Source: Sphingosinicella sp. BN140058
GTDB taxonomy: Bacteria > Pseudomonadota > Alphaproteobacteria > Sphingomonadales > Sphingomonadaceae
Reading direction: 5' to 3'
DNA length: 64,000 bases
Assembly (NCBI RefSeq): GCF_004135585.1
Contig: NZ_CP035501.1
Location: 3,667,501 to 3,731,500 of the forward strand
The notes below the pieces were generated by a model. The model was not told the origin of the DNA, did not search any database, and worked only from the letters and a program-made list of their open reading frames with translations. The translations under genes were made by a program, and so were the position numbers. The stretch's first letter is position 1, and every line of letters begins with the position of its first letter. Below are positions 1-64,000 of the stretch, one piece after another.

Positions 1-75
1 CCACGTCCGACACCGTCTTGGTATATTTGAAAGTACATTTTCTATCACCTCTGGTATTTGACCAGGGTTGACGAG

Positions 76-115
76 GCGCCCGTGTACGTGTGACAGGTCG
101 CACGTACACGGGCGC
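76..115. repeat. Perfect 15-bp inverted repeat
   Basis: The arms GCGCCCGTGTACGTG (76-90) and its exact complement (101-115) are separated by a 10-nt spacer. No T-run follows, so a protein-binding site or a structured RNA element is more likely than a factor-independent terminator. The gene it serves is not visible; it may belong to something left of the window. Confidence 0.6.
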
Positions 116-162
116 TCGGCTCCACGCACTGGCCTTGGAACCACGTGAAGCTTGCCCCGGTC

Positions 163-196
163 GAGGCTCAGCGTTGCAACCGCTGAGCCTCTTTCC
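163..196 (+). terminator. Hairpin terminator (weak T-run)
   Basis: An 11-bp perfect stem (163-173 and 181-191) closes a 7-nt loop and is followed by TTTCC. The shape fits a Rho-independent terminator for a plus-strand gene left of the window, but the T-run is short. Nothing gene-like is recognisable between here and position 408, and the bases around 20-60 are noticeably AT-richer than the rest of the window. Confidence 0.5.
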
Positions 197-408
197 GTTG
201 GGGCTATCGGGCACGGTTTATCGTGTGCCCGGAATGTTCTGTCGAGTCGGACGGGGGTTTTTCCACAGGAAATCATCGAGAAACCGGGTTTTTCCGGTAT
301 AATCGGGCGCTTTCCCATATCGAAATGTTGGCTTGCTCGGGCGCGGGGCTCATGACGAGCGCGAATCGGGGGAGAAGCCGATCCGCTTTCGCCTTACGCG
401 AGGCTCGA

Positions 409-783
409 TCAACGCTCGTCGTCATGCTCGACCACGAAGGCCAGCAGGATCTCGGCGACCTGGTCCTTGCCGCCGAGATCGAAGTCTTCATCCGGACCTT
501 CGCCGCGCCACTCGAAACGCCACGATCTGGAATCCGTCTCCGGCGGCTCGATCGTCCAAGGGAGCGTGCGCCATCGTGCGCCGTCAGGGCAGATCCGCCA
601 ATCGTCCTTGCAGAGCGCATCGGCGATAGCCTCGTGCACCGGTCGCAGCGAACCGAGGTTGAACGCTCGCCGGCACTCCTCTTCGTCAACGTGGATCCAG
701 ACGGCGCCATCGGCGTCGGGACCGTTCAGCGACCACGGAAGAGCATTGTCATTGGTGGCGCGATGTTCCACGTCTGTTCTCAT
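409..783 (-). CDS. Hypothetical acidic 124-aa protein
   Basis: I do not recognise a family. The start ATG at 783-781 is preceded by GGGGAG at a suitable distance, which selects it over a longer in-frame extension. The protein is rich in Asp, Glu and Trp (ALPWSLNGPDADGAVWIHVD near the N-terminus) and has no signal peptide or membrane segment, so it is probably a small soluble cytoplasmic protein. It lies among other short accessory genes in the presumed island. Its start codon shares the CATG tetranucleotide with the start of the plus-strand gene at 782, so the two are divergently arranged with zero spacing. Confidence 0.55.
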   Translation of the reverse strand: MRTDVEHRATNDNALPWSLNGPDADGAVWIHVDEEECRRAFNLGSLRPVHEAIADALCKDDWRICPDGARWRTLPWTIEPPETDSRSWRFEWRGEGPDEDFDLGGKDQVAEILLAFVVEHDDER

Positions 784-997
784 GCGCCGAATCTCCCCGT
801 CCGACTTTCGCTTTCGAATCAAGCGTGCCCTGCAAGAGCTGTCGAGGTCAACGATCCGTGACCTGGTCGGCAAACCGGACAAGCGCGAGCAGGCGCTGGA
901 CGTCGCTACCGAGGCGGTGGCGGAGCGCTTCGCGGGCTGCGAGGTGCAAGAGTCGGATCCGCGCCGAATGGACTTCGGCGACATGAAGAATCGCTGA
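782..997 (+). CDS. Hypothetical 71-aa basic protein
   Basis: A short Arg/Lys-rich frame (FRFRIKRALQELSRSTIRDL, then an acidic helix-like stretch) with a protein-like composition. No family is recognised. The proposed ATG at 782 overlaps the start of the opposite-strand gene and has no clear ribosome binding site, so the true start may lie downstream or the gene may not be expressed. It ends 12 bp before the zinc-ribbon gene at 1010 on the same strand, and the two could be co-transcribed. Confidence 0.45.
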   Translation: MRRISPSDFRFRIKRALQELSRSTIRDLVGKPDKREQALDVATEAVAERFAGCEVQESDPRRMDFGDMKNR

Positions 998-1009
998 CGG
1001 TCGGCGCCG

Positions 1010-1234
1010 ATGGCGAATGCACGTTTCGAAACGACCTTCAGCTTCAGCCGGCACAAGGCGAATTGCCGGGTGCTTTGTCAGGCCTGCGGCCATGAGATCA
1101 TCGTTGCACCTTGCGCCTTCTCGGACGTGTTTCCGATCCCGGTGACGATCAAGGAAGCGGAGCGTCGTCTCCGCTGTACAGCCTGCGGCGAGAAGCGCGC
1201 GCGTCTGATACCGATCCCGATGCCGATACGCTGA
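1010..1234 (+). CDS. Small zinc-ribbon-like protein (74 aa)
   Basis: The protein has two knuckles, CRVLCQACGH around residues 19-28 and CTACGEKR around residues 56-63, spaced as in a treble-clef or zinc-ribbon fold. It very likely binds one zinc through four cysteines. There is no signal peptide. The function is unknown; small proteins of this kind are often nucleic-acid binding or bind a partner protein, which is an inference here. It follows the 71-aa gene closely and lies in the presumed integrated island. Confidence 0.6.
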   Translation: MANARFETTFSFSRHKANCRVLCQACGHEIIVAPCAFSDVFPIPVTIKEAERRLRCTACGEKRARLIPIPMPIR

Positions 1235-1357
1235 GCGCGCAAGAGCGGAGCCCGGGAGGGCGTTATCTACACTGCCACCACGATTTCGCTGTGCCGTCAG
1301 ATGGGAGGAAGGGCTGCTGAAGGTGGGGACAGGAAGTTCCCGGGCGAGCCAGAATAG

Positions 1358-1603
1358 CTACTCCCTGCCTTTACCGGCGGGTGAGTCTATCCCAACCACG
1401 ATCACCGTGAACAGCACCATCTGGTTTTTGTCGGTAACCTCGACCCGCAACTCTTCTCCGACCCACGCTAAGTCGGGCCTGTCCCGGATCAGCTCACCGG
1501 CATGGCGAGCAGCCAAAGCACGGGCTTCGGCCATAGAAGCTAGCTCCACGCCTTCTTGATCGGGGTCGTAGACGGCCCCGGCGACGTTGAAGAAGTAGAG
1601 CAT
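1358..1603 (-). CDS. DUF6894 family small protein
   Basis: An 81-residue protein starting MLYFFNVAG and continuing DPDQEGVELASMAEARALAA. This is the usual layout of the DUF6894 group: a YFF(N/H)V strand, a D-x-x-G-x-E-L turn, then an Ala/Arg-rich helix. The family is abundant in alphaproteobacteria, often near plasmid or island genes, and its function is unknown. AAGGA precedes the start codon, and the length matches the family. Confidence 0.7.
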   Translation of the reverse strand: MLYFFNVAGAVYDPDQEGVELASMAEARALAARHAGELIRDRPDLAWVGEELRVEVTDKNQMVLFTVIVVGIDSPAGKGRE

Positions 1604-1697
1604 CGGCTATCCTTAGTGGGTAGCAGGGCTTAACGCTCTAGCCTGGGTTTTGCTCACCGTGTTTGCATGCTGCATAACAGTGCCGCCGAGGCGCCTC

Positions 1698-1955
1698 TCA
1701 GAGCAGCCAGCGCAGACGGAACGCTTCCGCTTCGGCCTTCTCGTCGAACCTGAGCGCGAAGCCGCCATCTTCCCCGACATGCCCCTGCACGTTGTGCGGG
1801 CAATTCTCGACCACCCATGCCTCGCATTCGCGCGACTGAACGGTCTCGATCTTGTTGGGCGGGATCCGCACGATTTGCACGCGCTCGGCTCCTAGTCGGT
1901 GCGGTAACAAGCAGAAGGGCCGAAGGATGGCTCCCTCGGCCCACCATTCATGCAC
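1698..1955 (-). CDS. Hypothetical 85-aa protein
   Basis: The frame opens with GTG at 1955 and reads HEWWAEGAILRP and further on ECEAWVVENCPHNVQGHV. It has no signal peptide and no family I recognise. The composition is protein-like, but there is no strong ribosome binding site, so the start is uncertain. It lies between the DUF6894 gene and hicB on the same strand, in the presumed island. Confidence 0.5.
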   Translation of the reverse strand: MHEWWAEGAILRPFCLLPHRLGAERVQIVRIPPNKIETVQSRECEAWVVENCPHNVQGHVGEDGGFALRFDEKAEAEAFRLRWLL

Positions 1956-2000
1956 TCAACGGCGTAAATATGCGCTTATTCAGCGCAATTGCAAAGCGCC

Positions 2001-2402
2001 TCAGGGGTCGGCGAGTTCGCGCTTGGCCGCGAGGGCGACCCGAGCCGCTTCGGCGAGGAAGCCCGAGCGGTTCTTCGCAACCCGGTCGATCGCGGCAACC
2101 AGTCCTTCGTCGAGGGTGATGTTGAGGCGTACCGATTTGCCCGGCTTCTCGGCACGGACGAGGAAGCGCCCGGCTTCCTGGATCTCGGGATCGTACTCGA
2201 TATCCTCGAGCCGGCTCGGATCAGCCAACTCGTCCCCGTGCTGAGCCGCCACCAGCAGATGCCCGGTAAGGGCCTCCTCGGCATTGGCGAACGCTTCGCC
2301 AAGGCTGGCGCCGGCTGAGGTGCAACCGGGAAGGTCGGGAAAGAAAACGCTATAGCCGTTGGCGCTGCGCTCAACAATCGCGGGATAAACTACGGTTGCC
2401 AC
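2001..2402 (-). CDS. hicB: HicB-type antitoxin
   Basis: The N-terminal part has the HicB partial RNase-H-like fold signature (SVFFPDLPGCTSAG, around residues 18-31). The C-terminal third (VRLNITLDEGLVAAIDRVAK) is a ribbon-helix-helix DNA-binding segment. In this family the protein neutralises HicA and represses its own operon. I chose GTG at 2402 because AGGAGAGG lies directly upstream; an in-frame ATG at 2423 would add seven residues. The gene follows hicA, the usual toxin-first order, with about 110 bp between them that contain two TACACAC motifs, so hicB may also have its own promoter. Confidence 0.88.
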   Translation of the reverse strand: MATVVYPAIVERSANGYSVFFPDLPGCTSAGASLGEAFANAEEALTGHLLVAAQHGDELADPSRLEDIEYDPEIQEAGRFLVRAEKPGKSVRLNITLDEGLVAAIDRVAKNRSGFLAEAARVALAAKRELADP

Positions 2403-2511
2403 TTGGCCTCTCCTCAGGTTCATCCGAACCAGCTATCCACATAGATACACACTGCGGCGATAAACTCAAGGGTTTATGTGCATTGGTACACACGCAGTAG
2501 GCGTAACCCCT

Positions 2512-2700
2512 CTAACGAAGGGTTATGCCGCTCTGCTTTTCGATGCTCTTGATCGTGCCAATCGCAAGATCGTTTTCCGGGTGCGGTACCGTCACCGTGC
2601 CGGGTTTCGTCGGGTGGCGGAACTGCTTGTGGCTACCGGACTGGCGAACCTCGGCCCATCCGTCTGCTTCGATCTTCTTGATGACTTCCCTGCTGCGCAT
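2512..2700 (-). CDS. hicA: HicA mRNA interferase toxin
   Basis: A 62-residue protein with the HicA double-stranded-RNA-binding-like fold. It begins MRSREVIKKIEADGW and carries the catalytic-histidine segment GSHKQFRHP at residues 22-30. HicA toxins cleave mRNA and tmRNA when free of HicB. Length and motif are complete, so it is probably active. A GGGAG ribosome binding site precedes the ATG. An operator-like inverted repeat lies just upstream at 2717-2733. It forms a type II pair with the downstream hicB. Confidence 0.9.
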   Translation of the reverse strand: MRSREVIKKIEADGWAEVRQSGSHKQFRHPTKPGTVTVPHPENDLAIGTIKSIEKQSGITLR

Positions 2701-2716
2701 TGTTTCCGTCTCCCTA

Positions 2717-2733
2717 TGTGTATTTCATACACA
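2717..2733. promoter_or_regulatory. Inverted repeat upstream of hicA (probable HicB operator)
   Basis: TGTGTAT and ATACACA are separated by three bases and sit 17-33 bp upstream of the hicA start codon. The 8-mer ATACACAC recurs at 2727, 2761, 2772 and 2445, and GTACACAC at 2486. HicB proteins with a ribbon-helix-helix tail bind such short inverted or direct repeats, so an autoregulatory operator is inferred. Confidence 0.5.
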
Positions 2734-2924
2734 CAGGCAGTCGGCTTCGTCAACAAGAAAATACACACCGGATACACACTAACCGCAGCGTTGGCTTTTA
2801 CACGCTGCCGCTAAGCTATTGAAAGCAAACAGCCGGTTTCGGCGACGTTTTACGCAGGAAGTGGCGGAAATCTGCGGATCGGGGGAGCTTGGGAAGCTTA
2901 CGGTCCCGCATTAGCATCCTCGAA

Positions 2925-3773
2925 CTAGTCAGCTTTTGAGATGGCAAACTTCCCATCCTCGAAGGTCACTCGTCTACCTGGCTTCCCAGGCATGTACCGC
3001 GGGTTCCAGAATGCCGGCTCACCCCGACGGGCGGATTCTTTGTAAAGAAGAAGATTGCCAGCAAAGCCGTGCGTGAGCTTTGTGGCGTCCTTCGCGCCTT
3101 GCAGCTTTCTTTTTATAGCGAACGCACAGAAGTCAGCTAGTTGCAGTATGTTCGACGCACTCTTAGGTTGGCACGCTGGACGGTCAATCAATCTCGACAA
3201 GGGCATGAAGTCTTCCCATCCGGAATGTAGCTCCGCATGATCCTCCTTCGGGGGGCGCTTAAGATAGTCGAACATGTCCGGAATGCGTTTTTGCAACTCC
3301 GCATTCTGCTCCATTATAATGGTAGCTACTTCGGTATTTTGCTCAAGAGAACGCATATACCTTTCTGTCTGCATGAAGCACGAAACTGCACAAACGGTGT
3401 AGCTTGTGCACAGATGTTCGGCGGGTGATAGGTCCGGAGATGTACGGGCAAAGGCCTTTCTGTCCATGGAGCTCCACACAACCGGAATGTCAAACCGCGC
3501 TGGTATATCAGCTAGTCTATCGAGAAGTTGGAAGCGCGTAGCGCGCGGCCAATGCTCGCGAGGAAAATGGCCGGACCCATGGAAAATGTCTTTCGCGTGC
3601 AAGGCGGGTGGCACCGGCATGCCTGGTGGCGTCGCATCCCTAAGGAGATCTTGCAGGAGATTCGAAATCGCCACCCACTGAGTGTCGGCGTGTATCAACA
3701 CTCCCGCAACCACGATGACGGGATCGTGTTCGAGGCTGCCGACACCAGACTCGTCCAGATAAAGGATCCGCAC
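2925..3773 (-). CDS. DUF3800 domain protein
   Basis: The 282-residue protein opens RILYLDESG, the hallmark N-terminal strand of DUF3800 with its acidic pair. It ends with an LQLADFCAFAIKRK segment that carries the conserved C-terminal Asp. The domain is thought to have an RNase-H-like fold, and its acidic residues are consistent with a metal-dependent nuclease; the biological role is unknown. The start is a GTG with AGGAG upstream. Base composition is clearly less GC-rich than the core genes to the right. It is the last gene before the tRNA-derived attachment site, a typical place for mobile cargo, and a defence-related role is possible but unproven. Confidence 0.8.
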   Translation of the reverse strand: MRILYLDESGVGSLEHDPVIVVAGVLIHADTQWVAISNLLQDLLRDATPPGMPVPPALHAKDIFHGSGHFPREHWPRATRFQLLDRLADIPARFDIPVVWSSMDRKAFARTSPDLSPAEHLCTSYTVCAVSCFMQTERYMRSLEQNTEVATIIMEQNAELQKRIPDMFDYLKRPPKEDHAELHSGWEDFMPLSRLIDRPACQPKSASNILQLADFCAFAIKRKLQGAKDATKLTHGFAGNLLLYKESARRGEPAFWNPRYMPGKPGRRVTFEDGKFAISKAD

Positions 3774-3936
3774 CCTTACTACTCCTCGGGCGACGGTTCC
3801 GCCTGAGGAGAGTCTATCCTCCGACCTCCGAGATTATCAATACCGCCGTCCCCCCACCACCGTAACTCATTGATATCGAACGATCCGCATCAGCCCATGA
3901 ATGGGGGACGGCGCATTGAAAACAAAGGCGTTTTCC

Positions 3937-3980
3937 GCTTCACGGCGAAAACACGGGTTCGAGTCCCGTTGGGGTCACCA
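3937..3980 (+). other. 3' tRNA half (tRNA-Glu-like): attachment site of island
   Basis: The segment reads like the 3' half of a tRNA. It starts at an anticodon-loop-like CTTCAC, then has a five-base-pair T-stem ACGGG/CCCGT around TTCGAGT, then the acceptor strand TGGGGTC, the discriminator A and an encoded CCA at 3978-3980. No 5' acceptor strand (GACCCCA or GGCCCCA) or D-arm precedes it, so it is not a functional tRNA. Tyrosine recombinases commonly integrate at tRNA 3' ends and leave such a copy at the far end of the island. Because the tRNA sense is plus, the island should lie to the left (1-3980 and beyond the window), with the intact tRNA outside the window. Confidence 0.65.
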
Positions 3981-4111
3981 CATCGAAACGCTTGAGTTCG
4001 GTTTGGCGCGTTCGCCGGTTCCAGCCTCGTGAGCGGGATCTTTTCCCCCGCGGCTTGCGGATCAACGGCACCGCGGCATCACCTTCCTCGTTCCGGGCCG
4101 GCACAGGCGTG

Positions 4112-4237
4112 TCAAGGATCGAAGAAGATTTCGGTGGTGGAAGACGGATCAGGCCAGATCGCCGGCGCCAGCATGATCGATGCTGCGGTCAGCCCGACAA
4201 GAACATGCAGCACGAATCGTGCGAGCTTCGACGGCAT
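4112..4237 (-). CDS. Small membrane protein (41 aa)
   Basis: A short frame MPSKLARFVLHVLVGLTAAS followed by IMLAPAIWPDPSS. A basic N-terminus and one hydrophobic segment (about residues 8-28) precede a proline-containing acidic tail, which suggests a single-pass membrane peptide or a very small secreted protein. AGGAGA lies six bases upstream of the ATG at 4237, an excellent ribosome binding site, and is the main support. No family is known. It is the first possible gene on the core side of the attachment site. Confidence 0.5.
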   Translation of the reverse strand: MPSKLARFVLHVLVGLTAASIMLAPAIWPDPSSTTEIFFDP

Positions 4238-4503
4238 CGATCTCTCCTGCCCCTGAGGGGAGACCAACCGGACGGCGTCGGCAATCGGGTGTTGTCTGTA
4301 GTCGGCCGCGTGGAAAGACCCGGAGCGGCAGTAGGGGAACTCTGCGCACACTCGCCATCCCGACGCTGGCGAGACAGGAGGAATCGGGGCTCGGCACGGT
4401 CTCGACTGGGCGATGGCCATTGCCGAGGCGACGCGCCGCGTCCTTGGAACGGCGTACGGCGGATGAAAGCTCGGTGCACGCTGCGATGCCGCTTCTCCCG
4501 ACC

Positions 4504-4541
4504 GGTGAATCTTTCACCTACAATCGTGTAAGTACGTACTT
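4504..4541 (+). promoter_or_regulatory. Palindromic promoter region of a possible small RNA
   Basis: GGTGAA and TTCACC (4504-4509 and 4513-4518) form an inverted repeat directly before TACAAT (4519-4524), a good -10 hexamer. Six bases later comes the perfect 12-base palindrome AAGTACGTACTT (4530-4541) at the expected start of transcription. The -35 hexamer is poor, as expected for an activated or repressed promoter. It is followed by a terminator at 4606-4633 with no convincing reading frame between. Confidence 0.4.
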
Positions 4542-4633
4542 GCCACCGAGCGTGCTGCGCTGCACAAGGGACCTGCCTTTCAGGCATCCTCTCCTAAGAA
4601 ACTTCAGGCCGTCCTCCGGGGCGGCCTTTTTTT
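4525..4633 (+). ncRNA. Candidate ~100-nt small RNA
   Basis: Between the promoter-like palindromes and a strong Rho-independent terminator there is about 100 nt without a plausible coding frame. It contains CTCTCCT (4590-4596) and GTCCTCCGG (4611-4619), pyrimidine motifs complementary to ribosome binding sites, as in many trans-acting alphaproteobacterial sRNAs. It sits just upstream of the iron receptor gene. I could not match it to a named family; this is an inference from layout. Confidence 0.35.
4606..4633 (+). terminator. Rho-independent terminator
   Basis: AGGCCG pairs with CGGCCT around a GC-rich inner loop that can extend the stem, and seven T residues follow directly (4626-4632). This is one of the most convincing intrinsic terminators in the window. 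It lies upstream of the Fur-box promoter of the receptor gene and so ends a separate short transcript. Confidence 0.75.
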
Positions 4634-4743
4634 GTGCACTGCGCTCGTAACGCCGGGCACGCGCCCCCAGCAGGATCATTGCGGCCTCTCCGGTGCACCG
4701 CAGTTTAGGGTCGGAAAATTTCGTCTCCCAAACGAATTGACAC

Positions 4744-4764
4744 TAATGATAATCAATATCAATA
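4744..4764 (+). promoter_or_regulatory. Fur box upstream of siderophore receptor
   Basis: TAATGATAATCAATATCAAT matches the classical GATAAT-based Fur consensus in two overlapping half-sites and is AT-rich against a GC-rich background. It ends about 50 bp upstream of the receptor start. Iron-dependent repression of the receptor, and probably of tonB and piuC behind it, is inferred. Confidence 0.7.
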
Positions 4765-4812
4765 ACGCCGCACGCAGCGGGGGGACCCGCTTTCTTGAAG
4801 TGGGAGACAGAC

Positions 4813-7314
4813 GTGAACAGCAAATTCGACCGCGGCGCCGCCGTGCCGGCAAGCCTTGCCCTTTCGTGCGTGGGCATGCTGATCTCGGCCATGCCTGCGG
4901 CCGCGCAGCCGGTTTCCTCCGAGCCCACGCCTGACCAGGCTGCGTCCGCTTCCGCGCAAAGCGGCGATCAAGGTCCCCAGCTCGGCGGCGTCACCGTTAC
5001 CGACACGGCGATCGACGAGGGCAGCTACAAGGCGGAGACCGCCGATTCGCCCAAATTCACCGCGCCGCTGATCGACACGCCGCGCAGCGTCACGGTGATT
5101 CCGGCCCAGGTGATCCGCGACACCGCATCGGCCTCGCTGACCGAGGCGTTGCGGACCGTTCCCGGAATCACCTTGGGCGCCGGCGAGGGCGGCAATCCGC
5201 TCGGCGACCGCCCCTTCATTCGCGGCTTCGATGCCCAGGCCAGCACCTATCTCGACGGCGTGCGCGACATCGGCGCGCAGAGCCGCGAGATCTTCGCGAT
5301 CGAACAGATCGAGGTGGTCAAGGGCTCCAGCAGCGCGCTCGGCGGCCGCGGCAATGCCGGCGGCAGCCTCAACCTCGTCAGCAAGACTCCGACCGCCGAG
5401 CGCTTCGCTGCGGCGAGCGGCAGCCTCGGCAATGCCGACTACAAGCGCGCGACGATCGACATCAACCAGCCGATCGGGGAGAATGTCGGCGTTCGCCTCA
5501 ATGCCATGTGGCACGATCAGGACGTTGCCGGCCGCGACGCCATCTACCAGAAACGCTGGGGTATCGCGCCCTCGCTCAAGATCGGGCTCGAGGGGCCGAC
5601 CAGCCTCACCGCCAGTTTCTACCATCTCGAGACCGACGAACTGCCAGATTCGGGCATTCCCTACCTCTACACGATCGCGAACGCGCCGGCGGGCGTGACC
5701 GAGACTGGGCCTGCGCAGGATTTCACGACCATCGGCGGCCGTGCCGTCAAGGTGCCGCGCGGCGCCTTCTACGGGCTCGAGGCACGGGATTTCCGGGATA
5801 CCGAAGTCGATAATTTCACCCTCCGCTTCGAGCATGAATTCGCCGGCGGGATCACCATTCGCAACACCTCGCGCTGGGGGCGCAGCGAGCAGAACTACAT
5901 CTGGACCCAGCCCGACGATTCCCAGGGCAATGTCTTCGGCACCAATGCGGCAAGCGCCGCGACCGCCGGCGGCCAGGTCTGGCGGCGGATCAACACCCGC
6001 AACGGCGAAGCCGAGGGCATGATCAATCAGACCGACCTGTTCGGCACATTCGACACCGGCGGGATCGGGCACAACTTCGCGGCCTCGCTCGAATATAGCT
6101 GGGAAAAGGCGTCCAACGGCAGCTACGTCTCCAATGCCGCCACCGGGGCCGCCATCGCCACCGGCTCGACCATCACCCCGCGCTGCACCTCGGCGGCGAT
6201 CGCCCGCTACAATTGTACCAGCATCGACGCCCCCGATCCGTCCGATCCGTGGGTGAGCTATGCCAGCGACACCTCCACCGTCTTCGCCGACATCGTCAAG
6301 AGTGCACCCAGGACCCGCACTCGGAGCGAGGCGACGACGATCGGCCTCTCGTTGTTCGATACGATCACGATCAGCGATGCGCTGCTGATCAACCTCGGCG
6401 GCCGCTACGATCGCTTCGAAACCACGGTGAGCCCGGGCCTTGCCGCGACCTCGACCGCAGACCGCGCCTATTTCACCCGCAAAGATGACCTCTGGACCTA
6501 CCAGGCCGGCATCGTCTTCAAGCCTGCGGAAAATGGCAGCCTCTACGTCTCGACCGCGACCGCCTCGACGCCGCCGGGATCGTTCCTCGCCCAGGGTACC
6601 GAAGGCAATGCGCTCAACACCACGGCGCAGGCGCTGACCGATGCCCTGAAGGTCGAAAAGACTCAATCCTATGAGATCGGCACCAAGTGGAGCCTGTTCG
6701 ACGATACGCTGGCGCTGACCCTCGCCGCCTTCCGCACCGACACCAAGAATGCGCGCACCACCGTCGAGAATGGCGTTGTCGCCTATATCGGCGACCGCCG
6801 CATCGACGGGATCGAGTTCGGCTTCAACGGCAACATTACGCCGGAATGGAACGTCTTCGGCGGCTACACCTACATGGACTCGGAGATCCGGGACGGCGGC
6901 ATCACTACAACCACGGTGAACAATGTCGCCTATTTCGCGCCGTCGGTGAACACCGGCAAGCGCTTCCCCAATACGCCCAAGCACAGCCTGACCGCCTTCA
7001 CCAATTACAAGGTCACGCCCGAATTCACCGTCGGCGGCGGCGCAATCTACATGAGCAAGGTCTATGGCGGCTATTCTGACCTGCGCAGCGTTCAGAACGG
7101 CGCCGTATTGATCACCAAGGAGCTCGCGCGCAAGGTACCCGGCTATACCCGCTTCGACGCCAGCGCGTCCTACGCCCTGAGCGACGCCGTCCAGCTGCAG
7201 CTCAACGTCCAGAACCTCACCAACAAGCGTTATTATGACCGCGCCTACACCGCCCACTATGCCAATCAGGCGGCGGGGCGGACCGCGATCCTCACGCTGA
7301 ACCTCAAATATTGA
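4813..7314 (+). CDS. TonB-dependent catecholate siderophore receptor (Fiu-like)
   Basis: An outer-membrane gated receptor of 833 aa that imports ferric catecholate siderophores using TonB energy. A signal peptide ends near AMPAAAQP (about residue 30). The plug follows (IDTPRSVTVIPAQVIRD, then DRPFIRGFDAQASTYLDGVRD and IEQIEVVKGSSSALGGRG), then a 22-strand-type barrel closing with the aromatic C-terminus LNLKY. The plug and the barrel phrases GIPYLYTIAN and RFEHEFAGG resemble E. coli Fiu. I chose GTG at 4813 because GGGAG lies six bases before it. It follows a Fur box and heads a run with tonB and the PiuC-type hydroxylase. That trio is common in Fiu/PiuA loci. Confidence 0.9.
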   Translation: MNSKFDRGAAVPASLALSCVGMLISAMPAAAQPVSSEPTPDQAASASAQSGDQGPQLGGVTVTDTAIDEGSYKAETADSPKFTAPLIDTPRSVTVIPAQVIRDTASASLTEALRTVPGITLGAGEGGNPLGDRPFIRGFDAQASTYLDGVRDIGAQSREIFAIEQIEVVKGSSSALGGRGNAGGSLNLVSKTPTAERFAAASGSLGNADYKRATIDINQPIGENVGVRLNAMWHDQDVAGRDAIYQKRWGIAPSLKIGLEGPTSLTASFYHLETDELPDSGIPYLYTIANAPAGVTETGPAQDFTTIGGRAVKVPRGAFYGLEARDFRDTEVDNFTLRFEHEFAGGITIRNTSRWGRSEQNYIWTQPDDSQGNVFGTNAASAATAGGQVWRRINTRNGEAEGMINQTDLFGTFDTGGIGHNFAASLEYSWEKASNGSYVSNAATGAAIATGSTITPRCTSAAIARYNCTSIDAPDPSDPWVSYASDTSTVFADIVKSAPRTRTRSEATTIGLSLFDTITISDALLINLGGRYDRFETTVSPGLAATSTADRAYFTRKDDLWTYQAGIVFKPAENGSLYVSTATASTPPGSFLAQGTEGNALNTTAQALTDALKVEKTQSYEIGTKWSLFDDTLALTLAAFRTDTKNARTTVENGVVAYIGDRRIDGIEFGFNGNITPEWNVFGGYTYMDSEIRDGGITTTTVNNVAYFAPSVNTGKRFPNTPKHSLTAFTNYKVTPEFTVGGGAIYMSKVYGGYSDLRSVQNGAVLITKELARKVPGYTRFDASASYALSDAVQLQLNVQNLTNKRYYDRAYTAHYANQAAGRTAILTLNLKY

Positions 7315-7390
7315 GGGTGAGCCGGCCCGCGGAAGGACCGCTCCGCGGGTCGGGAGACCACATCGCTGCAGAAAGTGTCTTCTTTTTGAG

Positions 7391-7403
7391 AATGCGTCGC
7401 ATT
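7391..7403 (+). promoter_or_regulatory. AATGCG-T-CGCATT palindrome before tonB
   Basis: A perfect 6+1+6 inverted repeat about 40 bp upstream of the tonB start, in the gap after the receptor gene. Its GAATGC/GCATT-like arms resemble alphaproteobacterial iron-regulator sites, so a second Fur-type operator is possible. No strong -10/-35 pair is visible. Confidence 0.35.
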
Positions 7404-7439
7404 ATGCAGGTGTGTCGCAATTTGGAGGCGGGGCAAGGG

Positions 7440-8219
7440 GTGAACCTACAATCGGCAATCCTGATGGCCGAGCCGGACGCTCCCGACCAGCCTCCGGCAT
7501 CGGCCTATGCGGCACCGCGACCCACGCTCGCCGTCGCGGGATGGGAGCGCGGGTTGCCCTACGGAGCGACTCAGCGGGTCAACCTCCCGGCGCTGGTCGC
7601 CTCCGCAACAATCGTATCCCTTTTTCTCGGCGCCTTTCTGACCCTCAACACCCTGCCCGATCGGAAGCCCGAGCTTCGTCCGACCGTGGTCGAACTCCTC
7701 TCGCTGGAGTCGCCACCGCCGCCCAGCGTGCCGGAACCCCGGCGGGCCCCTGATGTGCCGGTTGCGGCGCAGCCTGAGCAGGCGGTAGCCGCGCCGCAGG
7801 TCGCGCCCCCATTGGTGGCGCCGAGCTCGCCGCTTCCAATCGCCTCGCCGATCGTCGCGTCGGCGGTCCCGGCCGGTCCTGCTCCGGCTCCGGCCCCTGC
7901 GACTCCGGCACCGGCGCCGGCGCCGCACAAACCGGTGGAGGATGGTGGCCTCGGCGCCCGCATGCTCTCGGCGCCGCCGCCCAAATATCCGCTCGAATCG
8001 CGTCGCAAGCGCGAGCAGGGGATCGTCGCGCTGTCTGTCCTGCTCGGCACCGACGGACGCGTGGAAACGCTCTCGGTGTCGTCGAGCAGCGGCTTCGATC
8101 GGCTCGACAAGGCAGCGCTGAAGGCGGTGCGGGAGTGGCGCTGGGCGCCTTTGGTCCGCAACGGCGCGCCGGTCCAGGTCCGCGGCATCGTCACCATTCC
8201 GTTCCAGCTGCGCGGCTGA
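7440..8219 (+). CDS. tonB: Energy transducer TonB
   Basis: A 259-aa inner-membrane protein that couples proton motive force to the outer-membrane receptor. A single membrane anchor lies near residues 40-60 ([20 protein letters not shown]). A long Pro/Ala-rich periplasmic spacer follows (around residues 75-160), then a C-terminal TonB domain with the conserved [14 protein letters not shown] and [17 protein letters not shown] at 7440, with GGAGG upstream, gives the best start; longer in-frame starts exist. No exbB or exbD is nearby, so those subunits must be encoded elsewhere. Its place between the receptor and piuC suggests a dedicated TonB. Confidence 0.85.
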
Positions 8220-8226
8220 GCTTGCG

Positions 8227-8910
8227 ATGATGATCGCCATTCCGGGCGTGCTCGATGCCGCCCAGCTGACGCATTTCCGCGAAACGCTCTCCGCGGCCTC
8301 GTGGCAGGACGGCAATGCGACCTCGGGCAGCCAGTCGGCGCTGGCCAAACGCAATCAGCAGCTTGCGGAGACGTCGGCGGCCGCGCGCGAACTCGGCGGG
8401 GCCATCCTCGACAACCTCGGCCGCTCCGCTCTGTTCATCGCGGCGGCGCTGCCGCTCAAGGTCTTTCCGCCCTTGTTCAACCGCTACGAAGGGGGCGGAC
8501 GGTTCGACACCCATGTCGACAATGCGATCCGCTATCAGCGCGGAACCGATTTCCGACTCCGCAGCGATCTGTCGGCAACCCTCTTCCTCAGCGACCCTGA
8601 GGATTATGACGGCGGCGAGCTCGTCGTCGAAGACCATTTCGGCACCCACCGCGTCAAGCTCCCGGCCGGCGACATGGTGCTCTACCCCGCCTCCAGCCTG
8701 CACCACGTCACGCCGGTCACCCGCGGTGCCCGCGTCGCGTCCTTCTTCTGGATCCAGTCGATGGTTCGCGACGAGGGCCAGCGGCGCGCCCTGTTCGATC
8801 TCGACACATCGGTGCAGGCCCTGGCGGGAGAGCTCGGCCAGGACCACAAGGAGGTGGTTCGCCTCACGGGCCTTTATCACAACCTGCTGCGCCGCTGGGC
8901 GGACGCCTGA
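8227..8910 (+). CDS. piuC: PKHD-type Fe(II)/2-oxoglutarate hydroxylase (PiuC/YbiX)
   Basis: A 227-aa member of the PiuC/YbiX family, Fe(II)- and 2-oxoglutarate-dependent dioxygenases encoded beside Fiu/PiuA-type receptors and thought to act on catechol siderophores or their breakdown. The iron ligands are visible: the H-x-D pair in [10 protein letters not shown] (around residue 97), the distal His in [12 protein letters not shown] (around residue 159), and the Arg in TRG that binds 2-oxoglutarate. The length is normal. It starts 7 bp after tonB, so all three genes form one operon. Its 3' end has been partly copied into a decayed duplicate at 9169-9260. Confidence 0.9.
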
Positions 8911-8976
8911 GGCGGGTGAGCGCGCTAATCCTACAGACGCATTAGCGAGCCCTTCCCGAATACCTGTGCACAACAC

Positions 8977-9063
8977 CCGTTCGGGCTGAGCCTGTCGAAG
9001 CCCTTCTTTTCTGCCTTTCACCAGAAGAACAAGGAGGGGCTTCGACAAGCTCAGCCCGAACGG
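8977..9063. repeat. Dispersed sphingomonad-type inverted repeat, copy 1
   Basis: The arms CCGTTCGGGCTGAGCCTGTC (from 8977) and its near-perfect complement (ending around 9062) enclose a short AT-rich middle. The arms continue through GAAGCCC. One mismatch in the stem would pair as G-U in RNA. It sits at the convergent ends of piuC and the duplicated junction and could act as a bidirectional terminator. Confidence 0.8.
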
Positions 9064-9114
9064 TGTGGTGGGGCCATAGTGTCGAGTCACCCCGTGTCAG
9101 GCGGCGCCACCACC

Positions 9115-9180
9115 CTGTTCCGCCATTGCCGCCGCAGCCTTGCTCGGCATCCCGAGGTTGATCGGTCCGGCCCTGGCGGG
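9115..9180 (-). pseudogene. Decayed copy of the apbE 3' end
   Basis: This stretch matches the last ~65 bases of the real apbE (9464-9530) base for base over most of its length (TTCCGCCATTGCCGCCGCAG against TTCCGCCATCGCCGCCGCAG). The position of the apbE stop codon is changed to CAG. It is the left-hand remnant of a tandem duplication covering the piuC-apbE junction. Confidence 0.7.
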
Positions 9181-9260
9181 AGACGTCGGTCCGGACCAAA
9201 TAAGGTGGTTCGCCACACCGGCCTGATCGTAAGCTGCTGCGTCGCTGGGCGGACGCCTGA
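9169..9260 (+). pseudogene. Decayed copy of the piuC 3' end
   Basis: It starts GGCCCTGGCGGGAG and ends CGCTGGGCGGACGCCTGA, like the last ~94 bases of piuC (8817-8910). Substitutions and small deletions in between destroy the frame. The offset from the intact copy is about 350-352 bp. The same offset applies to the following repeat element and to the apbE 3' end, so all three were copied together. Confidence 0.75.
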
Positions 9261-9327
9261 GGCGGGTGAGCGCGCTAATCCTACAGACGCATCAGCGGGC
9301 TCTTTCCGAACACGCGTGCACAAACAC

Positions 9328-9412
9328 CCGTTCGGGCTGAGCCTGTCGAAGCCCTTCTTTTGCCTTTCACCAGAAGACAAGGAGGGGCTTCGGCAAGCTC
9401 AGCGCGAAACGG
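9328..9412. repeat. Dispersed inverted repeat, copy 2 (duplicated, degenerate)
   Basis: Same element as at 8977-9063, carried along by the local duplication. The left arm is intact; the right arm has accumulated changes (CGGCAAGCTCAGCGCGAAAC). This fits a copy that lost selection on its hairpin. Confidence 0.75.
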
Positions 9413-9463
9413 TGTTGTGGAGCCACCGCGTCGAGTAGCCCCGCTCAGGAAGCGCTTCCCTCC

Positions 9464-10366
9464 CTATTCCGCCATCGCCGCCGCAGCCTTGCTCAGCATC
9501 TCGACATGGATCGGGCCGGCCTTGGCGGTGACGAGGGCGGCGACGCCTTTGCGTTCGGCCAGGGCGAGCCCCTCCTCGGGGCCGAGCACGGTGATCGCGG
9601 TCGCCAGAGCGTCCGCGATCATGCAGCTTTCGTGGAGCACCGTCACCGATACGATCTTGTTGTCGACGGGACGCCCGGTGCGCGGATCGAGCGTGTGGGC
9701 GAAGCGCTGCTCGCCCTGCTCGAAATAGCGCCGGTAATCGCCCGACGTGGCGACGGCGAGGCCGTGCAGGGCGATCCGGGTCGGCAGCAGCGCGGACGCC
9801 GGCGGCGCCTCGATGTCGACCCACCAGGGCAGCCCGTCCGCGCGCAGGCCGCGGCCGAGCAACTCGCCGCCGATCTCGACGAGAAAGGACCGCAGCCTGA
9901 AGCCTTCCAGCAGGGCGGCGACTTCGTCGACTGCAAGGCCCTTGGCGATGCCCGACAGATCGAGCTGCAGGCCGCCCGGCTGGCGCAGCCGCCCAGCAAG
10001 CGGATCCGCTTCGAGGCGCTGCCAGCCGCCGTTTTGCCGAGCGGCATCGATCGCAGTCTCGGGCGGCGGCAGCGCTGCCGCAGGGCGCGGGCCGAAGCCC
10101 CAGAGGTCGACCAGCGCTCCGATCGTCGGATCGAAGGCCCCACCTGTCTCTCGTGCCAGCTCGAGGCCGGCGGCAACGACATGGAAGAAGCGGCTTGGCA
10201 CGTCGTGCCAGCTGCCCTCCCGCGCACGGTTGAAGCGCGAGAGCAGCGAACCATCCTGCCAGTGGCTGAGTTCGGCGACGAAAACGTCCAGCAGCGCCTG
10301 GACGCGCCCCTGGAGACCCGCCGGCGCGTCCTGGGCGACGAACTGGATCGACCAGGTCGTGCCCAT
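9464..10366 (-). CDS. apbE: FAD:protein FMN transferase ApbE
   Basis: This enzyme attaches FMN covalently to a Thr or Ser in target proteins exported to or exposed in the periplasm. Seen here: MGTTWSIQF at the N-terminus, GGAFDPTIGALVDLWGF, the DLSGIAKGLAVDEV segment, and the C-terminal HTLDPRTGRPV and the Asp/Ala-rich metal- and FAD-binding stretch ADALATAITV. The only ATG, GTG or TTG in frame after the upstream gene ends is this ATG at 10366. Yet homology-like sequence (VRRPGARIHTLSGE) continues upstream to an ATA codon at 10483 that overlaps the DUF4198 stop as ATAA. The true start may therefore be non-canonical. Last gene of the PepSY-DUF2271-DUF4198-apbE operon. Confidence 0.88.
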   Translation of the reverse strand: MGTTWSIQFVAQDAPAGLQGRVQALLDVFVAELSHWQDGSLLSRFNRAREGSWHDVPSRFFHVVAAGLELARETGGAFDPTIGALVDLWGFGPRPAAALPPPETAIDAARQNGGWQRLEADPLAGRLRQPGGLQLDLSGIAKGLAVDEVAALLEGFRLRSFLVEIGGELLGRGLRADGLPWWVDIEAPPASALLPTRIALHGLAVATSGDYRRYFEQGEQRFAHTLDPRTGRPVDNKIVSVTVLHESCMIADALATAITVLGPEEGLALAERKGVAALVTAKAGPIHVEMLSKAAAAMAE

Positions 10367-10479
10367 CGTCTCGCCCGACAGCGTGTGGATGCGGGCACCG
10401 GGGCGGCGAACGAGGGCGAGCAGATCGACCCGCTGCGGGACGAGGATGCGCGGCGCGTCGGCCGCCGGGGAATGGTCGC

Positions 10480-11391
10480 TTATGGCGTCATAACCTCGAG
10501 AGTCGTGACATAGTTGAATCGGCGACCGCTGACATTTGCAACCGTCGATGTGCCGTCCTGGAAGGTGGCGTTCATCCAGTACAGTCCGGCCGCCGGCCAG
10601 GTTACCGACACTTCGCCGGCTGCATCCGTCTTGGCCACGATCTCGCCCTGCGCGTTGCGGTAGCGCTTCCCGTCGGGGATCAGCCGCACTTCGAGATTGG
10701 CGGCGGGCTTGCCTTCGACCAGGAAGCGGAAGCGGCCGGGTTCGTCGGCGACGAGATCGGCAGGGTGGGTGAGCGGCACCATCTCCAGGCCCTTGCCGGT
10801 CGGCTTGATCTCGCTCGGCTCGCCCAGGGTGACGAAGACTTCGTTGCGGTTCGCAATCTGGGTCAGCTTGACGTCGGTCGCACCTGCGGGAAGTGCGAAA
10901 TCCGGGCCACCCGGCACGAACTTGGCGTTCGCTCCCGGCCGTCCACTCTGGCCCGGTGGCTTGGCTGCCGGGCCGCCGGCACTGGCCGCGCCGGGGGCGC
11001 CCGGCGGACGCATCCCGCCCGGCCCGCCCGGCGGGCGGCCGCCGACACGGTAATCCTCGCCGCCAAGCTTGTAGCTGCCCTGGACGCCCGCATTCTCGAT
11101 CGCGACTCGCCACGTGCCCGGCCTGGTCAGGTGAAGGTCGAAGGTGGAGCGATAACGGCCGGTGATGCCATTCTCGATCCTGGTCTCGCTTCCGTCGGGC
11201 GCGAACGCCTTGACCTGCTCGATGCGGAGCGGCTGGTGGTCGGCGATGAACACGTCGGTAGAGGCGGCGGCATCGAACGAAACCCAGCCATCCTCGCCCG
11301 ACACCGTCGCGGCCGAGGGCTTGATCCACATATTGTGGGCGGCCGCGGGCGCGGCACCGAGCAGCAGAGCCGCGACGATCAGTCTTCTCAT
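10480..11391 (-). CDS. DUF4198 periplasmic protein
   Basis: A 303-aa exported protein. The signal peptide ends at APAAAHNMW, and the mature protein begins HNMWIKPS, the typical His-containing start of DUF4198, a family seen in metal-uptake and siderophore loci. Two beta-rich parts are separated by a Gly/Pro-rich linker (around residues 118-155, GGRPPGGPGGMRPPGAPG) that looks flexible. The C-terminal part (AAGLYWMNATFQDG) resembles an Ig-like carboxypeptidase-regulatory fold. The role is not established; a ligand- or metal-binding partner of the PepSY/DUF2271 reductase is inferred from the operon. Confidence 0.78.
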   Translation of the reverse strand: MRRLIVAALLLGAAPAAAHNMWIKPSAATVSGEDGWVSFDAAASTDVFIADHQPLRIEQVKAFAPDGSETRIENGITGRYRSTFDLHLTRPGTWRVAIENAGVQGSYKLGGEDYRVGGRPPGGPGGMRPPGAPGAASAGGPAAKPPGQSGRPGANAKFVPGGPDFALPAGATDVKLTQIANRNEVFVTLGEPSEIKPTGKGLEMVPLTHPADLVADEPGRFRFLVEGKPAANLEVRLIPDGKRYRNAQGEIVAKTDAAGEVSVTWPAAGLYWMNATFQDGTSTVANVSGRRFNYVTTLEVMTP

Positions 11392-11422
11392 GGACGTGCC
11401 TTTCTACGGACGAATGGCGGCT

Positions 11423-11929
11423 CTACGGACGAATGGCGGCGACGACGGCGCCGAGCTCGGTGGATCCGGATGCGCTGGCCCGCGCGCCCTTGCCGTTCCA
11501 GGTGAAGGGCAGGGTGACGACCTCGCGGCCGCCTTCCTCGCGCGCCGCCTCGACCACGATCCGGTAGGCGCCCGGCGGGAGCGCGCCGAGGTTGAAGCGC
11601 GCGCGCTGCGGGCCCGGCGCGCGGGTGGCGCCGCTGATCCCATTGGCCGGCATCTTCAGGGTGCGACCGCCCTTGCGCCACCAGGCGCGCAGGTCTCGTA
11701 ACCATTTCTGGCCGGCATCCTCGCGATTGTCGGCATCGTACCAGACGGCGAGCGTCCGCGCGGAGGCGCCGGTCGCCGGCTCAAGCCACACGGCGACATA
11801 GGGCTTGTGATACTCCGCGACCTTCAACTGGGGGATGGCGATCGCGATGTCGGCCGTGGCCGCCGCCGCGGGCGAGGCCGCGCCGGTGGCGGCGAGGCCG
11901 GTGATGAGGGTTCGGTGAGAGATCTTCAC
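11423..11929 (-). CDS. DUF2271 periplasmic protein, probable flavinylated subunit
   Basis: A 168-aa protein with a signal peptide ending near AAAATADI. The conserved DUF2271 core follows: KPYVAVWLE, LAVWYDADNREDAGQKWLRD and LRAWWRKGG. Residues 99-102 are SGAT (bases 11624-11635), directly after NGI. This is the form of motif whose Thr receives FMN from ApbE. With apbE two genes downstream, covalent FMN at Thr102 is the natural reading, and the protein probably carries electrons in the periplasm. GTG at 11929 has AGGTGG upstream. It follows the PepSY gene by 8 bp. Confidence 0.8.
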   Translation of the reverse strand: MKISHRTLITGLAATGAASPAAAATADIAIAIPQLKVAEYHKPYVAVWLEPATGASARTLAVWYDADNREDAGQKWLRDLRAWWRKGGRTLKMPANGISGATRAPGPQRARFNLGALPPGAYRIVVEAAREEGGREVVTLPFTWNGKGARASASGSTELGAVVAAIRP

Positions 11930-11937
11930 ATGTCCAC

Positions 11938-12591
11938 CTAATGGATGAAGAGGATGGCGAGGAGGGCGGGGAGCAGCAGGCCGAAGCCGACGATCGGCCA
12001 GGTCGATGGGCGATGCTTGCTGTGCATCTGCAGCAGCAACAGGCCGGTGATCGAGAAGATCAGGCAGGCGACCGCGAACAGGTCGATGAACCACGACCAG
12101 ACCGGGCCGGTGTTGCGGCCCTTGTGGAGGTCGTTGAGATAGGCGATCCAGCCGCGATCGGTGGTCTCGTAGACCGCCTCGCCGCTCGCCCGATCGATCG
12201 TCAGGGTGGCGTCGCCGCCCGGGCGCGGAAGCTCGAGGAAGATCTCCTCCGCCGACCATTCGGCCGGGGTCGCCGGGATCGAGGCGGAGAGCAGCGCCTT
12301 CAACGCCGACCGCGCCGCCTCCGGCAAGGGCGCCTTCTCGCCGTCGCCGATCCTGGCCGAGGCGAGCATGGCGGCGGTCGCCTGATCGAGCGACACCGTC
12401 CTCGTCGCACTCACCGGCTCGGCCGAGATGTCGCCGGCGTGGTTCAGGGTGACTCCGGTGATCGCGAACAGCAGCATTCCCGCCAGGCATGTTGCCGAAC
12501 TGATCCAGTGCCAGCGATGCAGCTGGCGCAGCCAGAAGCCTCGCTTGGATTTGGAATTGGGCTTGGGTTTGATCGGTGTCGCCGCGGTCAT
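11938..12591 (-). CDS. PepSY-associated membrane protein
   Basis: A 217-aa protein with the PepSY_TM layout. A basic cytoplasmic N-terminus with RQLHRWHW precedes a first membrane segment (around residues 30-50, ISSATCLAGMLLFAITGVTL) ending in NHAG. A periplasmic PepSY-like region follows, with TIDRASGEAVYETTDRG, then DLHKGRNTG and two C-terminal membrane segments. The His in LHRWHW and NHAG may bind haem as in related ferric reductases. First gene of the operon with DUF2271, DUF4198 and apbE, so probably the membrane entry point for electrons. A Fur-like site lies 35 bp upstream. Confidence 0.85.
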   Translation of the reverse strand: MTAATPIKPKPNSKSKRGFWLRQLHRWHWISSATCLAGMLLFAITGVTLNHAGDISAEPVSATRTVSLDQATAAMLASARIGDGEKAPLPEAARSALKALLSASIPATPAEWSAEEIFLELPRPGGDATLTIDRASGEAVYETTDRGWIAYLNDLHKGRNTGPVWSWFIDLFAVACLIFSITGLLLLQMHSKHRPSTWPIVGFGLLLPALLAILFIH

Positions 12592-12625
12592 TGCGGCTTG
12601 GGCTAACCGAGCTGCTTTTGATAAT

Positions 12626-12643
12626 CAATCGCAATTGTGATTG
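12626..12643 (-). promoter_or_regulatory. Fur-like palindrome upstream of PepSY operon
   Basis: CAATCGCAATTGTGATTG is an 18-base palindrome with one mismatched pair, within an AT-rich stretch that starts TTTGATAATCAATCG. It lies just upstream of the PepSY start (12591). Together with the Fur box of the receptor gene it suggests joint iron control of both operons. Confidence 0.5.
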
Positions 12644-12694
12644 AGTGTGCCTGCGATACGAAAGAGGCCGAAAGCTTGCCGCAGCCTCCCTCAC

Positions 12695-12778
12695 CCGTTC
12701 GGGCTGAGCCCGTCGAAGCCCTCCTTTTGCTTGTGTGCCAAAGATTAAGGAGGGCTTCGACAAGCTCAGCCCGAACGG
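12695..12778. repeat. Dispersed inverted repeat, copy 3
   Basis: Same family as at 8977-9063: the left arm CCGTTCGGGCTGAGCCCGTC and the complementary right arm ending CCCGAACGG at 12778. It sits between the PepSY operon promoter and the end of the DUF2264 gene and separates the iron locus from the polysaccharide locus. Confidence 0.8.
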
Positions 12779-12830
12779 TTCTTGTCATCGTCTCTGTACG
12801 CCAACCTTTCAGATGGCCTTTCCATTCCCA

Positions 12831-14099
12831 TCAATAATCGACGTAATAATCCTTCGGAAACGCGTCCCCCGCAAAAGCCTTGCGCGAAGTCCAGGCTTGT
12901 GGCGGCGCGGTCCAGTAGCTGTCCTCACCCGGCAATCCGAGCGCGATCAGGCTTTCCGCCGCGATATACATGCTGCCGGCGTTGGAATACCAATCGCCGA
13001 GATGCGGCTGGTGATCGGTGAAGCCGATCGTCAGATAGCCCTTGGCGTCGAAATTGCCGGAATGGCGAAAGACCGCACGCTGGGCCGCCAGCGTCGCGGC
13101 GCGGACCTGGCCTTCCGGCAGCGTCTTGGGCAGCGCCTTGCGCCAGGCGAGCAGGCCCAGCGGTTGGAACGCGGCAGTGCGATAGGTGAGCGAACGGCCG
13201 ATCGGCGCATAGCTTCCGTCGGGTGCGATCATCCGCTCCAGATGCTCGCCGTAGCGCTGCATCCGCTTGGTTGCCTGGGCGAGCAGATCGGTAGTGGCGA
13301 GGCTGTTGAACTTGGCGCCGGTCGCGACCAGCACCTCCAGGATCTCGACCAGCATCGGATGGATCACATAGGACCCGTAGAAATCGTAATGGAAGCGCGG
13401 ACCGTCGGCATACCAGCCGTCGCCGACATACCATTCGTTGATCTTGCGAATGGCAAGATCGATCCGCACCGGATCCCATTTCTCGCCGACCGACAGCAGG
13501 AATGCCTCGTTCATCGCCGCGAACAGCAGCCAGTTGGTATAAGGCGGCGAGAAGCGCCGCAGCCCCTTGATCTCGGCAATGATGCGCTGCTTGGTCGCGG
13601 AATCGAGCGGCGCCCACAGAGCCTTGGGTGCGCGCAGCAGCGCATTGGTGAAGTAAGCGGAGTCGACCAAAGCCTGCGGCTCGACGCTCCACAGCAGGTA
13701 ATCGGGGCTGCCCGGATCGACGGAATGGGCATAGCTTGCCAGCGCCTGCTGCCTCAGCCGCGCACGCAGCCGTCCTTCGGCTCCGTCGTCATCGGCGAGC
13801 GCCAGCCAGGGTGCGATACCCGAGATCAGCCGCCCGAAGCACTCAAGGTAGGCGACCTTGGCATTGCGGCCGTCCCAACTCGGGCTGAGTTCCGGCGCGA
13901 AGACGGCGTGGAGCCGCCCCTCGGACATCGGCCCGAGCACCGGCGCCGACATCCTGCCGAGCAGATCGACCATGTAGGCCCGGTCGGCGGAGCCTTCCGG
14001 CAGATCGACTTGTGCCCTCCCGCCCTTCGGCTTCGCTGCAACCGACGGCGCGGCGACGAGCGCGCCGGCGCCCAGCGCCAGGAAGTCGCGTCTCTCCAT
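12831..14099 (-). CDS. DUF2264 protein (polysaccharide locus)
   Basis: A 422-aa secreted protein. The N-terminus MERRDFLALGAGALVAAPS has the twin-arginine-like RRDF pattern of a Tat signal. The body has typical DUF2264 phrases such as TNWLLFAAMNEAFLL, WYVGDGWYADGPRFHYDFY and GRSLTYRTAAFQPL, pointing to an (alpha/alpha)6-type fold. The family co-occurs with pectin and rhamnogalacturonan degradation genes, and a glycan-active role is inferred without a known reaction. It is the third gene of the operon GH2-DUF4861-DUF2264, 17 bp after DUF4861. Confidence 0.85.
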   Translation of the reverse strand: MERRDFLALGAGALVAAPSVAAKPKGGRAQVDLPEGSADRAYMVDLLGRMSAPVLGPMSEGRLHAVFAPELSPSWDGRNAKVAYLECFGRLISGIAPWLALADDDGAEGRLRARLRQQALASYAHSVDPGSPDYLLWSVEPQALVDSAYFTNALLRAPKALWAPLDSATKQRIIAEIKGLRRFSPPYTNWLLFAAMNEAFLLSVGEKWDPVRIDLAIRKINEWYVGDGWYADGPRFHYDFYGSYVIHPMLVEILEVLVATGAKFNSLATTDLLAQATKRMQRYGEHLERMIAPDGSYAPIGRSLTYRTAAFQPLGLLAWRKALPKTLPEGQVRAATLAAQRAVFRHSGNFDAKGYLTIGFTDHQPHLGDWYSNAGSMYIAAESLIALGLPGEDSYWTAPPQAWTSRKAFAGDAFPKDYYVDY

Positions 14100-14116
14100 G
14101 GGCTCGCTCCTCGATT

Positions 14117-15036
14117 TCAGCGCTTCGGGGAAGATGGCGGGGTGAAGGTCACCGGCTCCGCAGCGACATAGGCGTCCCATGCGGCGCGGGTGCGAAAGCC
14201 GCCCTCGCCGAGATCCCAGGCCGACCCGGAATAATAGACGAAGGGCTTTCCTGGCTGGACGTTGAGCAGCACCAGGTAATTGTCGGCGTCGTTGCGAATG
14301 TCGGCGATCATTGCCGGATCGACCCTGAGGGCAATCGCCATGCGGCCGTGGTGCGGATCGGCCGGGCCCCAGAAGGAGAGGATGCCGCGGGCACGATCGA
14401 CGGTCAGTTCCCCGCCGTCGCCGGCCGCGCGCCTGCCGATGCCGATGCCGACGATCAGCGGGCCAGGCTTGTCGGAGCGCAGGGTGGAGACCATGCGGGT
14501 GAAGTGGGTGCCGAGCGGCAGGGTGAAGCGCCGCGTCTCCCACACCGAACGACCGACGTCGATCGGCCACGGCGCATAATCGACCTCGAAATCCGCAGCA
14601 GCGGGACCGTTGCTGAGGATGCGGTGAGCACGGTAATTGCGTGACGTCCACAGCTTGTTGTCGTGCCAGATGCCAAGCCCGCCGGCCCCGCGCGCCGAGC
14701 CGACATTGTAGAAATCGATGCCTTCGCCATGATATCGATGCTGGTCGCCGCTGCGCAGCTGGCGATCCATGAACAGCCAGGCGACGTTCTTGCCCCAGCT
14801 GTCGATTCCCGAGCCGGACGGCGGCTCGGCCGCCTCGAGCGCACGGCCGTAGATGCGGTGGGCGGTGCGGTCATTCTCCCACAGCAGATCGTCGTAGCGA
14901 TAATCGGCGATCATCACGGTGGCACGCGGCGTGCGATCCGGAGCCGGCGGCAGCGGCCCTTCGACGGGAGGCAGTTGCGCGGAGGTCATTCCGGCAAATA
15001 GCAGCAAGGGCAGCGCGGCGAGCAGCGGCCGGCGCA

Positions 15037-15037
<1 letters not shown>
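14117..15037 (-). CDS. DUF4861 protein
   Basis: A 306-aa exported protein. A signal peptide ends near GMTSAQLPP. Characteristic phrases are MIADYRYDDLLWENDRTAHRIYG, SWGKNVAWLFMD and YHGEGIDFYNVGSARGAGG. DUF4861 members occur almost only in gene clusters for plant polysaccharide breakdown. The domain is beta-rich and its reaction is unknown; binding or isomerising an oligosaccharide is a guess. Its ATG overlaps the stop codon of the GH2 gene by one base, so the two are translationally coupled. Confidence 0.82.
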
Positions 15038-18391
<3,354 letters not shown>

Positions 18392-19174
18392 ATGACAAGT
18401 CGGCTTGCGGCGCCCCGAGCGACCGGCGGACGTGGTGAGGGCGGTGAAAGAGCGTCCTCGATGACCGACGATCTTTTCGCCAAGTTCGAGGCGGAGATCC
18501 GCTCGGGTGCGCTTGCGCCCGGTTCTCGGCTGCCGACGCAGAAGGAGATCGCGCTGAGCGAGGCCGTCAGCCGCACCGTGGTGCGGGAAGCCTTTGCCCG
18601 GCTGGCGGCGCAGGGGCTTACCGTATCCCGCCAGGGCTCCGGCGTGTTCGTCGCCGACACCGCCGAATATCGCGCCTTTCAAATCACCCGCGACGAGCTC
18701 AACGAGCTTGCCGACGTGATCAAGCTTCTCGAGATGCGGCTGGCGGTCGAAACCGAAATGGCCGGGCTCGCCGCGTCGCGGCGGACCACTGCCGACATCG
18801 GCGCGATCCAGGAAGCATTGCAGGACATGGTCGAGGCGATCGACGATCCGGTCGCGTCCGCAAAGGCCGATGCGTCCTTCCACCTCGCCATCGCTCGGGC
18901 GACCCAGAACGATTATTACGTCCGCCTCGTCGATTTCCTCGGGCTTCGGCTCGTGCCGCCGCGTAACCTTTACCTGCGCGATCAGCCGCGCGAGGCCCAC
19001 GACGCTTACGTCGCCCGCGTGCTGGGGGAGCATGAAGCGATCGTCGACGCGATCGTTCGAATGGATCCGGCGCGTGCGCGGGAGGCGGCGCGGCACCACA
19101 TGCAGGAGAGCCTCAGCCGGCACTCCATGCTCTCGGCCAGCGCCCGCATCCGCGATCGCGCATCCGAGAGTTGA
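18392..19174 (+). CDS. GntR/FadR-type transcriptional regulator
   Basis: A 260-aa regulator. The N-terminal winged helix has LPTQKEIALSEAVSRTVVREAFARL (around residues 45-70) and GLTVSRQGSGVFV. The C-terminal FCD ligand domain has the metal-binding Asp/His pattern seen in FHLAIARATQN and RHHMQESL. FadR-type members in such loci usually respond to uronate or ketodeoxyuronate intermediates and repress uptake and catabolic genes. GGAG six bases before the ATG at 18392 sets the start. It lies between the GH2 operon and the GH105-kduI genes and probably controls both and the receptor at 21489. Confidence 0.85.
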   Translation: MTSRLAAPRATGGRGEGGERASSMTDDLFAKFEAEIRSGALAPGSRLPTQKEIALSEAVSRTVVREAFARLAAQGLTVSRQGSGVFVADTAEYRAFQITRDELNELADVIKLLEMRLAVETEMAGLAASRRTTADIGAIQEALQDMVEAIDDPVASAKADASFHLAIARATQNDYYVRLVDFLGLRLVPPRNLYLRDQPREAHDAYVARVLGEHEAIVDAIVRMDPARAREAARHHMQESLSRHSMLSASARIRDRASES

Positions 19175-19187
19175 CCGACGCTCGCGC

Positions 19188-19198
19188 TTGTATGATAA
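19188..19198 (+). promoter_or_regulatory. TTGTATGATAA candidate GntR operator
   Basis: It lies 30 bp upstream of the GH105 start. The 8-mer TTGTATGA recurs in complement (TCATACAA) at 21403-21410 before the TonB receptor. ATAC/GTAT-type sites are typical of FadR-family regulators of uronate genes, so the local GntR protein is the likely binder. Confidence 0.45.
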
Positions 19199-19227
19199 CT
19201 CTGCTCCAACAATAAGGAGCGGGGGCG

Positions 19228-20403
19228 ATGGGCAAGGCGCGACGGAGTCGGTTGAAGTCGGTGTGCGCCGCGATCCTGCTTACGGCGGGGTTCTCACCGG
19301 CACTTGCCCAGTCCGGATCGGCGCCGGCAGCGGCAACGCCGGCGCGTGCGCGCGAGATTATCGCCGTCGCCACCCGGCTCGCGGACTGGCAGCTGCAGCG
19401 GATGCGCGACACCGATCATGTCGCCCGCGCCACCACGGAGACTCGCAACCCGCGCGCCTGGGAACAGGCGGCGTTCTGGGTCGGTATGACCGCGCTTGCG
19501 GACGCCGGCGGCCCGCCGCGCATTCGCGAGGCGATCCTCGCCGTGGGTCGCGACAATCAATGGCTTCCCGCCCGCCGCCCTTATCATGCCGACGATCTCG
19601 CCATCACTGCCGCCTACGTCTGGGCTGCCGAAAACGGCGCCGGTGCGGCGGCGCTCGCGCCGACCCGCAAGGCCTTCGACTTCATCCTTTCCAATCCGCC
19701 CCGGGTGAGCCTGGCCTGGTATCTTCCGCCCAGCGGCTACGACGACACCGAATGTCTGAAGCGCTGGTGCTGGTGCGACGCTCTGTTCATGGCGCCGCCG
19801 CCGATGATCGCGCTGTCGAAGATCACCGGCGATCCACGCTATCGGGATTTCGCGATGCGCGAATATTGGGCAACGACCGACTTCCTGTTCGATCCCGCCG
19901 AGCACCTTTATTATCGTGACAGCCGCTTCTTCGATCGACGCGGCGAAGATGGCCGCAAATTGTTCTGGAGCCGCGGCAATGGCTGGGTGTTTGCGAGCAT
20001 GCCCCGGATCATCCCGCTGCTTGAGAAGGGCAGTGCCGATCGCAAGCGCATGGAGAGCCTGTTCGTCGAAATGGCAGGGCGGCTGAAGCAGCTTCAGAAA
20101 GCCGACGGCTATTGGGCGCCCTCCTTGCTCTCCCCCGAAAAGTCACCGCCCGAATCCTCCGGCACCGGCTTCTTCACTTACGGTCTGGCCTGGGGCATCA
20201 AGGAGGGCCTGCTCGATCGCCGCGAATACGAGCCGGCCGCGCGGCGCGGCTGGGCGGCGTTGGTCCGCGCGATCCAGCCGGACGGTCGCCTCGGCTGGGT
20301 GCAGCAGGTCAGCGATCGGCCCGAAAAGGTCGAGGCCGCAGATACCCAATATTACGGCACCGGAGCGTTCCTGCTCGCCGCCACGGCGATCGCCGCCCTC
20401 TGA
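19228..20403 (+). CDS. GH105 unsaturated rhamnogalacturonyl/glucuronyl hydrolase
   Basis: A 391-aa (alpha/alpha)6-barrel hydrolase that removes the unsaturated uronic acid left at the non-reducing end by polysaccharide lyases. A signal peptide ends near SPALAQSGS. Family hallmarks are the catalytic-Asp segment WCWCDALFMAPPPMIAL (around residue 187), the RGNGWVFASMPRIIP substrate loop and SSGTGFFTYGLAWGI near the C-terminus. AAGGAG precedes the ATG. Its product is the substrate of the isomerase encoded 45 bp downstream, so the two genes form a pathway pair. Confidence 0.9.
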   Translation: MGKARRSRLKSVCAAILLTAGFSPALAQSGSAPAAATPARAREIIAVATRLADWQLQRMRDTDHVARATTETRNPRAWEQAAFWVGMTALADAGGPPRIREAILAVGRDNQWLPARRPYHADDLAITAAYVWAAENGAGAAALAPTRKAFDFILSNPPRVSLAWYLPPSGYDDTECLKRWCWCDALFMAPPPMIALSKITGDPRYRDFAMREYWATTDFLFDPAEHLYYRDSRFFDRRGEDGRKLFWSRGNGWVFASMPRIIPLLEKGSADRKRMESLFVEMAGRLKQLQKADGYWAPSLLSPEKSPPESSGTGFFTYGLAWGIKEGLLDRREYEPAARRGWAALVRAIQPDGRLGWVQQVSDRPEKVEAADTQYYGTGAFLLAATAIAAL

Positions 20404-20448
20404 TCCTTTCGCGCTGCTGGGTGGCCGGCAGCGGACAGCGAGGTCCCC

Positions 20449-21285
20449 TTGTTTCAGAAAACCTTCCACGCCGCGCACCCGGACATGATGGCCGGCGCGA
20501 CCAACGCCCAGCTGCGCGATCGACACGTCGTCTCGGGCCTGTTCCGGCCGGGCGAGATCGTGCTGACCTATTCGCATGGCGAGCGCTTCATCATCGGGGG
20601 CGCCGTGCCTCTCGCCTCGCATTTGGTCCTGCCGCGGCTGACCGAGCCGGCGAGCCTTGCCGGACAGCCGCTGCTGGCGCGGCGCGAGCTCAGCGCGATC
20701 AACATCGGCGCGGTCGGCGGCGCGGTCACCGTGGACGGCGAACGCTTCGATCTCGCACCGCGCGAGACGCTCTACGTGCCGATGGGCTCGGGGGAGGTGA
20801 TCTTCGAAGGGGAGGGCGCGCGCTTTTACCTGCTGAGCGTTCCGGCGCATCGGGCCTTTCCGCTCCGCAGGCTGGGGCTCGGCGATGCCAAGGTGATGGA
20901 ACGGGGCAGCCTGGAAACCTCCAACGCCCGCACGATCCACCAGCTGATCCTGCCCCACACATGCGAGAGCGCCTCGCTTTGCCTCGGCCTTACCATCCTC
21001 AAACCGGGCAGCGTCTGGAACACGATGCCGCCGCACGTCCACGAGCGGCGATCGGAAGTCTACCTCTACTTCGATCTCGGCGAGGATGACCGCATCTTCC
21101 ATTATATGGGCCGGCCGGAAGCGCTCCGGCACATCGTCATGGAGAATGAGGAAGCGGTGATCTCGCCGCCCTGGTCGGTGCACATGGGGTCCGGCACCCG
21201 CGCCTACAGCTTCATATGGGCGATGGCCGGCGAGAACCTCGATTACGAAGACATGGACGTGTTCGACGTCTGCCAGCTCTGCTGA
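20449..21285 (+). CDS. kduI: 5-keto-4-deoxyuronate isomerase
   Basis: Converts 5-keto-4-deoxyuronate (from unsaturated uronate) to 2,5-diketo-3-deoxygluconate, in the cytoplasm. The 278-aa cupin keeps the zinc ligands in [15 protein letters not shown] (around residues 190-204) and the later His in [11 protein letters not shown]. The length matches E. coli KduI. The start is TTG at 20449 with GCGAGG a few bases upstream; the first ATG would delete conserved N-terminal sequence. The following enzymes (KduD, KdgK, KdgA) are not in the window. Confidence 0.92.
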
Positions 21286-21399
21286 TCCCCTTTTGTCCTA
21301 TAAGTGTCTGGATCTCCGGGTAGGTTGCGCGCTGAACGGCAGTTCGCATGCCGTCGTCAAAGCATCATCGCAGTCACAGGTGCGCCTGTTCTTGAAAAT

Positions 21400-21430
21400 T
21401 CATCATACAACTTGTTGCCTGTCGTATAGA
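21400..21430 (+). promoter_or_regulatory. Candidate GntR operator before TonB receptor
   Basis: TCATACAA at 21403-21410 is the complement of the TTGTATGA motif at 19188. It is followed by CAACTTGTTG and, about 20 bp on, GTCGTATAG, which gives two spaced GTAT/ATAC-type sites. The region lies 60-90 bp upstream of the receptor start and is AT-rich, as expected for a promoter. Confidence 0.45.
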
Positions 21431-21488
21431 TCGCTGGTACAAGCTGGATCAAGAAGTCCTAAGACTCGCATTCCAGGGAGAGATTGGC

Positions 21489-23780
21489 ATGATGTTTTCG
21501 AACATGACGGCTGTCGTGCGCGTGCTTGCCGCCGCCGGCGTTTCGTTCTGTGCCGCCGCGCCGGCCTTCTCCCAAACGTCACCATCGAACACGACTGACC
21601 CGTCACCTGCTCTTGCCGGGGATCAACTTGGCGAACGCGGGACCATCGACGAGGGCGAAATCATCGTCACTGCGCAAAAGCGAGAGGAGCGGGTGCAGGA
21701 CATTCCTCTGGCGGTGCAGGTCGTCAGCGGCGAGGCGCTCGAGGCGCAGGGCATTCGTGAGTTTTCCGAGCTGACCCGGGCGGCGCCCTCTCTTCTGATC
21801 CGTCCGGCCGAGCATCCGGTCAACGCCTCCGTGTCGATCCGCGGTATCGGCACCTTCGCCTTCTCGCCGAGCGTGGAGCCGAGCGTCGCCGTCCAGATCG
21901 ACGATGTTCCCGTCCAGTTCCTTGCCCGCGCCTTTGCCGATCTCTCCGACATCGAACGGATCGAAGTGCTGCGCGGGCCCCAGAGCACGCTCTACGGCCG
22001 CTCCGCCTCGGCCGGCTTGCTCAACATCGTCACCCAGGGTCCCAGTGCGGAGTTCGAGGGACGGGTCGGCGGGCTGATCACGACCGACGACGAATATGGC
22101 GTCAACCTTGCCGTATCGGGCCCGATCACGCCGCGGCTCGGCATTCGAGTCAGCGCCAATTACGACACGTTCGAGGGCAATGTCCGCAATCTGTTCAACG
22201 GCGACACGATCAATGGCCGCGAGATCCTGTCGACCCGCGCCAAACTGGTCTGGGACCCGACCGACACGCTGAACCTGGTCGCGCAGATCGGCTACATCGA
22301 TGGTCACACCACCATCGGCCGCCCGTTCATCCGGGTCTCGCCCGCGGCGCGACTGCGCGGCAATCCGGCGTTCGGACCGGCGGTGTTCGCGCCCGGAGTG
22401 AGCTTCACCGAGGACAATACGGACGTCGTCAACAACATCACCTCGGGCACCGACTACCAGGATTTCAGCCAGTCGCTGCGCGCCTCGCTCGATCTGGGCT
22501 TCGCCTCGGTCGTGTCGATCACCGCCTGGGATCAGTTCAAGCAGTTCGACATCCTCGATCAGGACGAGTCCGCGATCGCGGCGCTCGACAATCGCCAGTT
22601 CGGTACCTTCGACACCCATGCCTTCTCACAGGAATTCCGGCTGGTCTCGCCCGGTGCGCAGCGGCTGCGCTACACGCTCGGCCTCTTCTACTCGAACCTG
22701 AACCTCACCCGCGACTTCACCCGCGGCCCGTTCTTCTCGCTTGCGCGCTGGTATGCGACCAACGGCACCAAGCAATATGCGGCGTTCGGCCAGGCCGAGT
22801 TCGACATCCTCGACGGCACGACCCTGATCGGCGGCATTCGCGTCGGCAAGGGCAAGATCGACTACACCTTCCTCGACATCGCCAATGCCAACGCCTTCTT
22901 CTCCGGCAAGGATTCGGAGCGCTACGAGACCTACAAGGCAGGCATTCAGCAGCGCTTGGCCCCCGACGTGATGGCCTTCTTCACCTATGCGACCGGGCAC
23001 AAGGGGCAGGCTTACGACATCGGCACCGGCTTCAATCTCGTCCGCCAGAATTCGGGCCCGGTGCAGCCGGAGACGTCCGAGGATTGGCAGCTCGGCTTCA
23101 AGTCGCAATTCCTCGACCGGCGGGTGACGCTCAACGTCACCCTGTTCAACACCGATTTCGACAATTTCCAGGCCCAGGGGATCGAAACCCTGGCCGACGG
23201 CACGATCAATTTCCGTCTCGCCAACGTCGGCGCCTTGCGCACTCGGGGCGTCGAGGTCGAAGGCGGGATCCGGCTGGGCAACGATTTCGATCTGTCGGGC
23301 GGGGTCAGCTACACCGATGCGACGATCAGATCCTTTCCGCTCGCCCAATGCTATCCGGGCCAAACCGTGGCGCAAGGCTGCGTAGGCAACCCGGCCCGGC
23401 AGGATCTCGCCGGCTTCCGTCCGGCCCAGGCCCCCGAATGGAAGATCGCGCTCAACGCCAGCTATACGCCGCCGATCACCGCAACGCTCGATGCCCTCCT
23501 CCAGGCCGCCTACAATTACCAGAGCAAGTTCAACTTCGGCATCAACAACGATCCGGAGACGGTGCAGAAGGGCTACGGCATCCTCAACCTCTCCGCCGGC
23601 GTGCGCGGCCACGATCGCGGCTGGGAGCTGGTCGCGTTCGTCAACAACGTCTTCGACAAGCAATATTTCTTCAACGTCAACAACAGCCGCGGCAACCAGG
23701 GCAACGCCCAGGCCATCCAGAGCAACCTCCCCCGCGACTTCCGCCGCTACGGCGGCGTGCGGGCGACGTTCAACTTCTGA
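21489..23780 (+). CDS. TonB-dependent receptor (oligosaccharide-type)
   Basis: A 763-aa outer-membrane receptor. A signal peptide ends around APAFSQTS. A TonB-box-like EIIVTAQKREERVQDIPLAV opens the plug, and SVSIRGIGTFAFSPSVEPSV and IERIEVLRGPQSTLYGRSASAG follow, then a barrel ending ATFNF with the terminal Phe. The plug wording is the large sphingomonad and Caulobacter receptor class used for diverse organic substrates. Position behind GH105-kduI and a shared operator motif point to import of pectin-derived oligosaccharides. It has its own promoter region of about 200 bp. GGGAGAGA precedes the tandem ATG codons. Confidence 0.85.
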   Translation: MMFSNMTAVVRVLAAAGVSFCAAAPAFSQTSPSNTTDPSPALAGDQLGERGTIDEGEIIVTAQKREERVQDIPLAVQVVSGEALEAQGIREFSELTRAAPSLLIRPAEHPVNASVSIRGIGTFAFSPSVEPSVAVQIDDVPVQFLARAFADLSDIERIEVLRGPQSTLYGRSASAGLLNIVTQGPSAEFEGRVGGLITTDDEYGVNLAVSGPITPRLGIRVSANYDTFEGNVRNLFNGDTINGREILSTRAKLVWDPTDTLNLVAQIGYIDGHTTIGRPFIRVSPAARLRGNPAFGPAVFAPGVSFTEDNTDVVNNITSGTDYQDFSQSLRASLDLGFASVVSITAWDQFKQFDILDQDESAIAALDNRQFGTFDTHAFSQEFRLVSPGAQRLRYTLGLFYSNLNLTRDFTRGPFFSLARWYATNGTKQYAAFGQAEFDILDGTTLIGGIRVGKGKIDYTFLDIANANAFFSGKDSERYETYKAGIQQRLAPDVMAFFTYATGHKGQAYDIGTGFNLVRQNSGPVQPETSEDWQLGFKSQFLDRRVTLNVTLFNTDFDNFQAQGIETLADGTINFRLANVGALRTRGVEVEGGIRLGNDFDLSGGVSYTDATIRSFPLAQCYPGQTVAQGCVGNPARQDLAGFRPAQAPEWKIALNASYTPPITATLDALLQAAYNYQSKFNFGINNDPETVQKGYGILNLSAGVRGHDRGWELVAFVNNVFDKQYFFNVNNSRGNQGNAQAIQSNLPRDFRRYGGVRATFNF

Positions 23781-23839
23781 GCCTCTCTCGCGCCCGTGTG
23801 GCCGATGCGCTAGGTCGCTTCCGACCAAGGAGGGGTGGC

Positions 23840-23929
23840 GTGGCGAATTTCAAGTTGCGGATCGTGTTCCTACTCGCCCTGGCGCTCTGGTTCGCGACGT
23901 TGTGGCTGATGTTCGGCGACGTCCTGTAA
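23840..23929 (+). CDS. 29-aa single-pass membrane peptide
   Basis: A perfect AAGGAGG lies six bases before GTG at 23840. The frame reads VANFKLRIVFLLALALWFAT and ends LWLMFGDVL. A basic start, one long hydrophobic helix and a short acidic tail are the usual plan of bacterial membrane microproteins that tune a larger partner. It sits 60 bp behind the receptor and 77 bp before the sensor kinase; a link to either is only positional. No family is known to me. Confidence 0.6.
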   Translation: MANFKLRIVFLLALALWFATLWLMFGDVL

Positions 23930-24005
23930 CGGACGCGCGTCGGCAGCGCGTGTTGGAACAGGCTCGGCGGCGACGGGTTGGTTGCGGACATCGGGGAGCC
24001 GCAAG

Positions 24006-25115
24006 ATGAGCATGATTGCCGATCCGATCGAACATCGCGCGCCCAGCGAGCTGCTCGGGGCCCTGTTCGCACAGGCGCCCGGGTTCATGGCCGTGACCCG
24101 CGGCGCCGATCACCATTATGTCCTGGTCAACGAGGAATATAAGAGGCTGTGCGGCCGCGATCCGACCGGGTCGACGATGGCCGAGGCGCTTCCCGAGCTG
24201 CAGGGGCAGGGGATCGTCGCCATGCTCGACCGGGTGCTGGTCACCGGCAAGGCCTTCGTCGGCCGCGATGTCCGAGTCCGGCTCAACGTCGCCGGCGGCT
24301 GGGACGAACTCGTGCTCGACTTCGCCGCCCAGCCGATCCGCAGGATCGACGGCAGCTTCGAGGACATATTGTGCTTCGGCTATGACGTGACCGACCGGGT
24401 GCGCGAACATGAGCGCGCGACGCGGCTCCAGCAGGAATTGAAGCGGGCATCGCAGGCGGCCGCGATGGGGACGATGGCCTCCACTCTGGCCCACGAGCTC
24501 AACCAGCCGCTGGCCGCGGCCGCGGCATATCTCGCCGGTGCCCGCCGTGCGAACGAACGCAAGCTGTGCGACATCGCCGCGGAGTCGCTCGCGCAGGCCG
24601 AGGCGCAGGTCCAGCGCGCGGGCGAGATCATTCGTCGCACGCGGATGCTGCTCACCGACTCGCGGCCGCGCCGCGAACGCGCCGCGCTGAAGGCGATGAT
24701 CGAGGATGCCGCCGAGGTGCTGCGCGCCTCCGGGCACCTGCGCGATGTCGCGCTGACGATCGCGCTCGAAGATGCCGAGATCGCTCTCGATGTCGATCAG
24801 GTGCAGATCGAGCAGGTGCTGGTCAATGCTCTGCGCAACGCCTGCGATGCAATGGCGGGCGCTGAGCATAAACGGCTCGAAGTTGCGGCGCGAACCGAGG
24901 GCAATCACCTCCACCTCCAGATCACCGACAGCGGCGGCGGGCTCGCCCGCGACATCGATCCGTTCGAGGCCTTTCGGAGCGCCAGCGGCGGTCTCGGCAT
25001 CGGTCTCTCGATATCGCGGACCATCGTCGAGGCGCATGGCGGCAGCATCCGGCTCGACAACGCGCCGAGCGGCGGCGCCACGCTGTCGCTCACCTTGCCG
25101 CTCCGCGCGGGGTAG
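24006..25115 (+). CDS. PAS sensor histidine kinase (FixL-like, soluble)
   Basis: A 369-aa kinase without membrane segments. A PAS sensor domain (around residues 15-135, APGFMAVTRGADHHYVLVNE, ending GYDVTDRV) is followed by a HisKA helix with the phosphorylated His in STLAHELNQPLAAAAAYLAG, and by a HATPase domain with the N box NALRNACDAM, DSGGGL and GGLGIGLSIS. The HELNQPL form is shared with FixL-type kinases. No haem-binding His in the PAS domain could be assigned, so its signal is unknown. GGGGAG sets the ATG at 24006. It converges on a stand-alone receiver gene 6 bp away, its likely partner. Confidence 0.88.
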   Translation: MSMIADPIEHRAPSELLGALFAQAPGFMAVTRGADHHYVLVNEEYKRLCGRDPTGSTMAEALPELQGQGIVAMLDRVLVTGKAFVGRDVRVRLNVAGGWDELVLDFAAQPIRRIDGSFEDILCFGYDVTDRVREHERATRLQQELKRASQAAAMGTMASTLAHELNQPLAAAAAYLAGARRANERKLCDIAAESLAQAEAQVQRAGEIIRRTRMLLTDSRPRRERAALKAMIEDAAEVLRASGHLRDVALTIALEDAEIALDVDQVQIEQVLVNALRNACDAMAGAEHKRLEVAARTEGNHLHLQITDSGGGLARDIDPFEAFRSASGGLGIGLSISRTIVEAHGGSIRLDNAPSGGATLSLTLPLRAG

Positions 25116-25121
25116 GAGAAA

Positions 25122-25502
25122 TCAGGCGCCCGAGGCGAGCGCCTGTCTGGGGTCGAGATGGCGCTGCAGGATCTCCAGCATGCCCTCGCCCATGAACGGC
25201 TTCTCGATCACGTCTGCCAAGGGGAAGGGCAGGGTCGCGGGAATGTCGTCGATGCGTGCCGACATGATGATGATCGGCCAGTCGTAGCCCGCGGCGGCGA
25301 AGCGCGTCGCCGCCTCGACGCCGCCCATCACGGGCATCTGCAAGTCGAACAGAACGCAGCCCGGCGGCAAGACCGGCAGCGTCTGAAGGAAGGTCGGCGC
25401 CTCGGCGAAGCAGCGGACCTGATAGCCCGCCATCTCCAGATAAGCCTTGATCGAGTCCGCTACGAGATCGTCGTCGTCGACGACGTAAATCCAGGAATTC
25501 AT
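25122..25502 (-). CDS. Single-domain response regulator (FixJ-type receiver)
   Basis: A 126-aa receiver domain only, without an output domain. The acidic pocket VVDDDD starts near residue 8, the phosphoacceptor Asp is at about position 53 in LFDLQMP, Ser is in IIIMSAR and Lys in VIEKPF. All phosphorylation residues are kept. It would be phosphorylated by the kinase encoded tail-to-tail at 24006-25115 and then act by protein contact. The ATG at 25502 (MNSWIYVV) is chosen because it begins the receiver strand; upstream codons would add unrelated Pro/Gly-rich sequence. Confidence 0.88.
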   Translation of the reverse strand: MNSWIYVVDDDDLVADSIKAYLEMAGYQVRCFAEAPTFLQTLPVLPPGCVLFDLQMPVMGGVEAATRFAAAGYDWPIIIMSARIDDIPATLPFPLADVIEKPFMGEGMLEILQRHLDPRQALASGA

Positions 25503-25613
25503 CTCAGGTGATCGCTCCCTCCCGCTTCCCCCATACCGCCACGAATTGCCGGCGGGCGCAAGCGCGCCGGCCGGATGGACGGGCAAGGATGCGGCGATCT
25601 TCGGGCCGAAGCG

Positions 25614-26126
25614 CTAAAACTCCGTTACCCGTCCGACGAGAGTGTCGATCGGCAGCAGTCGACGCGCGGCGGCAAGGCTCTTGCGGATCTCGCCATAGCG
25701 CTCGTCGCGGCAGCCGAGATCGAATGCGAGCGACACCGGTGCGCGGTTGCTGCCCATCCAGGTGACCGTGACGACCTGCTGATCGGTGGCGTATGTCTGG
25801 CATTGCGGATGCGAGATCGTCTCGCTCTCAGACGGACGAACCGCCGCCAGGGAATCGCGTACCGCGCTGAACAGCATCGGCGTTCCCTCGGCGGGCGCGC
25901 GCCCGTTGGTGGCGGTGTGCTGGCGTCCTTCGAAATAGGTGATGCCGTCGGCGACGATCGACACGCTGTACACCGGACAGGTGCCGTGACAGGGCCCGAC
26001 CTCATAGACGATCCGGTCGACGTCCGCCGGCGCCGCTTTCGGGCGCGCAGGGGAAGAGTTGGTGGCGCAGGCTGCGAGCCCGCAACAGGCGAGAGGCAAG
26101 GCGAGGCTGGACAGTATCGGACGCAA
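25614..26126 (-). CDS. DUF6438-like lipoprotein
   Basis: A 170-aa exported lipoprotein: the signal peptide ends in LAAC, giving a lipidated Cys around residue 20. The core GPCHGTCPVYSVSIVADG has the C-H-G-x-C-P-x-Y motif of the DUF6438 group, followed by a TYFEGRQH strand. Further cysteines (HPQC and DLGC) could form disulfides in the periplasm. The function is unknown. It is the first of several small envelope genes on the minus strand here and is probably separately transcribed. Confidence 0.72.
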   Translation of the reverse strand: MRPILSSLALPLACCGLAACATNSSPARPKAAPADVDRIVYEVGPCHGTCPVYSVSIVADGITYFEGRQHTATNGRAPAEGTPMLFSAVRDSLAAVRPSESETISHPQCQTYATDQQVVTVTWMGSNRAPVSLAFDLGCRDERYGEIRKSLAAARRLLPIDTLVGRVTEF

Positions 26127-26197
26127 GACGAACTCCCGGGATGATGCAGTTCAGGTGCAGACGCCGCGGCTGCCTCCGACCCGCATGCAAAGGCTAT

Positions 26198-26698
26198 TCA
26201 GCGGCCGACGATACGCGCCTGGATGGCCGGCAGCAGCGCCTCCAGCGTGCGCCGCGCCGCTGCCGCGTCGTTGGCGACCGATCGGATAGTCAGCAGGTCG
26301 CCATCGCGAAGCAGCATCGCGGTCGACGCCGCACTGCTGCCGATCGTCCAGCTGCTCACCCAGCCGACGGCGGGCGCAACCTCGAGCGGTCGGATCCGGC
26401 ATTCGGGGCTGCGCGCCCGGCAGAGCCGCTCGAGATCCTCGATGCGGGTTGCGCCCGATCGAACCCGCGCCTCGGTGCCGTCCGTCTGTCGCCCGATTTC
26501 GATGCTGACGAGCGGCTCGCCGGTGCAGTCCGGGCAGGTGATGATGATCCTGTCCGGGGTGGCGCGTCCCGCAAAGCCGTCGCCGAGCGCGCCGGTCAGC
26601 GCCGGCTCGACCGTGGTCAGATCCCTGGTGACGAAGCCGGCGTGCGCCGGGGCGCTTGCCAGTCCCAGCAAGCCGAACAGCGCAAAAGACCGGCGCAT
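26198..26698 (-). CDS. Secreted hypothetical protein (166 aa)
   Basis: A signal peptide ends at APAHAGFV. The mature part contains a CPDC motif (IITCPDCTGEP) and a further Cys pair (LCRARSPECRI), which suggests disulfides or metal binding in the periplasm. The C-terminal half (LLRDGDLLTIRSVANDA) is amphipathic. I recognise no family. It lies 13 bp downstream of the gene at 26712, on the same strand, so the two are probably co-transcribed. Confidence 0.65.
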   Translation of the reverse strand: MRRSFALFGLLGLASAPAHAGFVTRDLTTVEPALTGALGDGFAGRATPDRIIITCPDCTGEPLVSIEIGRQTDGTEARVRSGATRIEDLERLCRARSPECRIRPLEVAPAVGWVSSWTIGSSAASTAMLLRDGDLLTIRSVANDAAAARRTLEALLPAIQARIVGR

Positions 26699-26711
26699 TG
26701 TGCTTCGCCGC

Positions 26712-27023
26712 TCAGCGGTCGACCAGCGCCGTCAGCCGGTGCAGAAACGGCCGGTTCTCGACCATCCCGCGCTGCGCGTCGGAGAAGATGCCGCCGCACA
26801 TGCCGGGCAGCAGGATCTCGACCTTAACCAGATCCTCCAGCTTGCGGAGATCGATGTTGATGCGCAGCTTGCCGTCATATTCGAAGCCGATCTCGGCGTC
26901 GTCGGGGCACAAGGCGGCAACGGCTTTGGTGATGCGGGCGAGCTCGTCGGAGACGGTCGCGTTCTTGGCCGGCGCGGAAATCTGTCCGGCGATCGGATTT
27001 GCGGCAGCCTCGGCTCCCCCCAT
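26712..27023 (-). CDS. Hypothetical soluble protein (103 aa)
   Basis: There is no signal peptide or membrane helix. The middle part (CPDDAEIGFEYDGKLRINID) and LRKLEDLVKVEILLPGMCGG look like a compact alpha/beta fold. No family is recognised. It precedes the secreted protein gene at 26198-26698 with 13 bp between, so the two form a likely two-gene operon. The start ATG at 27023 is the first in frame; its ribosome binding site is weak. Confidence 0.6.
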   Translation of the reverse strand: MGGAEAAANPIAGQISAPAKNATVSDELARITKAVAALCPDDAEIGFEYDGKLRINIDLRKLEDLVKVEILLPGMCGGIFSDAQRGMVENRPFLHRLTALVDR

Positions 27024-27338
27024 GTCATGCTCCTCGTGTGACGGTGTCGAGCCATGATCGTCTTCATTTCACCCCGCTGGCGCAAGCCCTCTTTCGGGTG
27101 CGCGCCTCTTCTGACCGGATCTTCGCGTCGGCACTGCAGTCGGGCGGTGTCGTGGTTGCGGAGGCGGCGGCACGCCTGATCGAGCATCCGGGCCGCTCCT
27201 CTCCCCGGCGTGATCGGTGCCGGCATGTTCGTCGCGCGGACCGGCGCAGCTGCGCATTCGTCGTGCCGCACCGGCCCTCCGTCGAAGGTCGATGGTGCAA
27301 TCGCGGCAGCAACGCGAGGGGCGCGCGTGGAGGACGGC
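27024..27338. other. Divergent intergenic region, nothing recognised
   Basis: About 315 bases between the minus-strand gene ending its start at 27023 and the plus-strand gene at 27339. Open frames here are GC-rich shadows without ribosome binding sites. No hairpin terminator or clear promoter was seen. The region must hold the promoters of both flanking transcripts. Confidence 0.4.
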
Positions 27339-27560
27339 ATGTCGAAGAGCAAAGGGGGCGCGCAGGCGCCGGGGAACGAGAAGATGACGGACGCCGAAAT
27401 GCGGTCCGTCGACGCGGAGGCGCGGGCCCGGTGTGACGAGCATGTGCGCCAGCGCGAGGCCCGCGAAACGCTGCGGCGCGACATCGACATCTGGCTCAAG
27501 CGCAGCAGCCCGCCGGTGGTCACGTCCGTGCAGGCTTCGCAGCGGAGGCGCCGTGCCTGA
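27339..27560 (+). CDS. Hypothetical charged 73-aa protein
   Basis: A short, very charged protein (MSKSKGGAQAPGNEKMTDAE, then ARARCDEHVRQREARETLRR). It is probably a long helix, without membrane segment or signal peptide. GGAGG precedes the ATG at a good distance, which supports translation. No family is recognised. It lies upstream of the GGDEF gene on the same strand, 161 bp before it. Confidence 0.5.
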   Translation: MSKSKGGAQAPGNEKMTDAEMRSVDAEARARCDEHVRQREARETLRRDIDIWLKRSSPPVVTSVQASQRRRRA

Positions 27561-27721
27561 CCCCGGTGCCGGCGGAACCGGCCTCGCCGAGGCGGCGCGG
27601 CTACCAGACAATCCGCCTGGCATTTGTAACTTGCAGCCGAGACTGCACGCCCTGTTCCATTGTCCGTTGCGCTTCGTGGACACCTGGGGCACTCCCAATC
27701 CGGGCGGAAATCGGGGGCGAC

Positions 27722-28912
27722 GTGAACAGGAACAATGCGCAGGTCATGCTGCCGCGGGGGCGGCTGGCACGATGGCTCGTGGAAACGGGCTGCGACGTCT
27801 CGGATTCGGTGCGGCGCGAGGCGATCAGCACCCTGTTCAAGCGCTCTGCAGCCTTCATCGGCGGCGAGATCAATACGCCGCTGATGGCGTGGGTGATCGC
27901 CCTGCGCATGCAGACCTGGCCGTTCCTGCTCTGGGCGGGTGTGCAGACCCTGCTCGCGATGCTTCGGCTGACGGTCCAGATCGGTGGCGCCCGGCGGCTG
28001 GCGCGCGGCGGAATCGTGTATCCCGATCTCTATGTCTTCGTGGCTCTGCTGTGGGCCGCGACGATCGGCTATGGCGGGTTCGTCAGCATCGCCAGCGGAG
28101 ACTGGATGGCAGCCACCCTGGCCTGCGCGTCGGCGGCGGCGATGGCCGGTGCGATCTGCTTTCGCAGCTTCGCGGTGCCGCGCCTGGTCGTGGCGATGAT
28201 CCTGCTCGTGCTCGGCCCATGCGCGCTCGGCGCCTTGCTCTCGGGTGAGGCGATCATGCTCGTCGCCGGCGTTCAACTGCCGCTCTATCTGTTCAGCATG
28301 GCGCTCTCGGCATTCGCGCTCAATCGGATGCTGCTGCGGACCATGGACGGCGAGCGGCACCATGCCCATCATGCCCGCCACGATCCGTTGACCGGGCTGC
28401 TCAACCGCAGCGGCTACGCCCATTGGGCCGGCCGGCTGCTCGCGCGCCAGGCGCACGGCGGCAGGCTCGCTATATTTTACCTCGATCTCGACGGCTTCAA
28501 GGCGGTCAACGATCGTCTCGGCCATGCGAGCGGCGATGCCTTGCTCGAGGCGGTCGGCGAGCGCCTGCGGGCGATCGTGCGTCCGGGCGACGTCGTCGCC
28601 CGGCTCGGCGGCGACGAATTTGTCATCGTCGCTGCGGATGCCGACGAGCCGGCCGCGCGGCAGCTCGGCGCCCGCATCGTCGACGCGATCGCCGCAGATC
28701 CGTTTCTGCTGGACGATGTCGCGGCCGAAATCGGAGTCAGCGTCGGTGCGGCCTTGTTCCCGGGCCATGGACCCGATCTCGATACGCTGCTCCGCGCGGC
28801 GGACCGGGCATTGTACACGGCCAAGGCGGCGCCCGAACCGGGCTGCGTCTTCGCCGCGTTGCCGGCGTCCGCCGAGGTCACCCATGGCTGGGGCCAGCGC
28901 AACGCCGCCTGA
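27722..28912 (+). CDS. Membrane diguanylate cyclase (GGDEF)
   Basis: Makes the second messenger cyclic di-GMP from GTP. The 396-aa protein has an N-terminal membrane region with about five or six hydrophobic segments (around residues 55-210, for example LWAATIGYGGFVSIASG). A linker HHARHDPLTGLLNRSGY and the GGDEF domain follow, with an intact RLGGDEFVIV. The product-inhibition site RPGD lies five residues before GGDEF, so feedback control is expected. The membrane part resembles the simple MHYT-less five-helix type of sphingomonad cyclases. GTG at 27722 is chosen with GGGGGCG upstream. No EAL domain is present. Confidence 0.88.
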   Translation: MNRNNAQVMLPRGRLARWLVETGCDVSDSVRREAISTLFKRSAAFIGGEINTPLMAWVIALRMQTWPFLLWAGVQTLLAMLRLTVQIGGARRLARGGIVYPDLYVFVALLWAATIGYGGFVSIASGDWMAATLACASAAAMAGAICFRSFAVPRLVVAMILLVLGPCALGALLSGEAIMLVAGVQLPLYLFSMALSAFALNRMLLRTMDGERHHAHHARHDPLTGLLNRSGYAHWAGRLLARQAHGGRLAIFYLDLDGFKAVNDRLGHASGDALLEAVGERLRAIVRPGDVVARLGGDEFVIVAADADEPAARQLGARIVDAIAADPFLLDDVAAEIGVSVGAALFPGHGPDLDTLLRAADRALYTAKAAPEPGCVFAALPASAEVTHGWGQRNAA

Positions 28913-28948
28913 ACCGGGCGAGGCTGTCAGCCCGCGCCGGGCGCGGCG

Positions 28949-29632
28949 TCACTCCACGCGGAAGCTGGTGACGATCAGCCGCGCCGGTCCGTTCGCGGAG
29001 ACGCCGTGGCCGTAGCCCGAGCCGCCGCCGAGAACGAAGCCGACCTGGTCCGCCTCGGAGAGCGCGGCGCGGAAGGCGGCGGGATCGGAGCGGGCGCTGG
29101 AACTCTGGATCGCGGTCCAGGCGCCGTCGAGCGGCGCCACCATCTCGTGGTCGCCCGCTTCGATCGGCATGTGGGACGCGAAGGTAGCGAACCAGCGATA
29201 GGTCTCGAAGCGGCCTTTGCCGCCCCAATTGTCGCCGGCCCGCTGAAAATAGAGGGTGAGGATCGACGGCCCCTTGGGCTCGGTCGACGGGATGATCCGT
29301 ACGCCGGGCGCCATCTCGACGCGGTAGCGCATGACGATGCGCTTCTTGCCGGCCAGCGAGCCGTGGCGAAAGGTCACATAATGAACGCTTCCCGGATCCC
29401 GCGGCAGATCGATCTGGAAGCCGCCGCTGCGCCGCGGTGTCGGATGGAGCGGCATGTCGATCGAGTAATTGCGGCCGCGGATGATCGGCCCGATCGTCCA
29501 TGCCCGTGCGTCGGAGCCGTTGCTCGTTGTCTCGCCCGATGCTGCCGCCGGGCCGCCGCAGCCGGCAAGGAGAGCCGAGAGGGCGAGAAGGGTGGTGCGA
29601 ACAGGGGGCATGATCCGGCTTTCGGTGGACAT
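28949..29632 (-). CDS. Putative outer-membrane or periplasmic lipoprotein (227 aa)
   Basis: The signal peptide ends in the lipobox LLAGC, so the protein is lipid-anchored. The mature part is beta-rich: RGRNYSIDMPLHPTPRRSGG, HYVTFRHGSLAGKKRIVMRY and RFETYRWFATFASH, with a C-terminal GGGSGYGHGVSANG loop. The layout resembles a jelly-roll carbohydrate- or lipid-binding domain, but I recognise no family by name. It ends 36 bp from the convergent diguanylate cyclase gene. AAGGGG lies right before the first ATG. Confidence 0.65.
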   Translation of the reverse strand: MSTESRIMPPVRTTLLALSALLAGCGGPAAASGETTSNGSDARAWTIGPIIRGRNYSIDMPLHPTPRRSGGFQIDLPRDPGSVHYVTFRHGSLAGKKRIVMRYRVEMAPGVRIIPSTEPKGPSILTLYFQRAGDNWGGKGRFETYRWFATFASHMPIEAGDHEMVAPLDGAWTAIQSSSARSDPAAFRAALSEADQVGFVLGGGSGYGHGVSANGPARLIVTSFRVE

Positions 29633-29692
29633 CCTTCCCCTTGTGGCCTCGCGGCCTTCTACAGCCTGAACGAAAGCGCGGCGCGCTCGCGA

Positions 29693-30190
29693 CTAGCCCT
29701 CGGGCTGCAGCGACGCGGCGACCGCGGCGCGGTTGACGGCGAGGAGCGCGATCATGCGGTTGGCCACGCCGTCGATGTCGTAGGGACGATCCTCCACCGT
29801 GGCCGCGACATGCTCGCGCACCACCAGCGCCATCGCCTTTACGGCGACCCGCCGAGTCGGTTCGTCCTTCGAGGCGGTCTGGTCGCAATCGACCTCCGCC
29901 CGGGATGTCGTTGGCGAGGCCGGCGTGATCGCGACGCGGCATGTCACCCGGTGCGGATCCCCCGCCCGGCTGACGCCGATCAGCAAGGCGCCGCCGGCCG
30001 CGCCCGCGCCCGCGACGGTGAGGCTGCCCATGCCGGTGCCTTCGACGACGCGCCGGCTCGCCCGCAACCGCTCGACCGAGACCTTCATCGGCTGCGGCAG
30101 CAGGAGTGCGGGATCCGCCCGGCCGCGCGGCATGGCGACGTACAGGCCGCCGAGCGCAAAGCCGGCCATCACGATCTTCCCGAGCGCCAT
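29693..30190 (-). CDS. Hypothetical exported or anchored protein (165 aa)
   Basis: The N-terminus MALGKIVMAGFALGGLYVAM is an uncleaved-looking hydrophobic anchor. The rest contains a Gly/Ala-rich turn (LTVAGAGAAGGALLIGVSRA), then CRVAITPASPT and CDQTASKDE with two cysteines. No family is recognised. It lies 26 bp after the gene at 30217-30750, which has the same plan (a short hydrophobic start, then a soluble part). The two may be an operon for a small envelope complex. Confidence 0.6.
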   Translation of the reverse strand: MALGKIVMAGFALGGLYVAMPRGRADPALLLPQPMKVSVERLRASRRVVEGTGMGSLTVAGAGAAGGALLIGVSRAGDPHRVTCRVAITPASPTTSRAEVDCDQTASKDEPTRRVAVKAMALVVREHVAATVEDRPYDIDGVANRMIALLAVNRAAVAASLQPEG

Positions 30191-30216
30191 GCGCGCCTTC
30201 CCCCGGATCCGCCCGC

Positions 30217-30750
30217 TTAGGGCTTCGACTCCGCGATCATCCGCTGGGTCTCGTCCGAGCGCTTCAGCGCTTCGCGCTGCATGCCGCCCATGTTGCCGAG
30301 AACCACCGCGGTTTCCTTCTGCTGCGCGCGGCTCCGGTCGAAATCCCGCTTGTTGAGCGTCGCGAGGATATGCTCCTCGAACATCGGAACGCGAAGCTGG
30401 TCCTGGGTGCGTCCGATCGCGCTGTCGCCCCCAGCCTGGTGCCCGCAATCGGGAACGACACGGCTTTGTTTCGGATCGATCTCGGTAATCACCGCCTCGC
30501 AGCTCAGCACCGGGGCCGTGCTCGAATATTGCATGGCGAGCGAGACGCCCTTGGCGGAGCGGCCGGTGCCCCAGATCTGGATCTTGCCGTCGCCGTCGCG
30601 GCGCGGGATCGTGGTCCGCGCCGTGACCAGCATGTCCTCGACTTGGCTCTTCGAATAAGCGAAAACATTGGGATCGTAGTTCGAAGCCTTGTGGTACACA
30701 TAACCGCCCAGCCCCATCACGCCGACCAGAAAAACAAGCTTAGCCGCCAT
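30217..30750 (-). CDS. Hypothetical membrane-anchored protein (177 aa)
   Basis: The N-terminus MAAKLVFLVGVMGLGGYVYH is one membrane anchor. The soluble part has VEDMLVTARTTIPRRDGDG and VLSCEAVITEIDPKQSRVV, and a helical C-terminus rich in Gln/Glu/Arg (QQKETAVVLGNMGGMQREAL). It was not assigned to a family. AGGAGCG precedes the chosen ATG at 30750; an in-frame ATG 24 bases upstream lacks one. It is adjacent to the similarly built gene at 29693-30190. Confidence 0.62.
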   Translation of the reverse strand: MAAKLVFLVGVMGLGGYVYHKASNYDPNVFAYSKSQVEDMLVTARTTIPRRDGDGKIQIWGTGRSAKGVSLAMQYSSTAPVLSCEAVITEIDPKQSRVVPDCGHQAGGDSAIGRTQDQLRVPMFEEHILATLNKRDFDRSRAQQKETAVVLGNMGGMQREALKRSDETQRMIAESKP

Positions 30751-30875
30751 CTTCCGCTCCTGTCCGTGCTTCATTGTGCAAATACGGGGAAGCGATTGAA
30801 GAATCTTTAAAGATCCTTGGCGGCTGGAGTGGGGTCTTCGACGGCGGGCTACTTTGTAAGCATTTGCCGCGGCGG

Positions 30876-31196
30876 TCAGAACGGGATCCGAAGCTGGAAA
30901 CCGACCGCCCGATCCTTATCGGTTCCCGGCCCCAGCTCGGCTGAGCCGATGCGCATGGTCATCGATTGGCGTATCGCATCCATGCGTGTCGGGGTTTCGC
31001 CGGTCGGCAGCTGAACCCGGTAGCGGCCGTCGTCGCGGCGGCCGCACACCAGGATCTCCTCGGATCCCGGGTCCGAGCCGCACGCCGGAACGATCTTGAG
31101 TTCGGCGCCCGGCCTTCGCTTCTCGGTGTGCACCTCGGCGAGATCGAAGCTGGAGGCTTCCACCTCCGCAGACTGGAGCAGGATCAGCAGGAGCAC
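30876..31196 (-). CDS. Hypothetical small exported protein (106 aa)
   Basis: The protein starts with GTG at 31196, preceded by AGGGAGGA. Residues 1-20 (VLLLILLQSAEVEASS) act as a short hydrophobic export signal. The rest has a Cys pair (VPACGSDPGSEEILVCGRRD) likely to be disulfide-bonded, followed by GRYRVQLPTGETP. The EILVCGRR phrase is common in small sphingomonad periplasmic proteins of unknown function. It is separated by 125 bp from the gene at 30217. Confidence 0.55.
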   Translation of the reverse strand: MLLLILLQSAEVEASSFDLAEVHTEKRRPGAELKIVPACGSDPGSEEILVCGRRDDGRYRVQLPTGETPTRMDAIRQSMTMRIGSAELGPGTDKDRAVGFQLRIPF

Positions 31197-31348
31197 CGGT
31201 CCTCCCTCTTCTTCGCGGTTGACCGCCGTAGACGACTTCCCAACGCGGCTCCAGAACGTCAAGAGCCGCCGGGGCGGCAGCGGTCTTGCGAGAAGGAGTG
31301 TGAGGTGCGCGGAAGGGATGTCCCGGCGCGGGAGAGGGACCGGTACCC

Positions 31349-32419
31349 ATGCTGAGCCGGATCGGCGGTGCCGCCGCCGCGGCGCGGGCGCTCGTCCCGG
31401 GATGGATGCGCACGGCGGTGCGCATGGCTGCAACGGCCGGTGGTGACGGACCGCGCGAGATCATCCTCCATTGCGGCGAACACAAGACCGGGACGACCAG
31501 TATTCAGGCCCTGATCCTGCGTGAGCGCAAGGACCTGGCGCGGCAAGGCGTGCACGTGCTGTGCGTCGGCCAGGGCAGCAACGGTGCGCATCATCGCCTG
31601 ATCCAGGCTTTCGACCGCCGCCCATTCGGCGCCGTGACCGCGAAGCTGCTCGCGATCGAGATCCGGCGCGCGCCGGGCCGCACGATCCTGGTCTCGTCCG
31701 AACTGGCCAAGACCGCGATCGTGCACGGCCGCGGCCAGCAAGTGATCGATGCCTTTCGTGCGGCGGGTGCGGATCGTGTGCGATTGCTCTTCTATCTGCG
31801 CTCGCCGTTCGCGCTGGCCAATGCCGCTTATGCGGAGCGGACCGGAAGCCTCGATCTCGGCGGCGCGCCCTTCGTCGATTTCCTGCGCGTCCACGATGCC
31901 GGCCCGGCCTATGCCTATGAAGGCTTCCTCGATCTGGCGGCGCGCGACGACGTCGATCTCGAGGTGCGGCCCTATTCGGCTTTGGTGCGGCGCAGCATCG
32001 CCGAAGATTTCGGCGATGCGATCGGCATCACCTGGCGGCGCTGCGACGGGCCGCGGAGGAACCGCAGCCTCGGGCCGATCGGCCTGGAGGCGATGCGGCG
32101 CATCGCGGCGGAGGGCGGGCTCCCCGACGGGGCGCGCCGGGTGCGGCTGTACATGCGGCTGCGGGCGATCGGCCTTGCTTTGGGTGAGGCGCCGTTCTGG
32201 CAGATGGACGCTGCGCACCAGGCGCTGCTGACGACCGCCGATCACCGCACGGATGCGTTCGCACGCGCGGTGTGGGGGCACGGCTGGCGAGAGACGATCG
32301 GCGAGGAGGAGAGGCCGCTCAACGTCTTCGATCCGGCCGATCCCCGCCAGCAGGACATGCTGGAACGGACCCTCGCGCAGATGCGCCGCGCACGGGCGGA
32401 CCTGCTCGGCGCAGGTTGA
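31349..32419 (+). CDS. Sulfotransferase-like protein
   Basis: A 356-aa protein. The segment IILHCGEHKTGTTSIQALIL (around residues 39-58) is the 5'-phosphosulfate-binding loop of the sulfotransferase/P-loop family, where K-T-G-T-T-S binds PAPS. The 3'-phosphate-binding region would be in RLLFYLRSPFALANAAYAER (around residue 148). There is no signal peptide, so it is probably cytoplasmic. The substrate is unknown; in sphingomonads such genes often act on cell-surface glycans. It stands alone between small envelope genes. The first 30 residues are poorly conserved-looking and the start could lie a little downstream. Confidence 0.72.
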   Translation: MLSRIGGAAAAARALVPGWMRTAVRMAATAGGDGPREIILHCGEHKTGTTSIQALILRERKDLARQGVHVLCVGQGSNGAHHRLIQAFDRRPFGAVTAKLLAIEIRRAPGRTILVSSELAKTAIVHGRGQQVIDAFRAAGADRVRLLFYLRSPFALANAAYAERTGSLDLGGAPFVDFLRVHDAGPAYAYEGFLDLAARDDVDLEVRPYSALVRRSIAEDFGDAIGITWRRCDGPRRNRSLGPIGLEAMRRIAAEGGLPDGARRVRLYMRLRAIGLALGEAPFWQMDAAHQALLTTADHRTDAFARAVWGHGWRETIGEEERPLNVFDPADPRQQDMLERTLAQMRRARADLLGAG

Positions 32420-32536
32420 GCCCGGGGCGCTCGGGCGTGCCGAGAATCGGACGATTCGCCCGGGCGTGCCGCTGTCATGCCGCAGAGCGGTGGGTATTCC
32501 GCGTCCTGGTACAGGAAATCAGGCGGGGAGGTGCGG

Positions 32537-33226
32537 ATGAGAATCTGGTTGGCGGCGGCGCTGCTCTGGGGCGTGCCGGCGGCGGCGCAGGATGGCGCGT
32601 GGTTCGGCCCTGGCTATTTCAACAATTGGGCGTTCAACCAGCAGGCGGACGCGATGCTGCGGCGCAGCCACAAGACGATCTTCAATGAGAGCGTCGAAGC
32701 CTCCTTGCGGCGCGGCGGGGCCTCATCCCGGGCGCCTCGGACGCAGGTCGCTCCCACCAACCCTTCGGACGTGCGTCAGGTCGCCGATGAGCTCGCCGCC
32801 GGCTTCCCCGCGGCGGAACGGCGCAAGGCGGCCACGCTCTTCGCCGATCTGTTTGCGCGCTATGGCGAGCTCGAGCGCCGGCTTGGCGTGCAGCGCGGCG
32901 ATCCGGCGGGGGCGACGGCGGCATTGATCGCGGCGAGCTACATGGCGCATGCCGATGCCGAGGTCAGCGACGCAGGCTTCCGGGCGCTCTACGGGCAGAT
33001 GCGCAAGCTCGCGCCGGACGCGGCGACGGCACGCGAACAGCAGGGGCCGATCACGATGGCGATCCTTGCCACCTATCTCGCCGCCACCCGTGAAGCGCTC
33101 AAGCAGAGCCCGGATGCCGCGCGCGCCGCTGCCCTCCATGAGGCTGGCGGACGCTATTTGCGTGCCTTGCTGGGCGTGGATCCGGATCGAGTGCGGATCG
33201 GCGACGGCGGACTTGCGATTTCCTGA
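32537..33226 (+). CDS. Hypothetical secreted protein (229 aa)
   Basis: A signal peptide ends at VPAAAQDGAW. The mature protein opens with WFGPGYFNNWAFNQQADAML and continues with a helical, Ala-rich body (AERRKAATLFADLFARYGEL, ALIAASYMAHADAEVSD). This layout resembles the DUF6683 group, but I am not certain. GGGGAGG lies five bases before the ATG at 32537, which selects it over a longer frame. The function is unknown. Confidence 0.6.
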   Translation: MRIWLAAALLWGVPAAAQDGAWFGPGYFNNWAFNQQADAMLRRSHKTIFNESVEASLRRGGASSRAPRTQVAPTNPSDVRQVADELAAGFPAAERRKAATLFADLFARYGELERRLGVQRGDPAGATAALIAASYMAHADAEVSDAGFRALYGQMRKLAPDAATAREQQGPITMAILATYLAATREALKQSPDAARAAALHEAGGRYLRALLGVDPDRVRIGDGGLAIS

Positions 33227-33331
33227 AGCTCGCTACCGCCGGCGCGAGAGCTGGGTGGCGAGGAGAGGGGGCATGACGTCAACGGATGCGCCGCGCGGCT
33301 GAACCGCGCGGCGCCGCTTCGAGGATGGCGG

Positions 33332-33772
33332 TCACTGACGGCGGAACGCGACCTGCGTCGGTCGGGTGCCGTCCATGCGGGTGACGCCCTGCCAGCGGGT
33401 GAGCAGGCGCGGGCCGCTGCGGGTGAGGGTCAGCAACGGCTGCCCGCGCGAGAAGCGCGGCCCGCGCGCCGCGCCGCTGTCGAACGCGTAGAATTTAACG
33501 ATCGCCGATTGGCCCTGCGGCGTGACGGTGCAGCGAATCCGCTGATTGGTCTGGAAACCCTGCCTGGTCAGCGTGCAGCCGTTGCGGCCGATCGTTAGGA
33601 CATGGTCGACGAAGGCGGCGGGGCCTTCGCCCGGCGCGCCGCCGATGCGGCCGAGCGATTCGCTGTAGGCATAGCGGCCGTACCAGGTGGAAAGCGGCGC
33701 CGCGGCGGCTGGAGTGGCAGCCGAAAGAGCAGCTGCGAACGCAGTGACGGCGAAAGGCAATTTGCTGGTCAT
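33332..33772 (-). CDS. Hypothetical periplasmic protein (146 aa)
   Basis: A signal peptide ends at TPAAAAPLS. The mature protein is small and beta-rich: WYGRYAYSESLGRIGGAPGE, VLTIGRNGCTLTRQGFQTNQ and RLLTRWQGVTRMDGTRPTQV, with two cysteines probably paired. This looks like a lipocalin-like or small barrel fold. GGAAGA precedes the ATG. It is separated by 50 bp from the gene at 33823-34215 on the same strand, and the two may be one operon. Confidence 0.6.
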   Translation of the reverse strand: MTSKLPFAVTAFAAALSAATPAAAAPLSTWYGRYAYSESLGRIGGAPGEGPAAFVDHVLTIGRNGCTLTRQGFQTNQRIRCTVTPQGQSAIVKFYAFDSGAARGPRFSRGQPLLTLTRSGPRLLTRWQGVTRMDGTRPTQVAFRRQ

Positions 33773-33822
33773 GATCGTCTTCCTTCGAGGTTGGGGAACG
33801 GAGTTGATTGGTGCGGCGGAGC

Positions 33823-34215
33823 TTACGATCCGTGGAGCGGCGCCGGCGCGGTGAGCGGCGTCACCGCGAAGTCGGCGCCGCCGCGCGGCGAGGGCCACAT
33901 CCCGATCTGGAAGAGCTGACGCTTGCCGCATGCATTGACGCTCCATTGCTCATAATGTCCGCCGCGGGCCCCGAACGGCGCAGCCGGGCCGCGCGGCGCA
34001 TAACCGGCAGGCATCACCCGCATCTCGGCGGAGAACACGAAAGAGCAGCCTCGGGTTGCCTTTGAGTAAGAGGACAGCCGAGCGATGATGTCGGCGGCGA
34101 GCTGCGGCGTGGCGCGGGTGGTGCCGGTCGTCTTGACCGGATAGGCGGAAACGGGGCCTGCAACGAGGGCAGCCGCAGCGAGGGTCGCACCGGCGATCAG
34201 AGAGCTGAAGTTCAT
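33823..34215 (-). CDS. Hypothetical secreted protein (130 aa)
   Basis: A signal peptide ends at GPVSAYPVK. The mature part has LAADIIARLSSYSKATRGCS, FVFSAEMRVMPAGYAPRGPA and HYEQWSVNACGKRQLFQIGM. Two cysteines probably form a disulfide. The C-terminal QLFQIGMWPSPRGGADFAVT is typical of small sphingomonad periplasmic proteins of unknown function. GGAAAAGGAACC precedes the ATG. A TetR-like operator is located 59-75 bp upstream. Confidence 0.6.
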   Translation of the reverse strand: MNFSSLIAGATLAAAALVAGPVSAYPVKTTGTTRATPQLAADIIARLSSYSKATRGCSFVFSAEMRVMPAGYAPRGPAAPFGARGGHYEQWSVNACGKRQLFQIGMWPSPRGGADFAVTPLTAPAPLHGS

Positions 34216-34273
34216 GAGGTGGTTCCTTTTCCGTTGTTCGCCGCCGCCTTGAAGAGACATCCGGCATTCACGT

Positions 34274-34290
34274 ATTGAACGATGTTCAAT
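34274..34290. promoter_or_regulatory. ATTGAAC-GAT-GTTCAAT palindrome
   Basis: A perfect 7+3+7 inverted repeat of the kind bound by TetR-family dimers, in the divergent gap between the secreted-protein gene (start 34215) and the AI-2E transporter gene (34401). A second weaker repeat (AATGA and TCATT) follows at 34300-34316. No TetR gene is adjacent. Confidence 0.45.
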
Positions 34291-34400
34291 TGCTGTAAAA
34301 TGAACAGCGCTCATTTTTGTTCCGGCAAACGCCAACGGCAGCCAAAGCAGGTTTTCGGAACGGCAGCGGAACCAGGCCGGGCGCTGAACGTCGGGCGCTC

Positions 34401-35528
34401 ATGCCCCATTTCGCCGAGCAAGCCGATCAGATCAGCCACGATACGCCGCCGGTGCCGCCCACCCGCGACAATTTCGAGCGCCGGGTGTTCCGCGCCACCG
34501 CGATCGTGCTCGCCACGCTCGCCGCAGCCTATGTGCTGTGGCAGCTGGTCGATCTGCTGCTGCTGCTGTTCGCCTGCACCCTGGTTTCGCTGATCCTGCT
34601 GACCATCACCAATGCGATCCGCAGGCGCACCCATTTGCCGTTCGGGATCGCGCTCGGGCTGAGCGTGCTCGGGCTCATCCTTCTGATCGGCAGTGCCTTC
34701 ACCTTCTTCGGGACCACCCTGCAGGGCGAATTCGCCGAGCTTGCCGCCCGGCTGCCGGCCGCCTGGGCGGATGTCGAGGCGCGCCTCAACGAAACCCCGG
34801 CCGGCGCGGCGCTGCTGGAACGCGCGCAGGCGCTGGTGCCGAGCGGCCAGGCGCTGGTCAACACCGCGACCAAGGCGCTCGCCGCCGTCGGCGGCGGCCT
34901 TTCCGGGTTGGCGATCGTGCTGGTCGGCGGCCTTTACCTCGCGGCGCAGCCGACGCTCTATGCCGGCGGGCTGCTGCGGCTGGTGCCCGACGCCTCGCGC
35001 GCCCGCGTTGCCGAAACCCTCGATGCGGTGACCGTGTCGCTGCGCAACTGGCTCAAGGGCCAGGCGCTCGGCATGGTGTTCGTCGGCATCGCCACCGGGC
35101 TCGGCCTGTGGCTGGTCGGCGTTCCCGCGGCGTGGGCGATCGGTCTCGTCGCCGGAATGGCCGAATTCGTTCCCTATCTCGGCATCTTCGTCGCCGTCAT
35201 TCCGGCCACGGTGCTCGGCTTCGGCCAGGGCATCGATACGGGCCTGTGGACGGTCGCGGTGCTGGTCGGCGTTCAGCAGATCCAGGGCAATCTGGTGATG
35301 CCGCTGCTGCAGAACCGGATGGTCGATCTACCGCCGGCGATCACCATCTTCGGGATCATCGCCGCCGGCATCCTGTTCGGCGTGGCCGGCGTGCTGCTCG
35401 CGACCCCTCTCACCATCGTCGTGCTGGTGCTGGTCCGCCGCCTCTATCTCGGCGAAGACAAGCAGGAAGTGCTGGCGAGCGGAGACGCGCCGTCACCGCC
35501 GCCGCCGCCGGCCACCTCCGCGGACTGA
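34401..35528 (+). CDS. AI-2E family transporter
   Basis: A 375-aa inner-membrane protein of the AI-2E/PerM/YdiK superfamily, with the usual pattern: two or three N-terminal helices (ATAIVLATLAAAYVLWQLVD, LLLLLFACTLVSLILLTITN), a long soluble middle part, and four C-terminal helices with GIATGLGLWLVGVPAAWAIG, EFVPYLGIFVAVIP and the QIQGNLVMPLLQNRMV loop. Members export small molecules or ions; the name is historical and does not prove autoinducer transport. It ends with an acidic, Pro-rich tail. It appears to be monocistronic. Confidence 0.88.
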   Translation: MPHFAEQADQISHDTPPVPPTRDNFERRVFRATAIVLATLAAAYVLWQLVDLLLLLFACTLVSLILLTITNAIRRRTHLPFGIALGLSVLGLILLIGSAFTFFGTTLQGEFAELAARLPAAWADVEARLNETPAGAALLERAQALVPSGQALVNTATKALAAVGGGLSGLAIVLVGGLYLAAQPTLYAGGLLRLVPDASRARVAETLDAVTVSLRNWLKGQALGMVFVGIATGLGLWLVGVPAAWAIGLVAGMAEFVPYLGIFVAVIPATVLGFGQGIDTGLWTVAVLVGVQQIQGNLVMPLLQNRMVDLPPAITIFGIIAAGILFGVAGVLLATPLTIVVLVLVRRLYLGEDKQEVLASGDAPSPPPPPATSAD

Positions 35529-35780
35529 CGCCGCTGGCGGCCGCCGATGACGCGCCAACCATGAACATCCCCGCCGGCAAACGACGGGTCAGCGGGGCCG
35601 GGTGAGGCGCTCGGCGGAGACGCTCGTCCCTCGCGCCCTTCGTTCGCTGTTGGAATTTTTGTTACGCAGCTTTAGGGCGCGCATATCGTTGGGGATTCTC
35701 CTCCTGTGCCGGAGTGCAAGGCTGTGCAAGCAGCCGGGGCTGGCCTGGTTTCTCGGTGTTGGTCAGGCGCGTCCGTATCT

Positions 35781-36836
35781 ATGACAGGCAAAATAGCTCA
35801 TCTCGACGGCCCCGCTTCGGGCGAAGCGGCCGGGCGGCTCGATCTGCGCGAGGTCGCGCGCCACGTCGCCGCGTTCCGCAAGCCGAGCAGCGGTCGCGGC
35901 ATCTTCGAGCTTGCGGTCAGTGCCGCGCCCTTGCTGGTGCTGTGGCTGCTGATGTGGTGGCTGCTCGATCACCATTATGCGCTGACCCTGATCCTGGCGC
36001 TGCCCGCGGCGGGCTTTCTGCTCCGGCTTTTCTTGATCCAGCATGATTGCGGCCACGGCGCCTTCTTCAAGAATCGCAGCGCCAACGACTGGGTCGGCCG
36101 CTGCATCGGCGTGCTGACCCTCAGCCCCTATGATTTCTGGCGCCGCACCCATGCCATCCACCATGCCGGCACCGGCAATCTCGACAAGCGCGGCATCGGC
36201 GACGTCGATACGCTCACCGTGCGCGAATATGCGGGGCGCAGCCGGTGGGGGCGCTTGCGTTACCGGCTCTATCGCCACCCGATCGTGCTGTTCGTGATCG
36301 GCCCCGCCTACGTCTTCTTCCTGCGCTACCGGCTGCCGCTCGGCCTGATGCGCCAGGGCTGGAAGCCCTGGGCCAGCACGATGGGCACCAATGCCGCGAT
36401 CCTGCTCGGCGCCACCGGCCTGATCCTGCTCGTCGGGATCGGGCCGTTTCTGCTCATCCAGCTCCCGATCACGCTGATCGCGGCGTCGATCGGCGTCTGG
36501 CTGTTCTACGTCCAGCACCAGTTCGAGCATACCTATTGGAGCCGTGGCCGCGAGTGGAGCTTCCACGAGGCCGCGCTCTACGGCAGCTCGCATTACGTGC
36601 TGCCGCCGGTGCTGCGCTGGTTCACCGCCAATATCGGGCTGCACCACCTCCATCATCTCTGCAGCACGGTGCCCTCCTACCGGCTCGGCGCCATTCTTCG
36701 CGCCCGGCCGGAGCTGGCGCAGATCAACCGCATGACCCTCCGGGAGAGCCTGCGCACGGTGAAGCTCACTTTGTGGGACGAGGAAGCCGGGCGGATGGTG
36801 TCCTTCCGCGAGGCCAGGCTCGCCCGCGCCGCCTGA
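35781..36836 (+). CDS. Fatty acid desaturase (membrane, three His boxes)
   Basis: A 351-aa diiron membrane enzyme that introduces double bonds into acyl chains. The three histidine boxes are intact: HDCGHGAFF (around residue 90), THAIHHAGTG (around residue 128) and LHHLHHLC (around residue 288). Four hydrophobic stretches flank them. The level of His clustering and the QHQFEHTYWSR segment fit acyl-lipid delta-type desaturases found in sphingomonads. The ATG at 35781 gives the best protein start, though no good ribosome binding site is visible; an upstream in-frame GTG exists. Confidence 0.85.
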   Translation: MTGKIAHLDGPASGEAAGRLDLREVARHVAAFRKPSSGRGIFELAVSAAPLLVLWLLMWWLLDHHYALTLILALPAAGFLLRLFLIQHDCGHGAFFKNRSANDWVGRCIGVLTLSPYDFWRRTHAIHHAGTGNLDKRGIGDVDTLTVREYAGRSRWGRLRYRLYRHPIVLFVIGPAYVFFLRYRLPLGLMRQGWKPWASTMGTNAAILLGATGLILLVGIGPFLLIQLPITLIAASIGVWLFYVQHQFEHTYWSRGREWSFHEAALYGSSHYVLPPVLRWFTANIGLHHLHHLCSTVPSYRLGAILRARPELAQINRMTLRESLRTVKLTLWDEEAGRMVSFREARLARAA

Positions 36837-36855
36837 CCGAGTCGGGCTTCAAGGG

Positions 36856-37434
<579 letters not shown>

Positions 37435-37601
37435 GTCGCAGCCCCGATGAATGACGTCGTCGCTATGGATGCGGAGGCGCCTTCCGACAAGCGCGCCACA
37501 CTTGTTACTCCCACCCCGCCGCTTTGCGCGCGATGATGCGGTCCTAGCCACGGGGCCGGAACGGACGGTCCCGAGCACTTTGACAAAGGAGGATCGATCG
37601 C

Positions 37602-38417
37602 ATGGACACCCACAGTGCGGAGCCGGCGGCGGCCGACGGCCGGATCTCGATGGAGACGCCGCCGGTCGTCTCGCCCGAAGCGTGGCAGGCCGCGCGCGCC
37701 GCCCTTCTGGTCAAGGAAAAGGCGCTGACCCGCGCCCGCGATGCGCTTGCCGCCGAGCGGCGGCGGATGCCATGGATGGAGGTCCGCAGCGACTATCGGT
37801 TCGTGGGCGCGGCGAGGGAGGCAAGCCTGCTCGACCTGTTCGACGGACGGCGCCAGTTGATCGTCTACCGCGCCTTTTTCGAACCCGGCGTGTTCGGCTG
37901 GCCGGACCACGCCTGCCGCGGCTGCTCCATGGTGGCGGACCAGGTCGCACACGTCGCCCACCTCAACGCCCGCGACACGACCCTGGCCTTCGTGTCGCGC
38001 GCGCCGCAGGCCGACATCGCCCGGCTCAAGCAACGTATGGGCTGGGACATCCCTTGGTTCACGATCACCGACGATTTCGATGCCGATTTTGGCGTCGGCG
38101 AATGGCACGGCACCAACGTCTTCTATCGTGACGGCGACCAGGTCTTCCGCACCTACTTCCTCAACAATCGCGGCGACGAGCAGATGGGCGGTACTTGGAA
38201 CTATCTCGATATCACCCCACTCGGCCGCCAGGAATTGTGGGAGGATTCGCCGCCGGGCTATCCGCAGACGCCGACCTACAAATGGTGGAACTGGCACGAT
38301 AGCTATGTGCCCGACGCAGCGCCCGACAAAACCTGGGTGCAAGTGTCCGATGCGGGTGAGAAGGCGTTCCGCGCGCAAGCGGCGGGCGAGGGACCGCAAT
38401 CGGGCACGGAGGCATGA
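37602..38417 (+). CDS. DUF899 thioredoxin-fold protein
   Basis: A 271-aa soluble protein of the DUF899 group, predicted dithiol-disulfide oxidoreductases. Seen: the N-terminal helix EAWQAARAALLVKEKALTRARD, ERRRMPWMEV, LIVYRAFFEPG, then HACRGCSMVAD with the C-x-x-C pair around residue 109, and GGTWNYLDITPLGRQE near the C-terminus. The CRGC motif is at the thioredoxin active-site position. The cellular substrate is unknown. AAGGAGG precedes the ATG. The next gene starts with the overlapping ATGA, so the two are translationally coupled. Confidence 0.85.
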   Translation: MDTHSAEPAAADGRISMETPPVVSPEAWQAARAALLVKEKALTRARDALAAERRRMPWMEVRSDYRFVGAAREASLLDLFDGRRQLIVYRAFFEPGVFGWPDHACRGCSMVADQVAHVAHLNARDTTLAFVSRAPQADIARLKQRMGWDIPWFTITDDFDADFGVGEWHGTNVFYRDGDQVFRTYFLNNRGDEQMGGTWNYLDITPLGRQELWEDSPPGYPQTPTYKWWNWHDSYVPDAAPDKTWVQVSDAGEKAFRAQAAGEGPQSGTEA

Positions 38418-38707
38418 GCGCGGCCGGTTCCAGCGGAACCGGCGACGCGGCGGATGTCCGGCGGTCAGCCGGGGCGAAGGCGGCGACATGGCTCGCCTTC
38501 GCCGCCTCGCCGACCTTCGCGGTCATGGCGTTGCTGAGTGCCGGTGAAGGCGGCGAGGCGGCGGCGATGCTGTGTGGGGCGGCGCATGGACCACCTTCGG
38601 GCGGGATGCCGCTGATGTACGTGCTGATGAGCGCCTTCCATGCCGGTCCATGGCTGAAGCGCATCGGCATGCGTCGGCAGACGTCGGGCTTGTTGTGCAA
38701 GAACTGA
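38414..38707 (+). CDS. Small membrane protein coupled to DUF899 gene (97 aa)
   Basis: It starts at the ATGA shared with the DUF899 stop codon. Two hydrophobic segments are visible (KAATWLAFAASPTFAVMALL and MPLMYVLMSAFHAGPWLKRI), separated by a Gly-rich loop with a Cys. The translational coupling suggests it works with the DUF899 oxidoreductase, perhaps as a membrane partner; I recognise no family. The transcript probably ends at the hairpin directly after its stop codon. Confidence 0.6.
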   Translation: MSAAGSSGTGDAADVRRSAGAKAATWLAFAASPTFAVMALLSAGEGGEAAAMLCGAAHGPPSGGMPLMYVLMSAFHAGPWLKRIGMRRQTSGLLCKN

Positions 38708-38709
38708 TC

Positions 38710-38742
38710 CTGGCAGGCGAGGCATCAAGCCTCGCCTGCCAG
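38710..38742. terminator. Bidirectional hairpin between convergent genes
   Basis: CTGGCAGGCGAGGC (38710-38723) and its exact complement (38729-38742) enclose a 5-nt loop, a 14-bp perfect stem. It lies 2 bp after the stop of the plus-strand gene and 29 bp from the stop of the convergent RTX gene. There is no T-run, so it may stop transcription weakly in both directions or protect mRNA ends. Confidence 0.55.
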
Positions 38743-38771
38743 GCAAAACGCTGGGCGCCGTGCCCGTCACC

Positions 38772-40859
38772 TCAGATGAAAATGTCGACGGTCGTGCTGA
38801 TCGGGAATTCGGGACTGGCGAACTCGATCACGTAATCCTGCACGGCCGCGTAGGAGCCGTCGCCGTCGCCGTCGATCACGACGAAGGTGCGGCCCGCATA
38901 GTCTCCGCTGTTCGGGGTGAACAGGACGGCGGAATGGCTTTCGAGCGCGCCGTCGACCGCCCTGCGAAGATCGGTGCCGAACGTTGCGAAACTGAGCGCG
39001 CCGGCCGTGACATTCCCGGTCCATCCGCTGACTTCGAACGGGAGGTCGATCAGGTCGCCATAGCCTCTGTTCCAGAAGCCCTCGATGGTATCGAAGCGCG
39101 TGGTCGTCGACTCTGCTGCCGAAGTGTAGAAATAGATGCTATCGCCTGCGATACCCTTCATGAGATCCGCGCCAAGGCCTCCGATCAGAACATCGTCACC
39201 GCTCGCGCCGTCGAGCCTGTCATCGCCGTTTCCTCCCGAAAGACGGTCGTTCCCGCGCCCGCCGGAAATGGTGTCGGCACCGAATCCTCCGATCACCTCG
39301 TAGCTGCTCGGAGGCATGTTCGGCAGGGCCCCGCCGTCGAAGTTGAGCGTCTCGGTTCGTACGAGATCGCTCGCGTCGACGATCAGCCGTTCCCATGGGG
39401 CAACGTTGCCGTCCGCCATTTTCAGCCTGTAATCAAACGAGACTTCCCTCGAACCGCCGATCAGAAGGAGACGCTCGACGCCGCTGATCTGGTCCTCGCC
39501 GAAGGTGAAATCGTAGTCGCCGGCGAGTTGCAGCGTATCGAAACCCGTGCCGCCGAGCACGCTGTCTCCCGCCGACCATTCCGCGCCGAACGCGAACAGA
39601 TCGTCGCCACCGCGGCCTTCGACCCGGTCCTCGCCACCCTGCTGAACCTGGAAGCGATCCGCCGACTCGGTGCCGAACAGGCTCTCGTTGCTCGCATCGC
39701 CGACGAGATCGAGCTGGGCCGCCACATTGATCGTGAAGCTGTCTCGGTCGGTGAGCACGCCGCCGACGCCGGTCGCGCCAAGGTCGTTCGTCGTGACTGT
39801 CACGATGTCTTGACCCGAATAGCCTGCATCGGAGCGGTAGGCGAGACCATCGAGCGCGGTGTTGATCGCCGCGATGGTGCCGCGGAACGTCATCGTCGCG
39901 TCTGCCGTTCCGTCGCCGCTGGAAAAGCTCAATCCGGCCGGGCTTGCTAACGTCAGACTGCCGTGGAGAGCGGCGATCGTCACTTCCAGCGTTCCTTGGT
40001 CGGGAAAGTCGGCAGGCGTGTCGGGGTCTCCGACGATCAGCCGGTTCCCGTTCGGTGCCGAAAAGACCAGGTCGGTGTTGCTTGCAATGAACTGCGATTG
40101 AGGCACGATGTTCGTCGGCGCATCATTCACGGCCGTGATGTTGACCTGCACCGTGCCGAATGCGATGTTCCGATCAAACCCGGCCGCATCGCCGAAAACG
40201 ATGGTGTCACCAGTGGCGGGACCGGGTGCATCGTACCGATATTCCAGATGCACTGAGCGAATGACATCGTTGACCAGCGCAGACGTGGATGCCGTGTCTT
40301 CACTGGTGAAATGAACATAATGACTAACACTTCCTGAAGAGCGAGGGTCGGTTACGATGGAGTAACGCGCGAATGCGTGGCCGCCGTGCTTCAGGATAAA
40401 CACATCGGCAGATGTGCTCTGTTCGATCGTGAAGCTCTCGTTCGGGACGAGACTTACGACAGTCAGCACGCCGCCGAAGAAACCAATCCATGCATCCTTG
40501 TAGTCGCCAAGTCCTCCATTCAGAACATCCAGATCGAGGTCGAAGATGGTGGCATTCGCGAAGGTCGCGACAGGCGGGCCGTCTTCGATGATCTCAACTG
40601 GATCAAGACCTGACCAGACCGGCACGTTGTTGTTCGCCACGGCTGCGGCCGGCGCGCGCAGGGCAGCGCTTTCGTCCTCACTGGTGCTGGCGCCGATCCG
40701 TGGTGTGTCAGCGGCGGCTTTCGCCGGTATCGCCTCGAGGCTTGCGAGGGCAACGGAGCGCACAACGGCCTCCTCGCTTTGCGCCGCTAGAATGTCCGCA
40801 GCGGTCCGATCGCTGGCTTGAGTCAGCAACGCGGACTTGGTGCTATTGGAAGCATACAT
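38772..40859 (-). CDS. RTX-type calcium-binding secreted protein A
   Basis: A 695-aa acidic protein without an N-terminal signal peptide (starts MYASNSTKSALL). A cadherin-like or Ig-like middle contains NITAVNDAPTNIV, and a GD-rich region GDGTADATMTF follows. About residues 524-569 are glycine-aspartate nonapeptide repeats (GGRGNDRLSGGNGDDRLDGA), the calcium-binding beta-roll. The C-terminal ~100 residues (FVVIDGDGDGSYAAVQDYVI, ending VDIFI) are shared with the neighbouring paralogues and should be the type I secretion signal. It is likely exported to the cell surface. No ABC exporter, HlyD or TolC gene lies nearby. The farthest downstream of four tandem paralogues. Confidence 0.85.
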   Translation of the reverse strand: MYASNSTKSALLTQASDRTAADILAAQSEEAVVRSVALASLEAIPAKAAADTPRIGASTSEDESAALRAPAAAVANNNVPVWSGLDPVEIIEDGPPVATFANATIFDLDLDVLNGGLGDYKDAWIGFFGGVLTVVSLVPNESFTIEQSTSADVFILKHGGHAFARYSIVTDPRSSGSVSHYVHFTSEDTASTSALVNDVIRSVHLEYRYDAPGPATGDTIVFGDAAGFDRNIAFGTVQVNITAVNDAPTNIVPQSQFIASNTDLVFSAPNGNRLIVGDPDTPADFPDQGTLEVTIAALHGSLTLASPAGLSFSSGDGTADATMTFRGTIAAINTALDGLAYRSDAGYSGQDIVTVTTNDLGATGVGGVLTDRDSFTINVAAQLDLVGDASNESLFGTESADRFQVQQGGEDRVEGRGGDDLFAFGAEWSAGDSVLGGTGFDTLQLAGDYDFTFGEDQISGVERLLLIGGSREVSFDYRLKMADGNVAPWERLIVDASDLVRTETLNFDGGALPNMPPSSYEVIGGFGADTISGGRGNDRLSGGNGDDRLDGASGDDVLIGGLGADLMKGIAGDSIYFYTSAAESTTTRFDTIEGFWNRGYGDLIDLPFEVSGWTGNVTAGALSFATFGTDLRRAVDGALESHSAVLFTPNSGDYAGRTFVVIDGDGDGSYAAVQDYVIEFASPEFPISTTVDIFI

Positions 40860-40953
40860 GAATGGTCACTCCTGGGAAGTGTCGCGAACGTCCGCTGTGC
40901 TGGGTACATTCGGCTGAAGCCCGTAAAGCGCTGCTCCAGCCGCTCACGTCGGC

Positions 40954-42942
40954 TCAGATGAAAAAGTTCACGCCCTCGAGGGGACTCGAGGGTTGCGTGA
41001 GTTCGATCACGTAATCCTGGACGGGCGTGTAACCGTTCTTTCCATCGCCATCGATCAGCAGGAAGGTGCGGCCCGCCAAATCCCCGCTGTCGGGCGTGAA
41101 AAGAGCCGATAAGGAGTTGCCGAGGAAGAAGGCCGCCGCTCGGAGGTCGCTGCCGAAGCTCTCCAGGCTGAGTGCGCCGCTCGTGATACGCTCGGGGCCG
41201 ATCGCCTGAAATGGGAGATCGATTCGGTCTTCGGTCACATCGAAGCCCACGATCGTGTCGAACCGGATGGTCGTGGACTCCGCAGCCGAATGGTAACGGA
41301 AGACATCTGCACCGCCGCCGCCGCTCAGCACGTCAGCACCGAGCCCACCGAGCAGAATGTCGTCGCCATCGCCACCGCGGAGCTGATCCGCGCCGTTCTC
41401 GCCCGAAAGAATGTCGTGTCCGCGGCTGCCCGAAATGACGTCGTCTCCGAACCCACCGAAAACCTGGTATGAGCCGTCCGTTTCGGAGGTGCCGTCGAAG
41501 CGCAGCGTCTCCGTCCTTACCAGATCTCTGCCGTCGACGACCATGCGTTGGCCGGCAGCGACATTCCCGTCAGCCATATCAAGCGTGTAGTTGAAGGGGA
41601 CGCCGCTCGGGCCGCCGATCAGGAGCAAGCGTTCGACGTCCGTGATCTGATCCTCGCCGAATGCGAGATCATAATCGCCCGTGAGTTGAAGCGTGTCGTG
41701 ACCGGAACCGCCGTTCACATGATCTCCGCTGTCCCACTGGCTTCCGTAAACGAAGCTATCGTTACCGCCGCGGCCATCTGCATGATCCGCGCCGCCTTGT
41801 TGAAGAAGGAAGCGCTCCGAAAACTCGGTGCCCGCGATGCTGTCGTTTGCGGGAGTACCGGCGAGATCCGACTTAGGCGTGAACACGATGGTGACGGCAT
41901 CCCGGTCGGCAAGCGGGCCGCCGGTCGCGGGGGCGCCGGAATCGCGCGCGGTTAGCGTCAAGACATCCTCTCCGGCCTGTCCCGGAGCACCGCGATAGAC
42001 GAGACCGTCCAGCGCCGCGTTTATCGCCGCGGCTGTTCCGCTGAAGGTCATCAGGGCGTCGCCGCTGCCGTCTCCCGTGAGGAAGGAGAGGCCTGCAGTG
42101 CGGGACAGGGATAGATTGCCGTGGCCGACGCCGATCGTCACCTCCAGAACTAGCGAGTCGGGATCCGAGACGCTGATCGCGTTACCGTTGGCGTTGGAGA
42201 AGACGTGCTCGTCCAGCGCCGTGGTGAACGCTACGGCAGGCAGGCTGTTGATGGGAGCGTCGTTGACCGGCGTCAACGTGACGGGAACCCGCTGGTAGCT
42301 GGACGACTCACTTCGCCACCAGGGATCTCCGACGATAAGATCCAGCGATGTTGCTGAAGGAGGTGTGTCGCTTGTGTTCCGGTAATGAATGGACTGAAGT
42401 ACCTCGTTCACCAATGCCGTCGTTGCGGGAGTTCCGGTACTGGTGAATTTTATAGACAACTCGGGAAAAATGACGTCTGGCGCGAGAATGCGGGGGGACG
42501 TGTCCAAGGTCGCAAAGATCTTTCCGTCCGCCTTCAGAAGAAAGCTGTTCAATGTGGATCCAGCCTCGATCGTGAAATTCGGTCCCGCTTCTAGTGTCAA
42601 TTCATCATATTTCGTCCATGCACGGATCAGGACCGAGCCACCTATATAGTCACCCAGCCAATTATTCGCGACATCTGCCTCGTCGGAAATCGTCACGCCC
42701 GAGAGTAAGGATACGCGGGTGTTTTCGGTCGCGATGACCGGCACGACGCCGGAGATGACGGGCAACTCGTTATGCGGTGTCCTTATGTTTTGCGGGCCTC
42801 TGCCGGCAATCTCCGACATGGCGCCACCGCCGGGGCCGGAGGCGAGCGGCCGCAGCGCGTCGCTTGTGCCTGAAAGGGGAGCGCTCGCCGGATCCTCTTG
42901 CTCGAGGTTGAAGGGCAGGTTGCGGCTCTTGGAAGCAGGCAT
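40954..42942 (-). CDS. RTX-type calcium-binding secreted protein B
   Basis: A 662-aa paralogue of the protein at 38772-40859 with the same order. A unique N-terminus (MPASKSRNLPFNLEQEDPAS) precedes the cadherin-like TLTPVNDAPINSLPAVAFTT, the conserved block FGEDQITDVERLLLIGG, RTX repeats GGDGDDILLGGLGADVLSGG and the tail VQDYVIELTQPSSPLEGVNFFI split over the C-terminus. GGAGG before the ATG at 42942 sets the start. The N-terminus differs from the MYAS or MYAF start of the other three. It is secreted by a type I route, by inference. Confidence 0.85.
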   Translation of the reverse strand: MPASKSRNLPFNLEQEDPASAPLSGTSDALRPLASGPGGGAMSEIAGRGPQNIRTPHNELPVISGVVPVIATENTRVSLLSGVTISDEADVANNWLGDYIGGSVLIRAWTKYDELTLEAGPNFTIEAGSTLNSFLLKADGKIFATLDTSPRILAPDVIFPELSIKFTSTGTPATTALVNEVLQSIHYRNTSDTPPSATSLDLIVGDPWWRSESSSYQRVPVTLTPVNDAPINSLPAVAFTTALDEHVFSNANGNAISVSDPDSLVLEVTIGVGHGNLSLSRTAGLSFLTGDGSGDALMTFSGTAAAINAALDGLVYRGAPGQAGEDVLTLTARDSGAPATGGPLADRDAVTIVFTPKSDLAGTPANDSIAGTEFSERFLLQQGGADHADGRGGNDSFVYGSQWDSGDHVNGGSGHDTLQLTGDYDLAFGEDQITDVERLLLIGGPSGVPFNYTLDMADGNVAAGQRMVVDGRDLVRTETLRFDGTSETDGSYQVFGGFGDDVISGSRGHDILSGENGADQLRGGDGDDILLGGLGADVLSGGGGADVFRYHSAAESTTIRFDTIVGFDVTEDRIDLPFQAIGPERITSGALSLESFGSDLRAAAFFLGNSLSALFTPDSGDLAGRTFLLIDGDGKNGYTPVQDYVIELTQPSSPLEGVNFFI

Positions 42943-43029
42943 GGGCGTTCCTCCGTTGATCAAAGGTGAAGAATATGCGGGTAGGTCGCGGGCTGAACTT
43001 AGCGTCGCGCCCAAGCTCACCCGTCCGCT

Positions 43030-43515
43030 TCAGTTCCAGTAGAAAGAGATGTCGGTGACCGCGTCGAGCGGGACCCGGGGCTGGGCGAACTCGCTGACAT
43101 AGTCCTTCACCGGCTCGTCGTTGACCGCCGAGACGTCGATACCCAGCGTCTCGGGCTCGCTGACCGTACCGCTCTGGCCTGCCAGCGCAAAGCTGATGCT
43201 GCCATATGCGGCGCCATCACCGTTCAAGGCAGGAATGAAGCCGAGCCGGCCAGCGGCGAAATCGGCCGCCGAGAAGGATGCGGGAAGCTGCACATCGATC
43301 GCTGTACCGCTGCCTACGACATTAGCGAAATAGACCAGCCGTCCGCCTGTGGCAGCGCTGAAGCGAATTCGGGCAGCGTCACTGTCCGCGTCGAAGTCGC
43401 TCAGTCGGAGCAGCCGAAGCGTATCTTCCCCGGTGACGATATGGAGGATGGGTGCAACGGCCGATTCGCCCGACGCATCGATGAACGTCAACGCATTGAT
43501 TTTCGACGCATACAT
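43030..43515 (-). CDS. RTX family member lacking its RTX core (161 aa)
   Basis: It starts MYASKINALTFIDASGES like its paralogues. After one beta-rich domain (around residues 30-130, GTAIDVQLPASFSAADFAAG) it reaches SAVNDEPV, the cadherin-like linker of the family. It then jumps straight to KDYVSEFAQPRVPLDAV and a final SFYWN, matching the last ~25 residues of the long paralogues. The whole RTX and pre-C-terminal region is missing, yet the frame is kept and both ends are intact. It could be a functional short form with a secretion tail or a decaying copy. Confidence 0.75.
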   Translation of the reverse strand: MYASKINALTFIDASGESAVAPILHIVTGEDTLRLLRLSDFDADSDAARIRFSAATGGRLVYFANVVGSGTAIDVQLPASFSAADFAAGRLGFIPALNGDGAAYGSISFALAGQSGTVSEPETLGIDVSAVNDEPVKDYVSEFAQPRVPLDAVTDISFYWN

Positions 43516-43807
43516 CGGAGTTACTCCGCTTACAACAGCCGTTTCACGCAAAGGCTGTTCGGAGCGTTAACCATGTGCGTACATCATGGGCAAGTGATGA
43601 GAATGCACCCGTGCAGGATATTCGGCAGCGACGGCATCGACCGGGCTTCGGGCACGCAGATGTTCTCGGACTTACTTCCCGAGAATAAGGCGAGGCAGCG
43701 CCGTTACACCGATTCGTGTCATGTTTGTGACGCTTCAATGAACTGATCTGGGGAATGTACGTGCCGTTGTTTGCGACGGCCGTCCTATCCTCCCGAACGT
43801 CTTCGGC

Positions 43808-45652
43808 TCAGATGAAGATCGCAGCCGTCGTGTCGAGCGCGTAGACGGGCTGCGCGAACTCGATCACGTAGTCCTGCACCGCCTGGTAGGTTCCGTCGCC
43901 ATTGCCGTCGATGACGACGAAGGTGCGGCCGGCATAGTCGCCGCCGTCGGGGGTGAAGAGGACGGCGGCGTGGGCGTCTAGCGCCACGTTCACCGCCTTG
44001 CCGAGGTCGGCGCCGAAACTTGCGGCGCGGAGCGCCCCGGCCGCGACGCTGCCGCTCCATCCGCGCATCTCGAACGGCAGGTCGAGGCGATCGAAGAAGA
44101 AGTCGAAGCCGGTAATGGTGTCGAACTGGGTGGAGGTGGACTCGGCGGCCGACGCATAGGCGTAGACGTTGAGGCCGTTGCCGCCGATCAGCCGGTCCGC
44201 GCCCATTCCGCCGACGAGGCGATCGTTGCCGCGCAGGCCGGTGAGGATATCGGCACCATTGCCGCCGATGAGGAGATCGGCCTGGCGCCCGCCGGTGACG
44301 ACGTCGTCGCCGAAGCCGCCGACGATTTCGAAGCTGCCGTCGCTTTCGGCGCTGCCGTCGAAGGTCAGATGCTCGCTGCGCACGAGATCGCTCGCATCGA
44401 CCCGCAGCCGGGCACCCGCGGCGACGTTGCCGTCGCTGCTCTGCAGCCAATAGTCGAAATTGGTGCCGGTCGGGCCGCCGATCAGCAGCAGCCGTTCGAC
44501 GCCGTCGATCTGATCCTCGCCGAAGCGCAGCCGATAGGCGCCGATGAGCTGGAGCGTGTCCTCGCCCGAGCCGCCCTCGACGCGATCGCCCGAGTCCCAC
44601 TGGTCGCCGAACAGGAAGAGATCGTCGCCACCGCGGCCCTGGCCATGATCGTGGCCTCCTTGCTGGAACAGGAAGCGGTCGCCATCCTCCCCGCCGCCGA
44701 AATCATTGTCGCCGGAATCGCCGATCAGATCGCCTTTCGGCATCACCGTGATGCCGATCGTGTCCTTGTCGGTGAGGGTGCCGCCGACGCCGCTGCCGCC
44801 GAGATCGCTGGTGCGGACGTAGAGACCGTCGCGGCCCCGATACCCGGCGGCACCTTCATAGACGAGCCCATCGAGCGCGGCATTGATGTCGGCGGCGCTG
44901 CCGCGAACGGTCATGAAGCTGTCGGCCGTGCCGTCGCCCGTCACGAAGCGCAATCCGTGCGTCGTGGCGAACGTGAGGGTGCCATGGGCAACGCCAACCG
45001 TGAATTCGAGTGTCGTCGCGTCCGGATCTGCGATGCTGACCGCGTTGCCGTTGGCGGCGGAGAAGACGAGGCTGGATCCTTCGACGATCGCCTGGGCGGT
45101 CGGCACAGAGTTGACCGGATCGTCGTTGAGCGCGGTGAGAAAAACGGGAACGGAGCCGAGGGCGACCGGGCCGTCCGGCTCGTTCTCGCCGAAGGCGACG
45201 GTGAGGGCGGTCTGCGCCGGTGGGGTGTCGCTGTCGTAGCGGTAACGGATCGACCGGACGACTTCGTCGACCAGCGCCTTGGTGGCGACGCCGCCATCGA
45301 CGCTGCCGGGATAGAATTCGATCCGTATCTCTCCCGCTCGCACCGCGTAGGAGGCAAAGGCATGGCCGCCGGCTACCAGGGCCGGCCCGTCGACGGTGAA
45401 GGCGCTGGAGGCGGCGAGGCTGAAAAGATCGACGTGGTCGAGAATGTCGCCCTGGATCAGCAGGAAGGTCCCGCCATAATCGCCGAGACCGCCATTGGCT
45501 GCGTCGCGGCTGGCATCGGACAGGTTTATGCCTGCAAGGATCGCTGCGTCGAGCTGCTCCAAGGCTTCGACCCGGCCGATGCCGGAAAGGCTGGGGGCGC
45601 CGCCGAGGGACGCGGGCACACCTGCCGCGGTTGCGAGATCGAAAGCATACAT
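43808..45652 (-). CDS. RTX-type calcium-binding secreted protein C
   Basis: A 614-aa paralogue, start MYAFDLATAAGVPASLGG. It has the cadherin-like FLTALNDDPVNSVPTAQ, a GDGTADSFMTV region and FGEDQIDGVERLLLIGG. Gly/Asp-rich repeats follow around residues 445-490 (GGFGDDVVTGGRQADLLIGG), then the shared tail FVVIDGNGDGTYQAVQDYVI ending AAIFI. First gene of the tandem set. GGAGTAA precedes the ATG; a similar GCGGAGTAA leader precedes the 161-aa gene, which shows that the upstream regions were duplicated too. Confidence 0.85.
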   Translation of the reverse strand: MYAFDLATAAGVPASLGGAPSLSGIGRVEALEQLDAAILAGINLSDASRDAANGGLGDYGGTFLLIQGDILDHVDLFSLAASSAFTVDGPALVAGGHAFASYAVRAGEIRIEFYPGSVDGGVATKALVDEVVRSIRYRYDSDTPPAQTALTVAFGENEPDGPVALGSVPVFLTALNDDPVNSVPTAQAIVEGSSLVFSAANGNAVSIADPDATTLEFTVGVAHGTLTFATTHGLRFVTGDGTADSFMTVRGSAADINAALDGLVYEGAAGYRGRDGLYVRTSDLGGSGVGGTLTDKDTIGITVMPKGDLIGDSGDNDFGGGEDGDRFLFQQGGHDHGQGRGGDDLFLFGDQWDSGDRVEGGSGEDTLQLIGAYRLRFGEDQIDGVERLLLIGGPTGTNFDYWLQSSDGNVAAGARLRVDASDLVRSEHLTFDGSAESDGSFEIVGGFGDDVVTGGRQADLLIGGNGADILTGLRGNDRLVGGMGADRLIGGNGLNVYAYASAAESTSTQFDTITGFDFFFDRLDLPFEMRGWSGSVAAGALRAASFGADLGKAVNVALDAHAAVLFTPDGGDYAGRTFVVIDGNGDGTYQAVQDYVIEFAQPVYALDTTAAIFI

Positions 45653-45845
45653 CTGGACTTACTCCGCTCGCGGCAACGCCCCGCGCTGTCGAAAGCAAGT
45701 AATCCGGTGCCGTGAACGCGGCAAGCGGGTTTGGACCGGGCTAGCTTGGAATCATCGATCTCCGGCAACTTTCGACCGGGAAGACCTTTCGAGACGTTCG
45801 TCGACCGTAGGTTTTACCGTCTCGCCATTGTGTGCTGCCCGGAAA

Positions 45846-46139
45846 TCAGAAACCAGTGAGGAGCAGGTTCAGGGCTCCGACAACATCCCGCTCGCAATGG
45901 GAGAGTGTGCCGATCCACGCGCCGAGCTCACGCCTGTCGACGCAGGCGACGAACTCGGTTGCGAGCACATATTCCGCCTGGTCGATCCTGAAAATCGGAT
46001 TGAGCACCTTCTTGGCCGGCGGCGCCTTTTGCTTGGGCAGCAGCGGAACCACGATTCGGGTCGGAAGATCGCTCAGCAGGTCGGCCTGGCAATCGAGAAC
46101 GAGGGCGTCACCCATCCGGAAAATGTCGAACCGGGCCAT
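45846..46139 (-). CDS. ccdB: CcdB-family toxin
   Basis: A 97-aa protein with the CcdB fold signature: MARFDIFRMGDALVLDCQAD at the start, LPTRIVVPLLP in the middle and the C-terminal helix CERDVVGALNLLLTGF that in F-plasmid CcdB poisons DNA gyrase. Length and C-terminal helix are complete. The start codon overlaps the stop codon of the antitoxin gene, giving coupled translation. CcdAB on chromosomes is usually a stabilising module. Confidence 0.85.
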   Translation of the reverse strand: MARFDIFRMGDALVLDCQADLLSDLPTRIVVPLLPKQKAPPAKKVLNPIFRIDQAEYVLATEFVACVDRRELGAWIGTLSHCERDVVGALNLLLTGF

Positions 46140-46390
46140 CAGAATTTCCGGTGCCGGCGGAGCGGCGCTTCGTTCTTCGTCACCCAGCTCTTCGTGCCGT
46201 CGATCGCGGCCTTGTTCTCCTCCCGCCACTGCTTCGCGCGCGCTGCGGCGATCGCCGTCGAAAGGGCATGCTCCACGGTGCGGGAGAGATTGATGCCGAG
46301 CTCCTTTGCCTCGTCGACGAGGCGCGGGTCGAGCGACAGGTTCGTCCGTCGACGGGGCGGCGGGGCGCGGTTACTCGCTTCAGACATCAT
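46139..46390 (-). CDS. ccdA: CcdA-type antitoxin
   Basis: An 83-aa protein with an N-terminal ribbon-helix-helix segment (RRRTNLSLDPRLVDEAKELG) for DNA binding. A flexible C-terminal tail (AKQWREENKAAIDGTKSWVT) would wrap the toxin. It precedes and overlaps ccdB by one base, in the usual antitoxin-first order. The complex probably represses its own promoter just upstream of 46390. A second ATG three bases inside the first is an alternative start. Confidence 0.82.
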   Translation of the reverse strand: MMSEASNRAPPPRRRTNLSLDPRLVDEAKELGINLSRTVEHALSTAIAAARAKQWREENKAAIDGTKSWVTKNEAPLRRHRKF

Positions 46391-46455
46391 CCCTATCTAC
46401 GCTGCGCAAGGACCGTGCGCAATGCCGTGACGCGATGCGGTGCGCGCGGCGACGC

Positions 46456-46887
46456 TCATCCCGTCGCGCGTTCGGTGCCTTTCACCCGCATCAGCGCCTC
46501 GCGTTCGATAACGGCGAGTTCCTTCACCGTCTGCTCGAGCGCCGCTTTCTGTGCTTCGAGTTCCTCGATGCGCTCGCGGCAGCGCCCGGCGAGCGCGCGC
46601 ATCTGCTCGAGATGCTGAGGATCCGCATCGTAGAGGTCGAGGAATTCCTGGATCTCGCGCAGCGAGAAGCCCAGGCGCTTGCCGCGCAGGATGAGCTGCA
46701 TGCGCGCGGTCTCGCGCTTCGAATAGATTCGCTGGGTCCCCACCCGGCGCGGCTCGATCAGGCCGCGATCCTCGTAGAAGCGCAGGGTGCGAGGCGTGAT
46801 GCCGAGACTGTCGGCGACCTCCTGGATGCCCTGCAGCTGTTCAGCCGCCTCGCTCAATCGCAACCTCCCCGTTTTCCCCATCGTCAT
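46456..46887 (-). CDS. MerR-family regulator of fatty-acid genes
   Basis: A 143-aa regulator. Residues 20-50 (IQEVADSLGITPRTLRFYED) form the MerR winged helix, then RGLIEPRRVGTQRIYSKRET and a long coiled coil ending EREALMRVKGTERATG. No metal-binding cysteines are present, so it senses a metabolite or acts as a repressor, like LiuR-type members that control acyl-CoA catabolism. It overlaps the 3' end of fadD by 47 bp and is co-transcribed with it. The palindrome at 48648 in the divergent fadD-thiolase promoter is its probable target. Confidence 0.82.
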   Translation of the reverse strand: MTMGKTGRLRLSEAAEQLQGIQEVADSLGITPRTLRFYEDRGLIEPRRVGTQRIYSKRETARMQLILRGKRLGFSLREIQEFLDLYDADPQHLEQMRALAGRCRERIEELEAQKAALEQTVKELAVIEREALMRVKGTERATG

Positions 46888-48580
46888 TCCCCCCGGTGCC
46901 GGGCTGACCGCCGGAGCCGATGTCCGCCGCCGCGGCCTTCGCCCGCTCTTCCTCGACCAGCTCCTTCTTGGAAAGCTTGCCGATCAAAGTCTTGGGCAGG
47001 GTCTCACGGATTTCGATCTCGCGCGGAAGCTCGATCTTGCTGACCTTGTCGGCCAGGAAGGTACGCAGGTCCGCCGCGGTGGCGCTCTGGCCGGCGGCGA
47101 GGGTGACGAACGCTTTGGGTGCCTGGCCGCGATACGGGTCGGATACGCCGATCACCACGGCTTCCGCGACGGCCGGATGCTCGTACAGGGCTTCCTCGAT
47201 CACGCGCGGATAGACGTTGTATCCGCCGGCGATGATCACGTCCTTGATCCGGTCGACGATGAACAGATAGCCTTCGTCGTCGAGATAGCCGACGTCGCCG
47301 GTACGCAGCGCGCCGTTGGCGAAGACTTCCCGGCTCGCGTCGGGACGGTTCCAGTAACCCGACATGATCTGCGGCCCGCGGGCGCAGATCTCGCCGATTT
47401 GCCCGACCTCGAGCAGATGGCCGGGATTGTCGCGGTCGTGGATCTCGATCGTCGTGCCGGGGAAGGGTCGGCCGGCCGATCCCGTCTTGTTCACGCCCTC
47501 GATTATCGGATTGCAGGTGATGATCGGCGAGCTTTCGGACAGGCCGTAGCCCTCGACCACCTTGGCGCCCGTTGCACTTTCGAACGCCTGGCGAACTTCG
47601 CTCGGCAGCGGCGCGCCGCCGGAGATGCAGGCATGGATCGAAGACATGTCGACCGTCTCCCTCTTGGCCGCACCCGCGATCGCGTTGAAGATGGTCGGCA
47701 CCGCCGGGAAGAAGGTCGGGCGCCGCCGCTTGATCGTATCGAGCACCTGGCGGAGATCGAAGCGGGGCAGGAGGATCATCTCGGCCCCGGAGCGGATGCC
47801 GAAGGTGAGCACGGTGGTCAGCGCGAAGACGTGGAACAGCGGCAGCACGCCAAGCACCCGGTCCTGCTCCGGACGCTCGCCGCCGGTGTGCAGATAGCAA
47901 GCGTCGGCATTGGCGACGAGATTGGCGTGGCTGAGCATCGCAGCCTTTGGCTCGCCCGTGGTGCCGCCGGTATATTGGAGCACGGCAATGGCCTGCGGAT
48001 CGACCGAGACCGGCTGCAGCTTGCCCTTGGCGCCGATCAGGTCGGCAAAGCGCAGCTGCCGTCCGTCGGACGGTATCGCGGCGATGTCGCTGCGCTTGAA
48101 TAGACGATAGGCAATCGATTTGAGAGCGGGCAGCGCACCGGAAACGGGGCAGGCGATGACGTGACGCAGGCCGAGCTCGGCGGCGACGTGGCTGACCCGG
48201 CCATGGATGTCGGGAATGTCGCAGGTTGCGATGATGTCGGCGCCCGAATCGACCAGCAGGTGGCGCAGCTCGCGCTCTACGTAGAGCGGGTTCACGTTGA
48301 CGACGGTTCCGCCCGCCTTGAGCGTGGCGAAGAACAGCACCGGGTAATAGATGATGTTGGGCAGGCAGAGTGCGACCCGGCTGCCCGGTCTTACGCCAAG
48401 CTTCTGAAGCCCGACGGCGGCGGCATCGACCATCTCGGACAGCGCCGCATAGCTGGTGATCCGGCCCATGAAATCGATCGCGGGGCGCGATCCGAAGCGC
48501 TCCACCGTCTCCGCGAAGAGATCGGTCAGGAGCCGTGGCGCGAAGTTCAGCTCGACACCCCTGGCCTCAGCAATACGCAT
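46841..48580 (-). CDS. fadD: Long-chain acyl-CoA synthetase
   Basis: Activates fatty acids to acyl-CoA with ATP, at the inner face of the membrane. The 579-aa enzyme has the AMP-binding P-loop AVLQYTGGTTGEPKAAMLSH (around residue 215), the gate-like PLFHVFALTTVL, YGLSESSP and the C-terminal ATP/hinge motif GDVGYLDDEGYLFIVDRIKD, with the catalytic Lys near the end (LPKTLIGKLSKKEL). First step of the beta-oxidation set encoded here. The last 47 bp overlap the MerR gene. Confidence 0.9.
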   Translation of the reverse strand: MRIAEARGVELNFAPRLLTDLFAETVERFGSRPAIDFMGRITSYAALSEMVDAAAVGLQKLGVRPGSRVALCLPNIIYYPVLFFATLKAGGTVVNVNPLYVERELRHLLVDSGADIIATCDIPDIHGRVSHVAAELGLRHVIACPVSGALPALKSIAYRLFKRSDIAAIPSDGRQLRFADLIGAKGKLQPVSVDPQAIAVLQYTGGTTGEPKAAMLSHANLVANADACYLHTGGERPEQDRVLGVLPLFHVFALTTVLTFGIRSGAEMILLPRFDLRQVLDTIKRRRPTFFPAVPTIFNAIAGAAKRETVDMSSIHACISGGAPLPSEVRQAFESATGAKVVEGYGLSESSPIITCNPIIEGVNKTGSAGRPFPGTTIEIHDRDNPGHLLEVGQIGEICARGPQIMSGYWNRPDASREVFANGALRTGDVGYLDDEGYLFIVDRIKDVIIAGGYNVYPRVIEEALYEHPAVAEAVVIGVSDPYRGQAPKAFVTLAAGQSATAADLRTFLADKVSKIELPREIEIRETLPKTLIGKLSKKELVEEERAKAAAADIGSGGQPGTGGNDDGENGEVAIERGG

Positions 48581-48647
48581 TCAACGCCTTTCCAAAAAAA
48601 CGTGCTCGTCCCGGTTGTCGGCCGCACCCGACCGGCTTATTAGCCCT

Positions 48648-48661
48648 TGACGTATGCGTCA
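48648..48661. promoter_or_regulatory. TGACG-TATG-CGTCA palindrome in fadD-thiolase promoter
   Basis: A 5+4+5 inverted repeat within CCTTGACGTATGCGTCAGG, in the 138-bp gap between the divergent fadD and thiolase genes. Its ACGTNNNCGT core resembles LiuR/MerR-type operators of acyl-CoA catabolism. A similar TTAACGTGAGG follows 13 bp on. The MerR protein encoded behind fadD is the likely binder. Confidence 0.55.
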
Positions 48662-48718
48662 GGTAACGCACCTTAACGTGAGGCTGCAAGGCCTTAACAG
48701 GCAGAAGATGAGGAATTG

Positions 48719-49855
48719 ATGACCGAAGTCGTGATCGCTGGCTACGCCCGCTCGCCTTTCCACCTCGCCGGCAAAGGCGAACTCGCCCGGGTCCGCCCGG
48801 ACGATCTCGCTGCGCAGACGATCCGCGGCCTCATCGAGAAGACCAAGGTCGATCCGGCCAAGATCGAAGACATCATCCTCGGCTGCGCCTTTCCGGAAGG
48901 AGAGCAGGGACTCAACGTCGCGCGGATGATCGGCCTGCTCGCCGATCTGCCGCTGTCGGTCGGCGGCATGACCGTCAATCGCTTCTGTGGATCGTCGATG
49001 AGCGCGATCCATATTGCGGTCGGCCAGATCCAGATCGGTGCCGGGGAGGCGTTCATCTGCGCCGGTCTCGAATCGATGAGCCGGGTGCCGATGGGGGGCT
49101 ACAACCCGCTGCCCAACCCGACGCTCGCGAAGAAGAGCGCCGGTGCCTACATGGGCATGGGCGAGACGGCGGAAAACGTCGCCCGCAAATACCAGATCAC
49201 GCGCGCCGAGCAGGAGAGCTTCGCCGTCAAGAGCCACCGCAAGGCCGCGGCCGCTCGCGATGCCGGCAAGCTCGCCGACGAGATCGTGCCGATCCAGACC
49301 AAGGCGGGGATCGTCAACCAGGACGGCGGCATCCGCGCCGACACTTCGGAAGAGGTGCTCGCCGGTCTGAAGCCGGCGTTCAGTCAGGACGGCTCGGTCA
49401 CCGCTGGCACTTCGTCGCCGCTGACCGATGGCGCCTCCGCGGTGCTGGTCACCTCGGAGGAATTCGCCAAGGCCAACGGCCTCAAGATTCTGGCCCGAAT
49501 CAAGTCGGTGGGGATTTCCGGCTGCGAGCCCGAGACGATGGGGCTCGGCCCGATCGGCGCGTCGCTGAAGGCGCTGGAGCGCGCCGGTCTCAAGACCGAC
49601 GATCTCGACGTGGTCGAGATCAACGAGGCGTTCGCCTCGCAGGCGATCGCCTGCATTCGCGATCTCGGGCTCAAGGAAGAAACGATCAACATCGACGGCG
49701 GCGGCATTTCGATCGGCCACCCGCTCGGCGCCACCGGCGCCCGCATCGTCGGCAAGGCCGCGGCTTTGCTTGAGCGCGAGGGCGGCAAATATGCGCTGGC
49801 GACCCAGTGCATCGGCGGCGGCCAGGGCATCGCCACCGTGCTGGAGCGTGCATGA
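48719..49855 (+). CDS. fadA: Acetyl-CoA C-acyltransferase (3-ketoacyl-CoA thiolase)
   Basis: Cleaves 3-ketoacyl-CoA to acetyl-CoA and a shortened acyl-CoA, the last step of beta-oxidation. A 378-aa thiolase: nucleophilic Cys in VNRFCGSSMSAIHIA (around residue 88), the His in GGGISIGHPLGATGAR (around residue 335) and the second Cys in ATQCIGGGQGIATV (around residue 365). GAGG precedes the ATG at 48719. It overlaps the following multifunctional gene by ATGATGA, so the two subunits are coupled as in fadBA-type complexes, though the order is reversed. Confidence 0.92.
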   Translation: MTEVVIAGYARSPFHLAGKGELARVRPDDLAAQTIRGLIEKTKVDPAKIEDIILGCAFPEGEQGLNVARMIGLLADLPLSVGGMTVNRFCGSSMSAIHIAVGQIQIGAGEAFICAGLESMSRVPMGGYNPLPNPTLAKKSAGAYMGMGETAENVARKYQITRAEQESFAVKSHRKAAAARDAGKLADEIVPIQTKAGIVNQDGGIRADTSEEVLAGLKPAFSQDGSVTAGTSSPLTDGASAVLVTSEEFAKANGLKILARIKSVGISGCEPETMGLGPIGASLKALERAGLKTDDLDVVEINEAFASQAIACIRDLGLKEETINIDGGGISIGHPLGATGARIVGKAAALLEREGGKYALATQCIGGGQGIATVLERA

Positions 49856-52182
49856 TGACCGATCGGATCAACAAGGTCTGCGTGATCGGTGCCGGCGTGA
49901 TGGGCGCCGGCATCGCCGCCCAGGTCGCCAATGCCGGCGTGCCCGTGCTGCTGCTCGACATCGTGCCCAGGGACGGCACCGATCGTGATGCGGTTGCCAA
50001 GGGCGCGGTCGCCAAAATGCTCAAGACCGAGCCGGCGCCGTTCATGTCCAAGTCGGCCGCGAAGCTGGTCGAGACGGGCAATATCGACGATCATCTCGGC
50101 CGCGTTGCCGAATGCGATTGGATCGTAGAAGCGATCGTCGAGCGGCTCGACATCAAGCAAGCGCTTTACGCCAGGCTGGAAGAGCTGAAGCGTCCGGGAA
50201 CGGCAGTGTCGTCGAACACGTCGACGATCCCGCTCGGCCACCTCGTCGATGGGCGCTCCGATCAGTTCAAGCGCGATTTCCTGATCACCCACTTCTTCAA
50301 TCCGCCGCGTTACATGCGGCTGATTGAAATCGTCCGGGGACCCGGCACGGATCCGGCTGTGGCCGGACGCGTGGAGGATTTCGTCGATCGGATGATGGGC
50401 AAGAGGATCGTCCGGGCCAAGGACACGCCGGGCTTCATCGCCAACCGCATCGGCACCTACTGGCTTGCCGTCGCGATCAATGCGGCGATGGACCAGGGCC
50501 TCACCGTCGAGGAAGCCGATCAGATCGGCGGGCGTCCGATGGGCGTTCCCAAGACCGGCATCTTCGGTCTGGTCGATCTGGTCGGTGTCGACCTGATGCC
50601 GCTTCTGTCCAAGAGCCTTGCTTCGACCCTCCCGGCTGGAGACGCCTATTTCGATACGATCCGGCCGATGCCGCTGGTCGACAGGATGATCGCCGAAGGC
50701 TTTACCGGCCGCAAGGGCAACGGCGGCTTCTACCGGCTCGACAAGAAGCCGGACGGGACTCGCGCCAAGCTCAGCCTCGATCTCGCCACCGGCGACTACC
50801 GGCCCGAGCGCAAGCCGGAGCGGTTGCCCGGCGCGGCGGAGAAGGACCTCGCAGCGCTGGTCGCGCTGCCGGGCAAGCCCGGCGCCTACGCCTGGACGAT
50901 CCTCGGCAACGTGCTTTCCTATGCGGCGTCGCTGGTCGGCGAGGCGGCGGACGACGTCGTCGGCATCGATGACGCGATGAAGCTCGGCTACAATTGGAAG
51001 TTCGGGCCGTTCGAACTGATCGACCGCCTGGGGCCGGGCAAGCTCGCCGCGCGGCTGAGGGAAGAGGGGCGCAAGGTTCCTGCGATCCTCGAGACTGCGG
51101 GGGACCGTCCTTTCTATCGGATCGAGAACGGGGTTCGCCAGTATCTCGGGGTCGACGGCGCCTATCGCGACATCGTCCGGCCCGACGGCGTGTTGCTGCT
51201 CGAGGACGTCAAGCTGCGCAGCGAACCGCTGCTCAAGAACGGCTCGGCAGCGCTTTGGGACATCGGCGACGGCATCGTCTGCCTCGAATTCACCGGCAAG
51301 ATGAATGCGCTCGACGAAGAGGTGATGAAGATCGTCCAGAAGGCGATCCCGCTGGTCAAGGCGCAGTATAAGGGCCTCGTCGTCTACAACGAGGGTTCGA
51401 ACTTCTCCGCCGGCGCCAATCTCGGCCTCGCCATGTTCGCGCTCAACATCGCCGCATGGAGCGAGATCGAGAAGCTCGTCTCGGCCGGCCAGCAAGCCTA
51501 TAAGGCCTTGAAATACGCGCCCTTCCCGGTGGTCTCCGCCCCGGCGGGCATGGCCCTTGGCGGGGGCTGCGAGATCCTGCTCCATTCCGACGCGGTCCAG
51601 GCCCATGCCGAAAGCTATGTCGGCCTCGTCGAGTGCGGCGTCGGCCTGGTGCCGGGCTGGGGCGGCCATGGCGAGCTGATCGATCGGATGGTGAAGTCGC
51701 CGATGATGCCGAAGGGGCCGATGCCGGCCGTGGTCAAGGCGTTCGAAACGATCTCGACCGCATCCGTGTCGAAGTCGGCGGCCGAGGCCAGGGAGATGAT
51801 GTTCCTTCGTCCCTCGGACCGGATCACGATGAACCGCGACCGCCTGCTCGCCGACGCCAAGGCGAAGGCGCTGGCCCTCGTCGAAGGCTATGCGCCCCCG
51901 GAAAAGCCGACCTTCCGCCTGCCCGGTGAAAGCGGCCGAGTCGCGATCGGCAATGCGGTGCGCGACTTCCACAAGAAGGGCGTGGCGACCGATTACGACA
52001 CGGTCGTCGCTGGCCGTCTGGCCAACGTGCTGACCGGCGGCGACGCCGACCTGGTCGACACTGTCAGCGAGGACCAGCTGCTGAAGCTGGAGCGCGAGGC
52101 ATTCATGGCCAGCGTCCGCGATCGCCGTACCCAGGCCCGGGTCGAGCACATGCTCGAAACCGGCAAGCCGCTGCGCAACTGA
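49852..52182 (+). CDS. Bifunctional 3-hydroxyacyl-CoA dehydrogenase/enoyl-CoA hydratase
   Basis: A 776-aa fusion enzyme for hydration and oxidation in beta-oxidation. Here the dehydrogenase comes first: NAD-binding VCVIGAGVMGAGIAAQVANA at residues 9-28 and the catalytic ITHFFNPPRYMRLIEIVRGP. The hydratase comes last: FTGKMNALDEEVMK, the oxyanion loop GSNFSAGANLGLAMF and GMALGGGCEILLHSDAVQAH. This is the reverse of E. coli FadB and FadJ, and is common in alphaproteobacteria. In the hydratase the acid-base Glu would be in GLVECGVGLVPGWGG. It forms a complex with the preceding thiolase, by analogy. Confidence 0.9.
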   Translation: MMTDRINKVCVIGAGVMGAGIAAQVANAGVPVLLLDIVPRDGTDRDAVAKGAVAKMLKTEPAPFMSKSAAKLVETGNIDDHLGRVAECDWIVEAIVERLDIKQALYARLEELKRPGTAVSSNTSTIPLGHLVDGRSDQFKRDFLITHFFNPPRYMRLIEIVRGPGTDPAVAGRVEDFVDRMMGKRIVRAKDTPGFIANRIGTYWLAVAINAAMDQGLTVEEADQIGGRPMGVPKTGIFGLVDLVGVDLMPLLSKSLASTLPAGDAYFDTIRPMPLVDRMIAEGFTGRKGNGGFYRLDKKPDGTRAKLSLDLATGDYRPERKPERLPGAAEKDLAALVALPGKPGAYAWTILGNVLSYAASLVGEAADDVVGIDDAMKLGYNWKFGPFELIDRLGPGKLAARLREEGRKVPAILETAGDRPFYRIENGVRQYLGVDGAYRDIVRPDGVLLLEDVKLRSEPLLKNGSAALWDIGDGIVCLEFTGKMNALDEEVMKIVQKAIPLVKAQYKGLVVYNEGSNFSAGANLGLAMFALNIAAWSEIEKLVSAGQQAYKALKYAPFPVVSAPAGMALGGGCEILLHSDAVQAHAESYVGLVECGVGLVPGWGGHGELIDRMVKSPMMPKGPMPAVVKAFETISTASVSKSAAEAREMMFLRPSDRITMNRDRLLADAKAKALALVEGYAPPEKPTFRLPGESGRVAIGNAVRDFHKKGVATDYDTVVAGRLANVLTGGDADLVDTVSEDQLLKLEREAFMASVRDRRTQARVEHMLETGKPLRN

Positions 52183-52226
52183 GGGAGGTGGCCGGACCGT
52201 CGACCCGTCGGCCACCCCCGAACACT

Positions 52227-52313
52227 CCGTTCGGGCTGAGCCTGTCGAAGCCCTCCTTTTCCTTCTTGCTGAAGAGGAGAAGAGAAAGGCTTCGACAAGC
52301 TCAACCCGAACGG
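52227..52313. repeat. Dispersed inverted repeat, copy 4
   Basis: The arms CCGTTCGGGCTGAGCCTGTC and GCTTCGACAAGCTCAACCCG with a GAAGAGGAGAAGAG-rich middle, between the fused dehydrogenase/hydratase gene and the acyl-CoA dehydrogenase gene. It is the same family as at 8977 and 12695. It could attenuate read-through within the operon. Confidence 0.8.
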
Positions 52314-52388
52314 GAGACGAGATAACGAGGTTCGCGTGCCTGCCGGTCGAAGGCGAGGACGTGCACCACACCATCGGAAGACCAGGAC

Positions 52389-54185
<1,797 letters not shown>

Positions 54186-54260
54186 CCGACAGATCGGAAC
54201 AACGGGTTTTTGCGGTTGGGCGATAACCATTGTGCAACAAAGGCTTGCCAAGAGCTTCAT

Positions 54261-54286
54261 CCTGTCGCAGCGAGCGCTGCGACAGG
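54261..54286 (+). terminator. Hairpin after acyl-CoA dehydrogenase gene
   Basis: CCTGTCGCAG (54261-54270) and its exact complement (54277-54286) enclose a 6-nt loop. It lies 76 bp after the stop codon. The following bases are ATTGACC, so the classical T-run is missing and the terminator may be Rho-dependent or weak. Confidence 0.5.
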
Positions 54287-54418
54287 ATTGACCTATACGT
54301 AAGTTGCTGCTCCTATAGATCAGTCTCGTAACGCAACGGTGATGCCGACCCGGCGTCGCCGCAAGGATCGACCCCAGGGGCAATCGACCCCGACGGCGTA
54401 GAGTAAGGAGAGGATTTG

Positions 54419-54817
54419 ATGCTGATTACCATGCTGGCCATGGCGATGGCGGCGCCGCAGGATGTGGCGGTCGGCCGCTGGAAGACCGAGACACGTGGTG
54501 GGATCGTCGAGATCCAGCGCTGCGGCGCCTCGATCTGCGGGCGCTTGCTCACGTCCGAGCATTTGCGCACCAATCCGAACCTCAAGGACGCGAACAACAC
54601 CAACGCGGCCCTCCGCAATCGGCCCCTGCGCGGCCTTCAGATCCTCAGCGGGTTCAAGGCCGACGGCAATGGATGGAGCGGCGGCAAGATCTACAATGCC
54701 GAGGACGGCAAGACCTACAGCGCCTATGTGACGCCGGAAGGCCCGAACCAGCTCAAGGTCAAGGGCTGCGTGTTCCGTCCGCTCTGCAAGACCCAGACCT
54801 GGACCCGCGTGCGCTGA
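54419..54817 (+). CDS. DUF2147 periplasmic protein
   Basis: A 132-aa protein with a short signal peptide (MLITMLAMAMAAPQDV). The mature part starts VGRWKTETRGGIVEIQRCG and shows the DUF2147 beta-barrel motifs ICGRLLTSE, LRGLQILSGFKADGNGWSGG, IYNAEDGKTYSAYVT and LKVKGCVF. Four cysteines probably form disulfides. Members are small lipocalin-like barrels; their role is unknown, though some occur beside lipid genes as here. AAGGAGAGG lies upstream of the ATG. The position between the acyl-CoA dehydrogenase and FadL genes fits the family. Confidence 0.85.
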   Translation: MLITMLAMAMAAPQDVAVGRWKTETRGGIVEIQRCGASICGRLLTSEHLRTNPNLKDANNTNAALRNRPLRGLQILSGFKADGNGWSGGKIYNAEDGKTYSAYVTPEGPNQLKVKGCVFRPLCKTQTWTRVR

Positions 54818-54896
54818 GCCGCGTTACGCGAGCCTTTTTCCACACCCGTTTTCCCCTACCCGGTACCGCGTGCCGTATCGCTTACAGGATGATCTG

Positions 54897-56198
54897 ATGT
54901 CGTATTTGAAGACCGCTCTCGCTACCGCCACTGCGCTCACCGCCACCTTCGGCTTCGCCAGCGCCGCCAACGCCCAGGCCTTCTATCTGCAGGAGCAATC
55001 CGCGCGCGGTGCGGGCCGGGCCTTTTCGGGCGAGGGTGCCGACACCGGCGCCGCCTCCTTGTGGTGGAACCCGGCGGCGATCGCCGGCATCGAGAATATG
55101 GACGTGTCGCTCTCCGCCTCGGCGATCCTGCCGCGCGGCAAGGTCGTCGACAACGGCACCGTCATTCGCCGCCCGGGCCAAGCCTTCGCCCCGGTCGGCG
55201 GCGATCCCGTGGCCAAGAATCCGATCAACAACGGCGTGTTGCCGGCCTTTGCGGTCGGGATCCCGCTCAACGATCGGGTCGCGCTCGGCCTCGCGGTCAG
55301 CTCGCCCTACAGCTTCACCACGGATTATGCCGAGGACAGCTGGGCCCGGTACACCGCGGACAAGACCAAGCTGCTGACGGTCGACATCCAGCCGAGCGTC
55401 GCCGTCGCGGTGACCGACTGGCTCCGCGCCGGTGCCGCGCTCAACGTCGAATATACCGATGCGAGCCTGTCCAATGCGCTCCCCAATCTGCTGGCGACGC
55501 TTCCGGACGGCCGCCAGGTGCTGAAGGGCGACGGCTGGGATCTCGGCTGGAGCGCCGGCGTGCAGATGCACAATGATTTCGTCACCGTCGGCATCAGCTA
55601 CAAGTCCGCGATCGAGCACAAGCTCAAGGGCTCGCTCGAGATCAGCGGCCTGCTCGGCCCGCTCGCCGCGCAGAACCGCACTCTCGATGGCGTAAGTGCC
55701 AGCTTCTACACTCCCGCTCAGATCATCGTAGGGGCCCGCTTCAAGGTCAGCCCGGCGCTGACCCTGAACACGCAGGGGATCCGCTACACCTGGAGCAAGT
55801 TCGACGCGATCCGCCTCGGCGCGCCGCTCAACACCGCCATTCCGGAAGGCTATCAGAACAGCTGGAGCCTTGCCGGCGGCTTCGATTACCAGGCCTCGGA
55901 GAAGCTGATCCTGCGTGCCGGTGTCCAGCATGCCTCCACGCCGACCGTCGACGGCGAGCGTGATGCACGCGTTCCGGACTCGGATCGCTGGAACTTCGGC
56001 GCCGGCGGCACCTTCCAGGCGACCCCGCGCCTCGCGCTCGACGCTGCCTTCAATTATGTCGACTTCGAGGATGAGACGATCGACCGCACCACGGCCGCCT
56101 TTGCCGGCACGCCGGTGCAGACCCCGATTGTGGTCAATGGCACCCTCCGCAACGCCAAGGCCTTCATCTTCTCGCTCGGGGGCCGGATGACGTTCTGA
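54897..56198 (+). CDS. FadL/OmpP1-type outer membrane transporter
   Basis: A 433-aa outer-membrane barrel for long-chain fatty acids. A signal peptide ends at SAANAQAFY. The mature N-terminus is AFYLQEQSARGAGRAFSGEG, the typical FadL hatch start (A-F-x-x-x-E-x-x-A-x-G-x-G-x-A), followed by ASLWWNPAAIAG. The barrel closes with SLGGRMTF and a terminal Phe. It probably feeds the acyl-CoA synthetase and beta-oxidation enzymes encoded on both sides. AGGATG precedes the ATG at 54897. Confidence 0.9.
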   Translation: MSYLKTALATATALTATFGFASAANAQAFYLQEQSARGAGRAFSGEGADTGAASLWWNPAAIAGIENMDVSLSASAILPRGKVVDNGTVIRRPGQAFAPVGGDPVAKNPINNGVLPAFAVGIPLNDRVALGLAVSSPYSFTTDYAEDSWARYTADKTKLLTVDIQPSVAVAVTDWLRAGAALNVEYTDASLSNALPNLLATLPDGRQVLKGDGWDLGWSAGVQMHNDFVTVGISYKSAIEHKLKGSLEISGLLGPLAAQNRTLDGVSASFYTPAQIIVGARFKVSPALTLNTQGIRYTWSKFDAIRLGAPLNTAIPEGYQNSWSLAGGFDYQASEKLILRAGVQHASTPTVDGERDARVPDSDRWNFGAGGTFQATPRLALDAAFNYVDFEDETIDRTTAAFAGTPVQTPIVVNGTLRNAKAFIFSLGGRMTF

Positions 56199-56307
56199 CC
56201 TTCTCTCCTCGGGAAAGATTCCATGAAAGGACTACTTTGATGGAATTCCTCGGGGAGGGAATACAGAGCCTTGGGCGAAACCCAGCTCAGCCTGGGTGGA
56301 GTTGGAA

Positions 56308-56349
56308 AGGGTGACAGCGCTCACGGATATCCGTCGAGTCTGTCACCCT
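56308..56349. promoter_or_regulatory. Nested palindrome upstream of etfBA
   Basis: The outer arms AGGGTGACAG (56308-56317) and its complement (56340-56349) enclose a self-complementary 12-mer ACGGATATCCGT (56323-56334). Another short hairpin CCCAG...CTGGG lies at 56281-56296. The structure sits 48 bp before the etfB start, where a regulator or an RNA leader could act. No T-run follows, so a simple terminator is unlikely. Confidence 0.45.
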
Positions 56350-56396
56350 CGCCCAGCCTCGCGTAAGCTCGACAGGGTGGATGAGGAGAAGTTCGC

Positions 56397-57146
56397 ATGA
56401 AGCTGCTCGTGCCCGTGAAGCGGGTGATCGATTACAATGTGAAGCCGCGGGTGAGGGCGGACGGGAGCGGGGTCGATCTCGCCAACGTCAAGATGAGCAT
56501 GAACCCGTTCGACGAGATTGCGGTCGAGGAGGCGATCCGGCTGAAGGAGAAGGGTGCGGCGACCGAAATCGTCGTGGTCTCGATCGGCCCGGCCAAGGCG
56601 CAGGAGACCTTGCGGACCGCTCTGGCGATGGGTGCGGATCGTGCGATCCTGGTCCAGACCGACGATGCCGTCGAGCCGCTTGCGGTCGCCAAGATCCTGG
56701 CCAAGGTCGCTGCCGAGGAGCAGCCGGGGCTGATCATCCTCGGCAAGCAGGCGATCGACGACGATTCGAACCAGACCGGCCAGATGCTTGCCGCCTTGCT
56801 CGGCTGGGCGCAGGGCACCTTCGCCTCCAAGGTCGAGCTCTCGGGCGAGAGCGTCGACGTCACCCGTGAGGTGGACGGCGGCCTCGAGACGCTGCGGCTG
56901 AAGCTGCCGGCGATCGTCACCACCGATCTGCGCCTCAACGAGCCGCGTTATGCGTCGCTGCCCAACATCATGAAGGCAAAGTCGAAGCCGCTCGCGACCA
57001 AGGCGCCGGCCGATTACGGCGTCGACACCGCGCCGCGGCTGACCACATTGTCGGTGCGCGAGCCGTCCAAGCGCGAAGCCGGCATCAAGGTCGCCTCGGT
57101 CGACGAACTGATCGACCGCCTCCGCACCGTGGGAGTCATCGGATGA
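56397..57146 (+). CDS. etfB: Electron transfer flavoprotein beta subunit
   Basis: A 249-aa ETF beta subunit that binds AMP and docks acyl-CoA dehydrogenases. It begins [20 protein letters not shown], carries the CoA-dehydrogenase contact and [50 protein letters not shown] and the C-terminal [12 protein letters not shown] recognition loop. All features are normal. The stop codon overlaps the etfA start by ATGA. Together with etfA it takes electrons from the acyl-CoA dehydrogenase encoded at 52389 and passes them to ETF-quinone oxidoreductase, which is not in the window. Confidence 0.93.
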
Positions 57147-58072
57147 AGAGTCTCGTTCTCGTCGAACACGAAGCCGGCGATCTCAAGGACGCCACTCTGG
57201 CGGCAGTCACCGCCGCCGCCAAGCTTGGCGAGGTCCATCTCCTCGTCGCCGGCGAGGGCGTCTCCGCCGTCGCCGAGGCGGCCGCGAAGATCGCCGGCGT
57301 CGGCAAGGTCCACGTCGCCGACGATGCCGCTTACGCGCATCAGCTGGCGGAGAATGTGGCGCCGCTCATCGCAGAGCTCATGGGCCACCATGACGCCTTC
57401 GTCGCGCCGGCGACGACCACCGGCAAGAATGTCGCGCCGCGGGTCGCCGCTCTGCTCGACGTGATGCAGGTCTCTGACGTGATCGAGGTGGTCGACGCCG
57501 ACACCTTTGTGCGGCCGATTTACGCCGGTAATGCGATCGCGACGGTGAAGTCGGCCGACGCCAAGAAGGTGCTGACCGTCCGCGGCACCGCCTTCGACAA
57601 GGCGCCGCGCGAGGGCGGCTCCGGCACGATCGAGGCGGTCTCGGGCGGCAGCGATGCCGGCCTGTCGAGCTTCGTCGGTGCGGAGATTGCCGCCTCGGAG
57701 CGTCCGGAGCTGACTAGCGCCAAGATCATCGTCTCCGGCGGGCGCGCGCTCGGCTCGGGCGAAGCCTTCCATCAGGTCATCGATCCGCTGGCGGACAAGC
57801 TCGGCGCCGCCGTCGGCGCGTCCCGCGCCGCGGTCGATGCCGGCTATGCGCCCAACGATTATCAGGTCGGCCAGACCGGCAAGATCGTCGCCCCCGAACT
57901 CTATGTCGCAGTCGGCATTTCGGGTGCGATCCAGCATCTCGCCGGCATGAAGGAGTCCAAGACGATCGTTGCGATCAACAAGGACGAAGACGCACCGATC
58001 TTCCAGGTCGCCGACATCGGCCTGGTCGGCGACCTGTTCAAACTGGTGCCGGAGCTGACCGAAAAGCTGTGA
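57143..58072 (+). CDS. etfA: Electron transfer flavoprotein alpha subunit
   Basis: A 309-aa alpha subunit with the FAD-binding C-terminal domain: [42 protein letters not shown] (seen as a continuous loop), [20 protein letters not shown] and [23 protein letters not shown]. The N-terminal part is the usual adenine-nucleotide-hydrolase-like domain. Length and motifs are complete. It is translationally coupled to etfB. The operon ends near the repeats at 58082. Confidence 0.93.
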
Positions 58073-58081
58073 GACGCCTCT

Positions 58082-58197
58082 CCCCTTTAGGGGAAAGGCT
58101 GGGAGAGGGGCAGTGCCCCTTCTCCCGCGCTGGCGCTCTAGAACGGGTCTCCCCTCTCCTTACCCTCTCCCCTGAAGGGGAGAGGAAGGGTAGACTC
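58082..58197. repeat. CCCCT/AGGGG-rich palindromic repeats behind etfA
   Basis: Two back-to-back hairpins: CCCCTTTAGGGGAAAGGCTGGGAG type around 58082-58114 and CTCCCCTCTCC with CCCCTGAAGGGGAGAGG around 58152-58190. A related copy lies at 58604-58640. Such CTCTCCCC/GGGGAGAG units are common extragenic palindromes in Proteobacteria and probably act at mRNA ends. Confidence 0.6.
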
Positions 58198-58227
58198 CGG
58201 CCGGGGGCGACTCGCAAGGAGGCGCTC

Positions 58228-58602
58228 GTGAGCGTCCGTGGAGCCTGTCACTGCCATTCCGTTCGTCTCCTGCTTACCGAGACGCCGACGGAAGTGGTCG
58301 CCTGCGATTGCTCGCTGTGCAGCCGTCGCGGCATGCTGTGGGCGCACTATGACGACAAACAAGTGGCGACCGACGGCTTTACCGAAGGCTATGTGTGGGG
58401 TGACGAAACGATCCGCTTCCACCATTGCCCGAAATGCGGCTGCACCACCCACTGGCACTCGAATCACCAGTTCGGTGGCAAGATCGGCGTTAATGCCAGG
58501 CTGATCGACGGCTTCGTCGAGACCGGCGGCGCGGAAACTTCGCGCTACGATTTCGGCCAGGGCCCGGTCCCGATCACCTTCCTGCACGGCGCCAACGGGT
58601 GA
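58228..58602 (+). CDS. GFA-family zinc protein
   Basis: A 124-aa protein of the glutathione-dependent formaldehyde-activating (GFA, DUF636) family. Cysteine motifs follow in order: GACHCHSVRL (around residue 5), CDCSLCSRRG and HHCPKCGCTTHWHS, which bind two zinc ions. The family name comes from one member; most have no confirmed reaction. GTG at 58228 is set by AAGGAGG five bases upstream, which rules out the longer frame running through the repeat region. It is monocistronic, flanked by palindromic repeats. Confidence 0.85.
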   Translation: MSVRGACHCHSVRLLLTETPTEVVACDCSLCSRRGMLWAHYDDKQVATDGFTEGYVWGDETIRFHHCPKCGCTTHWHSNHQFGGKIGVNARLIDGFVETGGAETSRYDFGQGPVPITFLHGANG

Positions 58603-58603
58603 T

Positions 58604-58640
58604 CTCTCTTCCCTTCGGGAAGGGCAGGGAGAGGGGAAAG
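58604..58640. repeat. CTCTTCCC/GGGAAGAG-type palindrome behind GFA gene
   Basis: CTCTTCCCTTCGGGAAGGGCAGGGAG forms a compact hairpin directly behind the stop codon, related to the repeats at 58082-58197. It lies between two convergent genes and may mark both transcript ends. Confidence 0.5.
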
Positions 58641-58669
58641 CTGGTTCGTTGACGCTGAAGAACACCGGT

Positions 58670-59374
58670 TCATTGCCGCGTCGCGGTCCACCAGGTGCGC
58701 TCCGTGTCGGCACGGGTCACCGAAACGACGGCTCCGGCGCCGTTGCGGGCGAAGGTCATCGTCGAGAGCGGGCCGACGCCGAACCGGTCGGGACCGATTG
58801 GAACGAGCGGAAGGCGGGCACCCGTGGTCCAGACGAGGTGGAGCAATCCGTCCTGCTCGGTCAGGCGAAAACCATCGCGTTCCGGAATCGCATAGGCGCC
58901 GAGATAATCGCTGAGGCCAACGGCATCGACGCTCGGCGCCTCGTAGAGCAGGGCGGACTGATGACGTAGCTCGCGCCATCGGCCGCCCTCCCGCACGAAC
59001 ACAGTCGATCCCCGCAGCCACGTATCCCGCTTGCTCTTCGCATCGCGGAAGCGGACGATCGAACTCCGCACGGCGGTGTCTCCGACGCGGGTGACGCGGC
59101 GATCATATTCTCGGATGTCGGCCGTCTGGCGGGGAAGCTTGCCGCCGGCCACCAGCTTCAGCCATATGTCGAACTCGTCAACCTGCCCGAAGGCGTGGAG
59201 CATCTCGAAACGCGGATGGACGAGTTCCCGCAAGCGGGCCGCGTCGCGTGCCTCGACCGCTTCCTGTACCGCCTGGAACACGGCTTGGACCTGCATTTCC
59301 TCTTGCGAGACAGGAGGCGCGGCGGCGAGCAGCAGCGCGGCCACGCAGGCGAGCGCAAGTCGCGGAACGGACAT
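58670..59374 (-). CDS. NTF2/SnoaL-like secreted protein (DUF4440 type)
   Basis: A 234-aa exported protein. A signal peptide ends near LLLAAAPPVS. The first half, AVFQAVQEAVEARDAARLRE, LVHPRFEMLHAFGQVDEFD, DTAVRSSIVRFRDA and RGSTVFVREGGRWRELRHQS, is a cone-shaped NTF2/SnoaL-like domain as in DUF4440. The second half (YLGAYAIPERDGFRLTEQDG) is a DUF3471-like strand-rich module. The function is unknown. GGGAGC precedes the ATG at 59374, chosen over a longer form. Confidence 0.72.
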   Translation of the reverse strand: MSVPRLALACVAALLLAAAPPVSQEEMQVQAVFQAVQEAVEARDAARLRELVHPRFEMLHAFGQVDEFDIWLKLVAGGKLPRQTADIREYDRRVTRVGDTAVRSSIVRFRDAKSKRDTWLRGSTVFVREGGRWRELRHQSALLYEAPSVDAVGLSDYLGAYAIPERDGFRLTEQDGLLHLVWTTGARLPLVPIGPDRFGVGPLSTMTFARNGAGAVVSVTRADTERTWWTATRQ

Positions 59375-59536
59375 GATAGCTCCCGTGGTAGCCCGGCCGA
59401 TCCGCACTCTACTCCAGCAGCCGCCTTGTGTCCCGTCGCTATTCGGCGGGGCGGGAGCCTTGATTCAGGCGCCCGCGGGATGAATCGGACGGCGTCGTTA
59501 TGACTTTGGCAACGGTGAATCGGGTAACAAATATGC

Positions 59537-59713
59537 ATGCTCATCAACGCCAGCCACCATATCAGCGACGCCGATCTCGCCGACGTGCAGCGTCTCGCGG
59601 CGGAGGGAAAGCGCATTCCGGATATCGTGCTCAAGGCGATTATGCGGCGCATGGATGCCGCCGAGTCGGCGCGGCGCCAGGCCGCCGCCGCGGAGGTTTC
59701 AGAAGAAGCCTGA
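59537..59713 (+). CDS. Small soluble protein (58 aa)
   Basis: A short helical frame MLINASHHISDADLADVQRL, AAEGKRIPDIVLKAIMRRMD and an acidic end EVSEEA. Composition is protein-like with GC-rich third positions. No Shine-Dalgarno is seen before the ATG at 59537 and no family is known. It stands alone between the NTF2-like and UrcA genes. Confidence 0.45.
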   Translation: MLINASHHISDADLADVQRLAAEGKRIPDIVLKAIMRRMDAAESARRQAAAAEVSEEA

Positions 59714-59806
59714 TCCGCTCCGACACAGGGCTGACTGCCGCAGGAGAAAGGCGCGGAGCCCCAGGCAACCGCGCCTTTCCTTTGTTACGCGCCGCCCGCG
59801 CGCAGT

Positions 59807-60142
59807 TCACCGGTGGCCGGCTGCGGCGCTGGCGAGGGTACGGCCGGAATTCGCGTAAGCGGCAAGCGCCTGTTCGCGTTGCTGGGCGGCAAAGCGACGC
59901 GCTTCGGCGCGGCAGCGGCGAACGTCGTTCTTGCCTTTGACATTGATGTCCGAGGCGGTGCCGCAATAATCCTGCACTGCGGCGGCGATGCGGCGGTCGA
60001 GCTCGGCGATGCCTCGGGTGCTGCCGAGATCGAGATCGGCAAAGCCGACACGCGCCGTCTGCGGCTGTTCGACGCTCTTGGCTGCGACCGGCGTGAACGT
60101 GAAAAGGGCGCCGACCGTCGCCAGCGAAAGCAGGGTCTTCAT
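59807..60142 (-). CDS. UrcA family protein
   Basis: A 111-aa secreted protein. A signal peptide ends around TPVAAKSVEQ, and the mature part has the UrcA pattern V(G)FADLDLGSTRGIAELDRR, IAAAVQDYCG and a Cys near RRCRAEA, which together form a disulfide. UrcA proteins are small, alphaproteobacterial and of unknown function. GGAGACAGCG precedes the ATG at 60142. It is divergent from the LysR gene at 60267, 124 bp apart. Confidence 0.85.
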   Translation of the reverse strand: MKTLLSLATVGALFTFTPVAAKSVEQPQTARVGFADLDLGSTRGIAELDRRIAAAVQDYCGTASDINVKGKNDVRRCRAEARRFAAQQREQALAAYANSGRTLASAAAGHR

Positions 60143-60266
60143 CGCTGTCTCCATATGTTTTTGAAGCATGTGCCGGCGCCGGCGCAGTCCCTCATTACGC
60201 CTGTTCGGGTAGGAGAGACGAACAACGATGTTGCGCAGGCATTCTGCAAAAGTGCAGAATGGAGGA

Positions 60267-61235
60267 ATGCTGGACTGGAACGATCTTCGCTATTTCCTGG
60301 CGGTAGCCGACAGCGGCAGCACGCTGGCCGCCGGCCGCACGCTGCGGGTCAGCCAAACCACGGCCGCGCGCCGGGTGATCGCACTCGAAGAGGCTATCGG
60401 GACGACATTGTTCGAGCGGCGTCAGGCCGGCTACACCCTGACCGCGGCTGGCGAAGCACTGATCGCGCACGCCCGCGCCGTTGAAGCGGCGGCAACCGGC
60501 TTTGCCGATGCCGCGGCGGCGCAGGCCCGCGAGGTGAGCGGTATCGTTCGCCTGACCACCGAGGAAATATTCGCGGTGACCGTGCTCGCGCCGATCCTCC
60601 GCGACCTCCACGAGGCCCATCCCCAGATCCGGATCGAACTCGAGACCAGTGAGGAGGTTCGCGATCTCGCCGCCGGCGCCGCCGATGTCGCGTTACGAAG
60701 CGCCGACTCGCTGAGCGGTACCGGATTGGTCGGGCGACGGGTCGCCACCGGGATGTGGGCCATCTATTGCAGCCGTGCCTACGCGGAGGCGAACGGACGC
60801 CCGCGCAGCCGCCGCGCGCTGCGGCGTCATCCGCTGATCGGGGGCGGCGGCCGCAACGTCTGGCAGCATTATGGCGAGTGGCTGAAGCAGAACGAGCTCG
60901 AGGACGCGGTGGCGATCCATCACGGCTCGGCAACCGGCTTGCTGTCTGCGGTTCGGTCGGGCTTCGGCCTCGCGGCCTTGCCGTGCTTCGTCGCCGATTT
61001 CGATCCCGATCTGATCTGCTGTCTGCCGCCCGGCCAGGATGGTCGCAAGGGTTTGTGGCTGCTCACCCACGAGCGCCTACGCCATGTGCCGTCGGTCCGG
61101 ATCGTGCTCGATTTCCTCGCCGACCGGCTGAGCCGGCTGGCGCGCGAGGGCGAGCAGCGGCGAGTCTCGGCGTTCGAGGAGCCGCACCGGCCTGTGGCCG
61201 CGAACGGGAAAGATTCCGAAAGCGTGCGGCTGTGA
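60267..61235 (+). CDS. LysR-family transcriptional regulator
   Basis: A 322-aa regulator. N-terminal winged helix-turn-helix: LDWNDLRYFLAVADSGSTLA and RVSQTTAARRVIALEEAIGT with TTLFERRQAGYTLTAAGEAL. The C-terminal part is the periplasmic-binding-type effector domain, GIVRLTTEEIFAVTVLAPIL and SGFGLAALPCFVADFDPDLI. The effector is unknown. GGAGGA lies immediately before the ATG at 60267, spacing shorter than ideal; an earlier in-frame ATG at 60228 is possible. The divergent UrcA gene is the only direct neighbour it could control. Confidence 0.85.
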   Translation: MLDWNDLRYFLAVADSGSTLAAGRTLRVSQTTAARRVIALEEAIGTTLFERRQAGYTLTAAGEALIAHARAVEAAATGFADAAAAQAREVSGIVRLTTEEIFAVTVLAPILRDLHEAHPQIRIELETSEEVRDLAAGAADVALRSADSLSGTGLVGRRVATGMWAIYCSRAYAEANGRPRSRRALRRHPLIGGGGRNVWQHYGEWLKQNELEDAVAIHHGSATGLLSAVRSGFGLAALPCFVADFDPDLICCLPPGQDGRKGLWLLTHERLRHVPSVRIVLDFLADRLSRLAREGEQRRVSAFEEPHRPVAANGKDSESVRL

Positions 61236-61434
61236 TAGACGGGCACCTTGATTTTAAATTGTGTTCATGATATGTTCTGCTGTTTGCGCTTCGGCGTATC
61301 CTTCGCCACGGGGCATCGCCCTACCTTGAAGGCAAAGGGTCGGACAGAAACGAAGCACCGCGGTCCTGCGTCGGTGTGTCTGGCGCGATGTCGAAGGATG
61401 AGCCGCCGAAGCTATGCGGACGAGGGCTGAAAAT

Positions 61435-61461
61435 CGACCGTAATAACGGTCATTACGGTCG
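61435..61461. promoter_or_regulatory. CGACCGTAAT inverted repeat (7-bp spacer)
   Basis: CGACCGTAAT (61435-61444) and its exact complement ATTACGGTCG (61452-61461) flank AACGGTC. The half-site ACGGTC occurs three times within 30 bases. It lies in the 348-bp gap between the LysR gene and the DUF2939 gene (start 61584). A regulator operator for the latter is inferred; nothing else gene-like is visible in this gap. Confidence 0.5.
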
Positions 61462-61583
61462 TCGATCGCGCCGAACACGGCCGGACCTCAAATGGCAGCC
61501 AGGCGGCAAAGCTGCCGGCGTCGCCCTTCGGCTTGACCGTGACCCGATTCGCTGCTCACCTCCAGCCGCTTCTGGAGACTTGC

Positions 61584-62099
61584 ATGCGCAAAACGATCGT
61601 GACGGCTGTCGTCGCCCTCATCCTGCTGCTCGTCGCAGGGGCCAGCTGGTACGCTTTCTCGCCGGCATGGACGGTGCGTTCGATGGTCGCCGCGGCAAAG
61701 GATCGCGACGAGGCGCGCTTTTCGGCCTATGTCGACTACCCGGCTTTGCGCGAGGACATGAAGGCGGACCTCACCGCCCGCATCGAGCAGGAATCGAAGA
61801 AGGACGATGCGCCGCAGGCCAAGCTCGCCGCGATGATGGGCCTGGCGCTGATCGGACCCTTGGTCGACCGGATGGTCTCGCCCAAGGCGATCAACCAGGC
61901 GTTCACCAACCTCACCATCGAAGCAAAAAATGACGGGGCCAAGGACAAGGCAGACCCGGTGATCCGGCGCGAAGGGTTCAACCGCTTCGTCGTCGCCGGC
62001 AAGGACATGCCGGACAGCGGCCTCGTGTTCGAGCGGCGCGGCCTCGGCTGGAAACTGGTCGGCATCGATCTGCCGCCGACGAGAGCGCCGCGCGCTTAA
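61584..62099 (+). CDS. DUF2939 membrane-anchored protein
   Basis: A 171-aa protein with one N-terminal membrane anchor (IVTAVVALILLLVAGASWYA), then the DUF2939 start FSPAWTVRSMVAAAKDRDEA and SAYVDYPALREDMKADLTAR. The middle part is helical and charged, and the C-terminus DSGLVFERRGLGWKLVGIDL is a small strand pair. It is probably an inner-membrane protein with a periplasmic domain. The function is unknown. The stop codon overlaps the convergent LysR gene by four bases. Confidence 0.78.
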   Translation: MRKTIVTAVVALILLLVAGASWYAFSPAWTVRSMVAAAKDRDEARFSAYVDYPALREDMKADLTARIEQESKKDDAPQAKLAAMMGLALIGPLVDRMVSPKAINQAFTNLTIEAKNDGAKDKADPVIRREGFNRFVVAGKDMPDSGLVFERRGLGWKLVGIDLPPTRAPRA

Positions 62100-62971
62100 G
62101 CCGTCGCGGCCTCGGCGATCCAGTCGCGGAACGAATCCATCGCCAGGGTCGGGCGGCGCGACTTCAGCCAGGTGAGCCAATAGGCGCCGGCCGATGCGCC
62201 CGCCGCGAACGGCTGGACGATTGCGCCATCGCCGAGCAGGCGGGTAAACATTGCCGGCGGGGCCAGGGCGACGCCCAGGCCTTGCGCCGCCGCGTCGACC
62301 ATCGCGAGCGAGGAGTCGAACACCGGGCCGCGCACGGGCGGCGCTTCGATGCCGGCAGCGGCGAACCAGCGCGTCCATTCGTCGCTGCGATAGGAGCGGA
62401 GAAGCGTGGCGCGCAGCAGATCGGCCGGAGCCGACAGGCGAGCGGCGATGGACGGCGTGCACAAGGGCGCGAACGGTGCCTCCATTAGCTTTACCGCCTC
62501 GGTGCCGTGCCAGGCGCCGTCGCCGAAGCGGATCACGAAATCGAGCCCCTCCGCCGCGATGTCCACCCGATTGTTGTTGGTGAACAGGCGCAGGTCGAGC
62601 GCCGGGCAGGCTTCGGCAAGGGCCGGCAGGCGCGGGATCAGCCAGCCGGTGGCGAAGGTGCTGACCGCGCCGACGGTGAGGACTTCGCGGGCGCGGCCTT
62701 CGCCGACATGTTCGAGCGCGTCGGCGATCCGGTCGAAGCTGTCGACCAGAGTCGGCAGCAGCGCCAGACCTTCATCGGTGAGTGCCAGGCCGCGCGGCAG
62801 CCGGCGGAAGAGCTTGTGTCCCAGTTTCTCTTCGAGCCCCTTCACCTGATGGCTGATCGCGGCCTGGGTGACGCAGAGCTCGATCGCGGCGAGGGTGAAG
62901 GACAGGTGACGCGCCGAAGCTTCGAAGGCGCGAAGGGCATTGAGGGGCAGATGTGGACGAACCATGCGCAA
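62096..62971 (-). CDS. AmpR-like LysR regulator
   Basis: A 291-aa LysR protein strongly like AmpR: PLNALRAFEASARHLSFTLA, LCVTQAAISHQVKGLEEKLG, DLRLFTNNNRVDIAAEGLDF, IRFGDGAWHGTEAVKLMEAP and FDSSLAMVDAAAQGLGVALA. AmpR senses cell-wall muropeptides and controls a beta-lactamase gene that is normally divergent. Here the next gene upstream (63010) is on the same strand, ends 38 bp before this start, and is not a beta-lactamase. Either the target lies elsewhere or the specificity has changed. Confidence 0.8.
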   Translation of the reverse strand: MRMVRPHLPLNALRAFEASARHLSFTLAAIELCVTQAAISHQVKGLEEKLGHKLFRRLPRGLALTDEGLALLPTLVDSFDRIADALEHVGEGRAREVLTVGAVSTFATGWLIPRLPALAEACPALDLRLFTNNNRVDIAAEGLDFVIRFGDGAWHGTEAVKLMEAPFAPLCTPSIAARLSAPADLLRATLLRSYRSDEWTRWFAAAGIEAPPVRGPVFDSSLAMVDAAAQGLGVALAPPAMFTRLLGDGAIVQPFAAGASAGAYWLTWLKSRRPTLAMDSFRDWIAEAATA

Positions 62972-63009
62972 TGGCTATCGATATCCGCGGCGGAGCGGAA
63001 GCGTCCGGC

Positions 63010-63807
63010 TCAGAAGCGTTTGGCGACGTTCAGATAGAGTTGCAGGTCGGCGGTATCGTGGTTGAGGCCGAGATTGGCACCGGCGCCGAATTGCAGCGAC
63101 TCGCCGTGCATCATCGCCAGCGAGAAGCCGGCCAGCATTTCGGTCGTTTTCTGCTCGTCGTCGCGCTCGGCGGAGAGCTCCGCCGCACCGCTGAGGGTTT
63201 CGGTCAACGACGCTTCGAGGCCGACGATGCCGCTATAGGCGAGATGGTGGCCGCTGCCGCCCTCGTCGGCGGCGTCGTCGATCTCGGCGGTGATGCCGAG
63301 CGAAAGCGTGCCGCCGAGTTCATAGCTGGCCGGCACCAGCAAGCCGGCGGTCCAGTCGCCCGCGCCGATTGCCGATCCGCCGGTCGGCAGCGTGATCGTC
63401 GGCATCAGCGCGATCGAAAAACCCGAGCCATCGGGGTTGGCGAGGTTCTGGCGCAGGGCAAGTCGCACGTCGCCGCTGCCGTCGGTCTTGCGGATGGTGC
63501 CGTCGGCATTGCGCTGGCGGACATGGCCGTAGGCCGTCCACCCGAACTGCACCTCCAGGCTCTCGGTGACCCCGTAGCGAAGCAGGGTGTCGCCGGCGAG
63601 AATAATGTCCTCGCGGCTGCGGGCGTCGCGATTGCGGGTCCAGTCGACGGTCCCGACTTCGAGCGCGACATGGCCCTTGTCGATCGTGCAGGCCGGCGTG
63701 CCGAGTCCCGGCGCGTCGACGCAGAAATCGCGCAGCGTCTCGGCATCGGCGGGAGCGGCGGCGGCGCAGGCGACGCCGAGCAGGATCAGGGGCAGGAGGC
63801 GGTTCAT
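63010..63807 (-). CDS. Outer-membrane MetA-pathway-like porin protein
   Basis: A 265-aa exported protein. A signal peptide ends near AAAAPADAETL. The mature chain alternates short beta strands and turns (VALEVGTVDWTRNRDARSRE, TLLRYGVTESLEVQFGWTAY, GFSIALMPTITLPTGGSAIG) and ends with the terminal Phe AKRF of an outer-membrane barrel. The composition and the LPTG-type GGS turn resemble the Phenol_MetA_deg transporter family. The substrate is unknown. It is followed at 38 bp by the AmpR-like gene. Confidence 0.75.
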   Translation of the reverse strand: MNRLLPLILLGVACAAAAPADAETLRDFCVDAPGLGTPACTIDKGHVALEVGTVDWTRNRDARSREDIILAGDTLLRYGVTESLEVQFGWTAYGHVRQRNADGTIRKTDGSGDVRLALRQNLANPDGSGFSIALMPTITLPTGGSAIGAGDWTAGLLVPASYELGGTLSLGITAEIDDAADEGGSGHHLAYSGIVGLEASLTETLSGAAELSAERDDEQKTTEMLAGFSLAMMHGESLQFGAGANLGLNHDTADLQLYLNVAKRF

Positions 63808-63959
63808 CGGAGCCTTATAGAGACAATGCGGCGGCAAGGCGCCTCGAATGCACGTGCGCGCGACGCATTACTTCTTCTCACGGCTGCAGCGACGGAAGAT
63901 CCTTTGCCGGACCGGCGGGCGACGCGGCATCACGCCGGAAACCTTGAAGGGGAGTGACG

Positions 63960-64000
63960 ATGCGAAACATGATCCTGGCTTTGGTGCTGCTCGGGAGCGG
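63960..64000 (+). CDS. Start of a secreted protein gene, cut by window end
   Basis: GGGGAG is followed by ATG at 63960 and the frame MRNMILALVLLGSG. A basic start and a hydrophobic run look like the beginning of a signal peptide, possibly ending in a lipobox just past the window. Nothing more can be said. Confidence 0.5.
   Translation, partial: MRNMILALVLLGS

Follow-up and report, generated by a model that had tools for sequence, protein, structure and literature searches.

Which reaction is carried out in a sphingomonad by an operon joining a PepSY membrane protein, a DUF2271 protein, a DUF4198 protein and an FMN transferase, and on which side of the membrane its flavin is attached, are the questions raised by this locus.

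The operon and its flavinylation motif

In the window (the whole 64-kb stretch of DNA analysed), these four genes lie consecutively on the minus strand, as recognised by Pfam matches, and the operon with apbE last described in the sequence-only reading was thereby borne out. The interval it gave, 10366-12591, covers PepSY, DUF2271 and DUF4198 but leaves nearly all of apbE outside, since it ends at the first apbE ATG.

12617..12635, unstranded: putative Fur box of the operon, lying 26-44 bases ahead of the start codon of PepSY (19.5 bits, second best in the window)
11938..12591, minus strand: PepSY_TM_like_2 protein, 217 aa (PF16357, 255.8 bits against a cut-off of 27)
11423..11929, minus strand: DUF2271 protein, 168 aa, GTG start, likely exported (PF10029, 145.8 against 27.3)
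11624..11635, minus strand: SGAT flavinylation motif, DUF2271 residues 99-102, FMN being expected on Thr102 from conservation of the Thr
10480..11391, minus strand: DUF4198 protein, 303 aa (PF10670, 172.0 bits against a cut-off of 34)
10480..10483, minus strand: ATAA overlap of the DUF4198 stop TAA and an in-frame ATA, a possible apbE start
9464..10483, minus strand: ApbE, FAD:protein FMN transferase (PF02424, 282.8 bits against 25.6)

The same order was found in 73 of 80 loci, which are the best 80 of at least 473 and, being near relatives, constitute no independent sample; five of the seven exceptions (L017, L036, L063, L066 and L071) are contig ends. In L055 and L091 the SGAT motif is kept, yet no apbE stands between DUF4198 and the reductase gene.

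The motif lies where the earlier reading had placed it, and the conservation check proposed there gave a clear answer, since Thr102 was present in all 120 homologues inspected (the 120 best of 3184) as well as in all of the best 80 of at least 473 loci. Among those homologues, 115 carry [ST]GAT, the others being TGPT (3), TSAT (1) and SAAT (1), while the 80 loci show SGAT (45), TGAT (23), TGPT (5), SSAT (3), SAAT (2), SSPT (1) and TSAT (1). The window protein thus carries the [S/T]GA[S/T] motif of PepSY-like flavinylation systems, and the DUF2271 protein of A. ursilacus is described, in the portions of the source available, as bearing covalent FMN in an ApbE-dependent manner (PMC8238504). The DUF2271 profile retrieved designed and unrelated proteins only among solved structures; a Foldseek search with its model (mean pLDDT 74.6) gave nothing at E <=0.001, only C2-like sandwiches of low TM-score, and no DUF2271 relatives were found in the viral contigs searched.

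Fur sites and the convergent receptor block

A motif trained on 76 upstream regions, with the near relative L013 removed and L036, L064 and L076 missed, is presumably the Fur box. It locates the Fur-like palindrome claimed ahead of the operon at 12617-12635, a score unmatched in 60 copies of the window drawn from an order-1 Markov model, and this predicted site would supply the promoter Fur box expected of a Fur regulon member. Sites of at least 12 bits precede the operon in 67 of the 76 upstream regions of relatives, taken from the best 80 of at least 473 loci. In addition, feoAB is present in the genome and is also preceded by a Fur box according to the learned motif. Facing the operon are the following features:

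4745..4763, unstranded: putative Fur box of the receptor (25.0 bits, best site in the window)
4795..7314, plus strand: Fiu/PiuA-type TonB-dependent receptor (5nec, E 4.9e-198; TIGR01783 above cut-off)
7385..7403, unstranded: weak Fur-like site of tonB (10.6 bits)
7410..8219, plus strand: TonB, start uncertain (PF03544, TIGR01352)
8227..8910, plus strand: PKHD-type Fe(II)/2-oxoglutarate dioxygenase, a PiuC/CciO/YbiX relative (PF18331, PF13640; NF003973, 397.5 against 336)

The convergent block of a Fiu-type receptor, TonB and PiuC was therefore found on the plus strand as described, except that the receptor is a relative of Fiu and not Fiu itself, because it scores 461.1 with the Fiu equivalog model, under the cut-off of 686; its top solved structures are 5nec, 5fok and 5fp1, followed by E. 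coli Fiu 6bpm (E 1e-98). A PKHD dioxygenase gene lies near the operon in 38 of the best 80 of at least 473 loci. In a sample of the class, the dioxygenase occurs in 7 of 10 DUF2271 genomes against 30 of 190 overall, and within 10 kb in 2 of those 10; outside near relatives the linkage is loose.

Receptor and PKHD dioxygenase pairs of this kind are known as CciT/CciO, Fiu/YbiX and PiuA/PiuC, and PepSY appears in the excerpted sources as the second-best neighbour of the pair, in <25% of genomes (PMC12004947, PMC12004943). Compared with these pairs, the window has a TonB gene in between and the full reductase operon adjoining, and this arrangement points to a candidate sphingomonad reductase that can be put to the test.

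Proposed iron reduction and competing assignments

That such an operon reduces iron has been proposed before: DUF2271 is already described as a substrate of ApbE, and clusters of PepSY, DUF2271 and DUF4198 have been linked to iron reduction (PMC8238504). As far as the accessible parts of that work show, the PepSY-like clusters of Meheust et al. 2021 share with the window PepSY (PF03929/PF16357), DUF2271, DUF4198, ApbE and the [S/T]GA[S/T] motif, iron reduction having been proposed for them and 231 clusters occurring with TonB, whereas the window has no NAD-binding reductase, an ApbE without clear signal peptide, and a receptor-TonB-PiuC block convergent on the operon (PMC8238504). The Caulobacter crescentus operon CC3059-CC3063 (CCNA_03155-03159), of the same type, resembles that of the window in gene order, in Fur control (PMC3751524) and in its link with iron, which includes an EDTA fitness effect (PMC12004947); it differs in having a fifth gene, annotated as sulfite reductase flavoprotein, and in that cciT/cciO (CCNA_00027-00028) lie away from it, as excerpted from the same two papers.

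In the PepSY protein, also matched by PF03929 (44.3 bits) and forming with DUF2271 and ApbE the cluster typical of such systems, His28, His51, His156 and His190 are kept in 78, 78, 80 and 77 of the best 80 of at least 473 loci and are putative haem ligands. Against solved structures, nothing credible was found with the single sequence and nothing with the profile. FoxB of Pseudomonas and HiuB of Caulobacter likewise belong to the PepSY superfamily and have haem His at both membrane faces, and FeoAB has been suggested downstream of HiuB, as proposed here; both are larger, however, and no flavinylated carrier is named in the available excerpts (PMC13001220, PMC13038864). The window PepSY profile gave no sequence match to either.

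The DUF4198 protein has a predicted signal peptide of about residues 1-18, after whose AAA the mature chain would start at His19, and thus has, by sequence, the N-terminal His following the signal peptide seen in IsDUF4198. His19 and the next conserved His, His52 and His209, occur in 77, 78 and 75 of the best 80 of at least 473 loci. The fold is that of Zcp and 9gcb, with identities of 18-19% to Zcp (9mhi-9mho) and 14% to IsDUF4198 (9gcb), whose second ligand, His18, is without clear sequence counterpart in the window (PMC12537917, in part).

It is quite probable that ferric iron in the periplasm is reduced for uptake by this PepSY-type flavinylation operon. When iron is short, Fur would leave the operon promoter, and the Fiu/PiuA-type receptor with TonB would bring a ferric complex into the periplasm. 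PepSY, with one putative bis-His haem site by each membrane face, would pass electrons outward to the covalent FMN on Thr102 of DUF2271 and from there to the ferric complex, and the Fe2+ formed would be bound by the His-starting DUF4198 protein before entering through FeoB; the FMN would be attached by ApbE, possibly in the cytoplasm, ahead of DUF2271 export. The periplasmic iron reductase of the sequence-only reading was thus partly supported, in its motif, gene order, Fur sites and neighbours; the reaction itself we infer, as we do the direction of electron flow, the donor, the substrate, the role of DUF4198 and the place of flavinylation. Operon order, invariant Thr102, the PepSY His residues, the Fur boxes and the PKHD association favour iron reduction, while the missing reductase gene, the loose PKHD linkage, the apbE-less L055 and L091, and a nickel-binding DUF4198 count against it.

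This last protein, a solved DUF4198 that binds nickel and not iron (Ni2+ Kd 18 nM; PMC12537917, in part), leads to the view that DUF4198 is a Ni/Zn/Cu/Co chaperone and that the flavin carrier reduces a different metal complex. The fold is indeed shared with Cu, Zn, Co and Ni structures, and a Bordetella PepSY_TM protein is described in excerpt as supporting copper enzymes (PMC13038864). Nevertheless, the Fur boxes at operon, receptor and feoAB, the Fiu/PiuA type of the adjoining receptor, and, in Caulobacter, the dependence of expression on iron and the phenotype with EDTA (excerpts of PMC3751524 and PMC12004947) make another metal unlikely. Still less probable is that PepSY serves as an inner-membrane permease for intact ferric siderophores with DUF2271 and DUF4198 as accessories, as has been proposed for Alteromonas PepSY proteins: these have 4-8 predicted helices in the excerpted account (PMC7190382), compared with three in the window type (PMC8238504, in part), and the conservation of membrane-edge His and of the flavinylation site also speaks against transport.

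As regards the electron donor, a flavodoxin/NAD reductase gene stands 3' of apbE in 21/21 Burkholderiales and 0/32 Sphingomonadales loci, among the matches listed and with groups assigned by hand; in the window operon no reductase gene follows apbE, so that the five-gene form is absent. The idea that a dedicated reductase is encoded at another place in the genome was rejected, the sole relative found being a 614-aa flavodoxin/FAD/NAD protein, CysJ, which lies in a cys operon with a NIR_SIR gene to one side and PAPS_reduct and GTPase/APS_kinase genes to the other.

ApbE start and place of flavinylation

The window ApbE has 5mgy as best solved structure (E 4.6e-67, 229.8 bits) and falls below the PRK10461 equivalog cut-off of NCBIfam (212.1 against 498). 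In frame, no ordinary start codon precedes ATG 10366. The DUF4198/apbE junction reads CTGA in 29 related loci and ATAA in the window, and the probable apbE start in Sphingomonadales is a CTG that overlaps the stop codon of DUF4198, the window codon being ATA. A DUF4198-ApbE frameshift fusion was rejected, with no slippery heptamer seen by eye and separate starts in other lineages.

No clear N-terminal signal peptide of the classical exported ApbE type is seen in the window protein, and its relatives were scored by a crude hydropathy test, which combined the 12-residue hydropathy maximum with charge near the start, using no trained predictor and lines (1.4 and 1.8) of our own choice. Among the best 80 of at least 473 loci, operon ApbEs were signal-like in 17/72 cases at 1.4 and 3/72 at 1.8 (2 of 74 unscored), compared with 72/80 and 48/80 for DUF2271 and 75/75 and 72/75 for DUF4198 (5 of 80 unscored); the window DUF2271, at 1.37, is slightly below the lower line. 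Another version of the test gave 4/71 ApbEs at 1.8, 22/71 being too short or start-less. Control ApbEs, for which our own profile found no DUF2271, scored 14/29 at 1.8 and, counted by eye, 19/29 at 1.4, although five failing rows (L110, L111, L116, L125 and L144) are on contigs that do carry DUF2271 and duplicates or fragments are among the rows. Near DUF2271, 2 of 15 ApbE rows, several of them duplicates, were signal-like, both being ApbE-DUF2271 fusions. The nearest ApbEs scored 10/120 at 1.8, seven being variants of one segment (RILVPPALSPLAIA), and we read all ten as a conserved motif rather than a signal peptide. As for the Tat route, RRx-hydrophobic occurred in 0/120 DUF2271s within the first 25 residues, and a Tat-like motif in a looser stretch in 11 of the best 80 of at least 473 loci.

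With a seemingly signal-less ApbE and an exported substrate, flavinylation may precede the export of DUF2271. ApbE would have lost its signal peptide, a conserved N-terminal R-[VI]-L-[VI]-P segment standing in its place, and would modify the flexible SGAT loop of the DUF2271 precursor with cytosolic FAD, the chain then passing the Sec channel with FMN already attached. The chances are nearly even, however, that the classical arrangement holds, DUF2271 receiving its FMN in the periplasm from an ApbE exported through an unrecognised signal, for instance the conserved RILVP segment. In A. ursilacus, the ApbE acting on DUF2271 is taken to have a signal peptide because it was expressed in truncated form (excerpts of PMC8238504), and Salmonella ApbE has to be in the periplasm to function (review PMC12052999, in part); the signal-like scores at 1.4 and among the nearest ApbEs point the same way. 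Against export stand the disparity with DUF2271 and DUF4198 at 1.8, the proline-rich RILVP segment, in which a lipobox was not noticed, and the lack of an ordinary start codon upstream of it in the window. The combination of cytoplasmic flavinylation of precursor DUF2271, a non-AUG apbE start in Sphingomonadales and no dedicated NAD(P)H reductase is consequently put forward tentatively, as possible rather than probable.

In the passages at hand from the literature on PepSY/DUF2271 operons, the absence of a reductase gene in Sphingomonadales, an ApbE without clear signal peptide beside an exported substrate, and a CTG/ATA apbE start at the DUF4198 stop were not met. An ApbE seemingly working inside the cell is unexpected; if true, it would constitute a second route to extracytoplasmic flavoproteins in which FAD export is unneeded, and the view that secreted flavoproteins gain FMN outside the cell would need widening. 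Given the CTG/ATA starts, moreover, many apbE genes may carry too short an annotation.

Operon, conservation and predicted iron control

The mechanism proposed in the sequence-only reading, iron reduction through a flavinylated DUF2271 protein, is already published in the sections available of PMC8238504, PMC3751524 and PMC12004947; specialist interest beyond it lies in the place of flavinylation, the absence of the reductase in Sphingomonadales and an unusual start codon. The claimed PepSY-DUF2271-DUF4198-ApbE operon with SGAT is right, four Pfam matches over the cut-off being transcribed in that order and DUF2271 residues 99-102 reading SGAT. Its claimed convergence on receptor, TonB and PiuC genes also holds, all three lying at 4795-8910 and facing the operon.

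Genes of the operon and its convergent neighbours
4795-7314, plus strand, TonB-dependent receptor
7410-8219, plus strand, TonB
8227-8910, plus strand, PKHD dioxygenase
ending at 9464, minus strand, ApbE
10480-11391, minus strand, DUF4198
11423-11929, minus strand, DUF2271
11938-12591, minus strand, PepSY_TM_like_2

Most of apbE lies beyond the interval first assigned to the operon, which stops at that gene's first ATG. DUF2271 is encoded once in the genome and ApbE twice, the second ApbE gene being divergent (83.6 bits; L102:7102-7920, genome C1:1695101-1695841) and having no ordinary start codon 5' of its MGT motif.

Conservation of SGAT, the check suggested with the original claim, was assessed by aligning the best 120 of 3184 DUF2271 homologues, with Thr102 kept in 120/120 and [ST]GAT in 115/120, and in the best 80 of 473 confirmed loci in sequenced genomes, with the Thr in 80/80 and [ST]GAT in 68/80. 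All four genes stood in the same order and strand in 73 of these 80 loci, five of the other seven ending at contig edges. Two related loci, L055 and L091, keep SGAT and pass from DUF4198 to a reductase gene with no apbE between. DUF2271 exceeded the cut-off in 10 of 190 genomes of a class sample and was found in 6 of 60 relatives including BN140058, only G015 sharing it within the genus.

Motif learning on 76 upstream regions, the near relative L013 excluded, gave the palindrome AATGAGAATcATTCTCATT, recognisable as a Fur box, and a site of at least 12 bits occurs in 67 of the 76. The best site in the window (4745, 25.0 bits) precedes the receptor, and the second (12617, 19.5 bits) precedes PepSY, a score reached by 0/60 Markov copies of the window; the Fur-like palindrome claimed 5' of the operon is thus supported as a predicted site. 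A weak third site (7385, 10.6 bits) lies 5' of tonB and a fourth (8521, 10.4 bits) within the dioxygenase gene, while the Pfam-named feoA and feoB, elsewhere in the genome, have a 21.3-bit site directly 5'.

Start of apbE and place of flavinylation

In the window, no in-frame ATG, GTG or TTG occurs in the 60 codons 5' of ATG 10366, which encodes the M of the ApbE motif MGTTW. CTGA is the sequence context of the DUF4198 stop in 33 loci, and 29 of them have this CTG in the reading frame of apbE (P about 1e-10 for a one-in-three expectation, the loci being treated as independent, though related), namely 26 Sphingomonadales, two Phenylobacterium (L085 and L089, with an ATG immediately after the CTG) and one unclassified locus (L052). 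Of these 29 loci, 25 have an R-hydrophobic-P motif no more than 18 residues further on, and 16 show no ATG, GTG or TTG ahead of MGT; a stop inside the CTG-to-MGT stretch of L057 and L077 means that a later start must serve there. The window (10480-10483) has ATAA as the overlap, and so does L013; of the 28 codons from there to MGT, 8 differ silently between the two and 6 with a change of amino acid, and the stretch is, judged from its codons, conserved as protein. It is likely that apbE begins at CTG, here ATA, coupled to the DUF4198 stop. That it begins at ATG 10366 instead is a possible reading.

Export was judged by a crude test (12-residue hydropathy maximum plus charge near the start, with self-chosen lines). 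At 1.8, 3/72 operon ApbEs, 48/80 DUF2271 and 72/75 DUF4198 proteins from the best 80 of 473 loci were signal-like, and at 1.4 17/72, 72/80 and 75/75; the window DUF2271 scores 1.37, so that its predicted export rests on the family. Within these 80 loci, only the Lysobacter chinensis ApbE (L092:11383-12429) bears an apparently genuine signal peptide. Ten of the 120 nearest ApbEs, as called by others, were signal-like at 1.8, seven being RILVPPALSPLAIA variants, and 19 of the 120 are annotated from the MGT motif itself. The simplest reading is that ApbE would be cytoplasmic and modify DUF2271 ahead of Sec export. Against it count the signal peptide described for A. ursilacus ApbE (available text of PMC8238504) and the periplasmic location required for Salmonella ApbE (PMC12052999, as available); according to the same portion of the latter review, cytosolic ApbEs are known, the Klebsiella example having a cytosolic target. 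A narrow term-based search for ApbEs that lack a signal peptide or are cytosolic, cytoplasmic or intracellular returned, in the text it covered, nothing beyond this review. The ApbE-DUF2271 fusions L114 and L115 have a signal peptide, and 14 of 29 ApbEs with no DUF2271 found nearby were signal-like at 1.8, some of these rows being misassigned or duplicated.

Proposed electron path and the reductase gene

The first hydrophobic segment of PepSY is bracketed by His28 and His51 and its second by His156 and His190; these four residues are kept in 78, 78, 80 and 77, respectively, of the best 80 of 473 loci. This fits two putative bis-His haems, one at each membrane face, a layout that PepSY would share with FoxB and that is modelled in HiuB (PMC13038864 and PMC13001220, in their available portions). 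PepSY gave no sequence match to solved structures.

A flavodoxin/NAD-binding reductase gene lies 3' of apbE in 34 of the same 80 loci. Where at least 1.5 kb past apbE was covered, it was found in 0/32 Sphingomonadales, 21/21 Burkholderiales, 5/5 Xanthomonadales, 4/6 Caulobacterales and 2/5 others. Since the operon has no such gene and the one flavodoxin-domain reductase found in the BN140058 genome is located in a cys operon, the donor is left to candidates: quinol, CysJ or a diffusible reductase.

Receptor, PKHD gene and repeats

The solved structures best matching the receptor were 5nec, 5fok and 5fp1, Fiu (6bpm) coming after these. A PKHD homologue, on either side of the operon and either strand, was present within the fetched stretch in at least 38 of the best 80 of 473 loci (Sphingomonadales 28/38, Xanthomonadales 5/5, Burkholderiales 2/23, Caulobacterales 0/7, others 3/7), these counts being lower bounds because some stretches are short. 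In the 190 genomes of the class sample, PKHD_C occurred in 30 and DUF2271 in 10, and 7 genomes had them together (under independence P is about 1e-4, or 5e-4 when BN140058 is left out), yet the two lay within 10 kb in only 2 of the 10 (BN140058 and G152), so that linkage is strong in near relatives and loose beyond. In the available part of PMC12004943, PepSY is the second-best neighbour of CciT/CciO, in less than 1/4 of genomes.

In one related locus, a further, larger protein (L023:12561-13727), a full-length PepSY-like one judging by its N-terminus, lies between apbE and the PKHD gene. In the window, the 3' end of the PKHD gene (8876-8973) recurs 350 bases downstream (9226-9323) as a 98-nt repeat, 89% identical, bringing along a dispersed inverted repeat, CTTCGACAAGCTCAGCCCGAACG plus its complement, which flanks the operon (8978-9062, 9329-9351, 12696-12777, 52228-52312). 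This repeat has 7 matches in the window (up to 3 mismatches) and 111 in the genome (up to 2), against 0 for the reversed control.
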